From Phyto melanocephala (lineage: Eukaryota; Arthropoda; Insecta; Diptera; Rhinophoridae), in NCBI GenBank assembly GCA_941918925.1, contig OW799236.1:76944713-77008712 (forward strand): 64,000 nt of DNA, written 5' to 3'. A program made the translations under genes and the position numbers. Position 1 is the first letter of the stretch. Each line of letters starts with the position of its first letter. Positions 1 to 64,000 of this stretch are shown piece by piece. Under the pieces are notes generated by a model. It did not search any database, was not told where the DNA came from, and worked only from the letters and a program-made list of their open reading frames with translations.

Positions 1-815
1 GTGTGAAATTTCTACAATTTTGATTTCCGACCCCATAAAGTATATATTTTCTGAAAGCTTATGAATAGGGGAGTCGATTAAGCCCTGTCAGTCTGTCCGT
101 CTGTCCGTCTGTCCGTCTGACCGTCTGTCCGTGTGTATGTTGAAATCAACTTTTTGAAGCCCCCAGACATCGCTTGGACTCGGGTGAGGTATTAAAATAT
201 CAGAAATATTCGGGAGTAGATCGGTATTGAAAATCAGAAACATCGGTACATAAACAACTGAGATATGAGCAAAAACCCACGACCACCTCGATTTTTTTTT
301 CACAAAAACAACATTACAACAACAACATACATACATACAAACGTGTATTCTGGTTAGAGAAAACGTGGCATTGAATCCCAGCTGAGCCAAAAAAAATTTT
401 TTTTTATTTTTTTTTAAATTTTTTTTTTTATTTTTTTTTATTTTTTAATTAATATATTATTTATATTTTTATTATTATTTTTTTTTTTAATATTTTTTTT
501 TAAATATTTTTTTTTATTTTTTTTTGTATCATATTTATTATATATATTTTAATTATTTTTTAAAATTTTTTTTTTTAATTTTTTTTTTAAATTTTTTTTA
601 AATTTTTTTTAAAATTTTTTTTTTTTATTTTTTTTAACATACATACGTAAATTTATAATTTTACAATGTGGATGTTTTTATATATGTATGGTTTTTATAT
701 GTTTGTACGTATATCATATGGAATGGTGATACAAACTACTGTTATTGCATGACTACACGGCGTGAAGGGTATATAAGATTCGGCACGGCCGAATATAGCG
801 CTCTTACTTGTTTTT
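1..815 (+). repeat. Dispersed fly repeat, left end cut by window edge
   Basis: This is a copy of a repeat that recurs at 25.3, 32.7, 51.2, 54.5 and 57.2 kb. It opens with the 'accccataaagtatata' block followed by a tct-gtcc-gtct simple run (about 90-130), and it closes at 740-815 with 'aagggtatataagattc', the small palindrome 'cggcacggccg' and 'ctcttacttgtttt'. Between 393 and 640 it is almost pure T-rich low-complexity DNA. No transposase is visible. The superfamily cannot be assigned from the sequence alone. The minus-strand open frame at 88-390 is only a translation of the repeat. Confidence 0.75.
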
Positions 816-1075
816 TCATATAGAAGAACTAAAAATAAATAAACTTAAGTCAGATATAAATAAATATAAGTTGTAATAATAATTATAGTAAAAATAAAAA
901 TGTAAAAATTGTAATTATATATTTATATTTTATTCGAACTTTTTTCTATATATTAAATTTTAATGTGAACCATTTTTATTTTTGGCTTAAGTTCATTTGT
1001 TTCTTTATTTAATTTTATAATTCAAATTAAATTAAACTGTAACCATTTTAGGAATATTCTTTCTAAAAATTATTT

Positions 1076-1143
1076 CCGATATTAGCCGAGTGGAATGCAT
1101 TTTCGAAATCAGCTACGATTTCATCATCAGCACTCTTTATCGG
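1076..1143 (-). ncRNA. Type I hammerhead ribozyme, copy 1 (intact core)
   Basis: Read on the minus strand, this 68-nt segment folds as a hammerhead. An outer stem I, CCGATA with TATCGG, is separated by an internal loop (AA opposite GGCTAA) from an inner stem I, GAGTG with CACTC. CTGATGA follows GAGTG directly. One extra T precedes stem II (GAAATC with GATTTC, loop GTAGCT). GAA then leads into AATGCATT, and a C stands at the cleavage position just before CACTC. All core positions of the family are present: CUGANGA, GAA, A15.1 with U16.1, and C17. Predicted cleavage falls between plus-strand positions 1093 and 1092. Stem III is the 8-nt palindrome AATGCATT, which as a hairpin would have only about 3 pairs, so activity may need a dimer; that is known for other small-stem-III type I hammerheads. 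The extra T after CTGATGA departs from the consensus. Related copies lie at 13.5 and 33.3 kb. Confidence 0.75.
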
Positions 1144-1214
1144 TATACTACTATGTAACTTAAAATTCCTATTTATGTTACAATTGAATGAAATTTGAAT
1201 TAGTGAATCTTATT

Positions 1215-1394
1215 ATTATTTTTCATATTTTGTTGAATATTTAATTTCAACTATCAAATGACAATTCATAATTCAACATGTTCATATTCTGCATAACAAA
1301 AATGTATTACGAATATAGAAGAATATGAACATGTTGAATTATGAATTGTCATTTGATAGGTGAAATTAAATATTCAACAAAATATGAAAAATAA
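1215..1394. repeat. 180-bp near-perfect palindrome (fold-back)
   Basis: Arms of about 75 bp at 1215-1290 and 1320-1394 are inverted copies with one mismatch that I can see (tcaactatc against tcacctatc), around a loop of about 29 bp. The element has no open frame of interest. A transcript across it would form a long hairpin RNA. It sits 72 bp from the hammerhead at 1076-1143. It may be a young fold-back element or the result of a local inverted duplication; no clear target duplication flanks it. Confidence 0.85.
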
Positions 1395-1640
1395 TTGTAA
1401 TTTTTATATATAGATAATTAATTTTAAATTCAAAAATAAAATTTATTTTTATAATATATAAACTAACACACAGAATCGCTTTTAACATTGATAAAAAATT
1501 TTTAAACGTTTTTGTAATATTTTTAGGGAATATATTTTTCAATAATGGCAAGTTTCAAAGTTAATTCATAAAAGTTATTTATGTTTAAGTTTTATTTAAG
1601 TTTAAACATTTGCTTATTCACTGCATACAAAAATTAATAC

Positions 1641-1814
1641 TAAAGGAGCTAATACACGGCATGTTTTTTACATCTGACTTGTCAAATTCTCCACTGCTAA
1701 TACAAAGCATAACAGTCAGCACAAAAGTACAATTTTGACAGACATGTAGATTTACATATAACTCACAAATTATAAAGTCAGATGTAAAAAGCATGCCGTG
1801 TATTATAGCCTTTA
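1641..1814. mobile_element. MITE with about 38-bp inverted termini
   Basis: The left end (1641-1680, containing 'aatacacggcatg' and 'ttacatctgactt') is repeated inverted at 1776-1814. The two ends differ at a few bases and by a small indel near the tips (aaggagcta against aaggctata). TA dinucleotides sit at both outer edges, as expected for a Tc1/mariner-type MITE. Nothing is coded inside. Confidence 0.8.
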
Positions 1815-3804
1815 TATGAACTACTTAAATGCAATTTAAAGGACCTACACTGTTCACTTAATGTTTATTTAAGTTATACAAAAAGACATACGTTTCTGTT
1901 TAATTGAAGTAAACAACTAATTGTATACATTAACAATTGATATAAATTTTTAATTTTTTTAACCTTATTGACTGTAACCAGAGTTAGTATTTATATATAC
2001 AGAATACGAATTTTAGTTTTTAAAAGTTTTAAAATATATCTAAATTACTTCTAAATATCTGTTTTTTGTAAAACTGAAAAAAATCATGTAGCTGCCATAT
2101 TACTATTTTAATTAAGAATTGCTATGATTTATTGAAAAATTTAAACTGTAATTATATTCAACTTAAATTTATATAAAAATTTAATTTGTTTTGTTTTTCA
2201 CAATAAATTTCGTTTCTAAATATTATCGGTTATTGCTAATTTTAAAATTGCCAATGTAAGCTAATTTTTTTATATATATCTAATTTACTAAAAAGGGGAA
2301 TTAAAATAATCTATTATAAACTAAATGATATAAGTTTTAATCATTCATATTTAAAATCTTGTAAAATATATTTTTTTAATTGTTTGAAATTCATTATTAG
2401 TACAAATATTTCAAAAAGTGTTACATTTATCAGCGTAATTATAATGTAGAAAGTTTTTTATATAAAATTGTTAAATTTGTGTGCCCAATTAATAATAATA
2501 TATTTTTACATTAAAAATTTTTTTTAAAACTATTACTGTATTTAGAAGTTATGCTAACAGTACTAACATATATTGTCATGGTATTCTAGTATTTCACAAT
2601 AGTCAAAAAATTACTACTCTATATGGTATATTTATTGTGCTGTTACAACTATTCAGATACCTTCGGCTTTCGGCTAAAAATCTGCTAATCAGGGCCGTTT
2701 GTTATATAAGTGTGTAAGCCGCCGCCTCCGGTATTCGGAAAATAAATTGTTATCAAAAATTTAGCAAAATCGGCGACTTAAAACTGATATGTTATACTTA
2801 GTTTTGAAGGATCGTTCACAACAGTCATATTTGTTGTTATTATTTTAGAACATTTGAATTTAGGACACTTTGTAGATACAATTACCGTATTCACAACGTG
2901 TCCTTATATGTCATATTGTCATAATGTTCTTGGATTTCGCAATAGTATTAAAAATATTTGTTGCTTTTCAAGTAAAAACTATAAAAAAAAATATAATACT
3001 ATGTGTTATGTTTAATTTTTTGTCATTACAATTCAGGTATCTACGGGTGAATCCAGCTTGAGTCGACTTTTTATAAATAAATATTTTAGGAAACTGTGTT
3101 AATTAATACTAAACCTTTTAATACCAACCTGTCAAGATAATATACTACTTTTTACAGCAGCCATGCATAAGGTCTACAAAAATACAACCTTGTGTATTAA
3201 CCTTCTTTGGTAAATTCTCCACAGATATTGTTTAACTCTTTTTTATTTTTACCCAAATTCATTTAACGAAGTTTAACGTGCGAAACGTATATTAAAACAT
3301 CTAACGTCTTCGTGCGTATGTATATTTAATTTTTTTGTTTAATTGCACAAACAAAATATTTCAATTGATAAAACACAGTGAAGAAAACGTGCTTGCAAAA
3401 ACAATAAATTTAAAGCAGCTATTAAAGAAAAAGTTCTCAAAAAGAAAAATCCGATAAGTAGGCAAACACAGCTGTGTGTATTATGGAAAAAAACTAAATT
3501 AAGTGCAACAACAAATAATTTGGAGAATAGAATTACTATATTCTGTCATTTAACATACAAAGAAAACGTGATTAGACTTTTGTTTGTGAAATTTTTAGAA
3601 AATTTATTTAAAAAAAAAATTTGTGAAATTTTTTCTTTAGTTGGTTTTTATTTAAAATAGAAAATTTGCTTAGTGAAATTATATATATTAATTATACCTT
3701 GTGTTTCTCTATTTGTTTCTGTGTGTTTATTCGTACGTACGTTTTTCTTCTTTCGTGTCGGACAATTGTGTATTTGAACTTTATACAAAATTTTAATAAA
3801 TTTC
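1815..3804. other. AT-rich unassigned DNA and possible 5' leader of exon at 3805
   Basis: No open frame, RNA gene or clear transposon was recognised. A somewhat GC-richer patch at 2640-2790 ('cttcggctttcggct', 'gccgccgcctccgg') resembles the GC-rich MITE at 12.3 kb and may be a decayed relative. The 3300-3804 part could be promoter and untranslated leader for the exon at 3805, but I see no TATA box or convincing initiator. Confidence 0.4.
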
Positions 3805-3932
3805 ATGGAAGACGTTATTATTCTAAGCAGCGATAGCGAATCATCATCCAACTCAGCATTTGAAATGGAAATGGAACCTATAAAGATTGAAAATAATACC
3901 AGCGAAACCATTGTGCCCAAGGACAATGCAAC
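3805..3932 (+). CDS. Candidate first coding exon, acidic Ser-rich N-terminus with SIM-like and SUMO-site motifs
   Basis: An ATG at 3805 opens a 42-codon frame that meets a consensus splice donor (gcaac then gtaagta) at 3933. The peptide begins MEDVIILSSDSESSS. VIIL followed by SSDSE matches the established form of a SUMO-interacting motif: a short hydrophobic strand followed by acidic or phosphorylatable residues. Downstream, EPIKIEN contains IKIE, which fits the sumoylation consensus (hydrophobic, K, any residue, E). The codons look coding-like, with clustered Ser, Glu and Asn as in fly nuclear proteins. The exon ends in phase 2, so the rest of the gene must lie downstream; I could not identify the next exon. 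I do not recognise the gene, and a nuclear, SUMO-linked role is inference from the motifs. An overlapping minus-strand open frame at 3648-3989 is a shadow. Confidence 0.6.
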
Positions 3933-5040
3933 GTAAGTACATACATACAAGTAGGTGAAAGTATTGGATATATTTTTAATGAAAAACAATGCAATTCCAT
4001 ATTAAGGACGTCAACATTTTAAAAAACAATTATACCTATGTATAACAATAACAAATTAAGGTTTTTGTTTGGGTTTTGTTAATTATATATGTATGTATGT
4101 ATGTACATACAAACATAAATTTTCATTTATTATTTACATAATATTTTATTCATTATGTTGTTTCTTACATTTATTATGCTTTACTGTTTACTACCAGAGT
4201 TTAAGTGCATACTTTTTTTTGCACAATGGGAAAATGTAGTTCAAATTACTAGTATAAATTTGAAATGTACTTTGTACATAAATGTTTAATTAAATCTTTT
4301 GTGTCAGCGAAAAATTTTCTATAAACTGCAAAATAAATAAACAGCCACAAATTTCCAGTTGTCAGGAAATAATTTAAATTGATATTATAACAAAGTTATA
4401 GAAAAACCGAAATGATGATATGCCAATCTGGAACCTATAAGTTGAGTTTTGCTCTTAACTAGTTGTACTTTCTATTAAGTTATATTCAGTACAGATTTTT
4501 CAATGCATTTTTACTACGAAATTAAATAATCGTTCCTATTCTTGGTATAAACCGAGTGTAATTTACTGCATTAACAATTGTTGTGTTATTGTTTATAACA
4601 ACAATGCTCTGACAATTCCGAAAAACTTAATTTCATTCAAAATACTAAACAGCGGGAATCAATTTTCTTTCCACACCATTAAAAAATATAAAGCCAACCT
4701 TGTATCCTGGTATTTTTTGTTCTAGCTAGCTAGCAGCTGATAAAAATATCCTATATTACTCTCCACCTACAGTTCAATTAGATTTCTAAGCTTTTTGGTT
4801 TAAGTGTTCGGGAAAATTATTTACACCAGAAATTTAGATTTTTCATACTGCAATAAAAATATAAATCAAAAATTGGTTTTCGAAAAGAGCACTACACTGT
4901 ACATCAACTTAAGAATTGTCGACTTTATATAAAAAAAGCTCTTAACTTAATCATGATGGGCAGGTAAAAATTAAATACGTTTAGTTTTACAATATATCTA
5001 TAAAAACTTGTCAAAATCTTTTTAGATAAACGTTCTAAAG
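3933..5040 (+). other. Probable start of intron after exon 3805-3932
   Basis: AT-rich DNA following the donor at 3933. It contains a TATG simple repeat near 4088-4110 and a GCTAGC cluster at 4723-4735. No exon or transposon was recognised. Confidence 0.35.
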
Positions 5041-5760
5041 TTGTATCCGTCAAAAACAAATATTTTAGCTAAAGCCAAATACCTGCAGTCAACCTTTAAG
5101 GGTCGGTATTATCCTGTACATTATAATCAATATATACATCTGATATTACTTTTAAGTAGATACCATGATGCAGCTTTTTTATTTGTTGTGCTTAGGTCTC
5201 GAATGAATAGAAAAAAATCTTAGATTAACTCGTAAATATATAGCAAATAGAAAATAAAGGTTAATGTCGATAAAACTGAAGCAAATATATTTTCATTTAA
5301 CAAATCACGAAAAAGTTTCCTTTATAGTCTAGGGGAACAATTATCCCATTGAATGAGTAATCCTTGACATAAAACTTGTTCAAACAACATGTTAATTACA
5401 TTTATGAGAAGTCAATTAAGTGTAGCCGTGCCTTATACCCATTAATTAGCCAAACATTTAAACTTAATGAAAGGAACAAGGTACTTATTTACACAAAGTT
5501 TATTCGTCCAATTACGACCTATGGTTGTAAAGTCTGGCCCTAAAAGCTGCTAAAACTCATTCAAAAATGGAAATTCAAAACAAATATTTGAAAATAATAC
5601 ATAATCTAACCTTTAGACATCACTCCTATTCTTCACATAGAAACTTTGACTTCATAATGTTTAATTCATTGACAAGGAAACTGACTCTGTCATTTAATGT
5701 AAAATGTATAACTTCAAATTTTGAAACAATAAAAAATTTACGGAACAACCACTGATGGAC
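5041..5760 (+). pseudogene. Jockey-like LINE reverse transcriptase fragment
   Basis: Broken frames on the plus strand match the C-terminal half of a Jockey-clade non-LTR reverse transcriptase, in the right order. At 5159-5195 YHDAAFLFV stands where the catalytic YADD box would be. At 5262-5300 comes VNVDKTEANIFSF, then at about 5400-5430 ALYPLIS, and at 5480-5540 KVLIYTKFIRPITTYGCKVW. At 5567-5755 a frame beginning MEIQNKYLKIIHNL resembles the region after that conserved block. The YADD acidic pair is changed (one D is missing), and stops and frameshifts separate the blocks, so the copy is dead. An A-rich tract near 5866-5895 may be the 3' tail. The endonuclease and N-terminal reverse transcriptase regions are absent, typical of 5' truncation. 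Confidence 0.7.
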
Positions 5761-6934
5761 AACTTTTTTTAAATTGTGATATTAGTAGTTTTTTAAATTA
5801 TTATTCAGATGTTTATTTTTGTAATACTGATAACTCTGTTAATAATATTGGTTAAATACACAAGTTTTAAATAAATAAAAATTTTTAAAATTAAATGGTG
5901 TTTTCAAAGGTCCGTTTATTTACTTTTCCAATTAAGTCCATAAACTCAGTAAATAATGAGTAATTTAAAATAATTACTCTCATATAATACATTTAAAGCA
6001 AAATATACTCCAACGGAAAATTTTTTTTGTAATAATTTTAAGTTAATCAAATCAGCTGTTTGATTCAAGCACTGTTTGTTACATTAGATGTATGTTTTGA
6101 TTACTCAATGTTTTTTTTTTTTTTTTGGTACTCAATACTATACTTATTTATATGGAAATTTTTATAAAATAATTATTAAAAATGTATAAACTCTTCATTT
6201 GAGTAAACTATAACTAAGTAAATTAAATTAAGTACGTAAGAAATAGACTACATGATATTTTTAAACTGGCTCAAGCTTTAAAATTTTTAATGTTTTTTAA
6301 TTTTAAAATTTTTTATTTTTATATAAAGATATTAATTAAATAATTTGTGATAATGAAAGAATACATTTGGAATAGTAAGTTCCTATATTTAATTTTAAAT
6401 ATTGAATACTCTTAATGATTTATAGTAATGAGTACCCAAATACCCATCTTTTGTACAACTCAAAACAAAATGTAAATAAATAAAAAAATAAAGAAAAACA
6501 ATTTTTTCCATTTTCAAAAATGCGTATATTAAAAAGTTATTAAATTCAATAAAATATATATTACATTTGTTGCAATTTTTGGCTTTTTTTACTTCATTAT
6601 TTTAATTTTTAAAATGATTCATAACAAAATGTAAGACACCAATTTTTTTTCTTGCTGCTCTAATTTTATTTTTTTACAGTTTAAATCATATATTTTTCCC
6701 AGTTAACATTACAAATTATCCAATTGTCCAGCATAAACTATGAAATACTCAGTAAAATCACTGTCGTTTTACTCTCTCAAATTGTATTCTCATTTACTAA
6801 ATTTTGTGTCAACGAACGCAGTCCAGTAAAAATGTGAAAAATAGTCTCAATATTGGTGTAAACGAACAAACCTAATGTAACAAAGAAAACAAGTAAGAAA
6901 TTAGATATGCAGTTATGAAAATGTAAATGTTACC
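5761..6934. other. AT-rich unassigned DNA
   Basis: No coding potential or RNA gene was seen. Low-complexity T runs occur near 6111-6126. Two short stretches ('gtttgttacattag' near 6073 and 'cctaatgtaac' near 6871) are partly inverted relatives and may be termini of an old element, but the match is too short to call. Confidence 0.3.
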
Positions 6935-7061
6935 CCCATACCTAAACAAGAGCGTTGAGCGTCAAGCGTTGGAGTTTTACATGTGTTTTGTTTTTGTTAC
7001 AATAACAAAATACATGCAAAATTGCAACGCTTGACGCTCAACGCTCTTGTTTAGGTATGGG
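6935..7061. mobile_element. Short MITE with perfect 37-bp inverted repeat
   Basis: The left arm at 6935-6971 (starting cccatacctaaacaag) is repeated inverted without a mismatch at 7025-7061. The loop is 53 bp and itself contains inverted 'attttgtt'-like words, so the whole unit folds into one hairpin. TTA flanks both ends, which would fit the 3-bp duplication of PIF/Harbinger elements; that assignment is inference. The perfect arms suggest a recent insertion or selection for pairing. Confidence 0.8.
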
Positions 7062-8306
7062 CCTTAGAGTAAAAAATGTGTAACATTGTAATTTTCAAGT
7101 TCTTTCTGTAGATGTTTTTATTTATAGTAGTCTCTAATCCATTTACAATTGTTTTTTATTCTGTTTAATACGGAAGATGTGTTTAACATAAAAGTTGTAT
7201 TGGCTAGACCATGACAAAGTGTGCACTTGAAAAGTGATTGTTTTTAAACAAATGTCAAGTTCGTCACGTTACTATAATTTTCAATCATGTGGAAAATTTT
7301 TTAAAGGTCCGTTATGAAATTTAAAAATTTAAATAAATATTGTAAATATGAAATCGATTTTTAAACAACTGCGTCAAAAGTTCCTCTATTTTCCATCGTG
7401 GTATTTTTTTTTTTTTTTTCCAAAAATTCCTTTTAAACTCTAGTCTCGGTCTGTTTCTTATCCGGGATTATGTAAAATAGTAAAATGAAGAGTTTCTGTA
7501 CAATCAAAGGTATAAAACCATAAAAAAGAGAAATTCTCTACATTTCTCAGTTTGCTAAGTAAAAGTCTAAAAATCTAATGTATGAAGAGTGAACCAAAAG
7601 AAACGAAATAATTTTTTTAACATTCAGTGTGGTTCCCTTACAAAGGTAAAGATTGTGCCATAGATCGACAGCAATTTACTTGGAAATTATTCAATGCAAG
7701 ATATGTTTCTAGATCTTTGTTGAGAGAGCTTCTACAGAAATCGTTTTGGGACGACCAAATCATAGTTATCTTATATGTTAGAATACCCAATTATACTTAA
7801 GTTGCTTTCTTTTACATTATAGAAGCTATCCGTGGCCATAAAATTCTCGCTTCATCATTAATAGACTCCTTTGAGAATCTGGTCTCAGATCTAAACGTCA
7901 ATGGGTACTTCACAGTAGTGATTAATCGCCTTATCATTATGAGTTGAAATATTGTCAACTATACCATTTCCTCGTACCCATATTTATAAGGGAGATATTT
8001 CAATGCCGATGTGTAATTGCTTGTAATTCACTTTTATAATTCCTCTACTGAATTGTCCATATGTACATTTAGATCTTGTTGTAAGGTGTTATCTCTACCT
8101 AAGATAATGAGTAAAAGTCTTCTGGTGATTTAGAGCAAAAGTCTAGAAGAAGATATTCCAAGCCTAATTCTTTAATGAAGTTTAAACATGCCCAGCGAAA
8201 ACTCTCGTTACAAAATAATGATTTGAATGTAATAAACAACAGTTCTTCACTACTTACAAATTGGCATTTCAATACATTATTTTAACACGGCGATGTCATT
8301 AGGGGC
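7062..8306. other. Unassigned DNA
   Basis: No gene or repeat was recognised. The stretch at 7640-8020 has a less AT-biased, coding-like texture but stops in every frame; it could be an old degraded transposon. Confidence 0.3.
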
Positions 8307-8423
8307 AAGTACTTACTACGCTCGCTAACAAATAGGGAGTAAAATAAGTACTTACTACACTCGCTTACAAATAGGGACTCGTATAAGTACTTATTACGGT
8401 CGCTTATAAATAGGGACTTAAAT
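8307..8423 (+). repeat. 39-bp tandem repeat, three copies
   Basis: Units start at 8307, 8346 and 8385 with exact 39-bp spacing, and a partial fourth starts at 8424. Each unit has 'aagtacttactac', then 'ctcgct' and 'aaatagggact' with a few substitutions. There are no spacers, so it is an ordinary minisatellite. Confidence 0.85.
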
Positions 8424-8656
8424 AAGTACATACTTTTATAGCATTAATTAAGTACTTGATTTTAATAAATAAATAACCCATTAATATTATGGACTTACAG
8501 AAGTCGTGCGGTTCTTTTAGAGACAAAAATTCGGTTTGATTATTCTGCGATACGTTTATTTGAAATTAAAAAATCTGTGAAAGTCTATGAGTCATCACTT
8601 TGTTAATGCAGTGCTTTGCCGCTGTTGTCAAAATCATTATTACTTATACCCTAAGC

Positions 8657-9040
8657 GTGTTAAACTAAATGATTATATTATAAAAAGTAATATGTTTGAA
8701 TGGCTTTTAGCAAATTTCGCAACAAGAAATTGTATTGTGTGTGTAGCTAAGCAGATGTCTGAAAAGAAGTACTTACATATCACATAATAAATCAAGTAAT
8801 TACTAAAATCCTTCTTAGGCATATTAACATAATATTCAATTAAATAAATTAAATGTAAAAGTTTACTAACTTTCAGTATGTGTGTTAAACTAAATGGAAG
8901 TTATAAAAACGTATTTATTTGAATGACTTCTAGCAAATTTCGCAATAAGAAATTGTATTGTGTTTATCTAAGCAAATGTCTGAAAATAAGTATTTACGTA
9001 TCACATTATAAATCAAGTCATTACTAAAATACTTCTTAGT
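8657..9040 (+). repeat. 225-bp direct duplication
   Basis: A segment starting 'gtgttaaactaaatg' at 8657 recurs at 8882. Both copies carry 'tagcaaatttcgcaa', 'agaaattgtattgtgt' and 'aaatcaagt' in the same order, with about 10-15 percent difference. The frame at 8587-8787 covers the first copy but is not conserved in the second, so it is not a gene. Confidence 0.75.
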
Positions 9041-12000
9041 AAGACAGACGATAAGTTGTAGTCATTGACAAGTATGTTGTTTAGTAAGAGTAAATCATTA
9101 CCTTTTTTATATGAAGTTTGACAATTAGAAATTGTGAGGAAAAAGAAAAATTATATAAAATTTTAATTTTTGGGAAGAAACAGCTGATGATCAGCTGACT
9201 ATTTGAAACTACCTAATTAAGTTGAACCCGGCCCTTAAGAGCAAAATTATTTTGGATTCGTAATGCATAAACTAGTTTTTTTTACTTTGTTCTAATTAAT
9301 AATCTAAATTATTTGTTTGTTTATTTATTTCCTCTGCATTTTTGAAATAACAAACTACAACAGTATGTACTTATGTATGTGTTTTAATCTCTAGCGGATA
9401 TACCAATGTAGGTGAATTTGTAGCGTGTTAAGTGTGTAGTGGCATTAACATTTAATTTAATCTCAAATTAAAATTTATACAATTTTACATATAAGGTGAA
9501 TGTTGCCAAACATAGAGACTTGTTCAAGGAAATATGGAAATATATTTGCTAGGTGAGAGATGACATTTGTAAATCGAAATACTTTTACGCTGAATTTTAA
9601 TAACTTTATTGAAAAAATAAATTTTAAACAAAAGATGTCTCTTAGTTAAAACATTTTTGACTAATGTTCTATTTTTTGCCAATAAAAACTAGCAGTTTTG
9701 CTGTTTATTCAGTTTGTGATTCAAAGAGTAATAAAGTTTCTTTGTTTACACATACACACATTTGTATAACTTAAATATATCTTTAAACCTGCTTTTTTGT
9801 TTTTAAAACACAAAAAACACTATTGACAACTATTAAAAAAAATATTATACGAAACATATTTTCATTCGAATAAAAAAAATTTGAAAATTTTGAAAAAAAA
9901 AAAAATATTTTTAACATTAATAAATTTTAAGAGATAATTTTAATATTTAAGCATATAATGTAGAACAATTCATCCTATTTCAAACATTGACTCGATATTA
10001 TTGAAAAACCCTGTAATTTTTTCGTTTTACAAAAACTTTATTATCAGAATCAAGAAATTGTTTTTGCACTGGTTGTGGACTATTTTCTGCAGTATCGTGC
10101 AATGTATTAGGGGTATGATTTTGTACTCGTGATATGGCGAGTAGTCTTATAGGGATGAGAATAAAAATAAAGAATAAAAAATAAAAAAAAATAAAATATT
10201 CGCAATATATTTTTTTATTTCATAAAACCATGTATAACAGCGGTAGCTTCGCGTAGAATCACGGACCCAAGAATTTTTTTTTTCAATAACCCTGCCTTAT
10301 ATATCGGGCTTAGTTTCAGCAATGGCCTAATATACATGATTTGTAGATTAACTATGAGGCAATCGCTCAACTACAACTTATTGGCATAGATCTCTCTATT
10401 CATAAATTCCAACTTGAAAAAGTTAAGCATGGTTAAATCACACAATCTTAGGGGCTACTAACGTTACTAATTTACGATTGCACTTGAACACTTAATGTAA
10501 TAATAAAGTTAAATTATTTTTTATGTAATTCTCAATTCTATAACTTCCTATGGCTAATTACCCGTTAGTTTCCGATTTAAAAGCGACTGCCACAAACTGT
10601 CAACATTTACTTAATGTTATGGAAAACCCTGTAATTAATCGGAGTAAGAAATAAAAACCACTACTCTTTTAAAATGAAATTAAAATAAATTTATAGAATG
10701 TGATTATGACACATTTAATTTAACATTATGATTTGCGGTTATCTTGTTTTTAGTTTTGTGTGTGTGTTTTTTTTATTTGTGCTTCTTTAAAAATAGTCTG
10801 ACTAGGAGTGAGTGTCTGCGTATGTGAATGCTTATATGAAATAAAAATAAATAAATATTTTAAATTTAAACAAAGAACATTTTTGCAAAAATAATATTTG
10901 TTTACACTGCAGGTGATAGGTGTTTCATATTCTTTTTAAAATCGCTTACCTGTTTTCTAAATATTTTTTTTAAGTCTCCTTGTTAAGGTAGACCTTTAAT
11001 AATCTTGTATTTTTACAGAAAAAATTATTTTAGTTATTCAATATTTCGCTACTGTATTGGTGGTAACTTTTTCCCAAAATAAGCTACCCCATGTTATAGC
11101 GAAATATTGAATTATTAAAAAATGATTTTTTATATAAAAAAAAAACTGTTCTTAAGCTCGAGTTTTAGAACAACATATAAGTATGCTTTATAAAAGTTGA
11201 AAATCTAAGAAATGCATTTAAAAAAAATTCCCAAGATGCAGCAAATCAATTTTTCATAAAAACAATTTTCTAAGATTTTGCATCTTGTTTTACCTCCATG
11301 TTCTTTACAGCATTTATTTTTGGAAGCTTTTGTACTTTGACAGTATTCTGACCAGCGTCCGTTTTGTCCTTACGATCGAAAAACTTCATGAAATTAACTT
11401 TTTGAGCGCTTTTTCTTGCTGAAATATTGTTGAAATCTCTTCAACATGTCACTGATTTTGTTCGGTCTATTCTCATCAAAAAACTTTTTTTAACATAACC
11501 TGATCCACAAGTAATTCTTAAACTTCTTAAGAACTCTAGAAACCGTTTTGGACTAACCTAAAGTTTCCAAGCTCTTTTTTTCAAATGCCCACTGAGGATG
11601 GTTTTTAAAAGTATCACAATGCTCTTTCTAATAATATGTGTGTGTCTTAATTTTTTTAATTTTTCTTAAGTTTCCCTGAAGAGGCCACTCAATATGGTAG
11701 CGAAATTTTTGATTATAATAAAAAAAAATTTAATATAAAAAAATTATCTCAAAATTGAAAATTAAGGCAACACATTGATAATGATTTAAAAATTTTATTT
11801 GGATCGATTTTAATCTTTTACCGGGAATTCTTAAAAAAAACATAAAATTTTATTATATTTATTTCAGGGCCAATTTAACAAAAAAAATTTCAATTAGAAA
11901 ATTTAAACAATGTAATTGAATTTTTTTATTATTCTTTTAATTTGTACTAACAACAATTTTTAACTCTATCTTAATGAATATCATATACAAAAATTTTTTT

Positions 12001-12287
12001 TTGTTAACCCAGAGCTGCATGATCCCATCTATTTATTTTAGCTTTTACTAAAAAATACCCCATCCACTTACGTAAGTATCTGCTAAGGGTCATATAGCTC
12101 TTAACACTCTGCAGTAATTTTTGTTCCTAAAATAGTGGCCTGTGGTTGCACCATTATCTGCCGATTCGCCGGCAACTATTTCATCTGCAATTTGATTGTC
12201 AACAATATATCCGTATCGTTGTACCCAGCATAATTTGACTATAAAGACATGCATATTTTTTTAAGAACTTTCCTACAATCCCTGGAC
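9041..12287. other. AT-rich unassigned DNA with one small inverted-repeat element
   Basis: The only structure I can support is at about 11020-11131: a hairpin-like element of about 110 bp whose arms 'attcaatatttcgcta' and 'tagcgaaatattgaat' extend with mismatches to about 33 bp. Elsewhere there are homopolymer runs and no coding signal. Confidence 0.4.
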
Positions 12288-12612
12288 AGTGAAACAAGTC
12301 GACAGGCTTAGAGCCGACGGCGCGCCGCCACCGGGTTTTTTTTCAATGTCCACGCCGCCGCAGTTTTTGTCGGCTTAAAACGGCTCAAGAAAGCCACCGA
12401 TTTGATCAACTGCAGTCGACTAAAGAAGATATTTTCTTCGAAAAAGTGATGAAAAATTTAGCAATATATTACCGTTAGAATTTTTTAAAAAATTTTTAGT
12501 GATGTCACTTTGAAATTTTGAGCCGCCGATTTTAATTTGTTATAGCAGCCGCCGCTTAAAAACTGCTCAGCCGCCGCCGCTGAAAATTTTGCCTCGGCTT
12601 GTTTCACTTGGA
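12288..12612. mobile_element. GC-rich MITE with termini GTGAAACAAG
   Basis: The left end (gtgaaacaagtcgacaggc, from about 12290) is inverted at the right end (gcctcggcttgtttcac, about 12591-12607). The interior is far richer in GCCGCC words than its surroundings. No transposase is visible. Outer limits are uncertain by several bases because no clean target duplication was found; a hAT-type origin is possible. Confidence 0.65.
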
Positions 12613-13459
12613 TTTGACATTATATATTTCCAAGAAATTAAAAGCTGTCGGCTAACATCATAAAAAGTAACCTTTTAAACACTTGGCACGTGTTTCATTA
12701 TGAGATCCTCGTCCAATGTCTTCGTTTGGACCACAACAATAATCTTTAGCAACATTAGGCACACATTAATTTTGGATTTATCAGTGACAACTGTACACGC
12801 CTTAAATCTGAACCAACTATTAAAGGGATTCTTGTTATCATGAGAAAAAGTGAAAAATTAAAAAAATTGTTCAAATTATACATGAAGTTCTATTAGAGAA
12901 TGCTGATAAAGAATTTAACAATTCCTATAAGAATTCGCTTAAAGTTATCCTTAGTTGATGTAAGAATGGAAAATTCTTTCAGTAAACTCAGGTGGTTGAG
13001 TCAATCTTTCCGATATTCCGTAAAGATACTCATGTATCATTAGCCAAGGAAAATGGCCAGTAAGTTTTTGCCGAGTGTAATAGCAAGTGGTGCCTACCAA
13101 TAATATGTGTGTCAAATTGTAATGGAAGGTTGTCGTTCCACCACATAAAAACCAATTAAATCACAAATCAGTGAACAGTTAAAATTAATGACGCAACTAA
13201 TGTTATGAATGAACTGCGTGCGGTGGAAAAAGGGTAAATGCAGTTCATTCAACGCCATCACAAACAAGACATAGAAACCATAAAAAAAATTTAATTAGAT
13301 CAATCATGCTTGTGTCGTGTATTTCTGCTATAAGCCTCTAGATTAACCATAAATGTATGTTAGAGAGGCTCGAGTTTATATTTACATTATTTATTTTTAC
13401 AAAGATTTTTTTTTTTTAATTGTGATAAATGAAACAATAAATCTGAAAAATTTTATTTT
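12613..13459. other. Unassigned DNA
   Basis: No coding frame was seen. A small hairpin at about 13207-13241 ('gaatgaactgc' with 'gcagttcattc') is the only structure noted. Confidence 0.3.
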
Positions 13460-13465
13460 TACCGA

Positions 13466-13530
13466 CACTAGCCGAGTAGAATGCATTTTCGAAACCAGCT
13501 ACCATTTTATCATTAGCACTCTCTGATCTG
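13466..13530 (-). ncRNA. Decayed hammerhead ribozyme, copy 2
   Basis: This is the same island as at 1076-1143. On the minus strand the inner stem I (GAGTG with TACTC), GAAAATGCATTC and part of stem II remain, but CTGATGA has become CTAATGA (the essential G5 is lost) and stem II is mismatched. It should be inactive. The flanking 'ttggttgtaaagatcatc' at 13531 is shared with copy 3, which shows that the island is part of a longer dispersed element. Confidence 0.6.
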
Positions 13531-14549
13531 TTGGTTGTAAAGATCATCTATTTAACTCCCGGTAACTACTTGAGTTTTTCCTTTTTCATATTTTTAACCA
13601 TTTTTTTTTGTTAAATTTCTCTAATAAAAAAAATTGAAGAAACTTTAACTTCAACTTATTTTATTTTTCATGAATTTTTACTTGAAGGAATTTTATCATT
13701 GAGTTTCTAAAAAAATTTTAAAATAAACTTTTTAAACGAAAACTTTCCCTAAGATATTGAGTATAATTCTGGAGACTTTCTTCCCATAATATCATAGCGC
13801 AGATGATATTAAGTAACTTCTCCAATTCCGACACAGCCTAATTTAGTTTCATGACGCCATCCTACTTATAATTATGAAGGATGTCATGTAAAGAATGGTA
13901 TTCAACAGCTTACTTTATTACGATTGCCAGCAGTTAAAAAAGAACTGATCAAAAAATTGATTGGTACATTGTCTTATATCGAGCACAACTGAGGCAATTT
14001 CGAAAAATTAACGAATTCGTTTTCAGCATACCAAAACTTGCATCGTATCAAATTCAAAAAATTTATATTTTTTATATTTATATTAAAAGAATTTATCATC
14101 ATTAGTGTCGGATAAAGGAATTGGAAAAATTACGAAAAAATCACAAACATTTTTTTTGACTTTTAAATTGTAATGGCTTATTTAAAGCGATGTTTTACTA
14201 TCAAAAATACATTTGTAGTGTTTTGAAATCAAGCCCGTTCTTTACACATATTTCTGTTGATTTTTCTTTTTAAAGTTTAAAGTTCATTTATTTATTAACA
14301 AATAAAAACGTGTGTATATGTAATTTTACATTTGTTATGTACGTGCGTAGTATCACTGTTATTGCTATTGATAACATAACAGCATCCTTTTTATGTCCTG
14401 CACACAACAACTCCCACACACACACAAATACGTAACAAACCCATACACTAAGTTATAAATAATAATGTCCATTGCTGGGAAAAAAGGAACATCGTCGGAA
14501 ATATCACTTTGTACCCAGCAAACAAAAAGTCACAACGTTTAAGAAGTAT
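13531..14549. other. Flank of the hammerhead-bearing repeat, then unassigned DNA
   Basis: The first about 30 bp match the flank of copy 3 near 33344. Beyond that I see nothing that can be named. Confidence 0.3.
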
Positions 14550-14665
14550 CAAATGTAAATTTCAAGAATATCCTGGATTTCCCTGACACTCTCACGCACT
14601 GCTTCGATATTGACATTTAAACGTCTTGTTTTTAAACGACCAGTCTTTTTGGCGTCTCGTATCCA
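14550..14665 (-). pseudogene. Fragment of rosa-type mariner transposase (N-terminal part)
   Basis: The minus strand reads KTGRLKTRRLNVNIEAV followed by RESVREIQDIL. This resembles the linker after the N-terminal helix-turn-helix of the rosa/DUF4817-type transposases found elsewhere in this window (pattern GRPKT, then ENI.AV..SV). Only about 40 codons are left. Confidence 0.5.
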
Positions 14666-15641
14666 CTCTCACTAACGGGATACCTCAATACCAAATTTTA
14701 CTGAAATCCATCTAGTAGGTTCTGTGTGCCAATCTAAATGAGGAAGATAGACAAAAAGACAGACAGATAGAAATTTTAAAAAAATAATCTAGATCGTCAA
14801 CTATACAAACCGCCATTAAAATTTGTAAAAAATAATTCATAAACATAGATTTTCCTAAATTTAAAATCAAATCTAAGTGCTGGCTGGGTACTCCTACACA
14901 AAAAATAAAAATGTAAAAAATTTACTGTAAAAAAAAATTTAAAAAACGTCAAATAATTAAAAAATAATGTCGTAAGTAAATGTGGGTGTTTGTTGGTAAA
15001 AATAATAACAGTCAGCACGCCAACCAACATTCTCATGGTCATACAAAAAAAAAACTACAACAGAACAATGGAACAACGAAATTTGAGAGGTAAAAGAACT
15101 TAAAGTTTAACGAGGCAAAAACAAAATGCGTAATTTATTTGTTTTTTTATTTCGAAACAATTAAATAACAATTTCATTCAATACAATTGAATGACAATTT
15201 TTAAATAATCAACTCAGAAAAGCAGGTAAAATAAAAACAAATATTCGATTGTTTTTGCTGTTATTTTTTCAATTTTTACCCGAAAAACTTAAGTGGGTAA
15301 AATGTTTGTTTTATGTGTAAAAAAAATTTGTTTGACTCTATATAAATGTTTTCCATAACACTTTTTCGACTACTTTGAACTTGCGCTGTTTTCTCGTTTT
15401 TAAAGCAGTTACCGTTCAGTCAGTGTCAAAACATTCAGTAAAGACAAAACTTTCATTATGGTGAAATGCACAAATGAACAATTAATTGTTTACAAAATCA
15501 CTACCAAAATTTGAGGTTGTGACAACAATGTTAAGATCAAAATCGTTTTTAATTCATCTTATGTTGGCTAAACACAGACAATATACGTTATTGGTTAGGT
15601 GAAAACCCTCAAGAAACACAATTTCATCCACAAAAAAAAAA

Positions 15642-15841
15642 CTGTGTGGCTTGGAGCTAAAACGGCCAATGTCACTTTTTTGCTTTTTTGAGTTAATCAT
15701 TGCATTAGATTTGTTTTCTTGCTTTAAAAAATAAAATGCTGGCCAATGTCACTATAAAGGCATCTAAAAAAGTTAAAGTTCAATTCCAATTTTCTCAAAA
15801 GCAATTAATTTGACATTGGCCCTTTTAGCTCTAAGCCACAG
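15642..15841. mobile_element. 200-bp MITE inside the rosa-type pseudogene
   Basis: Termini of about 31 bp are inverted copies: the left reads ctgtgtggcttggagctaaa and the right, when inverted, ctgtggcttagagctaaaa. Both continue into ggccaatgtca. Removing the element brings the two halves of the transposase pseudogene together at the KTV position. Confidence 0.8.
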
Positions 15842-15989
15842 AACTATTATACTGTGGTTTTCGCGCCAGTGTTATCATTGGGCGTTTTTTTTTTTTGTTT
15901 TTTTTTGTTTTTTTTTTTTTTTTGTTGATGAAAATTACCGTCAATGTAGAGACAGACACATGTGGCAACGTTAAATGCATGGGCTGGTC

Positions 15990-16495
15990 CAGGGATGCCA
16001 CAACGAAAATAATTTTCCTACCAAATTTTTCTTAAAATCGGACTAGAATCTACCATTTTCTCAAATTGTACAAATTCAATGAAAAATTAGAGAGATAAAA
16101 AATAGTGCTAAAATTATACGATTTATTTAAATTAATTTGCTATAAAACATTACGATGAAAACATACAAATTTTAATGGTTTTTAGTATTTGAATAACACA
16201 ATGGACGTTATCAGTCACCGAGTGCGGGGGTTAGAAGTGTCTCTTGCTTCTTACACCTCCTTTCCTACCCACCGTAGTATTTTAATGCTTCCAAAATACA
16301 TTTCTTAGCATTAAAAAATGTCACAAAGTCTGGATCAAAATAAACAAACTTTCTGAATAATGTTGACATTTGACGTAATATACATACATAAGTGCATATT
16401 AACTTTTTTCAGGAATAACTTTTGTAAATGTCATCAATTTCACGTACTCCTCTACAGCGCTAGTTTCCTTTCGATGAACCAAAGTGGCATCCCTG
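15990..16495. mobile_element. 506-bp hAT-type MITE inside the rosa-type pseudogene
   Basis: The ends CAGGGATGCCAC and GTGGCATCCCTG are perfect inverted repeats. The flanking octamers ggctggtc (15982-15989) and ggctagac (16496-16503) match at 6 of 8 positions, consistent with the 8-bp duplication of hAT insertion followed by decay. Excising it restores the pseudogene frame at DINDM. No transposase is encoded. Confidence 0.8.
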
Positions 16496-16640
16496 GGCTA
16501 GACATTAATGATATGTGTTTTCAACAAGATGTTGCCACAAGCCATACAGAGTGTATAACAGTTGAATTTTTAAATATATATTGATCTTATATCGAGAAAT
16601 AGTCTTGTCGATTGACCGTGGGTGTATTAACACTGGTTTG

Positions 16641-18884
16641 AAAAAAAAAATAATTTTTTTTTGATACCCACGTCTTTACAAAATGCTAAAAAAATAAAAA
16701 ACAAAGCAAAAACAATTTAAAAAATTTAGGGAGGCTTGCGCAATCATCAATTCCAAAATTTTAAAACGTCAAAAAGAATCCGTGATTTTTTCTTATTGAA
16801 TTATTTCAAGTTAAAGGTCCTATGCCAACAATGTCATAATCATTTGCGCATTAAATATATTCGATGCTGCATTAACGAAGTTCATCTAATCCCTACCCTC
16901 TGTACAATAGTTGGCGCTGTTTATATAGCGTGCAAAGCGTTCCTATCTTGTCATTCCTTTATTTTTTCCCCCAAAAAGGTAACAATAGCATATTTTTAAT
17001 TCGTATGTATAAACAAATAGTAACTCTCCTAAGAAAAGTGACTAAAACTTTGGTAATTTCAAACTACTTTTTGCACTACTTTTAGTTTTTTTGCCCTTGT
17101 TTTTTTAAAGCCCACTTAAAAACATGTTAAGTTAAACAAATTCGAACTTTTTTATTAAAAAAAGTAAAAGACTTTTAAACGACCCACTTGCCAATTATTT
17201 CTCGTGCTTTTTTTTTTGGTGTGCAAACAAACTTTGTGTGCGCGGGGTTCAACAAACACTTGAACTTTACATTGAAAATAAACACACGTTGGAACAACCT
17301 TGACTTTTATTTATTGCTGATAAAACAATAACAGGTAAATTAAATAATGTTTATTTATTTATTTACTTTTCAATAAATGATTAATGTTTATGGAGAACTA
17401 TTTTGGTTCAACAAGGAAACTTAATCATACATAGAGGAGAATTCATTGAAAGTTCTCTCTTAAGTAGGGAACAAGTGGAAAATAGATGAATTTTCGAAAG
17501 TAGAATGTAACTTTCTTTATGAACAAATTTAGATTAAAATAAATTTTTATTTAACGCGAGACTGAATAACAAACATGCATTTTGAAAGATGCTAGCAACA
17601 CAACATGATCGCCAAGAAACTGTTAACATCTAACATTTAAAGAAAGTGCCCACCAAAATAAGCGCTTCTGGAATCGCTAATGTAAGGCTTAGCGCTAATT
17701 TTATGCCTAAAAGTAACAGCTTTATGCTGGAAAAGAAAAATAAAGGAAAAAAAAGGAAAAATATTAAAAAACTAAAGAAATAAGCAGTGCAGATGACATA
17801 TTTTGTTTCGCTTTTGCATGTAAATAATTTTAGCTTATCAGTGTATCCAATATGGTAAGCGAATGACGCCCGCGTTGCTTACAAAATTTAAAATTATTTT
17901 AGTGGGTATAAATTGTTTCAAGCCGAATTATATTGATTAATCTGAAATCAAAAAATGTTTCTGCTTTCTAAACTCAGCTAAGCTTTAGTCATTTTTGAAG
18001 TCCTATAAAAAAAAAACAATTTCCATTTTTAAAAATTAAAAAAAATACCGTTTAAATTTCACCGTTATTTTAATATTGTGATGGCGTTTGTTTTTTCTGT
18101 GTGTGTTAATTTACAAAAGTAAACAAAAAAATTTACACAATTTTATTAAATTCAATTTAAAATTAGTCATGGCTTGGTTTAAACTTATTTTAATTTCCCC
18201 CCTCTACATCCCAGCACCAACAACGTTTTAACCTAATTAGACTCTTTGACTCTTTATATATATTTTATTCTTAAAACAAGTTTTTTTCTTGTTTGCCTTT
18301 ATTTGGTTGATTTCAGTTAATTTTTTTAATACTTTTTTTGCCAAAAAAAATAAAATAAAAACATTTTGTTTTTAACTTTGTTATTTCTGTTGCTAAATTA
18401 AATGATTTTAATGACGGAAATCATGACAGGCGATTCTTTAAAAGTGGATTTTTCTACAAAACACATTTTCAGTCTATAATCAGCATACGCTTTAGTTTTT
18501 ATTTGTTTGTGTTCTAATTTATTAATTTATTTGTTCTAATTTATTTTTTTTTTAATATTAATTTAAATTTCATTAATATTCAACACGTGCGACAAATTTC
18601 CATAAATTTTTCTTTTTTAAATTTAAGAGAAAAATAATGTCAAGACATTTAAATAATAGACATTCAAAAATTTTCTATGAAAATTTTGAGAAAATGGAAA
18701 CTTAATAAACATTATTGCGAAACATGTAAATTTATTCAAATTATTGGCCATTGTTAGTTATGATCTTTTCCTGCCTATCTCTTAAGGCCAAGGACGAATC
18801 AAGCCAATTTCGGAAACCCTGTTATGGAGAGAAGATTTTTCCAGAGAGAGAGAGTGCTTTTTGAATTGATCGAATTAAATAGTA
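16641..18884. other. Unassigned AT-rich DNA
   Basis: The plus-strand frame at 16736-16999 has no family resemblance. A GA run occurs at 18844-18854. No RNA gene or repeat was recognised. Confidence 0.3.
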
Positions 18885-18892
18885 GTTGGACG

Positions 18893-19788
18893 CAGTGATG
18901 TTAACTTTTTTATTTCGATTTCCTTACTGCCCTAAAAAATTACCATTTTTAAGGTAAAATTACCGTACACAAAGCCTTGTACACAAATAATATTGTTAAA
19001 CGAGGTTATATTCAATATATTTATTTAAGAAACAACAAAACCTAAAAAAAAATAATTATTAATAATAAAATAAATTAAAATTTGTACTTTCAGAAAAATC
19101 ACTGTTTACATTTTTGTAATATTTAAAGCTTAGTGTTATACATTTGGATTGGGTTTGTTTTGCTTGCGATTGTCTAATTTAAAGCTTAATTCGATTGCAT
19201 TAATTGTTTGTGACCATATGCATTTTGTTCGAAATATAGAAAATGTTTTTTATTGGATTTAATATTTAAACCGTCGCTAGAATTAAGAAATGTTTTTCCG
19301 TGTAGAATCCCTTCAAGTGTATCAGTATTTAACCTGTTTTTTATTTTGGTTTTGTTTAGATATAATATTGAAAAAATTCGTTCTACAGTAGCCGAACTAT
19401 GTAACAATGAAAATAAATAAACCAAAAATTTTTGTAAAACAGAAACATTATGGAATCTTTACCTTTCTTTATATTGAAGGCGTTTTTGTAAAATTGAATG
19501 TCAGTTTTATCAACATCTTTAATGAATTCGCCTTGCATTTATGGCAAAAACGTAAAGAATTTAACTTCAATAATTTGCATAGTTGTAATGAAACCGTACT
19601 TATTATGACATGTTTTTATGATAAATATGTATTTCATGTATAGAATCATTGGAAAAAAACTTTTGGGGTCTAACACTTAAAAATAAAACTTTTTAAAATT
19701 ACCGTACAAATATCAAAATTACCTACCTACCGTTTGAGACTCTTAATTACCGTACAATACGGTAATTACTGTACGGTTAACAACACTG
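18893..19788 (-). mobile_element. hAT element, internally deleted
   Basis: The ends CAGTGATGTTAAC and GTTAACAACACTG are inverted repeats (one mismatch). Exact 8-bp copies of GTTGGACG flank it at 18885-18892 and 19789-19796, the hallmark of hAT integration. It carries the tail of a hAT transposase on the minus strand (see 19186-19425). Inside the ends, the interior repeats the words ttaccgtac and aattaccgta several times, which may be subterminal binding motifs. At 896 bp it is too short to be autonomous. Confidence 0.9.
19186..19425 (-). pseudogene. hAT transposase C-terminal dimerisation domain
   Basis: The 79-residue frame contains HSSATVERIFSILYLNKTK followed by NRLNTDTLEGILHGK. This is the conserved hAT C-terminal motif (S-A-x-x-E-R-x-F-S, then RNRL). 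Only the dimerisation part survives: the BED finger and the catalytic RNase H-like core are missing. The frame itself is open, so loss of the rest is by deletion rather than slow decay. Confidence 0.85.
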
Positions 19789-19796
19789 GTTGGACG

Positions 19797-20960
19797 CAAG
19801 AATGATTAAATAAAGATTACGCCATCACGCAGCCATAAAAAAACATTTCTGCGCATGTAGGAATTCTGACGTCACTCAAGCTGTGTTCTCATTGGCTAAT
19901 AAAATTCAGCTGTATAACTAATTATGTTTGTGTAAAAACATGACAGTGGGACAAATTGTTATTTTTCTAACTAAATGTTTTGAAAGCAAACAAATTCTTT
20001 ATATATATATAAATATATATTTTCATTATTTTTATGACAATATTTCACTATTATTATTTTCAGCGATTTCGGCATTTAGTTTCCTAATTCTAAAATACAT
20101 TCGAGAACTAAAAAAAAGTTTTTTCACGTCTTCACTGGCTTTAATTTATTTTGCTTCCAACAAATGCTTTTGTAAATATACGCTTGAAAGTAATAATTTG
20201 TTACCATTTATTTGAATAATATATTGTAAGTTTGGAGGCGATCTTATTCAAGATCAGTCGGCCTTGGAGCATTTTCCGCGACCAATTTTTCTTCAAAACT
20301 ATTTGGAATATCAGTTTTACGTAGTCCTTAATATACATTCGCAACTTCAGTTTCATTAGCAGTTTTCGTTTCACTTTCAATAGCACTAGTGTCTAAAGAC
20401 GGAATGGAATTTTAAAATTTTTGCACACCGTTTGCTAAATTCTATTCATGATGCCTTAGTAATGTACTGCAAGAATTTATTTTGTTTTAACTTACCCATT
20501 TCAAATTGCAAGTTTCTTTCAAAATTTTCTTGCTTGAAATGTAAAGCACAAATTTTTTCTTTATCCACATTTACAGGCTTCACTCGTTTGCAAAATATTA
20601 CACATACATAACTTCCTTCGAGCTTTATCTTTTGGAAAATTGTAAAATGATACAGCTTTTTTAAAACACAAACGTTTTAATAAAAATACGCAAATTATTT
20701 GGTCTTAATATAATTTATCATTTGTTTTTTTGCTGTTACTTTCCAGTCATTTGCCCACTGCACATTTTATATTTACTTTTTTTTAGAACTCTTTGAGTAA
20801 ATTAATTACAGGGCTGCCAACTACTACAAAATACATAAATTTTTTTAAAGAAATTATAAATTTCACATATGATACAGACTTGGCAACCTTTGCGAGGGGA
20901 TTACTACGTCATCTAACGGTAAATCATGTGCAAGGCGTAATCTTTATTTAATCATTCTTG
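19797..20960. mobile_element. hAT-like non-autonomous element with perfect 27-bp termini
   Basis: The left terminus 19797-19823 (starting caagaatgattaaataaag) is perfectly inverted at 20934-20960. It is flanked by GTTGGACG at 19789-19796 and again at 20961-20968, so it shares its left target duplication with the hAT element on its left. The two open frames inside (19928-20215 plus, 20201-20386 minus) do not resemble a known transposase. The 8-bp duplication suggests hAT mobilisation. Confidence 0.88.
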
Positions 20961-21079
20961 GTTGGACGCATGGTGTAATTACATAAGGTGATAGCGTAAA
21001 TGAGCAATTTTGGCTCTCTTTTTTTTTAAATGGAGTTTGACAACTTTTCTCTCTTTTTTATATGGAGTTTGACAAACAT

Positions 21080-21988
21080 TGGCATACAAAAAAATAATTT
21101 GCTGAGCTGGCACCGCCACCTTTATAAGTGTACCCTGGTTGAACGTGGTAAACACTTCTTTCGAAACAGTTTTCAACAGGTAAAATTACATGTAACAGCG
21201 TGTTGTTTTCATGAAATAATACCGTTTTCGATCTGGTAGCATATTCTAGGCGGAATAGATTCCATGAAATAGTCTAGCCAGATGTCAGCAGATCATAATA
21301 GATAGGACTCTTGTGGTCCTCCAAATGCAAAGCATTACCTTAGCGCCTCAGATATTTAACTCTGTTTTTGATTAAGCTTCGGGCTGTGGTAATTGTTCCA
21401 TTTTTCATAGCAAGTAATGATTCGGTACTAAAATCGCCTTTTAAGGTCTCTCGGCGTCAATTTGTATGGTACCCACACCCAGATAAAAAACAATTAAATT
21501 TTTAGCCAATCAAATGGTTCACTTCACGCAATTGAACTTTTCTTTTGTGGTTATAAATATTATATAGTTTAAAATCATAATTTGCCATTGCCGACTAAAC
21601 ATTAATATTATAAAACGAAATTCTATAGATACAAATAAAATTCTACCATCACAACTAATCCACACGATTGGCAAAAATTCTGGTACTCACAACTATTTTG
21701 AATGAATTCTGCTGCTCGCAAACGTTTTGCTGCATGAGTAGCTCCCAATGAAACTGCAAATTCTGGTTGAGTTTTACCACAATCTTCATGGAATAATGCC
21801 TCTAATTCGTGGTCTTCACTACTACTTCTTAACGGCACAAATCATCTCTAGCACGTTGTAACCGACGGAACACATTCACCATAAGCTTCGGTGAGCAATC
21901 GCTGTATTTCAGCAGCACTTCTATTTATGTTAAAAAAGGAAAACAAAACTTTCTGCATGTGACGCTTTATGTGCTCAAAATTCGACAT
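21080..21988 (-). pseudogene. Mauritiana-like mariner transposase pseudogene
   Basis: An ATG at 21988 begins MSNFEHIKRHMQKVLF and continues SAAEIQRLLTEAYGECVPS, the N-terminal helix-turn-helix of the mariner family. Further blocks follow in order with frameshifts: DHELEALFHEDCGKTQPEF (21623-21838), LTPRDLKRRF (about 21450), VMLCIWRTTRV (about 21320) and VLFHENNTLLHV (about 21200). In the last block the expected HDN catalytic aspartate is an E. The C-terminus past that point is degraded. Length and order fit a full-length but dead copy of about 340 codons. Confidence 0.75.
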
Positions 21989-22436
21989 TTTCAAACATTT
22001 ACATTATAATGTTCGATTACTGAGTGAGAATAAATGAAAAAAATGTATTATTCTAAATGACACAAGTTATTTAAAACAGAAACCGCGTTTAAATATACAT
22101 CACGCACTTTTAAGTAATACAACTGCAACCAGGTTTAATTTTATTAAAAAATAATCGAAAAATTTTTTTAAATATTTTTTTTAATGATTCGCTAATGATT
22201 AATAAGTAAAGAGTTCAATAAAAATCAAGTAAGCAGGAAAGACAAAAAAAGCTTTCGCACATAAATATGAATTAACAAAGGCTTACAATTCCTTTCTTTT
22301 ATTTCCATTAAAACTCGTAGCTGAAATAGATGAAAACGGTGCTGTTTTCGATAGTGCATTCCACGCAGCCAGTATCATTATAACTTTTTTAGAGTACTCT
22401 TTAATTAGGTATCACTAATGTATTAGGAAATACATA

Positions 22437-22994
22437 AAGGGTCCGCCATCTAACGTTTTTGTTTTCAACTAGTGCTTATTTCGTGAATGGTAACACTTAG
22501 CTCATGTCTAATTTGACAGATAATTAGTTTTATACTTCCGCTGAACGAATATGGTTGTGTATACGCTTGAACAACACTGGGAAATATTGCGACATTACTT
22601 TGGCCGATTTTGCCAAAAAAAATCATCTTTTCAGATGAAGCTCATTTTGATCTTGGCGGGTATGTAGACAAGCAAAATTGTCGCATTTGGGGCACAGAAA
22701 ACCCGCACACATACATTGAAAAGCAGATAAACCCAAAACGAGTCACTGTTTGGTGCGGATTTTGGTCCAGAGGCATAATTGGGCCACTTTTCTTCGAAAA
22801 TGAGCAAGGAGTGGCCGTAGTCAATGGTGATCGTTATCGGGCCATAATGAACGATTTTTTGTACACAAAAATTAAAGAGGAGGATATTGGCAACATTTGG
22901 TTTCAACAGGACGGCGCTACGTGCCACACAGCCAAAGCTACACTTTTTTATAGCATTTTCAAAAAACAAAAAAAAAGTTATTTGGCGGACCCTT
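22437..22994 (+). mobile_element. Rosa-type mariner deletion derivative (558 bp)
   Basis: The ends AAGGGTCCGCC are inverted repeats, with imperfect extension, flanked by TA at 22435-22436 and 22995-22996 as for Tc1/mariner insertions. Inside, a start at 22551 (MVVYTLEQHWEILRHYFGRF) is joined by deletion to the catalytic domain read in another frame, and a second deletion removes everything after the second catalytic aspartate. Confidence 0.85.
22610..22981 (+). pseudogene. Rosa-type (DDE_3) transposase catalytic domain, truncated
   Basis: The open frame keeps two well-preserved catalytic boxes: IIFSDEAHFDLGGY (first aspartate) and NIWFQQDGATCHTA (second aspartate), with KRVTVWCGFWSRGIIGP and NGDRYRAIMNDFL between them. 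The third acidic residue and the C-terminus are gone, so the product could not catalyse transposition. The frame ends in unrelated residues from the element terminus. Its good preservation compared with the other rosa-type copies here suggests that it inserted recently. Confidence 0.85.
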
Positions 22995-23279
22995 TACATA
23001 TTACTTGTTAAACCCAAGACATATTTATTCATCAAGTAATTGCAGTTGGGAGAGAATTTGTGAATATATTTTTTATATATGTGGTTTTGACATTTGAAGT
23101 TAATCAGAGAGGAGAGAAAATAGTTTTTTATCTATTGACTTTGACAGCTGAAAATTAAAATAATTGAAGAAAAAATCGGCTGACGAATCAACACGATGAC
23201 TAAATTTGCCTTGGTTACCACCACCATGAATCATCCTGTCTTTTTAAATTCGAAAATAAAATTAAAGAAGGCTTGGAGA

Positions 23280-23513
23280 AAATTTTGTTTATTTTTATTT
23301 AAATTTGGAAAAAGAAAATCTACATATTTAATATACATACATATATTTTTACAATAAAAATTTTAATAATTATCTCTTGGACTTTATGTCCATATAATAA
23401 CAATTAAAATTTTACATTTTTCAATTAAAAACAATCTCAAAGAAAATACAAAGAGTGAGATAAGTTGCAGTGCAAAAACCTATTAATAATTAAAGAAAAC
23501 TGCGAAAACAATT
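23280..23513 (+). promoter_or_regulatory. Putative upstream/leader of exon 23514
   Basis: AT-rich DNA directly before the ATG, with an in-frame TAA about 24 bases upstream of it. No TATA box or initiator was convincing. Confidence 0.3.
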
Positions 23514-23897
23514 ATGAAATTTACAAAGAAACGCTCGCGGTCAGACATCAACTCTATTGATGACAACAAAAATGGTGCTGGCAACAATTTACTGCAACGA
23601 ATCTACGGTAAACAATCAACTTGTAATAATAGACGTAGCAGTGTTAATAAACATCATCGGTATGATATTAAGGGTCGTCACCAAATGGCAATGACCAACA
23701 AATGCCGCCACAAATCTGCGATTGTTATGCCAGACAATGGCGAAAGTGTCTTTAGCGATGGAAGTAATTATTATGGTCAACAACATTTGCTACCGACACC
23801 AACGCCTTTGAACAGGCATTTGGTAGCAACGCCTTTGCTGGCAGAAGCATTTAAAGTGGACGTATTGAAAAAGCTGCGGTTTTATAAAGACAAAGTT
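23514..23897 (+). CDS. Candidate first coding exon of an unidentified host gene (128 codons)
   Basis: The ATG at 23514 follows an in-frame stop and opens a frame with normal codon balance, quite unlike the AT-rich surroundings. The peptide is basic and polar. It starts MKFTKKRSRSD (possible nuclear localisation signal), has an Asn/His/Arg-rich middle (NNRRSSVNKHHRYD and KCRHKSA), then LLPTPTPLNRHLVATPLL and an amphipathic end FKVDVLKKLRFYKDKV. No transmembrane segment or known domain was recognised. The exon can end at 23897 (then gtaagg, phase 0) or at 23902 (aag then gtagga); without splicing the frame stops at 23904. The gene continues downstream beyond what I can identify. Its introns would contain the repeats at 24.9-30 kb. 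Confidence 0.65.
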
Positions 23898-24909
23898 GTA
23901 AGGTAGGAATTTGTTGAGACATTTCATGTTCAACCATTTCAAGGTTTGCTTTTTAAAAGGGTAGATTTTTAAATTTAAAGTCCAAACTAAGAACTAAGAA
24001 TAATACATAGTTTTATTGTATAATGCTGTAACAGTTTTACAATTGTTATCTTTAAATATTCAAATATTTTCTGCTTTGAATCCAAAAACTCAGCCTCAGT
24101 ATTTCGATGAACTCTTGTCGTATGCAAAATGCTCTTCTACTATTTTATATTCATAGCAAGTAGTATCTGTCACTTTAGCATGATGTGTGTTTCTATAAAC
24201 AATATATTTTACAATTCTCTTCGGATTTTAACCAGTCAGTAGCAACAATTTTATAGATTTGCAACAATATCATAAAATTGACTTGAGGCATTTGTTGTTT
24301 TACTATATGTTGCACACATAAACTAGGAGACAATAAAAAAAAAACAAGACTGACTATATTGTTGATAACACATATTTTTTATGTATTCATTTATTTTTTG
24401 TAGTCATGTTGAAAATTTAAAAAAAAAAACAGAATTGTATCTCATAAATAATTCATTGCGGCGGCAATAAAAGGATTTATTTATGTTTTCTTTTTAACAT
24501 CGATACTCATGCCTTAAATTGTTGCAGTTACATTTATGAAAATGTATGCATGCTTTGTTTTTTAAATGTATGTAGCTGTTGTTGCTCTTAGCATACAATA
24601 CATGTTTTTTTGTTGTTAATAAATCGTGGCAACTGCACTTGTTTTAGCAGTAAATGAAAGTGTTTATTGTTTTACTACCACTTTTTGTTTCCCTTCATCT
24701 TTATTAATTTCGATTACGTTTTTAATTGATTTATGGAAAAATGTATAAAAGAGTTTATTTCAACATGCAATTTTTTTAATTGAATTGTTGAAATAACAGT
24801 TTTATTTTTTTGTAACACACTGTGTATATTTTGTAATCCCATGATACGTATGAGCGATTTTAATTAGGAAATTAATGATGAGATGTTTTAATAATTTTTA
24901 ATAAATTTT
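23898..24909 (+). other. Probable intron of the 23514 gene
   Basis: AT-rich, with no exon or transposon recognised in this part. Confidence 0.3.
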
Positions 24910-25129
24910 GATTAAACATATTATAAATTATGCAAAAGTTATAAGTATTCATAAATTTGTTACATCTGTTATCAAGAAAATACACTCAAGTTCATTGTTT
25001 AATACCGATACCCAAATCTCATTTTCCATCTCTGCAGTAATAAATGAAATCAAAGCGAATTTAACAAATTTTAACATTATACTTCCCCATCAGTTGGGCT
25101 AATAATTTCACTTGTATAAATTTGCCTTG
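24910..25129 (+). mobile_element. Truncated copy of the CAAGGC hAT-like MITE
   Basis: The sequence to 25129 is homologous to 59900-60136. Shared blocks include 'attttccat', 'aataaatg.aatcaa', 'aacaaattt' and the terminal 'aatttcacttgtataaattt', ending gccttg. The right octamer would be cttaatac. I could not find the left terminus, so the copy looks truncated. The open frame at 24908-25102 lies inside it and is not a gene. Confidence 0.6.
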
Positions 25130-25263
25130 CTTAATACATTGTAATTCGAAACGGTTTTCTTACGAATCGAATTACGGAGGAACCCTCCGTTAAGGGAATG
25201 AAGTCTGCACTGCTTACAAAATAAGAAAATTTGTTGGTGAGAGTATTTATGCACCTTTTATTC

Positions 25264-27240
25264 CTTGCGAAATTTCTACAATTTTCATTTCCGACCCCAT
25301 AAAGTATATATTCTCTGAAAGCTTATGAATAGGGGAGTCGATTAAGCTCTGTCAGTCTGTCTGTGTGTATGTTGAAATAAACTTTTTGAAGCATCATCAA
25401 ATATTTTAATTTATCATTCTGATTAAAACATTTCGATATATTCGTTTAGGGTCCCCAAAACTGTATATCTTGTAAGCCCTGGTATTATTTAGGATGATCT
25501 AGATTGGTCCGTCTGTCCATCTCTTGAGGGATGAAATATGGCTAAACATTTTTCTGATACAACACAAATGTTTGACTTTAAATTGTTTCATTAGGGAGAG
25601 TGTTATGCATTGCAATCCAAGAGTAGGTCAGAAAACACAATGCGATAGCGGCTAAACGCAAAAACATAAAGCAATCAAGCGTATTTCTTGTTTAAAAAAG
25701 TATGTTTTTCCCGAAATTTTTTGAGTTTGTATATTATGAAATGAGCTACAACTGACGGTTAATCTACACCATTTCCAATTGTATTTCAGAAATTTCCATT
25801 TATATTTCTGAAGTTTCCAATTATATTTCAAAAGTTTCCAATTATATTTCAGAAATTTCAATTTGTGTTCTTTTTTTCTATTTGTATTTCAGAATTTTCC
25901 ACATGTATTTCAGAAATTTCTATTTGTATTTCAGAAATTTCTATTTGTATTTCAGAAATTTCCAAATGTATTTCAGCTTTTTCCATTTGTATTTCAGAAC
26001 TTTACAAATGTATTTCAGAATTTTCCAAATGTATTTTAGAAGTTTCTATTTGTATTTCAGAATTTTCCAATTGTATTTCAGAAATTTCTATTTGTATTTC
26101 AGAAATTTCCAAATGTATTTCAGCTTTTTCCATTTGTATTTCAGAACTTTACAAATGTATTTCAGAATTTTCCAAATGTATTTTAGAAGTTTCTATTTGT
26201 ATTTCAGAATTTTCCAATTGTATTTCAGAAATTTCTAATTATATTTTAGAAGTTTCCATTTATATTTCAGAAGTTTCCATTTATATTTCAGAATGGAATT
26301 TCCTTAAACCCACATAAATAGATGTAAGATGCTTAAATTTCATAAATGTGGGTAATACCTGAAAATAAAGGTGGCACGCCCACTTTAATGCTACTTTAAT
26401 TCAAAAGGATTTTGAAAGAAAAAAAGACTTTTAGCCGAAATTATTTTGACACGCTTCAACGCTCATCTTTTACTATAAAAACATAAAAATTTACAGAAAA
26501 CCAACAGAAATATTTTTATGATGCTAAAACTTCGTAAATGTGCTTATCTTGCCTGTTTTGTCGTAATATTAAAAAACGTAGGTGACACGCCTACTTTAGT
26601 CTTTACATCTTCCATAAAACGCTTTTTCTTAAATTCATATTTCACATGGACAAAGATTTTGAAGGATAAAGAACTACATGTCTTAATATCTTATTAAAGT
26701 TCATTAGCTGAAATTTCTTTGACACGCCTACTTTAATGCCCACCTTCTTATTAAAGGCATAGTCTATTATTTTTTGTGTATATTTTTTTTAATATTTTTG
26801 AAAGATTAAAATTACTATAAATGTTTGTAGTTCTGTATAATACTTAAAATATATGGGCGGGTTTATATGTGACACGCCCACTTATTAAAATATAGCTTTA
26901 ATTGATGTATCATTTTGACCGAATTTTCTAATACTATTTTTAGCATATTTTCTCCAGTTACAAATCAATTTTATGATTAAAACAGTGGTAATTGGCCACG
27001 CCCAAATAAAGTAAATACACTTGTTCAACCATTTCTGCTGACCCAAGCATAATGTAACTTTGTACACAGCTACTTTAGTTTTTTAATGCATATTAGTAAT
27101 TATATAAGTAGAAAATGCCACGCCCACATAAACAAAATATTATTTATAACTATCTACCTCATGCTAACCGAGCCTTTTTATACTTTGCATACTCATTAAG
27201 ATTTCGTGAAAATACAATATGTTGTCAAAAATGGGCAGTT
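25264..27240 (+). repeat. Dispersed fly repeat copy with 'cacgcccac' modules
   Basis: It starts with the 'accccataaagtatata' block (25293) and continues with repeated modules containing 'gacacgcc.actttaatgc' at about 26370, 26590, 26720, 26870, 26998 and 27118. The same modules occur at 34.3 kb and 57.8-58.6 kb. The right end cannot be fixed. The minisatellite at 25771-26292 lies within it. Confidence 0.65.
25771..26292 (+). repeat. 21-bp minisatellite with a 147-bp higher-order unit
   Basis: About 25 copies of a 21-bp unit of the type tttccatttgtatttcagaa. A block of seven units is duplicated: 'cagctttttcc' occurs at 25974 and again at 26121, exactly 147 bp apart. Because 21 is a multiple of three and the unit lacks stops, two overlapping plus frames (25865-26317 and 25882-26238) stay open with heptad peptides such as CISEISI; these are artefacts of the repeat. 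Nearly every unit ends in a pyrimidine-rich run plus TTTCAG or TTTTAG, the form of a 3' splice acceptor on the plus strand. Confidence 0.9.
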
Positions 27241-27325
27241 CCACTCACATTGTAGAAATACTTTTGTTTCTGTTTTGAGACTAAATATAAGAAAATAAAT
27301 TGTAGTTAAAGACAAACTGCCTTAT

Positions 27326-27430
27326 TCATAAAAAATATTAAAGCTTTATAAAGGGTTTATTAAACAGATTTTCTATGGAAATTTGTTTTATAAACCTCTT
27401 ATAAAGCTGTTGTAATTTTTATGAATTAGA
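27326..27430. mobile_element. 105-bp inverted-repeat element
   Basis: The left arm 'ttcataaaaaatattaaagc' continuing 'tttataaagggtttat' is inverted at the right ('ataaacctcttataaagc' then 'atttttatgaa') with several mismatches. It is a small, old MITE or fold-back. Confidence 0.6.
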
Positions 27431-27986
27431 CCGAAACTAAATAAACATGCTTTAATAGCAAATTAACCTAAATCAATTTAAATAATAAAAATTTTAGTTT
27501 AAAGAGATTACTGGACAGTGATTACTTATACTTATTAACAAAAAAAATTAATAAATTTTATGGTATAAAAATATTAAACAAAAGAGTGCCATTAAGGTTA
27601 TCAAAAATTTGACACTTTGACTTGTTTTTTTTAATGCCAGCTGTTCTAATGTCGGTTCTTTAAATTTTTTATGCTTACACAGTTGAAGTTAAACAAGAAA
27701 GTCTTAACGTCAGAAAATACATTTTCTGTTCAATATCCCAAATAAAATTTTTTTTCTGTATTATTGCCAAAAAGAGCAAATTACCAGCAGCTTACCAATC
27801 GTAGAAGAGAACTGATTAAAACATGATAAAAAATTCAAACTGAAATTTTATGACTTAAGATCTTTTTGCCTAACGTCAAAGATATTACAAGCCATATAAA
27901 GAAAACACTTAAAATATTCTACATTTATGTCCTATAAATTTTCACTATATTTTTTATATAAAAAATTTTTAAAAATTTATTTATGA

Positions 27987-30281
27987 CTAGCATTGAACCC
28001 GCTACTTCGATAGGGCAGTTCTATTTTTAATTATTAAATATTTTTGGTTCAATTTATGAAAATTTGTATCTCTGATTCAATCGGGCATATATTTCCTAAC
28101 TAAAAGCAAGATCAATGCTATTGAGTTTCAAAAATTAAGATTCCTAAATTAAGAATTTTCAAAAATTACTCTCAAAATAATAAGAGTTACATTGTTTCCT
28201 TCACTAAAACTTCCACTTGGTTTATTATTACCTACATTCAGAGTTCTATGTATACAAAATATAAAAAAAATGAGAAAAAGTTATTTTGGTTGTCCATAAT
28301 ATTAGGAGTTACCTCGGATCAAAAAACACTAATTTTAAGAATCCATGTTTACAAACGTAACAATGCAAAGAGTACAACACAATTTTAACTAAAACGTAGA
28401 ATTAGAATTCATTACAAATTCCATTAAAATTCAGAAACGTACCTTTTTGGTCGCACATAACATTTTCAGTCTCACATTGTATCAATAGTCACTAATTTCG
28501 AAATTCTAGCTTCGCAAACGTTGAAAATACAAAAAGTACCATAAAAATTCAAAAAAGTACCTTTTTGATCGCCCATAACATTTTTAGTTTATCTGGAATC
28601 AATAGTCCTTTATTTTACAATTCTACCTTTATAAACGTAGAAAATACAAAATTTTTGGTCCAAGTTCCAAATTGCAAGTTTAAAATTTTCAAATATCTAT
28701 GTAACAAAATATTTTAATTGATATGGTTTAAAGTCAACCAAACTCTTTTTCCGATTTTTCCCCTTTCTACCCTTTTAGGAATGTGCTTCAATTTAAAAAA
28801 TGAAATGAAAATTGGCCGTCTAATTAGGAATTACATACATTTTCCGGAGTTTTCCCATTTTTGGTACCTTTTTTGTCACCAAAAAAGTTTCCAAAAATTT
28901 CACCTAAATAATAGTCCATATTCTATTAGGAAATAATAATTGTCAAATTTTGTCCCATTGAATATTATAATAAGAATAAGAAGTTTCTTTTAAAAAAAGT
29001 ACCAAAAAAGGGACAATTTTAACCCCTTATACATATGAATTTGAAAAAAGTGCCGAATTCCTATTAATATTTTTTCGCGGATTACTTAATACAGTTTAAA
29101 TTTTTTTCCTAGATTTATGTGTTAGGAAGTTACAAAGTGTACCAAAAAAGTACCAAATTGTAGTTTTTACCCGTTTTTCCCTCAAGGGTTGAAAATTAAA
29201 AAAAAGGCCAGACACCTGTCAGCTTATTTTTTGTGCAAATTACAATAATTTTTCAATTTAGTTTGTATCATTTTCAGTTTAGCAGATATAAGATTACCGA
29301 TTTTACCCTTTTTTACCCCCTTAAAGTACGAATTTCCAAAAATCCCTTCTTAGTGGAGCTATACATTGACAGAGGAACCGATTGTCCAAATTTCATGTCG
29401 CTAGCTCTTCGCTAGCGTTTGGGCTGTGCGATGATGAATCAGTCAGTCACGTTACTCTTTAATATATGAGGAGCCGCAGAACAAAAGGTGCTTTTTCGCT
29501 AATTTAAAATTTTTGGGAAATTGAGATTTATTTTTTTCGCCCCTTTAAAAAACTGCAAGAACCTGGAAATGCTTACACGATTTTTACTTATCTACAGGTG
29601 CATCTAACTGTCATAAGTCACCCCATTAAATTTTAAGGATGTTTGATATAATTCCATTTTTATTCCGGAAGAAGCACCTTTTGCAAAAAAGAAAGCAAAA
29701 AAGCACCTGTTGTTAAAAAAAAGTAAAAAAAGCACATTTTGGTAATAGAAGGAAAAAATACATTGTGTAATGCGAATACACATATATGACGATAAAATTT
29801 TTACTGAATGTGGTTAAACCTGATCTAATATATTAAAAAATGTTAAGCTTAGTATATTTTTTTGTCGTTTTATTAAAATAAATTCCAACTTAAACATTTC
29901 TTTCTCAGCCTTAAATTAAATATTTATAAAATTTGTTTAAATTTGTTAAGCTCTTGTTCCAACATCTTCTTCTAGGAAAGAACATCCAACATTTTCGTCT
30001 ATTGAATCCTCCATATATCTTTATCCTGTTTATACGTGTTGGAATAATAAACAAAAATAAATAAACAAAAAAGCACCTTTTGTTAAAAAAATAAACAAAA
30101 AAGCATCTTTTGTTAAGCATAAATTTTTTAAAACCCATTTACTTTGTAAAAAAAAATAATAACAGTGCTAACTTGATTGTTTCTACAAGATCTCAACCTG
30201 AATTTTATAAAAATACCAAAAAACCTATTTTTCGCGAAATGTGAAAAAGTACCTTTTGTTCTGCGGCTCCTCATATATAGA
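27987..30281 (-). mobile_element. Non-autonomous Helitron, interrupted by a fold-back element
   Basis: On the minus strand the element begins TCTATATAT at 30281 and ends with a GC hairpin (CCCTA with TAGCGGG around tcgaag), then TTCAATG and CTAG at 27987, followed by host T at 27986. The base preceding the 5' TC is A. A|TC at the start, a hairpin followed by CTRR at the end, and insertion between A and T without duplication are the established Helitron signature. The interior is non-coding and holds three diverged copies of a module of about 120-155 bp ('cctttttggtcgc.cataac' at 28443 and 28562, and a weaker one at 28286). An 0.8-kb fold-back element splits it at 29462. No Rep/helicase is encoded. 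Confidence 0.7.
29462..30279. mobile_element. 818-bp fold-back element nested in the Helitron
   Basis: The termini atatatgaggagccgcagaa, continuing caaaaggtgctttttc, are inverted at 30240-30279 with few mismatches. Internal copies of 'aaaaagcaccttttgtta' occur at 29677, 29701, 30070 and 30100. Removing it reconstitutes the Helitron 5' end (tctatatat then attaaagag). The open frames at 29911-30138 and 30128-30340 are translations of the repeat. Confidence 0.75.
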
Positions 30282-30289
30282 TTTGTAAA

Positions 30290-32618
30290 AAATATATTTT
30301 TAGTTTTAGAAATTGTTCGCAAAATACTTAAATTGTCCACACCCTGTTAGATTTATTAAAAGCTTTTGTTGGAAAATATGATATGTTGAAACTTTTTCTT
30401 ATCGTATACATATATATTTTCTTTTCTTTCTGCAAAAACAAATATTTATTGAGAAAGAGCAGTAACGCGACTAATAAAAGTAGGAGAGAGAATAAATATT
30501 AAAAACTTTTTTCATTTAAATGATCATTACTAAGCTTTTGTGGTTGCAATTTTATTTTTATGTGCTATTATTGAGTAAGTTGTGTGGTTTTTATTTATTT
30601 ATTTTTTGCAAAGTTTGCAAAAATGCGTTTCAAACACATCAATCAGTTGCGTTCTTTAGCAGCCCACGGTGAACACTCAAGACAGAAACGTTTTGTATTG
30701 AAGTGAAAACGTGTGGGGCCGGTTGTATTTTTTTATTATTTATTTTTTTAATTTTGTATAAATTCTTACATATAAGAAATTAAAAAAAATAAATTAATAA
30801 ACTTTGAGAAAAGTAAAAAAGTTCAAAGTAAATATTAAAAAAAAAATATTTAGAGAAGAAAACTGCCCTAATTTTTTTATAATTTAAAAAATAGAAAAGA
30901 AAATAGAAAATATAGTAGAAAAATATATAAAAAACATTTTAATCAAGTTGAAAAATTTACTGCTTGCGTGTTCATATAATGATTTATGTTTAATAATAAT
31001 GATCATGGCGCTGATGATGTTACGATGATTATCTTGTGCAAAAAAGTGTGTCAATAATAAAATTTATTGCAAAAAAAAAAAAAAAGTTTAAGAAAAATAC
31101 ATTTAAAGCCTCTAATTATCATTTGAAATCTTTATATAATTTTATATTTTTTTTTTTACAAAATTGTTTTTACAAGTTTGCAATTTACATTTGTTGCTGT
31201 GCGTTTTTATTTCTTCATAAAAAATCATAAACATTTTCATGGTTTTTGATTTCAAATTAGAGAAATCATTTCAATAAAACTACACAATTCAACTGGAACT
31301 CTTCTAGTCTTGAAAAATCAAATCAAATCATGCATTAGTAAGTATTAAATAAAAATAAAAAATTAGATATAAAAAAAACTTAAAATAAACTGTTGGCATT
31401 TTTACTGTGCTCTATTGCAGTTGTAAATCGAAAAGAATTAGCTTGTGTTTTATTATCTAATTTTAAATTCATTAAAAACGTCTGACGTCTGGTTACTTAT
31501 GTTGCCAGGTTTTTTTTAGATCTACCATACATACATATATACATACTCCTATATATAAAACATATTGTACTGCTTGTGTTTAATCGTGTTACATCTGACC
31601 ACAGAACAGAAGAAATTGCAACCGTTAAATGTATTTTAATTATAATGTGTCTTAGTGTTTGACATATCTCATTTAAATGGTTAACGTGTAAAAGGTATTA
31701 ACTGCAATACTATTATTTTATTTTGTATAACAACAAATTTTATACGACATATATTTCGCGGATTCACAAGAATGTTATCTTGTTGTAGTGTCATATCGCC
31801 AAAACTTTTTTAAGTTTTGAAACTGTTTATAATTATTAAAAACAATATTTTTAAACCATTTTTAAATTATGAAGTTTAAAGCACAAGGGATAGAAATGGG
31901 TTTTTTTTCTTAAACACACTTAACATATGAAACAAGTAGGTGTAGTTTGGAAAAGTTTAGAGCACAAGGGATGAATGTGACATTCTCATTCTGTAGCAAG
32001 ATATGACGACCAATTGTAGGACTTGTCATTAAAATACCTTTTCCTCAAACAAATATTAAAATTCCTTTTTTACATAGACTAAATGACTGAAATTCATAAA
32101 AGTTCTGAGCTAAAATCTAGCGACTTGTGGTAGCACTTTTTTTGAAGCACTTATGGACTGTTAAACAATTTTGCAACTATAGCAATTGCCAAAAAATAAA
32201 TTCTGTCAAATGTATGCACCTAAAGCTTGGGAGAAAAATATACTGTAACATCAATGCAAAATGAAGATTTTATAACTCTAATGCCCATCAAAAGATTTTT
32301 CAGAAATAGTGTGCCGGGAAAGATCTCTGAATTCGAACTTCATCAAAAAATAATAGAGTTCGAAGAAATTCTTGAACCCTAAGGATCCTCTTTTCTATAT
32401 ATCACCAATTTTCCATTAATGATTCAAAGTATTTCCTCGCGATAGAATAGAATAAACTCCGTAAAAAACTTAAAGCAGATGTAAAGATGACGATAAGCCT
32501 GACGATTCCATGAAATCGAAATATGACGACTAAAAAATTTAACAAAGGACCATTAAAGGTTTTTAGAATAAAATGTAGTCTAAAAGTAGTAGTAGTTAAT
32601 AAGGTTTTCTTATTTGGT
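30290..32618. other. AT-rich unassigned DNA, possible promoter near 30640
   Basis: A less AT-rich patch at 30625-30725 contains tcagttgcg, close to the fly initiator TCAGT, followed by 'agcagcccacggtgaacac'. It could be the start of an untranslated first exon, but no coding sequence or donor can be attached to it. The rest is low-complexity DNA. Confidence 0.3.
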
Positions 32619-32860
32619 ATTACCAACATTCTTTTGATGTACAAGTTTATTCATAAAGAAATTAAAAAAACAAGTAAGAGTGCTATATTCGGCCGTTCCG
32701 AATCTTATATACCCTTCACAACGTGTAGTCATGCAATAAATTACCAACATTCTTTTGAGGTACAAGTTTATTCATAAAGAAATTAAAAAACAAGTAAGAG
32801 TGCTATATTCGACCGTGCCAAATCTAAAAATACCCTTCACTATCATGCACATAGGTATAA
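32619..32860 (-). repeat. Tandemly duplicated end of the dispersed fly repeat
   Basis: A 121-bp segment starting 'attaccaacattctttt' at 32619 is repeated at 32740. Each copy contains the inverted form of the repeat end, 'caagtaagagtgctatatt' then cggccg or cgaccg. So two copies of the same terminus lie head to tail, without the body of the element. Confidence 0.8.
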
Positions 32861-32869
32861 TCTAGGGTG

Positions 32870-33010
32870 ATCGACTCGGTTTTACAACCGGTGGAAAACC
32901 CGGTTTTTTACTCTTTCAGCTGGCGGGTTTTTCCAAATGTTAATTTTTCGAATGTCGAATCCACCGGTTTTTTTACTCACAGAAGCCGGTTTTTTTCCTT
33001 TTTAGTTTTA
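32870..33010. repeat. Short repeat with accggtttttt words
   Basis: Two imperfect direct copies of a segment of about 55-60 bp, each with cggttttttactc and then ggtttttcc. The block opens with tagggtgatcgac, which looks like a transposon terminus, but no matching inverted end was found. Confidence 0.45.
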
Positions 33011-33264
33011 TGTTAATTTTTCTTTGTAGCCAAACGTATCATACTATATTTATTACTCAAAAAATTTGAAAAAAAATCAGAAAATTTTATTGTTATTTAT
33101 TTGTTGTTTCTTAAAGAATTTTTATCTTAATTTTAAATTTATTTTTAATACTTAATTTTTCAACTAAAATTCAAATATTCAAAAACACAAGCTTGAGTTT
33201 AATTTTTCAAACATTCTTATTTTTACAAAAAGTTTTTTAATAATGTGATAATAATGAATAATCT

Positions 33265-33345
33265 GGAAAAGTATGCTGAGTAGAATGCATTTTCGAAACC
33301 AGCTTCGATTTCATCATCAGCACTGTTAGATTGGCGATTACGTGT
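33265..33345 (-). ncRNA. Hammerhead ribozyme, copy 3 (core intact, short stem I)
   Basis: On the minus strand: ACAGTG, then CTGATGA, T, stem II GAAATC with GGTTTC (loop GAAGCT, one G-U pair), then GAA, AATGCATT and C, followed by TACTC. All catalytic positions are kept. The inner stem I is only 4 pairs, including one G-U, and the outer stem I is not obvious. The flanking 'ttggttgtaaatatcatc' at 33344 is shared with copy 2. It may be weakly active or decaying. Confidence 0.65.
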
Positions 33346-33594
33346 TGGTTGTAAATATCATCTATTTAACTTACTTTTTTTTTTTTTTGTTAATTGAATT
33401 TATTTTGTTTAAATATTTATTTTTTAAATTTTTTCTTACTAAAATTTGTATTTATTTAAAAAAAATTTAAAGGGGCATTTCCTTTTTTTTATAAATTTTT
33501 CTAAGATTCAAATTATGTTATACATATTTAAATATTTTTGAATAATTATAAACATTTTTGACAATTATCATTGTTTTTATAAAAGATTTTAGTC

Positions 33595-33638
33595 ATGGAA
33601 GTTTTGGCATTTGTGGCCTTTTTACCCATAGCATTTGC
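33595..33638 (+). CDS. Candidate signal-peptide micro-exon
   Basis: The ATG at 33595 encodes the 14-residue hydrophobic stretch MEVLAFVAFLPIAF plus two bases, and meets a strong donor (gc then gtaagtc) at 33639. The string looks like the start of a secretory signal peptide, and separate signal-peptide exons are common in fly genes. An acceptor-like 'agattttag' lies just before the ATG, so it may instead be an internal exon. The short length means chance cannot be excluded. The gene is not recognised and downstream exons were not found. Confidence 0.35.
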
Positions 33639-34329
33639 GTAAGTCGAGGTATTATATGGTTTATTTTTTGAATTGTAATTTGCCAGTAATACGTCTTCAT
33701 TTTACACAAATTCAAACAGGTATTTTTCTTTATGGTCTCGTAGAAAGTTTAAAAAGACATTTAACAGTTGTCGTTTTTCTTTTCGTCTTTTTTAAACAAC
33801 AACCACAATAACAACAACTTAAAAGTAGAAAATTTTCTTTTTGACGTGCATTTATTTTAATTAATTTAATTCAACTACTAGATAATGAAATGTTTTTTTT
33901 TTTGTATCTTTAGTAAATATACACATTTTCAAATTATAAATTTAAATTTGTGTCACGCACTTAACTTAAAGAAATGATTTTAAATATTTCCGGGTAAACT
34001 GTATCTACTTAGGTGTATGTACTAAGCGAGATAATAAATCCAGTCAAACGTATGGAAATGTTTGAGGTTTTTCAATTAATTTCAAATGAAAATCCATAAT
34101 ACTGCATAAACCTAAGAATTTAAGAATCAAATTTTAGTTTAAGTTCAGAATGAACTTTCCTTTTGGGTTTTAACTGCTTTAAAATTATTCCCAAACATTT
34201 GAAAAAAAAACTTTGAAAATATTTTTTTATTTTAGATCATAACTTTTCTGTTTTCTGGTAACATAACATATTTGACATTTTTTCTAAAAACAAAATTTTA
34301 TTGTACATTTATCGGTCAACATCTATTAT
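33639..34329. other. Unassigned AT-rich DNA
   Basis: Nothing was recognised. It would be intron if the exon at 33595 is real. Confidence 0.3.
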
Positions 34330-34580
34330 TCATACTCCTCAACGCCACGCCTTTTTTACGCCCCCTCATGTAGGCCAGACTGCTTGACCTATCTTCTTGA
34401 AATTTGCACATAATATAATTAGGACTCTGATATGTTAATAGGATATTTTTTTTTATCCCGCCTACTTTAACGCCCACTTTTTTTAATTATCTACTTGCAT
34501 CGATATACATATACATGTAGGGGGAATATTTAAGATTTAACCATGTAAAACTTTAACTTAAATAATAATGTATCTAAACT
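34330..34580 (+). repeat. Fragment of the dispersed fly repeat
   Basis: It carries the modules 'caacgccacgcc', 'cttgaaatttgcacata' and 'cctactttaacgcccactt' known from 26-27 and 57-58 kb. The phrase 'acatgtagggggaatat' at 34513 recurs as 'acatgtacggggaatat' at 34592, a direct repeat next to the LINE 3' end. Confidence 0.6.
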
Positions 34581-34599
34581 ATATATATACACATGTACG

Positions 34600-35690
34600 G
34601 GGAATATCGAAGCAGACCACTACTATCACGGGTCCCTTTTCGACCCCCTTCGCTCCTCATTGATTTCGTGTCCACCGATCAGTATACCTTCAATGACTGA
34701 GTCTCGCGGCACAACCGGCGTTTGCTCTGAACTAGGAAAACGATTTCACACTGCCGACTGGTGATTGTCGACAATCCTTATCGCACAGTCCTTTGTAATC
34801 TCCAGCATCTACCTCAGACTAAGGTCCCCCATCGCACTTACACTTAATGTGTGCTTGCCTGTGATCCTTAATCTTCCGCTCCCCAACGCCGGACACTCGC
34901 ATACTACATGCGCTGCTGTCTCGGCATCCTCCAGGCACATTCTACAAATATAATCCACGATCTGCATCCCCTTCAGATGATATTTGAAGTTCCCATGTTC
35001 TGTAATTAACGCAGTGATCCTGCTCATCATACTCCGATTAAAACCGAGTATCTTCACTGCACCCCTGCCAAGTGGCTCCCTGAGCACCATACGAGCCTGT
35101 CTACACGTAGTTCCATCCATCCACCTTCGCAAGTTCATAGAGTTCACCCATTGAAAGATCTTCGCCCGCACTAACCCATTGCCCAGAGCAGTTCTGGGTT
35201 CCGGTCCGCAGAATTCAGCCTCAGACCCCTTCTTCGTCAGCAGCCTCATTGCCAGCTATGCCCACGTGTCCCTTAACCCACATAAGCGTTACCTAATTTG
35301 TAGAGGCACACCTATTGAGCTTTAAAACACACTCAAGCACCAAAGAGGATTTCAAATCTATCCGCTGCATACCAACTGGTCGTCAAGTGCAATAAGAATT
35401 CTCTTTTCATGCATTCGACATTTCAACAGGTGGTCCAACGCGAGCAGCAAACCAAGCATTTCTGCCTGATAGACTGACACGTACTCCCCCAGATTCAGGG
35501 TGCAGGATAGGTTCAACTCAAATGAGTACACACCAGCACCTGCCCTTCTTCCGTCCATAAAGGACCCATCAGTAAAGATACTGATGTCATTCTCCATGCA
35601 CTCATCGTGCATGAATCTATCCGCTATGAGCGTGTGATGTAGCCTTTCGACCACTTTCACCCGACTCATGCGCTCGATATAGTTTTAAGT
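34600..35690 (-). pseudogene. LINE (LOA/I-like) RNase H and C-terminal fragment
   Basis: The minus-strand frame 35669-35358 carries a retroelement RNase H: ISIFTDGSFMDGRRAGAGVY (first catalytic D), then YQAEMLGLLLALDHLL (catalytic E), then ILIALDDQ (catalytic D), although the usual SDSQ is changed. After a stop, the lost frame reads VTLMWVKGHVGIAGNEAADE, the last RNase H box, and a frameshift leads into 35249-34809. That frame holds a C-terminal zinc knuckle (CRMCLEDAETAAHVVCECPAL). The fragment is GC-richer than its surroundings, so it is relatively young. The reverse transcriptase and 5' parts are missing (5' truncation at about 35690). The clade is inferred from the RNase H plus knuckle arrangement. 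Confidence 0.85.
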
Positions 35691-35699
35691 TTACAATTT

Positions 35700-38044
35700 A
35701 AAGAAAAAAATTGTGCACAATTTAAGAATTTTAAGAATTGGTCAAAATCTATTTTCCATACTCCTAAATATTTAGGGTGTCTCACTCTCACCCCAAGGGA
35801 CTTCGATGAAATTTTAAACTAAACATATCGTAGAACACATGGTTTAAGTTTTTTTTTTAATGTAAAAAATATTTTCCTGAAATAATTTATATGGCAAAAC
35901 AACGTTTGCCGTGTCACCTAGTTTTTTTATATAAATGTATTCAACATAATTATTATTTTTAAATGTTTTAAAATTTTTCTTTATTAAATATCAACATTTT
36001 CTTATGAATTTTCTATGGAAAGAGAATTTTCTTTTAAAATTATTTGCAGCAGATGTTTTATACAAAATTTTATATAAAATTGTTTTTACAAAGAAAAAAA
36101 ATTTCTATTAGAAAAAATTATAAAATTCCACACAAAGAAAATTTTATCGATATTTTTCCAAAAATAGAATCATCAAGCATTTGCATAAAATAACAAAATT
36201 TGTCGATGTTTCTCTTTGGATTAAAATATTTTACCAATAATATAAAACATTTTTTTTTTAATTTTGTTCCATATTTAATTCACGTTTTCTTTTTCTTCTC
36301 TTAAGCCGACAACTTTAAAAAATTTTCAACAACTTTTATTCTTTTCCTCCTTTTCAATTGATCTCCAACTTTAACTAGGTGTGTTATTAAACGTACTACG
36401 ATAAAACTGATAACTATTTTTTGTTTTTTTTTTATGTTTTACTAAAAATTTTCCACTAAATACACTTTTAAGGTAAAAATGTCACAAAAACAAACAATAA
36501 AAAAAAAGAAAAAGTTTTCAGTTTAAAAACTACAAACTAATGCTGAATTTGTATGTTGTGCTCCTCCTCATAAAAATAAAATTTGTTATCGAAAACTTTT
36601 ATTCGTTCCCAAATTCACTTGAATATTTATACACATGTACATACGTGAAAGACGATACATGCATGCGGCGGCAACACTCCTAAAACAAGAGTCGTCTACT
36701 TACATATTCAAACTTATTGCAAAGTTATTCATTTTTTTTTTTCGAAATTATGCGTAGTTTAGAAGTATAAAAAAAATAATAAAAACTAAATGTAAATTCT
36801 CTTCTATCTATACTTTAGGCAGGGAGAACATACTTGTACAAAATATTTAGGGTGGGTCGATAAAGTGTTTTATTACGAGAAGTAATAAATATAATATGGA
36901 AATTGGTTGAGCATTTTCTGCAAGCACAGAAGATCGAAGATATTTTTAAAGAATATTATCAAATAAGATTAAGGGCTATTATGTACCCCGATATGTTCTG
37001 TATAGCGCCTTAATGAGACGGACACCGTTGATACATTTAAGATGCGTAAGAAAGGTGTGTTAGTAAAAGATTCAGCCCGAAATTGTCCTCTTACTTGTAG
37101 TTCCTAAAAATCTGCTTTTGAAAATTTCAACGTTTCGATTATATTATTGAAAAGGCATCCCCATTGATCAATGCCCTGATTTTTAATTCAATATATTTTC
37201 TGGGGCACTACAGTTTTACGAATAATTATTATATTATGGCACCCAGAAGAAAGCATTTTTTTAGTTTTTAGGACTTTCACTATATCTTTTATTTTACATG
37301 AGTCAGAAAGGAACAAACATTTAAATTATTAATTAAGTAAAGTGCCAAACCAATATATTTTTATTTTGTATGACGGCACGCAACGTGTTAACTGGCTACA
37401 GTTTATGTGCAAATGCGAGAAAATTAAAATCGTGTGGGAATTTGGGACAAGAAGGAGTTTTATGATGAACTCAAAAATCATGTTAAACATTTTTTATTTT
37501 AACTTTTCTAGAAAATTTAAAAGTTTAAGATTTCGAAATTGGTCTAATAAATGTCAAAAATATTCGTTTAATAAATTACTGAGAAACGCCTTGGTTGGGC
37601 TATGATGTTGCTACATCACTCTGTCTCTTATTAGATTCCAGAGAAGTTGCAGCAATGCGACATTTTGTAGGCAGACCCGATACGATCCTGCTGTACTATT
37701 TTATTCAAGCGAGTATCCAGCTTACGATGGATATATTAAAATATATATATTGTTTGTTTTATGGCTGTCAAAACTATTACTTTTCAAAAGAAAAAAAATG
37801 TTAAATATCTTATCACCAAAACACATTCTCCCTCTGGATCCGCACTTGATTTAATTACTTTATTAAGATTGAACACTAGAGTTTGAACATTGGCACAATA
37901 TGCTTTGTTCTATTGCTTCATTTATTGTATTGTTGAGCGAACCTACATATTGGAGAACGTACGTAGACGTCAGTTCATAATCTGCGACGAAACATTACTA
38001 GGAACTTATTAACATTTACGAAACATCAAAGTCCCAGCCCACGT
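35700..38044. other. Unassigned DNA
   Basis: The stretches 36890-37120 and 37590-37740 are less AT-rich and could be old transposon or exon sequence, but their frames (37342-37605, 37595-37804) show no recognisable domain. No RNA gene was seen. Confidence 0.3.
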
Positions 38045-38640
38045 TGTACATACATACTGATGAAGATCAATAGACTGTTGCATACGTGTGAAGCAATTTT
38101 TGAAGCACTTTTTCCATTACCATTGGGGTTACTCCAAAACATTTATTTTAAAACCAATTTGAATGACTTTTGTAGGTACAGGATTCGTCACCTTTCACGA
38201 TGTCATACACATGTTTTTAAGTACGTGTTTTAAAGTATGCGAATGTCAAATTATGTTTGATTCAACGCGAACAAATATTTTTCATGCAATATTGAATGTA
38301 TGCTAGTCCCACTAATATTGAAGGTTGCCTCAATCTCACGATAAATTTCGATCCTTCAATATCATTTCACGCACAGCATCAATGTTTTTCGGAACAACAA
38401 CCGATTTTCGACAACCTTCACGAAACTAGTCGTTGAATGAACTACGGTCACGATTAAATTCCGTAAACCATCAATATATATTGGGCCTAGGTAGTGCTTT
38501 ATTGCAAAAACCGAATTGAGTTCATCGATACACTACTGTTGTTAATTTACATTCCGTTACCGTCAAGGTTACCGTTAATAATACAAATAGCGTTCGTACG
38601 TCAAAAAGTTCTGAGAGTATTGTCAGAAATGTCAAAATTT
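38045..38640 (-). pseudogene. Mellifera-type mariner, internally deleted copy A
   Basis: Minus-strand fragments in several frames match the N-terminal half of a mellifera-type mariner transposase: NNSSVSMNSIRF, a stretch encoding SEKH followed by the DAVRE-like box, then VYDIVKGDES with the first catalytic aspartate. This is followed directly by KVIQIGFKINVLE and the C-terminal KCFKN / IDLH block. The central part with the second and third catalytic residues is missing. The 5' flank 'gacgtacgaacgctatttgt' (inverted at 38586-38605) matches copy B. The end near 38045 diverges from copy B. Confidence 0.7.
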
Positions 38641-40450
38641 ACTTAGTTGCTAGATTGCAACACTGAATACTAGATTGTAACCCCAGAATTTATAAAAATA
38701 TTTTTTCTGAAAAAATAACTTATGAAAACGCACGTTGTATCTCAATTTACGGAATACCCTAAACCATATCGAAGTTAATCCACACAGCAAGAAAGCAAAT
38801 GATTACCTAAAAATATATATTCCATTAGCTTTTAAAAAACTGTCACTCAAACACACACACACACACTTACGCAAAAAGTTCTAATAATAGTGAAAATAAA
38901 GGAAAAACACTGCAAGAAAATATGGGTAATTTTAGTAGAAAATATATGCAACAAATGACAACAAGTAACAAGTAAAATATAGGTAAGACAAGATTTTGCA
39001 ACATCTTGCAAGTTGACATGACAAAATTTCCAAAACAAAAATCTCTGAAGCCATCACACCCATAAGATTCTTAATATTTTGTTTTTGTTAATATTTCTAA
39101 ATTTGTGCAACATTTTAACACACTTTTTTGTAGGTGGTTTAGTGTGTCTCTTTTGATGTCACGCTTTTGTGGGATTGATAAAACAAATTATGTGGCATTT
39201 CCTTTTTGAATAGAGATTCAAGTAAAAAAAAACTGAATAAAAAGTTTTTTGCTCTTAGTTGTGGCATAAAAACTTTTACGTTTCTCGCTCTCCTCTTTAA
39301 CCGAATTGTATATATTTAAGTTAAAATTATGTTTAAATTTACTTTAATTTTCTTTAACAATTTTAAATTTTAAATTCTGGGTAGGTTTTTTAAATGTTTA
39401 ATGACTATCTTTGTGCAGCTAGTTGTGTCTAGCTGGTCAAGTGCTTTCAAAACATTATTTTACTTTGTCCGAAAATGAAGGGCAACATCGTCAGTAAATG
39501 TTGTCTGTCACTAATGAACTAATTATAAATTTTAGATTTCTTTTAATCAACAACACAAACATAATGATTCAGTTTTGTCTGTCCACCCCAAAGTAATAAT
39601 GATGTTAATATAGTCGTTATGAGGTTTTAGATGATAATGGTGTCTAGTGAAATGAAGTTAATTGGGTTGGCTGAGTAATAAAAATGTATTTTGTATTTTG
39701 TTTTATTTTTTAAAATTTTAAATGCCTCTTGCCGAATCACGTATTTGATTTTTGTTTTTTTTTCTAAAATTAATAGTTTCAAAATATCATTTTGTAAGTT
39801 TTTTTTTAATTAATTGCTTGGTCAATCATAATAATATTTTAATTGATTTTTTATGATTTTGGTTTTTTTTTCGTGAATATTTACAAGATGAATTGCTACT
39901 GCAGAATAAACAGACGCCGATATTCTTGTAAATATAAATTTTTAGCATTTCATCACACACATGCATACATACCTACCTAGCCTAGAAACAAATTTTACTC
40001 CCTCTTTATTACACAGAATCATTTACATAAATGGCTAAATTACAAATCAGCATTTAATATTACATCATGAAGAAAGTAAAAGTCAAATAAATATTTATCC
40101 AAATGTCAAAGTCTGTTTTGTAGACAATTAGATCGTAATAGAATATCCCGAATCCGATTTCTTCATCATCTTCGCATGACCAAATTCACTGACGGGAGTT
40201 CATTCTTGGTTAAGATACTCCCTTCTTCGATACGAGGATAGATGTTTTTATTTATTTTATAACAGTACAAGTATATTCTTATTTTATAAATTGAATTGAA
40301 ATCCGTAACAGATCAAAGTCTATCGGGAATTGAACTCGCATTTTGCGGAATAACAAACATATAAAACAATCATGGAGGAGTATTGCCTTTAATATTTCGA
40401 GATTGCGCAACCCCTGTGCTGCAATCTAATCGGGCAACTGACATTCCAAT
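38641..40450. other. Unassigned DNA between the two mariner copies
   Basis: A (CA)n run lies at 38848-38866. Plus-strand 39120-39700 has intron-like fly texture but no coding frame. Confidence 0.3.
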
Positions 40451-40484
40451 AGTAAAGTTCAAAATTTTTAACAATACACATACT

Positions 40485-41191
40485 CAGAACGCTTGGACGT
40501 ACGAACGCTATTTGTGTTGTTAACAGTAACTGGAAAAAATCATATCGGCCCAAAAATGGAATTAAACCGTGAACATTTTCATTCGACGTGAATTAAATTA
40601 ACAACAGTGCATCGACGAACTCAAATCGATTTTTGGCATTAACCGATAAATTACTGAATTTAAACGTTGTAGTTCACTCAACGACGAGTTTCATGAAGGT
40701 CGTCTAAAATCGCTTGTTGTTCCGAAAAACACTGATGCTGTGCATTAAATGATACTGCAAGATTATCATGTAACTTATCGCAAGATTGAGCCAACTTTAG
40801 ATATGAGTGGGACCATCACTTACTCAATATTTCATGAACATTTGGCTGTAAAAAATATTTATTCGCGTTGGATGCCACATAATTTGACAATCGCTAAAAA
40901 ACGCTCGTGTTAATTGGTCTTAAGAAATGTTTACATTATACGATTGCGGTGCTTAAGAACATGTGTATGACATCCTGACAGGTGACGAACTGTGGATCTA
41001 CGCGAATGAGTCCGAAAGCAAACAACAGTCGCTTGTATAAGTCCTCCGAGACGAGAAAAGTCATTCGAAAGGCGTTCAAAATTCATGTATTGATGGTCCT
41101 CAATCGGTATAAAAAATATGCTTCGAAAATGGGTTCACACGTATGCAAAATGTGTATTGATTTACATAAAGAATATTTTAAAAATCAATAA
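40485..41191 (+). pseudogene. Mellifera-type mariner, internally deleted copy B
   Basis: It starts at ATG 40556 (MELNREHF). In shifted frames it then gives CIDELKSIFG, SLNDEFHEGR, VPKNTDAV, DYHVTYRKIE and IFHEHLAVKNIYSRW. At 40980 comes the box GDELWIYANESESKQQS, which keeps the first catalytic D. KVIRKAFKIHVL then fuses straight to the C-terminus KKYASKMGSHVCKMCIDLHK, with the stop at 41189. About 400 bp covering the second and third catalytic residues are deleted at the same point as in copy A. Point stops and frameshifts show long inactivity. Confidence 0.8.
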
Positions 41192-43899
41192 AGCCATTTT
41201 CGATGATTTTTTGTCTCTCATCCCGAAATATTAAAAGCAATCCTCCCTCGTCTTACTGAAAATTGTTTTTTGTTTTTAAGTCGGTACACTTCTTCATTTA
41301 AAGGATCTCTTATTAAAACTGTCCTATCTTTAAATTTAAAAAAGAACAAGGTGTGTTTGAGATATTATTTGACATTTTCTATTCATTTGAAAGGCCTTTT
41401 ATTATAATGTTTGCGACGGTGCACTGGATGACGCGCATATGAAATGTTAAGTTTTTAACGACTCTTATGACTTATGTTGGCTTTGAGGCCGCTGTGGTCT
41501 GAGGCTTACAAGGTTTAAACGCAAGATCTCAGTGGATAGTTCACTTCGACTTAAGTTTATCATTCTCTCAAATCACTGGTGCAAAATGTCCAATGAGCTG
41601 TGTGGAACGAAGCTCCGTTCTGTTGTTGTTCATATCATGAAGTTGGTAATAATTGTTCTGTAATGCTCGTTGATGGCCTAGCCAACTTCGTTCTCAACAA
41701 AGGGATACATTGGACACACTTGATATCCATATGGACTGACATCTTCCTGCGTTCCAAAAATTTTGTCTGTTGACCTACCCATTAGGCAAAAATGGGTCCT
41801 ATCGCTGAGGATGAATTAGACAGATATAACTTCAACTGTGAAAGCTCGGAAGTGCTAATAGGAAGATGCTTTATTTTAACCGATTTTTCAATAGAGTTGT
41901 TCCATTCTGACTTACATATGTACGTACAACCACAAAATATATTTTCAAAAAATCAACAAATTCCACAGCTGTTATTACACAATTTATTTATTTTTTTTTT
42001 TGATTTCTGGGAATATAAGAGAAAATCAACGGATGTTAAATCTGAAGTCAAATTTTGACTTTCGATAGCTATCGAGATTCTATTCTAACGCGACAAATTC
42101 TACCCATGTGCCTTTAGTATATGTAGAGATTGTAATAGAAAAATATCTTATTTCTCACGCAATCGGAATAAGTGATGAGTTTCCTTACTTCTTCAATGGC
42201 TTTAGTTAAATTCGGCAATATCGCCGACTGCTTCTATTCATGGTCGATTTTTTTTTTATAGAACATTTCCTTGCACCAATCAATACAAGCCATTTCTTAA
42301 GCAATTGTTCAATGCGAACAAATCTTCTTTGACACCTTAATGTTACACACTAATGGAACATCATTTACCCAATATCGTGATAGATGTTATACCTGAATTT
42401 GTGCTTAAAGGTTTTAGCATATTTTACTGAATATAAACAAGAATTTATGGGATAATTATGTTGTTTATTAACAAAGATCAAGTGCTGTCATGGACTGCGT
42501 GATATTTCTTAATTAAGTTGATACTATGTTGGATTCTTAATTGTTTAAGCCACTCCTGAAATGAGTGGAAGTTCCACCCATTTATACAAATCCTTAACTA
42601 TTCCTGTACATCTGCAATGAATATGGAAAGAACAAAATCAGTTCCTTGGTTGATATGCAGTTTTTCTGTCATTGGTTGTATGTCAGTAAGCCTTAATAGG
42701 CTAAAATATTTAAAAATTACCTTAATACCCGCCTTTCTGGGAATTTAGGTCTGAGATAACACCAGTACACAAATATAGCTTTACGATAAGAACCTGCTAA
42801 TTTCGTGAAGTTATAATTTTAAGAATGTGATTTTACACACATCTAATACACAGACTTATCTCGAGCAGCTTATTGAATTTTTTTTTTTCGTTAATTTTAC
42901 CTCTAATAAGTATTTAATTTCTGTTTCTTCGAATTACAAAAAAAAAACTTCAAGAAAAGTTCTATTTACTAAATGAATGTGCATGGCCCCTTAAAAGAAA
43001 TATCAGAATATTGTTATTGAATATATTTGACCTGGTCAGTAACTTTAATATTGGTTTTTGCATATTATTAATTTTTGCAGCTGTTGTTGTTGTGTCGTTT
43101 TTTTTCATACTTCTTATGCATTAATGTTTAAATAATGTACGGTCGTCCATGGCAAAATGCCCAAATAGCAGCCAGTGCTTTACAATATTTGTTGTTTGGA
43201 AATGACATATTAGAACTACATAAATAAAAAAAAAAAAAGAAATGAAAAACGAAAACGAAAGAAAATCACCAACAAACAAACTAGGAAGTAAAAAAATAAT
43301 GTTTAAAAATTATTCGCACTCGTTTAATGGTAGCGATGATGATACTGCTTCTACTACATTCAGACGTATTTACTTACATGTACACGTTGATGCTGAAAAA
43401 GAGGAACGGCGGTTTTAAAACGACGTCATTAAAAACAGTTTAACAATTTCCGTTTGAATAGCTAGGGAATATAATAGAACAAAAATTTACGATACAGAAC
43501 TGAAAAGTTTCTTTTTGCTTGTAGTAAAAGTATATCGCTGCTTCTCAATTAACACTGACTATCATTAACAGTACGTACTGGATTATGTACCAAAAAACTA
43601 ACAGCAGACTCCGCTAAGATTTAAAAATTCACAACTTAACGTAAATCCTTGGTAACGATTGTCGGTAGTAATCTAGGAAATCGCAAAACTGTAAACCAGT
43701 ACTTGTAGTTTAAGAAAATGTTTTTCTTTCTGGAAGTTTCTCAAGATAATTTCATTGTGTAAAAGAAAAAAAATCTTCATTAATGTTTTCTCCAAAAACC
43801 AAATTTTTGTAAAAAAAAATAACTTTTTTTCCCCAAATTGAGTTCTGTGTTGTCTATGTGTGCGTTTGCTAAAAAATTTTTGACCAAAATAATGTCCCA
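41192..43899. other. Unassigned DNA
   Basis: The stretch 41400-42060 is less AT-rich and includes the frame 41792-42058, but I recognise no family. Elsewhere only A/T runs (for example 43227-43240) were seen. Confidence 0.3.
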
Positions 43900-43959
43900 T
43901 CCCTAAGTGCTTTACGCAGTTTTGGTAAAAAAAAAACTTTTTGAGATTGGCTTGCCAGT

Positions 43960-44790
43960 GGACAATTAATTTTCCCGTCTTCGTACGGTGCTTACCGATG
44001 CGATTGTGACTAAAGTGGCCGAACATGTTCAACTCAAACCAAGAATATTGAATCGCCATCGTAAGCTCAAAGATTAACACTCCATCATGACGATTAATTT
44101 TTATAAAAATCTCAAATTATTCGCTCACAAGTTCCATTTTACTCGAGAATAAAACGGCAAAAGACCATTACTTTGGGATCGAAAAATCCGGACATCATTG
44201 TCAAGAAGCTAGTGCAACGACAGAGTGACAGTTTGTTGGGTGTGGGTTTTGAAGTGGTTGTGTCGTTGGACAATTTTTTTAACACTCCATCATGACAATT
44301 ACTTTAAAAAAAAATCGCGAATTATTTGCTCACAAGTTCTATTTGACTCGAGAATAAAACGGCAAAAGACCATTCTCTTTGGGATCGGAAAATCCGGACG
44401 TCATTGTCGAAAAGCTAGAGCAACGACAGAGAGTGACAGTTTGTTGGGTTTTGTAGTGGTGGTGTCCTTGGACCATTTTTTTTTAGAAAATGCTCCTGAA
44501 AACTTAATTTCAGCATCAGAGTCATGGTTACGTTTTTTTTTTATTTTTGGACGCATCATGTTACAGCTCAATAAACAAACAATCTTTTGCGCACTAAATT
44601 GGTAATCGTGTTATCAGCCATTTTGACGATGTCCTCTGGCAGCTTCGGAGGTGCGATTTTATGTCTTTCAGCTTTTCCTTGCGGGGTGCCGTTAAAAGAT
44701 TAGCATCCTTAAGGCTAATATCGTTTAGGCTATTCGTGGAACATTACCACAAACTATTTTGGAAGATTAAGGACTGGATAAGCTATTGCA
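43960..44790 (+). pseudogene. Rosa-type transposase pseudogene with internal 205-bp duplication
   Basis: Translations in shifted frames match the rosa/DDE_3 type: TDAIVTKVAEHVQ and LNRHRKLKD (linker region), SENPDVIVEKLEQRQ then RVTVCW (44390-44440; usual form ENPH...VTVWCG), WTIFFLENAPENL (usual IGPFFFEN) and FCALNW / GNRVIS-like residues near 44590-44610. A tandem duplication repeats the middle of the domain: 44076-44280 and 44281-44485 both run from 'aacactccatcatgac' through 'gtttgttgggt' to 'ggacaatttttt' or its variant. The third catalytic region is poorly preserved. Confidence 0.65.
44076..44485 (+). repeat. 205-bp tandem duplication
   Basis: Copies start at 44076 and 44281 and share 'aacactccatcatgac', 'gctcacaagttc', 'gagaataaaacggcaaaaga' and 'cgacagag'. 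They differ by roughly 10 percent, so the duplication happened after the transposon arrived but is not recent. Confidence 0.85.
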
Positions 44791-47750
44791 AGATAGTTGT
44801 GGCAGCGGAATATACCATATAAATTAAGTTTAGTTCATTTTTTTTATTAGGACCTTTCTTTAAATATATTCGAGTCTCCAAAACTTAGAATAGAATTTTT
44901 ACTAACCTTGGAAATATACAACAAAAAATGTTGCCCATTAAAAAAAAAACAAAATTTGATTTTAATGGTCAACTATGGATTGCAGCCGAACTTCAGCTGC
45001 GTTGCCAACTGACAACTACATCATCTTCACGATTACCAGTATAATTTTTCAAATGTAATGGCAGTTATTAGTTGCCAGTTGCAATCGATTGCTCTCGATA
45101 ATGCATAATTTCATATGGATCAGATTTTTTTATAGGAAGTTTGATTAAGTTCCTATTTAGAAATCTTCAATAAATATTGGTATTGTACATTGTTTTTACT
45201 TATAATTTTATTTGTTAATTCTCTATTTCTTAAATTTTCTAACATGTATAAAACTTTCTATCTCTTTTTTTGTAAATTGCCTTACTGCCGTCGTATAAAG
45301 AAAAAAAACAAAACTTACTCGTGCATAGCCTTACTTAAGCTTAACTGCCGTGCTCTTTAACATGTACCAAATGCATACTCTTCTCACACATAATCATTTT
45401 TCTATGTTTATGCCTACAAAAAAATGTACACAGCACAATTTGACTCACATTGATAAAGTAAGTGTGTATAATACGGTTTGTTTTTGTTCGTGCCACATGT
45501 GTCTAACAATAGAAAATACAAAAACAAAGCATTTAGCATTTTCTGATATTATGGTAGGTCATGTTCATTGATATCAAACTGTATATGGCTGTCTGTTTGT
45601 CTCTTCGTCTATCAGTGTATGTTTAATTTTGTGTATTGTCTCATTCACTCTTAAAATCCCTTTATAAAATCAAATATTTTATGATTGGGTATGTGATAGT
45701 CATATTTAAAGCTCTTTGGCGTATGAATTATATTAATTTCCCAGCAAAATAAATCAAAGTACTTATTTCAAAAAGGAGGTAATATTTTTGTATTCTAAAT
45801 ACGTTGCTTAATTATATAAAAAAATTATCTTAAGTAAAGTTATTTAAAAAGCATCTAATGCCCGTATGTAAGAAATATATTTAAATAAAAATTAAATGCG
45901 TTCGTTGGTAATCGAATTCCTTAAGAACGGCTGTAACTATTTCGATAATTTGTTGTATATTTGCTCTAAACCAATTAAGGTTTTTTTACGGAAAGAAATA
46001 GTGACCACGTCCACTTGTTTTTTAATTTATATAAAGTCTGAGAACGGCTGGAACGATTTGTTTAAGTTTTTTTTTTTTTTTTAAATAATCTATGAAGCTT
46101 CAAAATAGTTCGTACGGAAATTTTTTCTTAAAATTTAAAGTGGGTGTGGCAACCAAATCTTATACAAAATCAACAATTTTTTCCGTACAATTTACCTAAA
46201 GTCTTTGAAACTCGTGTCCAGCATTATAATAACAACTTGCAAAGTTGAGCTTAAAATAAGCAGGAAGAGAACAATGGTCGTCGCCCCTGCTTATAAAAAA
46301 AAATTATGAGATATGAAGAAAGTTTAAAGTAAATAAATAAATAAATAAATAAAAAAACTTTGTGTGTTTTGCTTTTATCTCATTTGTCTTATTCTAACAA
46401 AAAATCGAGACGACCCGAGCAAACAATTTATATGATTTATTTCAGAAACAATTAATGCTAAAGTTTTTAATCCTGGTATTAGACATTTTAATAAAAATTC
46501 TACAGTTCATTCCAGTAATTAGATAGGATCAAAAGAGGGGGCGTAGTACCACTCAGATATTTAGTAACATATCTGCACTACTATAATTGTTATAGGTTTT
46601 TAATTCTGTTAAATTGGCTGCGATATCAGTTTACTTTTCGGGCGCAAAATCGTCATTTCTCGAATACTGTAATCGCTTAAAATCTGTAGTCTCTATTTGT
46701 ACGAGATACTAATACTACCTGTTTTCCTAATAAGTACCAACAATGGTTAGGATCAGAGAAGGGGAAGTGATACCCTTATGCGCATAGATTAAAATTTTTG
46801 ACTTATTGGATATTTAACAAATGGTGGCAGATAATATTAAAAATTAATACGTCCAGCAAAGCAGTTTCCGTTCCGTTAATGAATGATATTTTTTTACCCT
46901 CAATACTGAAGAATTTAAATTTAAAAATATTTTTTGAATGATAATTTTATATTAAATAAATGAATTTATATTTTAATTTATTTCTTTTTAAATACGATTT
47001 TAGGCAGGTGACTGTAATTCAATCGAAATACAGAACAGGGGGAATAATTTCGCATAGCAGTTTGTTTTTGTTTATTTCATACCTGATTCTTCTTTAAAAA
47101 AAAGTTCACTATAAGTAGTAATAAGGCATTTATAGATGCTCTATATTATTGTTTTGTTTGCTGGGATATGTGTAGTTTTATTTGTGTTTGCTTTACTATT
47201 TCCTTATTTTATATCCAAAACTTTATTTTATTTTTAAAATTGTTTTAAATATTGTATTGCTTGTGAATTTGTGAGTGTCAAAGGTTTGTTGTATGTGGCC
47301 GGAATTTTTAGTACCATCTTGTTTGATACTCTTTTTATTTTTAACTGCATACAGCATGCTGCACTATTTTTTGTTGTTAGTTTTTTTCAAATTTGTGTTT
47401 GTAGGTATATGACTTTCCGAAAACATTAGCTTGTAGTAAGTGTTGGCGTCTAGCTGTCTGACATGTTAAAAGACAAAAAAAAAAACTTAGACATGCAGTG
47501 ACAACAACGTCAAACAGCAATAGCATGGAAAAAATTTGTAAAACTTCCTTTTTTTTAATATTCACTTATAAAACTTTTTGCATAAAATTTTAAGAATTTT
47601 CCTTTGTTTTGTTTGCTAAAGTTAAAAACAAAAATTTAAAATTCTATTAAAGTTTATGAAATATATTTTTAATCTAATATTCTCCAGTTTTTATAATTTT
47701 TTAAATTTTTTTAATTTGGTTTGACATTCAAACTTGAGAAAGCTTTACTT
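44791..47750. other. Unassigned DNA with simple repeats
   Basis: An (AAAT)n run lies at 46331-46353. The stretch 45890-46160 contains 'aagaacggctgtaac', 'gagaacggctggaacg' and 'aaagtgggtgtggcaacc', which look like a dispersed-repeat remnant. A less AT-rich inverted pair near 45000-45090 ('gttgccaactgacaacta', 'tagttgccagttgca') is too imperfect to delimit. Confidence 0.3.
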
Positions 47751-48070
47751 TCCTATATACATATGTATGTATATAAAAAGAAGTGTACACTTTAATGTCA
47801 CCACTAACTGCGAAAACTGTTCGGCCGATTTCAACCAAAATTTAAGGGTACGATTTATGTGAAGTTTGCACGAAATCTGCTTATTGGTTCGGGACATGTA
47901 GCATTTAGATTTCCCTATACATAGTATATGCCCTCCATTTTCCATATTCACTTGAAAAGTTATGCATACAATGACATTTGGGGGTAGAAGGGTTAGTGAT
48001 ACTCTCATATATAATGAATACAATGCAAAAGATTTGTTGGGGCCAACAGAGCGGTCCGGGTTATGCTGTG
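47751..48070 (+). mobile_element. Possible Helitron-like non-autonomous element
   Basis: It opens TCCTATATACATATG and later 'tataaaaagaagtg', similar to the TC-TATATA starts of insect Helitrons. It contains the phrase 'gttcggccgatttcaacc' and ends 'aacagagcggtccgggttat' then gctgtg, where a Helitron would have a GC hairpin and CTRR. The end is degenerate, so the class is uncertain. The minus-strand frame at 47745-48023 lies inside it and is not a gene. Confidence 0.4.
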
Positions 48071-48667
48071 TTATGTATTAAAAAAACCAATTGAATAACT
48101 TAAATCATATAAAGGCGTTTCTTTTATAGAGGTATAGAATTTTGAAATGGAATAAAACAAAGATAAATTTTTTAAATTGACGATAAAAGTTACTTTTTTC
48201 GAAAGAAAATTCCCTGGCATTATAATTTAAATATGACTACTGGCATATAACCGCCACGGCTGGCTCGAACATAGTCTAATCTGGAGGTCTAAATTTTTTT
48301 TTCGATTGTTTGCGGCCATTTTACTAACCCATTAAGCACACCAGTCAGTTTTTTGGATGCTACGGTGTCTCAACCTGCACTTAAGGATTATCATCACTCC
48401 AAATATAGCAGTTGTGTTTTCAATCTTGTTTTAGGTAAATTCACTGAATCTACGCCTTGATATTCAGGCTTTAGTCTATTCATATTGAAATGCCAAACCA
48501 AATTAAACATAAATTACTTGATAGCTGACAAAATGGTCGCCAGTTAAAAAAGTGTTGCCAACTTAAAGTCTTATACTTCTATAAAAACACGCCGCATTTA
48601 ATAAAAAGTTATAGCTTTACAATATAACTAGAAAGAAATGTGTGAATAATTTTGTTCGCCTCTGTAT

Positions 48668-49049
48668 ATGTGAGAGCGCATAGAGAAAGGGACCTAAGGG
48701 TAAAAACATGTTTTGTTCAGGAGAGTTATTTTAAAGATTAAATGATTTTTCTATTTTTTTAAATTGTTTATAAGGAAAAGAATAAATTTTTTGTAGTTTC
48801 GTAAAATCAAGTTATTTTGTTAATTTAGTAGGGGAAAAAATGAAAATAAATAAATTTTACCGTTAGGTCCCTTTTATTTGCGCTTAGAATCGTCGACTTC
48901 ACTTTTATAAAATGAGAATATCTCTGGGAGGTAACACTTTTAGGGCATGGGATCGGTCTTATTCGATGCTCAGATGTTGTCCACATCAAAAAAAAAAGTG
49001 AAAATTGTTTTTTTTACCTTTAGGTCCCTTTCTCTATGCGCTGTCACAT
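48668..49049. mobile_element. MITE with 38-bp termini and TA target
   Basis: The left end tgtgagagcgcatagagaaa, continuing gggacctaagggtaaaa, is inverted at 49011-49049 with two or three mismatches. TA flanks both ends. A third partial copy of the terminus lies inside at about 48857-48888 ('accgttaggtcccttt' then gcgctt), so the element carries three related termini. Confidence 0.85.
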
Positions 49050-49051
49050 AT

Positions 49052-50761
49052 GATTAAAATTTTTTTCTTATTTTAATTTATTTATTTTTTATTTTTATTC
49101 ATTTAATATTTTTTTTTTATTATTTTTTATTTTGTTTATTTTATATTTTTTTTTTGTTCCTATAAAAATTTTATTATTTATCTTAAATCACTTAAATCTC
49201 CGCTTTTAAATTTTTTTAATTGTTTTTTGTTCATTTTTTTCCGTTTTAATTTTTTTTGCTCATAGGATGTCAATTACCCTTTCTTAGGATAAAACAATCT
49301 CCTATGGTTTTTGTTTTTCAATATCCGCCTTTTGTTTGTATGCATGCCAGCCAGCCAGAATACAGTAATCACCATGTCGTCATCTAAATTTATTTTCGTT
49401 TTTATAGTCAACTTGCTAGTTTAACAACGTTTTACTACTTTAAAGTCGTCATTATGTCTAGTGCGGTTATTATAAATTTTCTTTGAGTCTTTAGATATGT
49501 GTGCAGTTGTGTGTGTGTTTTTTTCACAAATTTGTGAAGACAAGAAGTATGCTGAGAGGGGCCCAATATTATTTTTACTATTGAAATTTCACTCGTAAAC
49601 GTATGATAGTTGTTCAGATGATTCTTTCATGATATATAAAGTAGTAGTGTATAAGTGCATATTTCTCTTATCATCATCATCATCACTATAAAAATTCGTT
49701 ATATGCTCTCCCTTTTTTGTGCTCTTTATTGAAGGAAAAATACTAAATTCTCTATATTCGTTTGAGTTGTATTCATTGCATTTTTGTTGCTGCATGCATT
49801 CATTTACTGATGCATTCGTTTCATATACAACTATGCGAATGTTGCTTTTGCTTACTATTGCTGTTGCCGCTTTTACTACATACGTTTACGTGCTATGACT
49901 AACAATTTGTGGTGGTAAACTTTTAGTTGTTTTCATAAGTTTCAAGTTGCAGGTTGTGCGCTTCGTTCGTTGTCGGTATTTTTATTTGGCCATAAAAATC
50001 TAGATTTTGTTTAACCTCAAGATACTATACAAAAATTTAAGATAATTTTTTAAAATTGTTTGAAACAGAATTGGGTGGTAGTGCGTAGTGTGTAATGTGT
50101 GGGGTGGCCTTCGTGTGAACAGTGCGTATTTTGTGGAGTGGTTAAGATTGTGATGTAGCAGCGTTAAGTTTGCGTGCACATGTGTTGTTTGCCATCGCAA
50201 TTTAATGATTTAAAGTTGTCTTTATTAAACGTTAACGGCACGTTCACACTCATATAGTTCATAAGAGTACGTGTCCATGTATGGTGCTATTAAAAATATG
50301 GCTAAAATTTATGGTGGTCTGCTACTGAAATAATTTTATTTTTAAGAAATTCTAAAAAAAGTATAAAACAATTTCTAACACTCTTTTATAGTGACGAACT
50401 TTAAGAAGCAGTTAAAATAAGTTAAAGTAAATTTTGACACCAACTTGTTTATTTTCCATTATATGTATGCACATCTGTGTATGTGTAGTATTATGCCAAA
50501 AGTGTGTGTTTTTCATGTCATTTTAACATTTATTGTTGTATTTCAAACACACACGCTCCATTAATTGTTCTCCATTTGCCTGCTTCAAAGTAAAACCGCG
50601 TGTTTCAAGTCGTGTTTGTTTGTCAGTTTATGAATTCTTTTTTGCTTGTTTGGAGCTGGGTGGCAAAGTGTTTTAAGTGAATTGTTGCCGCTGTCATACA
50701 TTGTGTTTTATAATAATTACATTATTTGGTTGTTACTGTTTTTGTGTTGTGGAAGTTATTT
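49052..50761. other. Non-coding DNA, possible leader of exon 50762
   Basis: T-rich low complexity at 49060-49270. From about 49300 the texture changes to mixed fly non-coding DNA with TGTTG words. The stretch 50575-50761 directly before the ATG could be leader; tcagttt at 50623 resembles an initiator. No open frame here looks real. Confidence 0.3.
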
Positions 50762-50793
50762 ATGAATCCAGATGAAATTACTTTTTTGCCACG
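50762..50793 (+). CDS. Candidate short first coding exon, MNPDEITFLP
   Basis: The ATG at 50762 follows an in-frame TAA about 50 bases upstream and gives ten codons plus two bases before a perfect donor (cacg then gtaagta). Very short first coding exons of this form are common in large fly genes with long introns. The gene is not recognised, the downstream exons are not visible, and chance is possible for such a short frame. Confidence 0.4.
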
Positions 50794-51199
50794 GTAAGTA
50801 AATTATATATATTTTTTTCGGGGGAATAATATACATTTATTTATGTGTATATGTATGTGTGTGTATCCATTCATACATATGTGTGTAATATAGATTTCCT
50901 ACAATTTGTGACATGTTTAAGTTTTTTTTTTTTTTTTTTAGAAGCATAAATGTGGGAACATTTTTAAAACTTTGAAGTACAAAAGAGGCTTAAATTTTTC
51001 TAGTTATTTCAATTATTTCAACTTTAAGAATTTAAGATGTATGAACCAGCAGCCAAAGGATCGTATTCGTGCTACTTTTTCTGGCTGATTCCTGTAATTA
51101 GGGTACACTTAATTATAAAGTTTTAAATGACCAGCTGATCATCTTCTATTCCTTTCGAAATGTCGAAATTTTATACATTTTTTTCTCTTCTCTCGATTC

Positions 51200-51592
51200 T
51201 AGACAACCGTCCGGTTATCAAATAAAAGAACTTGACTAGTAGAATATAACAACAAAAAAAATTAAAATCCATGATTGCCGCCAATACAAAATGGCGTACA
51301 ATAAATTTTAATACATATGAGCCAAATCTAGTAATTTAAAATTTTCCTCAATTAGTATTAAATGAGAGGGCGTCACGTAAACTATAAAAAAGTCCAAAAA
51401 TTCATATTGTTGTCCTTAACAAAATTAATAATTTTTTTTCTTCACCTTCAATATGGGTATCAAATAAAAGGGGTCATTGGAAAATTAAAGTTGGCGTCGA
51501 AAATAATAAAGCAAAATGACTACGCTCTGAAGTGATATGATGATGAAGGGTATTATGAGTTTCGGCACGGCCGAGTAAAACACTCTAAATAG
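51200..51592 (+). repeat. Dispersed fly repeat, right part
   Basis: It contains 'gacaaccgtccggttatc', 'gaacttgactagtagaata', 'gccgccaatacaaaatggcg', and the terminal 'gaagggtattatgag' plus 'cggcacggccg'. The same order is seen at 55.0-55.45 kb. The left part is missing. Confidence 0.75.
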
Positions 51593-51716
51593 TTTTTATT
51601 ATATTTTACAATTTTACTTCGCTTTAAAACAAAAGGAAGTTTAATGTGAATTTTGTGATCTTTAATAATAGTCACTAATGAAGTCAGAAGTCGCGAGTAA
51701 TTATGTTATGTTTGTA

Positions 51717-52682
51717 AATGGTGGTCCAACCATAATGCACGATGTTAATTGTGAGTAGCACCTTAACGTCAAGTTTTTTGCCCAACTTAATTTGAAATTT
51801 CTTTGTTTCAGTTCAGCAATTGAGCAGTGCGTTAAGATTGTTAAAGCCTTTTACAAAAGTAAACGTTCAAATCAAAATGCATTTCGTGCACTTCTTGGTT
51901 TTTATGGTCAGCATAATCGACCAAACGTGTCCACCAACGAGAGAAATGTGCTCAAATTTTAGCAACCCGGGTCTGTAGGAAATGTGAAGAAACCTGTGAT
52001 GGTCGCCCATTTCGTTGTGCGGAAAACATTGCTGTGTCCAACAATTGAACATCTCACGAACATCACTGAAGTGAATTTTAAATAAATATTTGAATTTACA
52101 TGCTTAAAAGCTACAATTGTCTCAAGAGCTGAATCATTCTGACCATTTTAAGCGTGGTCAATATGCCGAATGCTTGGTTGAACAGATGTAAGTGAATGGT
52201 GAATTTACAAAGAAAATCATCATCATACAGAATTTTCGTATTGAGGATTCATGAGTGATTGTTAAAAAGTATGTAAAGATGTATTCTCATAGAGTGACTG
52301 TTTGATCGGGCTGGACTTCTTCGAAATTGATGTTCGCTATCATCAGATGATAACATACATTTTAGGGCCAGAAGTTGAGGTTATGAAGCTGGACGATATG
52401 TGGGTCCAACAGAAGGGTACCACTTGCCATACAGCCAACGAAACAATGGCCTTTTGCGCAAGAAATTCAATGGCCGTGTTATCTCACGTCGGGGGGCGAT
52501 GTTAATTGGCCGCCACGATTATGTGATTTGACACCACTGGACTTTTTTCTTTAGGGATATTTAATAGAAAAAGTGAACGTACGTAAGGCCAAGAAAAAAA
52601 AATAAAAAAAAAGAAGATACTTCTTTTAAAAGATTTTTTTTATTTACAATGAACATCGTTCGTTTTGGTTGGACTACCCTGT
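51717..52682 (+). mobile_element. Rosa-type mariner element, near full length, dead
   Basis: Imperfect termini ggtggtccaacc (51720) and, inverted, ggtagtccaacc (52669-52680) bracket a broken transposase. The N-terminal block at 51832-51960 reads IVKAFYKSKRSNQNAFRAL then FYGQHNRPNVST, the typical helix-turn-helix. At 52296-52400 a frame reads RVTV then DFFEIDVRYHQMI. At 52400-52440 comes DDMWVQQKGTTCHTANETM, where the second catalytic D is K. Then KKFNGRVISRRG and, one frame over, GDVNWPPRLCDLTPLDFFL. The spacing from the second to the third catalytic position is 41 residues (124 bases, so one net frameshift), which is the DD41D arrangement of the rosa group. The first catalytic region is deleted or unreadable. 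Confidence 0.8.
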
Positions 52683-54480
52683 TCTTTAAAGCTCTATTTA
52701 CTATTTTGTTTAAATAAAATTAAAGTAATCTCTATTATAATATATACTAATTTCTATTCATCTTCGCTTCTTTTATATTTCTAATCCTTAAGGTTTATGT
52801 TCGTTTAAGCATTATTATTTTTTTAATTTATTAAATTAACACTCTTTGTCTTTACATAATTTACACCTTTTTAAACGCTTTGAAAAAATACAACTTTACA
52901 TAATTGTTATAAATGAACTTAACACTTTTGTCTTTATCTTGGCTCTCTATGCATAAATGTTAAAATTAAATTAGGGTCAACACCATGGCTTATGTTCATA
53001 TACATGTATCCTTTTTCAACATCATCATCATCAAAGAAAATAAATTAAAAAATCTTAAAGATTATATTATTTTTTAATTTTTATCAAACAAAATACAAAA
53101 CGTTTGTTTTATTGCTAAAATGAAAGAAAAATCTATTAAAACCCCTTTAGATAAAAGCGAATTTTATGAAAAATGGAGCAAAAAAAAATTTTGTAATAAA
53201 TTTCTTAATTGTGCCACTCTTTGCAGATGATGATCGTTATGTACTTTGAAGCTCAATGTGAATTAAGGTCGATTTTTATGAAAATATGTTCCAATTTTTG
53301 TTGATGTTGTTTATGTTGTTGTTTTTTATGTATTAAATCAAAACAATATAAACTATTATTATTTTTATTCGTAAACCGTATGTGGGTGTTTGTTTGAGAC
53401 AAAAATCTCCAGCCAGGCTGTAAGTAAAACTGATTGTTTTTCTTTAATAGTTATTTTATGGTAAATGGGTTGTTGTTTTTATTATTGTCATTGCAGTTCT
53501 ATTTGTCATTCTTTTTTTTTGGCATTATATTTTTCTGGAGTTCGTTAACTTGCTGATTCTTATTATTTTTATTTTCTGATTTTATTCATCACTTTTTTAA
53601 CAGCAACAACAAAGAAATGCTTGTTGTTGTCTCTCATCTTTGGACAATAAGTATTGTTTGTGAACTGTTCTTTTCCATGAATTTAGTTTTGTAGTTGTAA
53701 TCTAAAGAGCGAAAGCAATCTTAAAAGTTCATTTAAATTAAGTCGTTTTTATACTTAGAAAACTCTTATCAATAACTATAAAGTCTTCTAAATAAATAAA
53801 ATCAACTATTAAAACTTTAAACAAATATACTTTTTAAGAAACTGTTGAATGCGTAGGTTTTCAAGTATTTAAAGTGATGATTTGTTAGTAGAGGTACATG
53901 AGTTTAAAACGAGGTGGTCAGAACATTTTTAGTATATGGCTTAAAAATTTGTTTCAAGGTACTTTTGGAAATTGTGCGGTTTTTTTTGGAAATTGTGTTC
54001 ATGACTTGTATGTAATAGGTAGAACAGGTAGCTGCTGTGCAGCTCACTTGGGTCCATTATATTGATCCCTTTGTAATACCTGAATAGAAAAGTAAGAATA
54101 GAATATAAAGGAAGCAGACAAGTCCAGAGTCTCCGGCGGGAATAGAATCTACTAATTTAGTCTTCTATGTCACCTAGTAAGGTAGACTATAAGAAGAAAT
54201 CATCCACATAACCCAGGTGTCACTGTATACCTTTCGTTGCTTCGCTGGTAATTTTTGACATATTTATAATAAAAGAAACAGAACACACACTTTCTTTAGT
54301 CCACTGTTAATGTAGAAAGATCAGCTGCCAATTAAATCGATTTAAAATTTTTATTTGAGTCCTTTTCGACAGCAGGAGTACTTAATTTTATTTATTTTTG
54401 TTTTTTTTTATATCCTTTATCATCAGTTCCACGTTTTTAAATTAAATATAAGTTGAACCGGTCAGCATTGCTTGTCCCAA
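52683..54480. other. Unassigned DNA
   Basis: Mostly intron-like fly texture. The stretch 53990-54250 is less AT-rich, has stops in all frames and could be an old retroelement piece; I could not name it. Confidence 0.3.
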
Positions 54481-54483
54481 CCA

Positions 54484-55452
54484 TTTTTTATACACTTTAC
54501 CTGTGGTGCACAAGGGTATATATAGCTTTGTAATTTCTAAAATTTTCATTTCCGACCCCATAAAGTATATATTTTCTAAAAGCTTATGAATAGAGAAGTC
54601 GATCAGGACATGTCCGTCTGTCCGTGTATTGTTTGAAATCAACTTTTAGAAGCAACTATAGTTCCTCAGATCTGTGTATGGTATCAATCTTTAGGAAATA
54701 GCAGGGAATGAATTGCTATCAAAATTCATCACCATTGCCCCATAACTTTCTGAAATATAAGCAAATAAACACGACGCCTCTGTTTTTTCCCCTACTTTTT
54801 TGCCACCAAAATTAAAATTTTTTAGCCATAGAATAATTTATAGGAACCTTGGCTACTATTTGTAGATATAATATGCCTCTAGAGATATTCGTGAAAATTT
54901 TTGGATAAAGCGTGCTCTAATCGGTAAAGTTATAGGCAAAAATCTTTTTTAAAAATATATATTCCAAAAATTTACAAACGAAAGTAAATTTTTTTGAGCT
55001 TCTAGACAACCGGGAGGGTCAATATTGGTATCATCTGAAAGGACTTGACTAGCGCAATATAAGCACTATAAAAAATTAAAATTCCTGTTGGCCGCCACCA
55101 CAAAATGGCGGATAAAAAATTTATATATGGGCCAAATCTTGTATTTTAAATTGAACCCCCTCAATGTTGGTATCAAATTAAAGGGCTTGACTAGTAGAAT
55201 ACAGTAAATTATTAAAAAATTTAAATTCCAAGATGGCGTCTCAAACAAAATGGCGGATCAAATTTGTTTAACCCCATCAATATGGGTATCAAATTAAAAG
55301 GCTTGACTAGTAGAATACAAATAACGTAAAAATTCAAAATCAAAGATGGCGTCAGAAATAGTAACGATATAGCATTATACCTATGTACATGATGGTGAAG
55401 GGTATTATCAGATTCGACACGGCCGAATATATGTAGCACTCTTACTTGTTTA
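54484..55452 (+). repeat. Dispersed fly repeat, nearly complete copy
   Basis: It runs from 'ttttttatacactttacctg' through the 'accccataaagtatata' block (54555), a gtccgtctgtccg run and two modules with 'caaaatggcgga' plus 'cttgactag' (55103, 55245), to 'gaagggtattatcag', 'cacggccgaatata' and 'ctcttacttgtt'. It is about 970 bp and non-coding. Minus-strand frames at 55066-55248 and 55221-55439 are read from the repeated modules. Confidence 0.8.
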
Positions 55453-57241
55453 TGTTATATTAATTTTAAGATAAATTGTGATATATGTCATCTGACATAA
55501 AACTGCTGCTGCAGCACTATTTTGGTTCGTGAAAGTATTTTTGATGAGGTACACAAAAATTTATAAAAAAAAGTCGATTTTGAATTTTTGTTACTCTGTT
55601 TATTAACGATATGTAATCGTAACGATTAGTAGTTTGATTACTTTTATTTGGATGGTGAAGTAACGATTAAAGATTATTTTAGTTTTGCTTGACAATTAAT
55701 TGCTTACTATTATTAACCATTAAAAAATCTGTGGCAAAAAGGAAAAACTGCTTAAGTCGACATAAGGTAAAATTAAGATAATCCCATCATTACAATACCG
55801 GAATTCAAAACTAACCTCAGACACATTTTCAACTATTAAAGGAAGTTGTAGCGTAAAAACGTATTGCCTTTATTTTTTCAGAGAACAATATCGTTCGGAA
55901 TAATAACTTATTTGAACTTATAATTTAGCTAAATATATGAAAATAAATATGGCCTTTAATTTGTATAGCGCAGAATTCTTACTTTAAAGATAAAAATGAT
56001 TTTTTTTGTAAAGTGCTTTCCTTGAAGATTATAAAAACAGACATAGGTAGTTTTTCCTTATTGCCACAAATATAAATAGGATTACTTGTAGTTGCGATAA
56101 AATAATCTAATGTAATCCAAAGTAATCTAAAAATAAACCGACCACTTTGTAAGATTACTTTTGATTATTTTTAAAGTCTAGTGCATTCTACACTCGCTAT
56201 ATTCTCCTTCTATAGAAAATCTGTCATAAATTTTATAAATTTATTTCAAATGTTAGACAAATTCTCTATGTGTTGTTAAAAAAAATTTAAACTATTTAAT
56301 CTTTATGTAAAATTTAGGAAAACTGTTTCATATATTTAAAAAACTTCAGAGATATTCCCTCTTTACTTTATTGTTGAACTTAGTCGATGGCTAGCAACTT
56401 GTTGTAGCTGTTGTTTTTCTTAACCATTGTTGTTGGGGTGGTATTTTGTTGTTAGTTAGGCTGCTTCGTATATGTAAGTTTAAATCATCAATGTTTGCTG
56501 CTGGTATGTGTGTTTGTAAGTACATCAACATACTTCGACGTCGTTGTCATTGTGTTGTAATCTTAAGAATTTTAACTTTTCCGCTTCTTATCACATTTTT
56601 TTCTTTAGCTTTCCACTTCTTTTATAGTTTTTACTTCTTATTGTTGTTTTTACCATTTTGCCTTAAAATTGTTGTTGCCGCATTGTAATAAAATACCAGG
56701 GCTTACATACTTTATTTTTTCTTCCAAGAAAATTGTACATGCTTGTTTAATAAACGTAGCAAGAACAAAATTGCAATGGCGAGAAGCAGCCACTTTTCTT
56801 ATTTTCTTTTTCTTTTATTCCTCTGCTAAATACTTGTCTAAACAGTTTAACGGCTGTTGTGGGCAATTTTACACATTAAGTTAATTATAGTAATATTTTC
56901 TAAAAGTTTTTTGTTATCAAATTTTCATTCGTTTTAAATATTAAGTAAGCATTGAAATATGTAATACACATGTATGTACATATGTATAGTATGTTTGACT
57001 TTTTAGAAATTCTTAATAAAAGAGGTACTTGACTTACACATCAATACATACATACATACATATGTATGTGAATATGAGTTAATTTGCGATAAATATAAGA
57101 ATATAATTTTTAATTTATAAAGATAATTTTACGAAAAGTTTCTATACAAAGTAAATTTTCTATAGAAAATGTAGAATTCTTAAAATTTAGATATGAAGAC
57201 AATTCGAACTTGTCGCGAGATGTTGTCTTGACAGCGTTCAT
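55453..57241. other. Unassigned DNA
   Basis: Open frames at 56446-56688 and 56669-56884 are hydrophobic by composition and match no family. A CATA simple repeat with dyad symmetry lies at 57043-57070. Confidence 0.3.
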
Positions 57242-59394
57242 TTTTATACCCGCCACCAAAAAAATGGTGGGGGTATATTCATTTTGTCATTCCGTTTGTA
57301 ACACATCGAAATATCCATTTTAGACCCCATAAAGTATATATATTCTGAATCAGGGTTTGATTTGATGACGATCTAGCTATGTCCGTCCGTCTGTCCGTCT
57401 GTTGAAAGCACGATAGAGGTCGCACCGAAAAAGCTAGGGGGCTCAAATTTTGCAAGAATCTTTCTTATAGACAAGGTTTGTTTGGTATTGAAAATCGGAA
57501 TATTAGGAAGAGAGCTATAGCTCGAAAAGCAAGAGTAGGTCGAAAAACCGTGTCCTTCGAACATCGAATAAAATGGAATTGTGTCCAAACGCCTTAACGT
57601 AGACTCATGAAACTTCGAATATATATTTCCTGGGTAAATATTTTTCCCCGAAAATTGTCTAAATCTATGCATTAGAAGAGGAGTTATCGATCAAAATGTA
57701 CGAAAATTTATACCGCACAGTGTATTTTTCGGTATATTTAAAAACAAAAACGTCATAAAAGCAACAAAATTGGATGTACGACTCTGAAATTTTGCACACT
57801 TTGCTTTTTGGTGACACGCTTTCTTGTAACGGCAAATCAATGTGCCACGCCCACTTTTACGCCCACCTCCCACATAACGTTTTAACTAAAATTCATATAA
57901 TTTCTCTATTAATAAAGATTTTGGAATAATAAAGGCCTATCTTGAAACACCTCAGTTGTACTCATTCGCAAAAATAACTTTGACACGCCTACTATAACGC
58001 CCACTTTTCACGTTATCTACCGTTAATGAAATTTAAAAGCTTATAAAACCGCCAAAATTAGAGGTATGATGATAAAATTTGCTACGTATATCCCCCTAGG
58101 CATTGTCATTACTGTGCCAGAAAATTAAGGTGCCACGCCCACTTTTACGCCCACCTCCCATATAACGTTTTACTCAAAATTCATATAATTTCTCTATTAA
58201 TAAAGATTTTGGAATTATAAAGGGCTATATTGAAACACCTCAGTTGTACTCATTCGCAAAAATAACATTGACACGCCTACTATAACGCCCACTTTTCACG
58301 TAATCTACCGTTAATGAAATTTAAAAGCTCATAAAACTGCCAAAATTAGAAGTATAATGATCAAATTTGCTACGTATATCCTTCTAATCTAATGTTATTG
58401 TTGTTGTCAAAAAGTTTAGGTGACACGCCCTCTTTAACGCCTACCTCCCATATCTTAAATTCATGTAATTTCTCTATTGACAAAGTTTTTGGGAAAATAA
58501 AGGACTATATTGAAACATCTAACTTTTATTTGTTAGCAGAAACTTTATTGACACGCCTACTTTAACGCCCACTTTCATTGAAAGACTACATTTACAAAAA
58601 CATTTTAGTAGCATATCGAAGTTATAAAGGGTGGTTAAATTTTAAGGGCCGACGTTGATTTTAAATAAAACACAAATTATTTAAGAAATTATTATCATTT
58701 CTTTTTATAATGATAATATTTGTATGGTTCAATTATGTATATAACAAAATATCGGCCAAATGCAACCCACCCCCATCCTTGGCGACACTCCTCTATCTGA
58801 TGGTCCAAATTTTCAATGGCAATGTTGATGCTCAATTGTTGGGCATGATGATGAGGCGAGGTTGACTTCTCTTTTGCCATACTATCGCAAAAACCAGCAG
58901 TGGTTCCCATTCAACGAACTAAGAAGGCATTCACAGATTTTCTAACATTTTATACAGACCTGTTTTGCAGAAATTTAAATATTTTTTACAATTCTCCCGA
59001 TTGTGGACGAATTTGAACGATTATGTTGATCAAAAGAATTACGAAGTGCACAAAATGCATTTTGATTTGAACGCCCATTTTTATAAAAAACCTGAATAAC
59101 TTTAAAGCATTGCTCATTTGCGTATCTTTCCACGGATCAAATTGAGTAAGTTTGAGATTGAGAAATGTCAAGTGAAGTGCAAAAAACAAGTTTAAAGACA
59201 AGGTGTAGTTCACCTTCAACATGGGCCCTTAAAATTTAACCACCCTCTACAAAGAAAGTGATACATATTTTATTATAAAGAGATTATTCCATAATGATTA
59301 ACAAAATAATAAATATTGTGCTTTAAATGTACACAGAATTGGTGGTGGGTATAAAAGATTCGGCACAGCCGAATATAGTGCTCTTACTTGTTTT
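57242..59394 (+). repeat. Dispersed fly repeat, long copy with nested MITE
   Basis: It begins 'tttatacccgccaccaaaa', has the 'accccataaagtatata' block (57323) and the gtccgtc run, then three diverged copies of a module of about 295 bp ('cacgcccacttttacgccca' at 57846 and 58136, and a third with 'gacacgccctctttaacg' near 58423), and ends 'gtgggtataaaagattcgg' with 'ctcttacttgtttt'. The 621-bp MITE at 58627-59247 is inserted near its right end. No coding capacity was seen. Confidence 0.85.
58627..59247 (-). mobile_element. Rosa-type mariner deletion derivative (621 bp)
   Basis: The termini aagggtggttaaattttaag, then ggcc, are inverted at 59224-59247 with one mismatch, and TA flanks both sides. 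On the minus strand the N-terminal helix-turn-helix survives (ALKVIQVFYKNGRSNQNAF then CALRNSF and HNRSNSSTIGRI, about 59090-58990), and near the other end a C-terminal tail (RSVAKDGGGLHLADIL, about 58810-58750). The whole catalytic domain between them has been deleted. The frame at 58695-58910 is the C-terminal part read out of phase. Confidence 0.85.
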
Positions 59395-59403
59395 GCTTTT
59401 ATG

Positions 59404-59629
59404 CAAGGTGAATTCATATCTGGTGACTTATTTACCAATAAGGTATTGCATAAATATTAGTATTTCTATAATTTATTTTACAAACTTTATCAATTTTATA
59501 AAATTGCTCAACCGACGTCCTTAAAAATTAATTTAAATGTAAACAAACTTTGACATTGTGCAGTTAGAATAAAACGAGCAAGAAACAATCAGCTGGCTTT
59601 ATAACATCACCTGATATGAATTCGCCTTG
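59404..59629. mobile_element. 226-bp hAT-like MITE (CAAGG ends)
   Basis: The ends caaggtgaattcatatctgg and, inverted, caaggcgaattcatatcagg match with two differences. Exact 8-bp duplications CTTTTATG lie at 59396-59403 and 59630-59637. It is non-coding. It inserted immediately to the right of the dispersed repeat. Confidence 0.9.
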
Positions 59630-59696
59630 CTTTTATGTTAGGACACTCACTTTGTCAGCAGTGTTGTCATATTTTCATAAAGTTGCATATATGTAT

Positions 59697-60424
59697 CAAG
59701 GCATATCCATTAGGTACTCGTATCCAATCAGCTGACTGTTTTTTTTATATACATTTTATAAGCGTTAACAAGGCATATTCATACAGGTATATGCAACGGC
59801 GTGTTGATACAACAAAGCAACTTTTTAGGGGATTTTTTCTCTGAAGGCCAATTTGTATAACAGGGATGGAACAGTTGTTTTTAATTCAATAAAATTTTAT
59901 AAAAAAAGTATATGTGTTTGTGAAGCACATTATAAATGGTGCAAAAACAACAAATATACATAAAGTTGGTAAATTTATCATCAAAAAAGCACAATTAAGT
60001 TTAATGTTTAATTCGGAATCCAAAATCTTATTTTCCATTCCTGCATAAATAAATGGAATCAAGGGGAATTCAACAAATTTAGACGTTGTGTTTCCGCATC
60101 AATCCGCTGATAATTTCACCTGTATGATTCGCCTTGAGCGTTACCAACTTTTTTAAAAGTCTTGCCTGCAGTTGTCAAACTTAATTTTTTTTTAATTTTA
60201 TTATACAATAAATTACTTGCAATTTCAGTTGGTTTAAAAGGTTTTAAAAAATACAAAACCATGAATAAAAAGTTTTCGCTTTAAATTTTTTTAAAAATTA
60301 TTGAAATTAAAGAAGAAAATAAAAAAATTGTGTGACATATGCCGGCATATATACAAAAACAAAATACATGTTTTTTATTGTTATGTTTGTTGCTGCGATG
60401 CATATACCTTATGGATATGCCTTG
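59697..60424. mobile_element. hAT-like MITE, outer member of a nested pair
   Basis: The left end caaggcatatccattaggta is inverted at 60405-60424 (tac then cttatggatatgccttg). The flanking octamers atatgtat and atgtgtat match at 7 of 8 positions. It is non-coding. A second member of the same terminus family (59769-60136) sits inside it. Confidence 0.8.
59769..60136. mobile_element. hAT-like MITE, inner member of the nested pair
   Basis: The left end caaggcatattcatacaggt and the right end, inverted, caaggcgaatcatacaggtg are related. The octamers agcgttaa (59761-59768) and agcgttac (60137-60144) match at 7 of 8. The right half is homologous to 24910-25129. Confidence 0.8.
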
Positions 60425-60475
60425 ATGTGTATTTTGTAAGCAAAACCACAAGTGCAAATTAAAAAAAAAAAACAA

Positions 60476-62700
60476 TATTCAGCTGGGGGAACAAATACAA
60501 TTTAAATAATTTGATTTAAACAAGAAGTATTTATTTTTTATGCAGCTGGATGACTAGGATCTTTTATATTATCAAATTATCACACTTTCTGTATAAATTG
60601 TTTTTTATATACAATTTATTGTGGGAATTTGAAAAAGAAAATTACATTTCATATATTAAGCATAATATTGTTATAAGTGAAAATTCTATAACTTGGGTAA
60701 TTAAAGCAAAATTACTTCAATTAATTATTATATAGAGTCCTTGTGTATGATTTTTCATTCAGCCTTGTTATACGTATATATTTTTCAACTCAAAATGACG
60801 TAATATTCAGCTAGCTGAATTGTTTATACAACAAGAAGATTCAATTTTCAACCATTTATATATGCTTTTTTATAAGTACATATATTATTTTTAATATTCA
60901 GCATAGCTGAATTAGTTGTAAAATGTTTAATAATTTAACTGTATTACATTTTTTTTATAAAATCAGTAAATCAGAATACATACTTAATTTAGCTGCTTTA
61001 AGTAATATACAATTATTACTAGTATTTAACTGCGTATATGGTCTTATTAAAGCGTCTTTAAAATAAAAACTAAAGGTGTTGTACATATGTACATATAAGA
61101 TAATTTTTCGAAAATTTTCTAAAAAATACAAAAAAGTACTTCAGTTAAATTATAAAAAGTTTTAGACCTAATTCAGCTAGCTGAATTGGGCTTAAAGCAA
61201 GAATTTTATTATTTCAATACATAAGGCTAGCTAAATTATTATCTTAAATATTTATTAAATTAGTTAGATTCTTTGTTTTAACAAAATTAATAAAATTTTT
61301 AGTATTCAGCAAATTGAAGTACGATTAGGGCTCAAGTTTTTTTTACTTAAAAAAATTCAATTAAAATTCAACTAAACAAATTTAGTAATAAAATAATTTT
61401 TCTAGCATTTTTTAACAAATATGTTTATAAAAGTACTGCAGTAAAATAAACAAATGTTTAAGACTTAATTCAGCAAGCTGAATTTGCTTTTTGCTTTTTT
61501 TAATTTAAAGATGTTTGGCTAGCTAAATGTTATCTAAACGTTTAATAATTTTACAGCAGTACTTTTCTTTTAATAATCAGTTAAATATTTAGCATTTAGC
61601 TGTAAAAAAACATTACTAGTGAACAGTAAATGTATACATTAAACGGCAACGCATAGCATTCAGATATTCAATTGGAGGTCCAATGTACATTTTGAAATTT
61701 TTTCTACACGCCGCTGAAGATAACTGAACAGCTGATTAAGCTGAATGCTGTCCGTTGCCGTTTACTGTGTAGATTGGCCCTCCACTTTTCTGTTGTCTTA
61801 AGCCTGGAGGAAAAAGTTAAAATAATTTTAATTTTTCCGCCTTCCACGTCCAATAATATAATAAAAAATTATCACATTCAATTAGCGTATAAAGTCTTAA
61901 CAAAATTCGTTGAATTAATAATTTGACAAATTTTTCTGTATGTTGCTTTTTGTGCCTGCGACTTTGTCTGCGTAGTTATCGTCACAAAAGGTAGCCGTTT
62001 TATGTAATAATTCAGGTTGTTATCTATCTGTGTACATATTTATTATGTTAGTGGGATAGTATTAAATGGAAATATTTTAGACAAAATACTTCTAAAGAGG
62101 ATGATTTAATTTTTTCGCCAGTACGTGTAAATTTTGGATATTTGAAACCCTTGAACAACCGACTAACTAAATACTTTTTTTTTTTGCATATTTCCCAGAA
62201 TTCGCTTAAATAGTGTAATATAGGGTAGCCTATGTGTTAATCGTGGTTGTTATCCATCTGTGTGATAAATTTTATTTAGGTCCGTTCAGACGTTTTTGCG
62301 TGATTGAGTAACAAACTTCCAAACACTTACATTTATTATATGTTTTAAAGTAGGATTAAGATGGTAGTAGAAGATTTTTCTTTATAACTTTTCTTTTTGC
62401 ATAAATTCGCAAATTTATATTAATGTATCTACCTAAAGTGCGATTATGATATTTTTAATTTAGCTAATTAAAAAAAATATATTATTTTCACATTCAGCTA
62501 GCTGAATAAGGTATTAAAGCTAATCTAAATTGTTTCTAGTAATTTTCTGTACAAATTGCTCAATTGTTTCTCTATTCAGCAAACTGATTTATTAGTAAAC
62601 AAATAAACATGTATAAAATTTGTATAAAATATTTTATATTATTTATATTTAGTCAGCTGAATGAAGTTTCAAAATAATAATGTAGCTGAATTTATCTTTG
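60476..62700. repeat. Cluster of ATTCAGC..GCTGAAT palindromes in a diverged tandem array
   Basis: The exact palindrome ATTCAGCTAGCTGAAT occurs at 60805, 61171 and 62492. Variants with changed centres occur at 60896 (centre ata), 61467 (centre aa) and, more weakly, 61304 and 62574. GGCTAGCTAAAT follows about 50 bp after the palindromes at 61225 and 61517, and 'aaaagtact.cagt' precedes them at 61133 and 61431. This shared order shows diverged tandem units of about 300 bp. The DNA is otherwise very AT-rich and non-coding. It could be an old satellite or a clustered protein-binding region. Confidence 0.7.
61642..61790. mobile_element. Inverted-repeat element with AAACGGCAACG ends
   Basis: The left end taaacggcaacgcatagcat then tcag is inverted at 61739-61764, and an inner pair (ggaggtccaatgtaca and, inverted, ggagggccaatctaca) is also visible. 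Boundaries are approximate. It interrupts the palindrome array. Confidence 0.55.
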
Positions 62701-64000
62701 AGTATGAAATATTTAATTTAGGTAGTTCATACCTGTTAAAAAGTTTATTTTCATAACAACTTTCTTCATGGTTTTATATTTTAATTTGTTTATTTCTTCT
62801 TTTTATTTTGTTTTTTAAATTGCAAAAATAACTTGCAAAACTATTTTCCTTAAGACACTATCTATAGGACTTATAATCCGTTTATTATTTTTGATTTTCC
62901 CTATTTGCGTATTTAGTTATCTTTTGGGCAATTCGTGGTTCTTGTTAAGAATGTTATCAGACTGTCAGCCAGCTATGCAGCAAAATATATTTTCTATATT
63001 TTCTATAGAATCTAACCTCAACAGCCAAAGCAATGTGTGTGTGTGTGTGTGCATTAAACTACATAAAACCAAATAAGTAATAAAAAAAACTAAACAAAAA
63101 TATGAATTCATTTACAGAGTTGAGTTCCTGTCATGTCGTTTTTTTATTTGTTCGCCTTCTTTCAATAAGGATTTTTTTAATACGTTTGTATGTTTATGCA
63201 TACATGCATTGCATTCCCATAAATAAGTCACCATTAACTAGAACAATAGTTCATACAACATTTATATGGTTTATCATTGATATTTCGTAAAATACTTTTT
63301 GTTTTCTGTAGATTTTAGATTTGTAATGGTTAAATATTTTACAAATATGTTTGTATGTGTATGAGAATTTACTTGGTTAATTTATGACCAAACTTACTTG
63401 CAACATTACCATTTAATTGCAACTAAAGTTGATGTTCTACCTGCATCATAAACTTTTTACTGCTGCTGCTGCTGAGTTTGTAAAAGTTCATTGCTTGATA
63501 AGTTAAAATATTAAAAAACAATGTTTAATCATAGCAAAAGGTAATACCGAATGTAAACTGCACCAGGTGAAATATGTGAGCAAACATAAATACACGGACA
63601 GATCCACTATCACACTTTAAGAACAACATATCAAAATATGTTACAAAAACACAACCATCAAGCCAATGAACATTGGCGTCTAACTGGCTGACTCAACTGA
63701 TGAATGAAAACGGAAATCAAAATTGGCATGTTGTTTAACGTTACTTTAATAATAAAAAAAAAACTTTTTAAACTACAAAATATTGCTGTTTGTTCTTCAC
63801 TTTACTTGAATACTTTTCTCATTTACTACTCACACGTCCAATCACTAACAAGGATACGTATAAAATTTACTGCAGTTACTATGCAATGAGATAAATACTT
63901 CTTAAGGATACAACACCTGATATCTATTGCAGTGTTGCCAGGGTTAGTTTTAAAAGTATTAATATATTTTTTGTTAATTTTATCATTTCATTGTTAATTT
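62701..64000. other. Non-coding DNA to window end
   Basis: A (GT)9 run lies at 63034-63051 and a short tgctgctgctgctg run near 63461. Frames at 62891-63076, 63102-63290 and 63704-63889 match no family. No other structure was recognised. Confidence 0.3.

Follow-up and report, generated by a model that had tools for sequence, protein, structure and literature searches.

The window analysed here, a 64-kb stretch of DNA taken as a whole, carries a type I hammerhead motif on the minus strand at 1076-1143. The motif is a real one, and it sits in a larger object, a two-armed retroelement insertion at about 907-1402. The first-pass annotation described the ribozyme alone; its reading of the architecture and of the context stands, and the insertion is what has to be added to it. 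Three further copies of related elements and two fragments of Penelope-like elements lie elsewhere in the window, as listed below; L090 is a Penelope-like unit from elsewhere in the source genome.

907..916, no strand: left copy of a possible target-site duplication, AATTGTAATT, 10 bp, overlapping the arm by 5 bp
912..1290, minus strand: left arm of the insertion, from RNA position 181 of the 544-nt unit back to 347, 97.6% identical to the unit
930..941, minus strand: AAGTTCGAATAA, containing the AAGNTCGANNAA motif; one occurrence in the window, both strands scanned
1076..1143, minus strand: type I hammerhead motif (copy 1, family A), from direct reading and a descriptor match
1291..1395, plus strand: right arm of the insertion, RNA positions 318-422, in the opposite orientation, 97.1% identical to the unit
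1393..1402, no strand: right copy of the possible target-site duplication AATTGTAATT, 10 bp
11070..11161, plus strand: second Penelope-like pLTR fragment, 76% identical to L090
11647..11781, plus strand: Penelope-like pLTR fragment, 73% identical to L090
13366..13600, minus strand: third retrozyme copy, 80% identical to the family B unit
22329..22415, plus strand: fourth, decayed copy, with stem II GAAAAC/GTTTTC
33158..33374, minus strand: second, older retrozyme copy, family B-like, 74% identical to the family B unit

Read from 1143 to 1076, the minus strand gives CCGATA AA GAGTG CTGATGA T GAAATC GTAGCT GATTTC GAA AATGCATT C CACTC GGCTAA TATCGG, which bears out the order of elements claimed by the first-pass annotation. 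Stem I is made of a distal helix (CCGATA/TATCGG) and a proximal one (GAGTG/CACTC), stem II is the 6-bp GAAATC/GATTTC with loop II GTAGCT, and AATGCATT provides stem III. The core, CTGATGA...GAA, does contain the extra U after A9 that had been remarked on. C17 is base 1093, and the predicted cut falls between 1093 and 1092. All parts of the type I definition are found in copy 1: C3UGANGA9, G12A13A14, the A15.1-U16.1 pair, H17, and an arrangement of three helices of which stem I is the open one. A viroid hammerhead whose core has one additional nucleotide, placed between A9 and stem II, was reportedly described by De la Pena and Flores in 2001; here that nucleotide is a U in an animal genome, whereas the hammerhead of the co-resident Penelope-like element has an A.

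The motif was also searched for with a descriptor comprising the core, a mismatch-free stem II of 4-7 bp, A15.1 and U16.1 together with three closing pairs, an H17 other than G, a stem I of 4 bp, and 0 or 1 insertion after A9. It matched twice in the window (at 1130 and 33320, both on the minus strand) and in none of 300 windows simulated from the window's dinucleotide frequencies, and a chance motif was therefore rejected. The type I architecture proposed earlier is supported by sequence and by repetition, self-cleavage itself being predicted. Rfam covariance models, which had been suggested as a check, gave one of the three outcomes that had been named as refuting, as no hammerhead model matched at the motif. 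In searches run without a positive control, none matched in the whole window at gathering scores, in 900-1300 (401 bases) up to E 1, or in 1070-1150 (81 bases) or four retrozyme-bearing loci up to E 10. We read this miss as a gap in the models, which may be ill suited to the extra core nucleotide and the tiny stem III. The Rfam matches to C/D snoRNAs were weak, every one of them below cut-off, and this candidate was rejected.

Stem III of copy 1 can be drawn as two pairs capped by UGCA or, if two molecules come together, as eight pairs, the latter possible because AAUGCAUU is a palindrome. In addition, UAGCU of loop II and GGCUA in the internal loop of stem I are able to form five base pairs, a pseudoknot of the same kind as one in the accessible text of PMC3088659. 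Each pair of this pseudoknot is kept in 90-98% of 48 distinct segments mostly picked by the core pattern, three proximal stem I pairs are kept in 88-94%, and the stem II pairs in 94-100%. Because most of the 48 were found through the core and stem II pattern, only the 3' half is a fair sample of conservation. One stem II pair varies among them (TA in 24, TG in 20, CG in 1, and unpaired CA in 2 and TT in 1). It reads AT in the decayed copy starting at 22329, where GAAAAC/GTTTTC differs from GAAATC/GATTTC by one pair changed on both sides.

Folding with ViennaRNA favours a GAGUGC/GCAUUC hairpin around stem II over the hammerhead, by 3.9 kcal/mol when stem III is omitted and by 7.0 kcal/mol with the two-pair stem III, tertiary contacts being ignored. 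The hammerhead fold reaches -13.0 kcal/mol, or -9.9 with stem III, against -16.9 for the best monomer fold, and the proximal stem I has a predicted probability of 0 with tertiary contacts left out. This competing hairpin would count against easy activity of the monomer; copy 1 may act as a dimer, given a two-pair stem III as in axolotl Amex2. One could propose that the hairpin, as the minimum-energy fold, is itself what is conserved, as a protein-binding element and not a ribozyme. We find this very improbable, as it leaves unexplained why CUGAUGA, GAA, A15.1-U16.1 and C17 are all in place, a combination met in none of the simulated windows. A G-to-A change in L066, judged by eye, also breaks a C-G pair of the hairpin and spares the hammerhead.

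In the insertion that carries copy 1, the left arm is antisense on the plus strand, passes the cleavage junction, and contains the hammerhead. The outer end of the right arm, at RNA position 422, is atypical, as this end lies near 143 or 183 in most sampled elements, and the possible 10-bp duplication is shorter than the 13-16 bp seen in 16 other elements. The hammerhead core of the second copy is intact at 33278-33320, with 3 mismatches in 43. In the third copy, the hammerhead at 13462-13528 has a broken core, CTAATGA, and is probably inactive because G5 is changed to A. Over the window as a whole, the core is intact in two copies, and the other two are decayed. The Penelope-like fragment at 11647..11781 carries that element's own minimal hammerhead, CTGAAGA...GGTAGCGAAA.

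The search for further genomic copies that had been suggested was productive. A 30-base core pattern, CTGATGATGAAATCGNNGCTGNTTTCGAAA with 3 positions free, had 3,680 matches in the source genome (739.75 Mb, 9 contigs), about equally divided between the two strands (1859 + 1821), and its reversed control had 0. Motif patterns found no match in the viral_contigs and genome_contigs collections. The loci studied are a sample from the first 100 pattern matches, all within the first 29 Mb of contig C1, plus further arrays. They belong to family A, with stem II GATTTC and a unit of 544 nt in L031, and to the more diverged family B, with stem II GGTTTC, a unit of 563 nt in L081 and a motif spacing of 585 in L042. 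Similarity between the A and B units is 94% over 53 nt up to the cleavage site and 72% over a 258-nt stretch covering the ribozyme and reaching about +200, with no other significant similarity among the 12 BLAST matches listed. Within the sense arm of the B array L081, 765 bp of other sequence (1307-2071) lies between RNA positions 349 and 348.

The G+C content of the two units is 0.24 and 0.28, and their longest open frames are 56 aa (A) and 119 aa (B), with no reverse transcriptase (RT) or GIY-YIG ORF in either. As non-coding repeats of low G+C with tandem copies and a type I hammerhead, they resemble the non-LTR retrozymes that Cervera and de la Pena (2020, PMC7229834) report, in the portion of that paper available to us, from animals including insects, together with circular RNAs. 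Their 2-bp stem III with a tetraloop and the presence of co-resident Penelope elements are points of likeness noted there as well. The units here, at 543-585 nt, are longer than the about 170-400 nt given in that portion for animal retrozymes. These features, taken with the structure of the insertions described below, make it probable, to our minds, that the hammerhead belongs to a short non-coding non-LTR retrozyme mobilised in trans by a co-resident Penelope-like element.

These insertions are often mirrored, with antisense units followed by sense units. When the A unit was mapped on 28 loci (the window copy included), 19 had both orientations, all of them with the antisense arm on the left and the sense arm on the right, and 3 further A arrays were likewise antisense-sense. 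The arms of L062 are 950 bp apart and may represent two insertions. Target duplications of 13-16 bp flank 16 of the 19 two-arm A elements (in L053 several bases outside the mapped ends). As a control, left and right flanks of different elements, the window copy excluded, were paired, and at least 13 bp was reached in 1 of 306 pairings, with a mean of 6.7. Among 25 mapped genomic loci of family B, 9 had both orientations; eight were antisense-sense and L041 was mixed, and duplications of 12-16 bp were found at 6 of the 9.

The outer ends of the arms are also defined, typically at +143 and +183 as counted from the cleavage site. In the 16 A elements with duplications, one outer end lies at RNA position 138-147 (128 in L037) and the other at 175-186 (in L059, 165 under stricter scoring and otherwise 184). 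The three two-arm loci that do not fit are L032, L062, and the window copy with its right end at 422. Further A arrays end at 139/178 (L083) and 179/141 (L085); in L084, the mapped left end falls on the border of the retrieved sequence. Family B ends at 134-138 and 169-176 in 6 of 9 loci, with 125/172 in L078 and 127/161 in L079. In most insertions, each of two start sites about 33-45 nt apart thus serves one side. The distal site is preceded by AAGTTCGAATAA in A or AAGTTCGACAAA in B, after which comes an A/C-rich stretch with GGCACGGTG; the fold of the start-site region had no excess stability (z 0.55).

Long inverted repeats between target duplications might bring to mind a foldback-like DNA transposon or MITE whose ends are long inverted repeats and in which the hammerhead-like hairpin arose by accident. 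Variable inner junctions, two end sites about 40 nt apart and multi-unit arms argue against such an element, as does the recurrence of this geometry in RT-encoding elements; we rejected it on its ends and junctions, and regard it as hardly credible. Fold-back self-priming, suggested for rotifer Penelope, would also yield palindromic arrays, in place of priming on two strands. It was inferred from head-to-head inverted repeats in the available text of PMC3846280, and L031 is just such an inverted repeat, 99.4% over 5.2 kb. A copy made in this way, however, should end where the first arm began, while the outer ends are mostly at about 143 on one side and about 183 on the other. The inner ends of the two arms usually differ as well (505/317, 353/218, 319/90), the equal ends of L083 (129/129) being an exception. 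Pure fold-back self-priming was rejected on the unequal outer ends, and we judge a contribution of this kind improbable.

The retrozyme units A and B lack an ORF with RT and GIY-YIG domains, and separate elements of the genome have an RT and a weak GIY-YIG. When the source genome was searched for GIY-YIG at E 10, 122 matches came up, and 15 of these lay in frames of 843-859 aa; at the stricter E 0.001, the only match was an ORF that we take to be SLX1. Several of the Penelope-like frames sit in mirrored arrays of 3.05-3.09 kb units. The L090 unit has an 825-aa frame with RVT_1 at E 1.5e-9 and a weak GIY-YIG at E 0.0014, below Pfam's curated cut-off; its hammerhead is minimal and has an A inserted after A9. 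Penelope-like open frames of up to about 849 aa are present at C3:6154517-6167111, C5:51663159-51683886 and C4:5247507-5255767, in arrays of 3.05-3.09 kb units with retrozyme-like architecture. The Penelope or retrozyme context guessed from the ribozyme proved right, given the larger retroelement and these co-resident elements.

The geometry of the Penelope arrays is close to that of the retrozymes. Four arrays with their ends fetched, L090 among them, end at +62 to +66 and +100 to +106 from the cut of their own hammerhead, and the two sites are 34-41 nt apart in all four. Their duplications measure 13 (mostly A), 12, 15 and 13 bp. This Penelope-type geometry, found in 4 of 4 Penelope arrays of the same genome, is shared by 16 of 19 retrozymes in A and 6 of 9 in B. 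The two kinds of element also share AAGNTCGANNAA, about 25-30 nt before both Penelope ends (+38 and +74) and before the distal retrozyme ends (152 in A, 143 in B). Exact AAGNTCGANNAA is absent before the proximal retrozyme ends, and it does not occur in 2.3 kb of Penelope ORF; its rarity is no formal test, since the motif was chosen after these sequences had been seen. Retrozyme and Penelope are otherwise little alike, the best BLAST piece being 18 nt at E 0.013. From the end geometry and the AAGNTCGANNAA motif, we infer that Penelope moves the retrozyme. Our confidence in this Penelope-driven reading is slightly lowered by the missing AAGNTCGANNAA before the proximal ends and by the 12 of 19 elements that lack a private variant (see below).

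According to the accessible part of PMC3846280, Penelope insertions are marked by arms joined head to head, a tail of 31 bp on one of them, and short duplications. The purified anole Penelope protein extends both strands and begins at two neighbouring internal positions, by which the tail is defined, with no strand preference seen (PMC11167929); cleavage was dispensable in vitro, and hammerhead mutants had no effect on insertion. For the retrozyme, the unit would be transcribed, the hammerhead would cut the transcript, and a monomer of 543-585 nt would be closed into a circle, presumably by a ligase. The Penelope RT/endonuclease may then recognise AAGNTCGANNAA-like signals downstream of the ribozyme, acting in trans, and cut both strands of an AT-rich target. 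Each target strand would prime reverse transcription at one of the two sites about 40 nt apart, and the two cDNAs would pass the ribozyme, sometimes through several rounds of the template. Joined head to head, they would leave antisense units followed by sense units between 13-16 bp target duplications. This mechanism appears well supported by genome structure.

The template of each array can be approached through variants and unit lengths. A private fixed variant is defined here as one shared by every covering unit of an element and absent from the 18 others. Such variants were found in 7 of 19 elements, always in both arms: T51C and C324T in 15/15 units of both arms of L083, C54G in 12/12 units of L031, G30A and G318A in 6/6 units of L035, A516G in 5/5 units of L085, three sites (2-3 units) in L033, and one variant each in both single arms of L051 and L061. 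In the other 12 elements, none was seen, and partly present variants occur in 16 of the 19 (0-4 each). Unit length is constant in 7 of the 9 arrays with two or more spacings and differs between arrays; one double-length gap was dropped, and 0 of 20,000 shuffles were as tight. Together, private variants and array-specific unit lengths suggest one template per array. Some heterogeneity is also present, as a longer unit of 549 bp is third from the junction in both arms of L031, and the units of L035 range from 549 to 563 bp. In one arm of L083, units 2 and 4 have three variants in common that the other arm does not carry. Conversion, duplication or a linear multimer are possible sources.

The cleavage junction is crossed by 32 of 38 arms (19 elements, with L032, L062 and the window copy left out), and no arm stops within 8 nt of it; the template was therefore not a cleaved linear monomer. 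From the pattern of variants and lengths, it was probably circular, although arms that cross the site are also compatible with an uncleaved multimeric RNA. The same element and the same Penelope machinery could also work from an uncleaved linear multimer, the transcript of an array already in the genome, on the model put forward for anole Penelope, with the hammerhead a relic or later-acting and the arrays kept uniform by unequal exchange and arm-to-arm conversion. The in vitro indifference of insertion to hammerhead mutants (PMC11167929) favours this, as do the arms crossing the site, the absence of a private fixed variant from 12 of 19 elements, the occurrence of 3.05-3.09 kb Penelope units in mirrored arrays as well, and the mirrored 549-bp unit of L031 and units 2 and 4 of L083, which may record heterogeneity or exchange. 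However, variants fixed in 15/15, 12/12 and 6/6 units, with 2-3 partial variants in each of these arrays, favour a circle, an array-specific unit length fits one circular template better, and the variants of L083 units 2 and 4 have not passed to the other arm. On balance, we consider the linear multimer rather unlikely.

Returning to the circular template, a broader proposal would make animal retrozymes circular-RNA parasites of Penelope, in which one circle made by the ribozyme is copied in rolling-circle fashion from two adjacent starts at once, each primed by one of the cut target strands, by a protein that is probably dimeric. The dimeric Penelope protein would probably be bound to two repeated AAGNTCGANNAA-like signals, and the unit length and private mutations of a mirrored array would record a single parent circle. 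We regard the case for this generalisation as evenly balanced.

Among known systems, Penelope-like elements (PMC11167929, and PMC3846280 as far as its text is available) share a hammerhead within the repeat, head-to-head inverted arms, tandem copies, a tail of 30-40 nt confined to one end, short target duplications and two start sites. The retrozymes differ from them in having no comparable ORF and a fuller hammerhead, with a possible pseudoknot, in place of a minimal one. Compared with what the available portion of PMC7229834 describes for animal retrozymes, the elements here have mirrored arrays, defined ends, target duplications and the extra U after A9, and their shared start-site signal indicates a particular machinery. 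Axolotl retrozyme hammerheads in the same portion likewise have a very short stem III with a tetraloop, two pairs in Amex2; mirrored arrays, present here, are not mentioned in it. Hammerheads of Aedes aegypti also lie in an interspersed repeat of an insect, for which the accessible text of PMC3088659 gives no element structure or mechanism, and type III hammerheads are mentioned in dipterans in that of PMC7936874. A 2020 review (PMC7761336, in its accessible part) describes metazoan non-LTR retrozymes as having no conserved motif that would reveal the autonomous retrotransposon mobilising them. Our literature search, which many subscription journals fell outside, found no paper that connects retrozymes with Penelope through the structure of their ends.

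For the elements described here, both start sites, the positions of the ends and the shared signal point to Penelope as the machinery. If mirrored arrays are a genomic record of template topology, the question of a circular intermediate becomes testable by sequence. The tendency towards one end at each start site may be a clue to how Penelope joins two cDNAs. It also matters that the Rfam models miss a hammerhead motif of which a single genome has thousands of copies.

The window contains several other repeats and remnants. Tandem arrays lie at 25771-26293 (21-bp units, 25 copies) and 57834-58575 (288-bp units, 2.6 copies). On the minus strand, a LINE-like remnant (RNase H, zf-RVT) at 34812-35684 and a remnant resembling the C-terminus of a hAT transposase at 19189-19458 are both below Pfam cut-offs. 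A short dispersed repeat, GAAGGGTATATAAGATTCGG...GCCGAATATAGCACTCTTACTTG, which we believe to be one familiar from fly genomes, occurs at 742-819, 32619-32840, 55395-55451 and 59347-59394, and part of it forms a 121-bp tandem.
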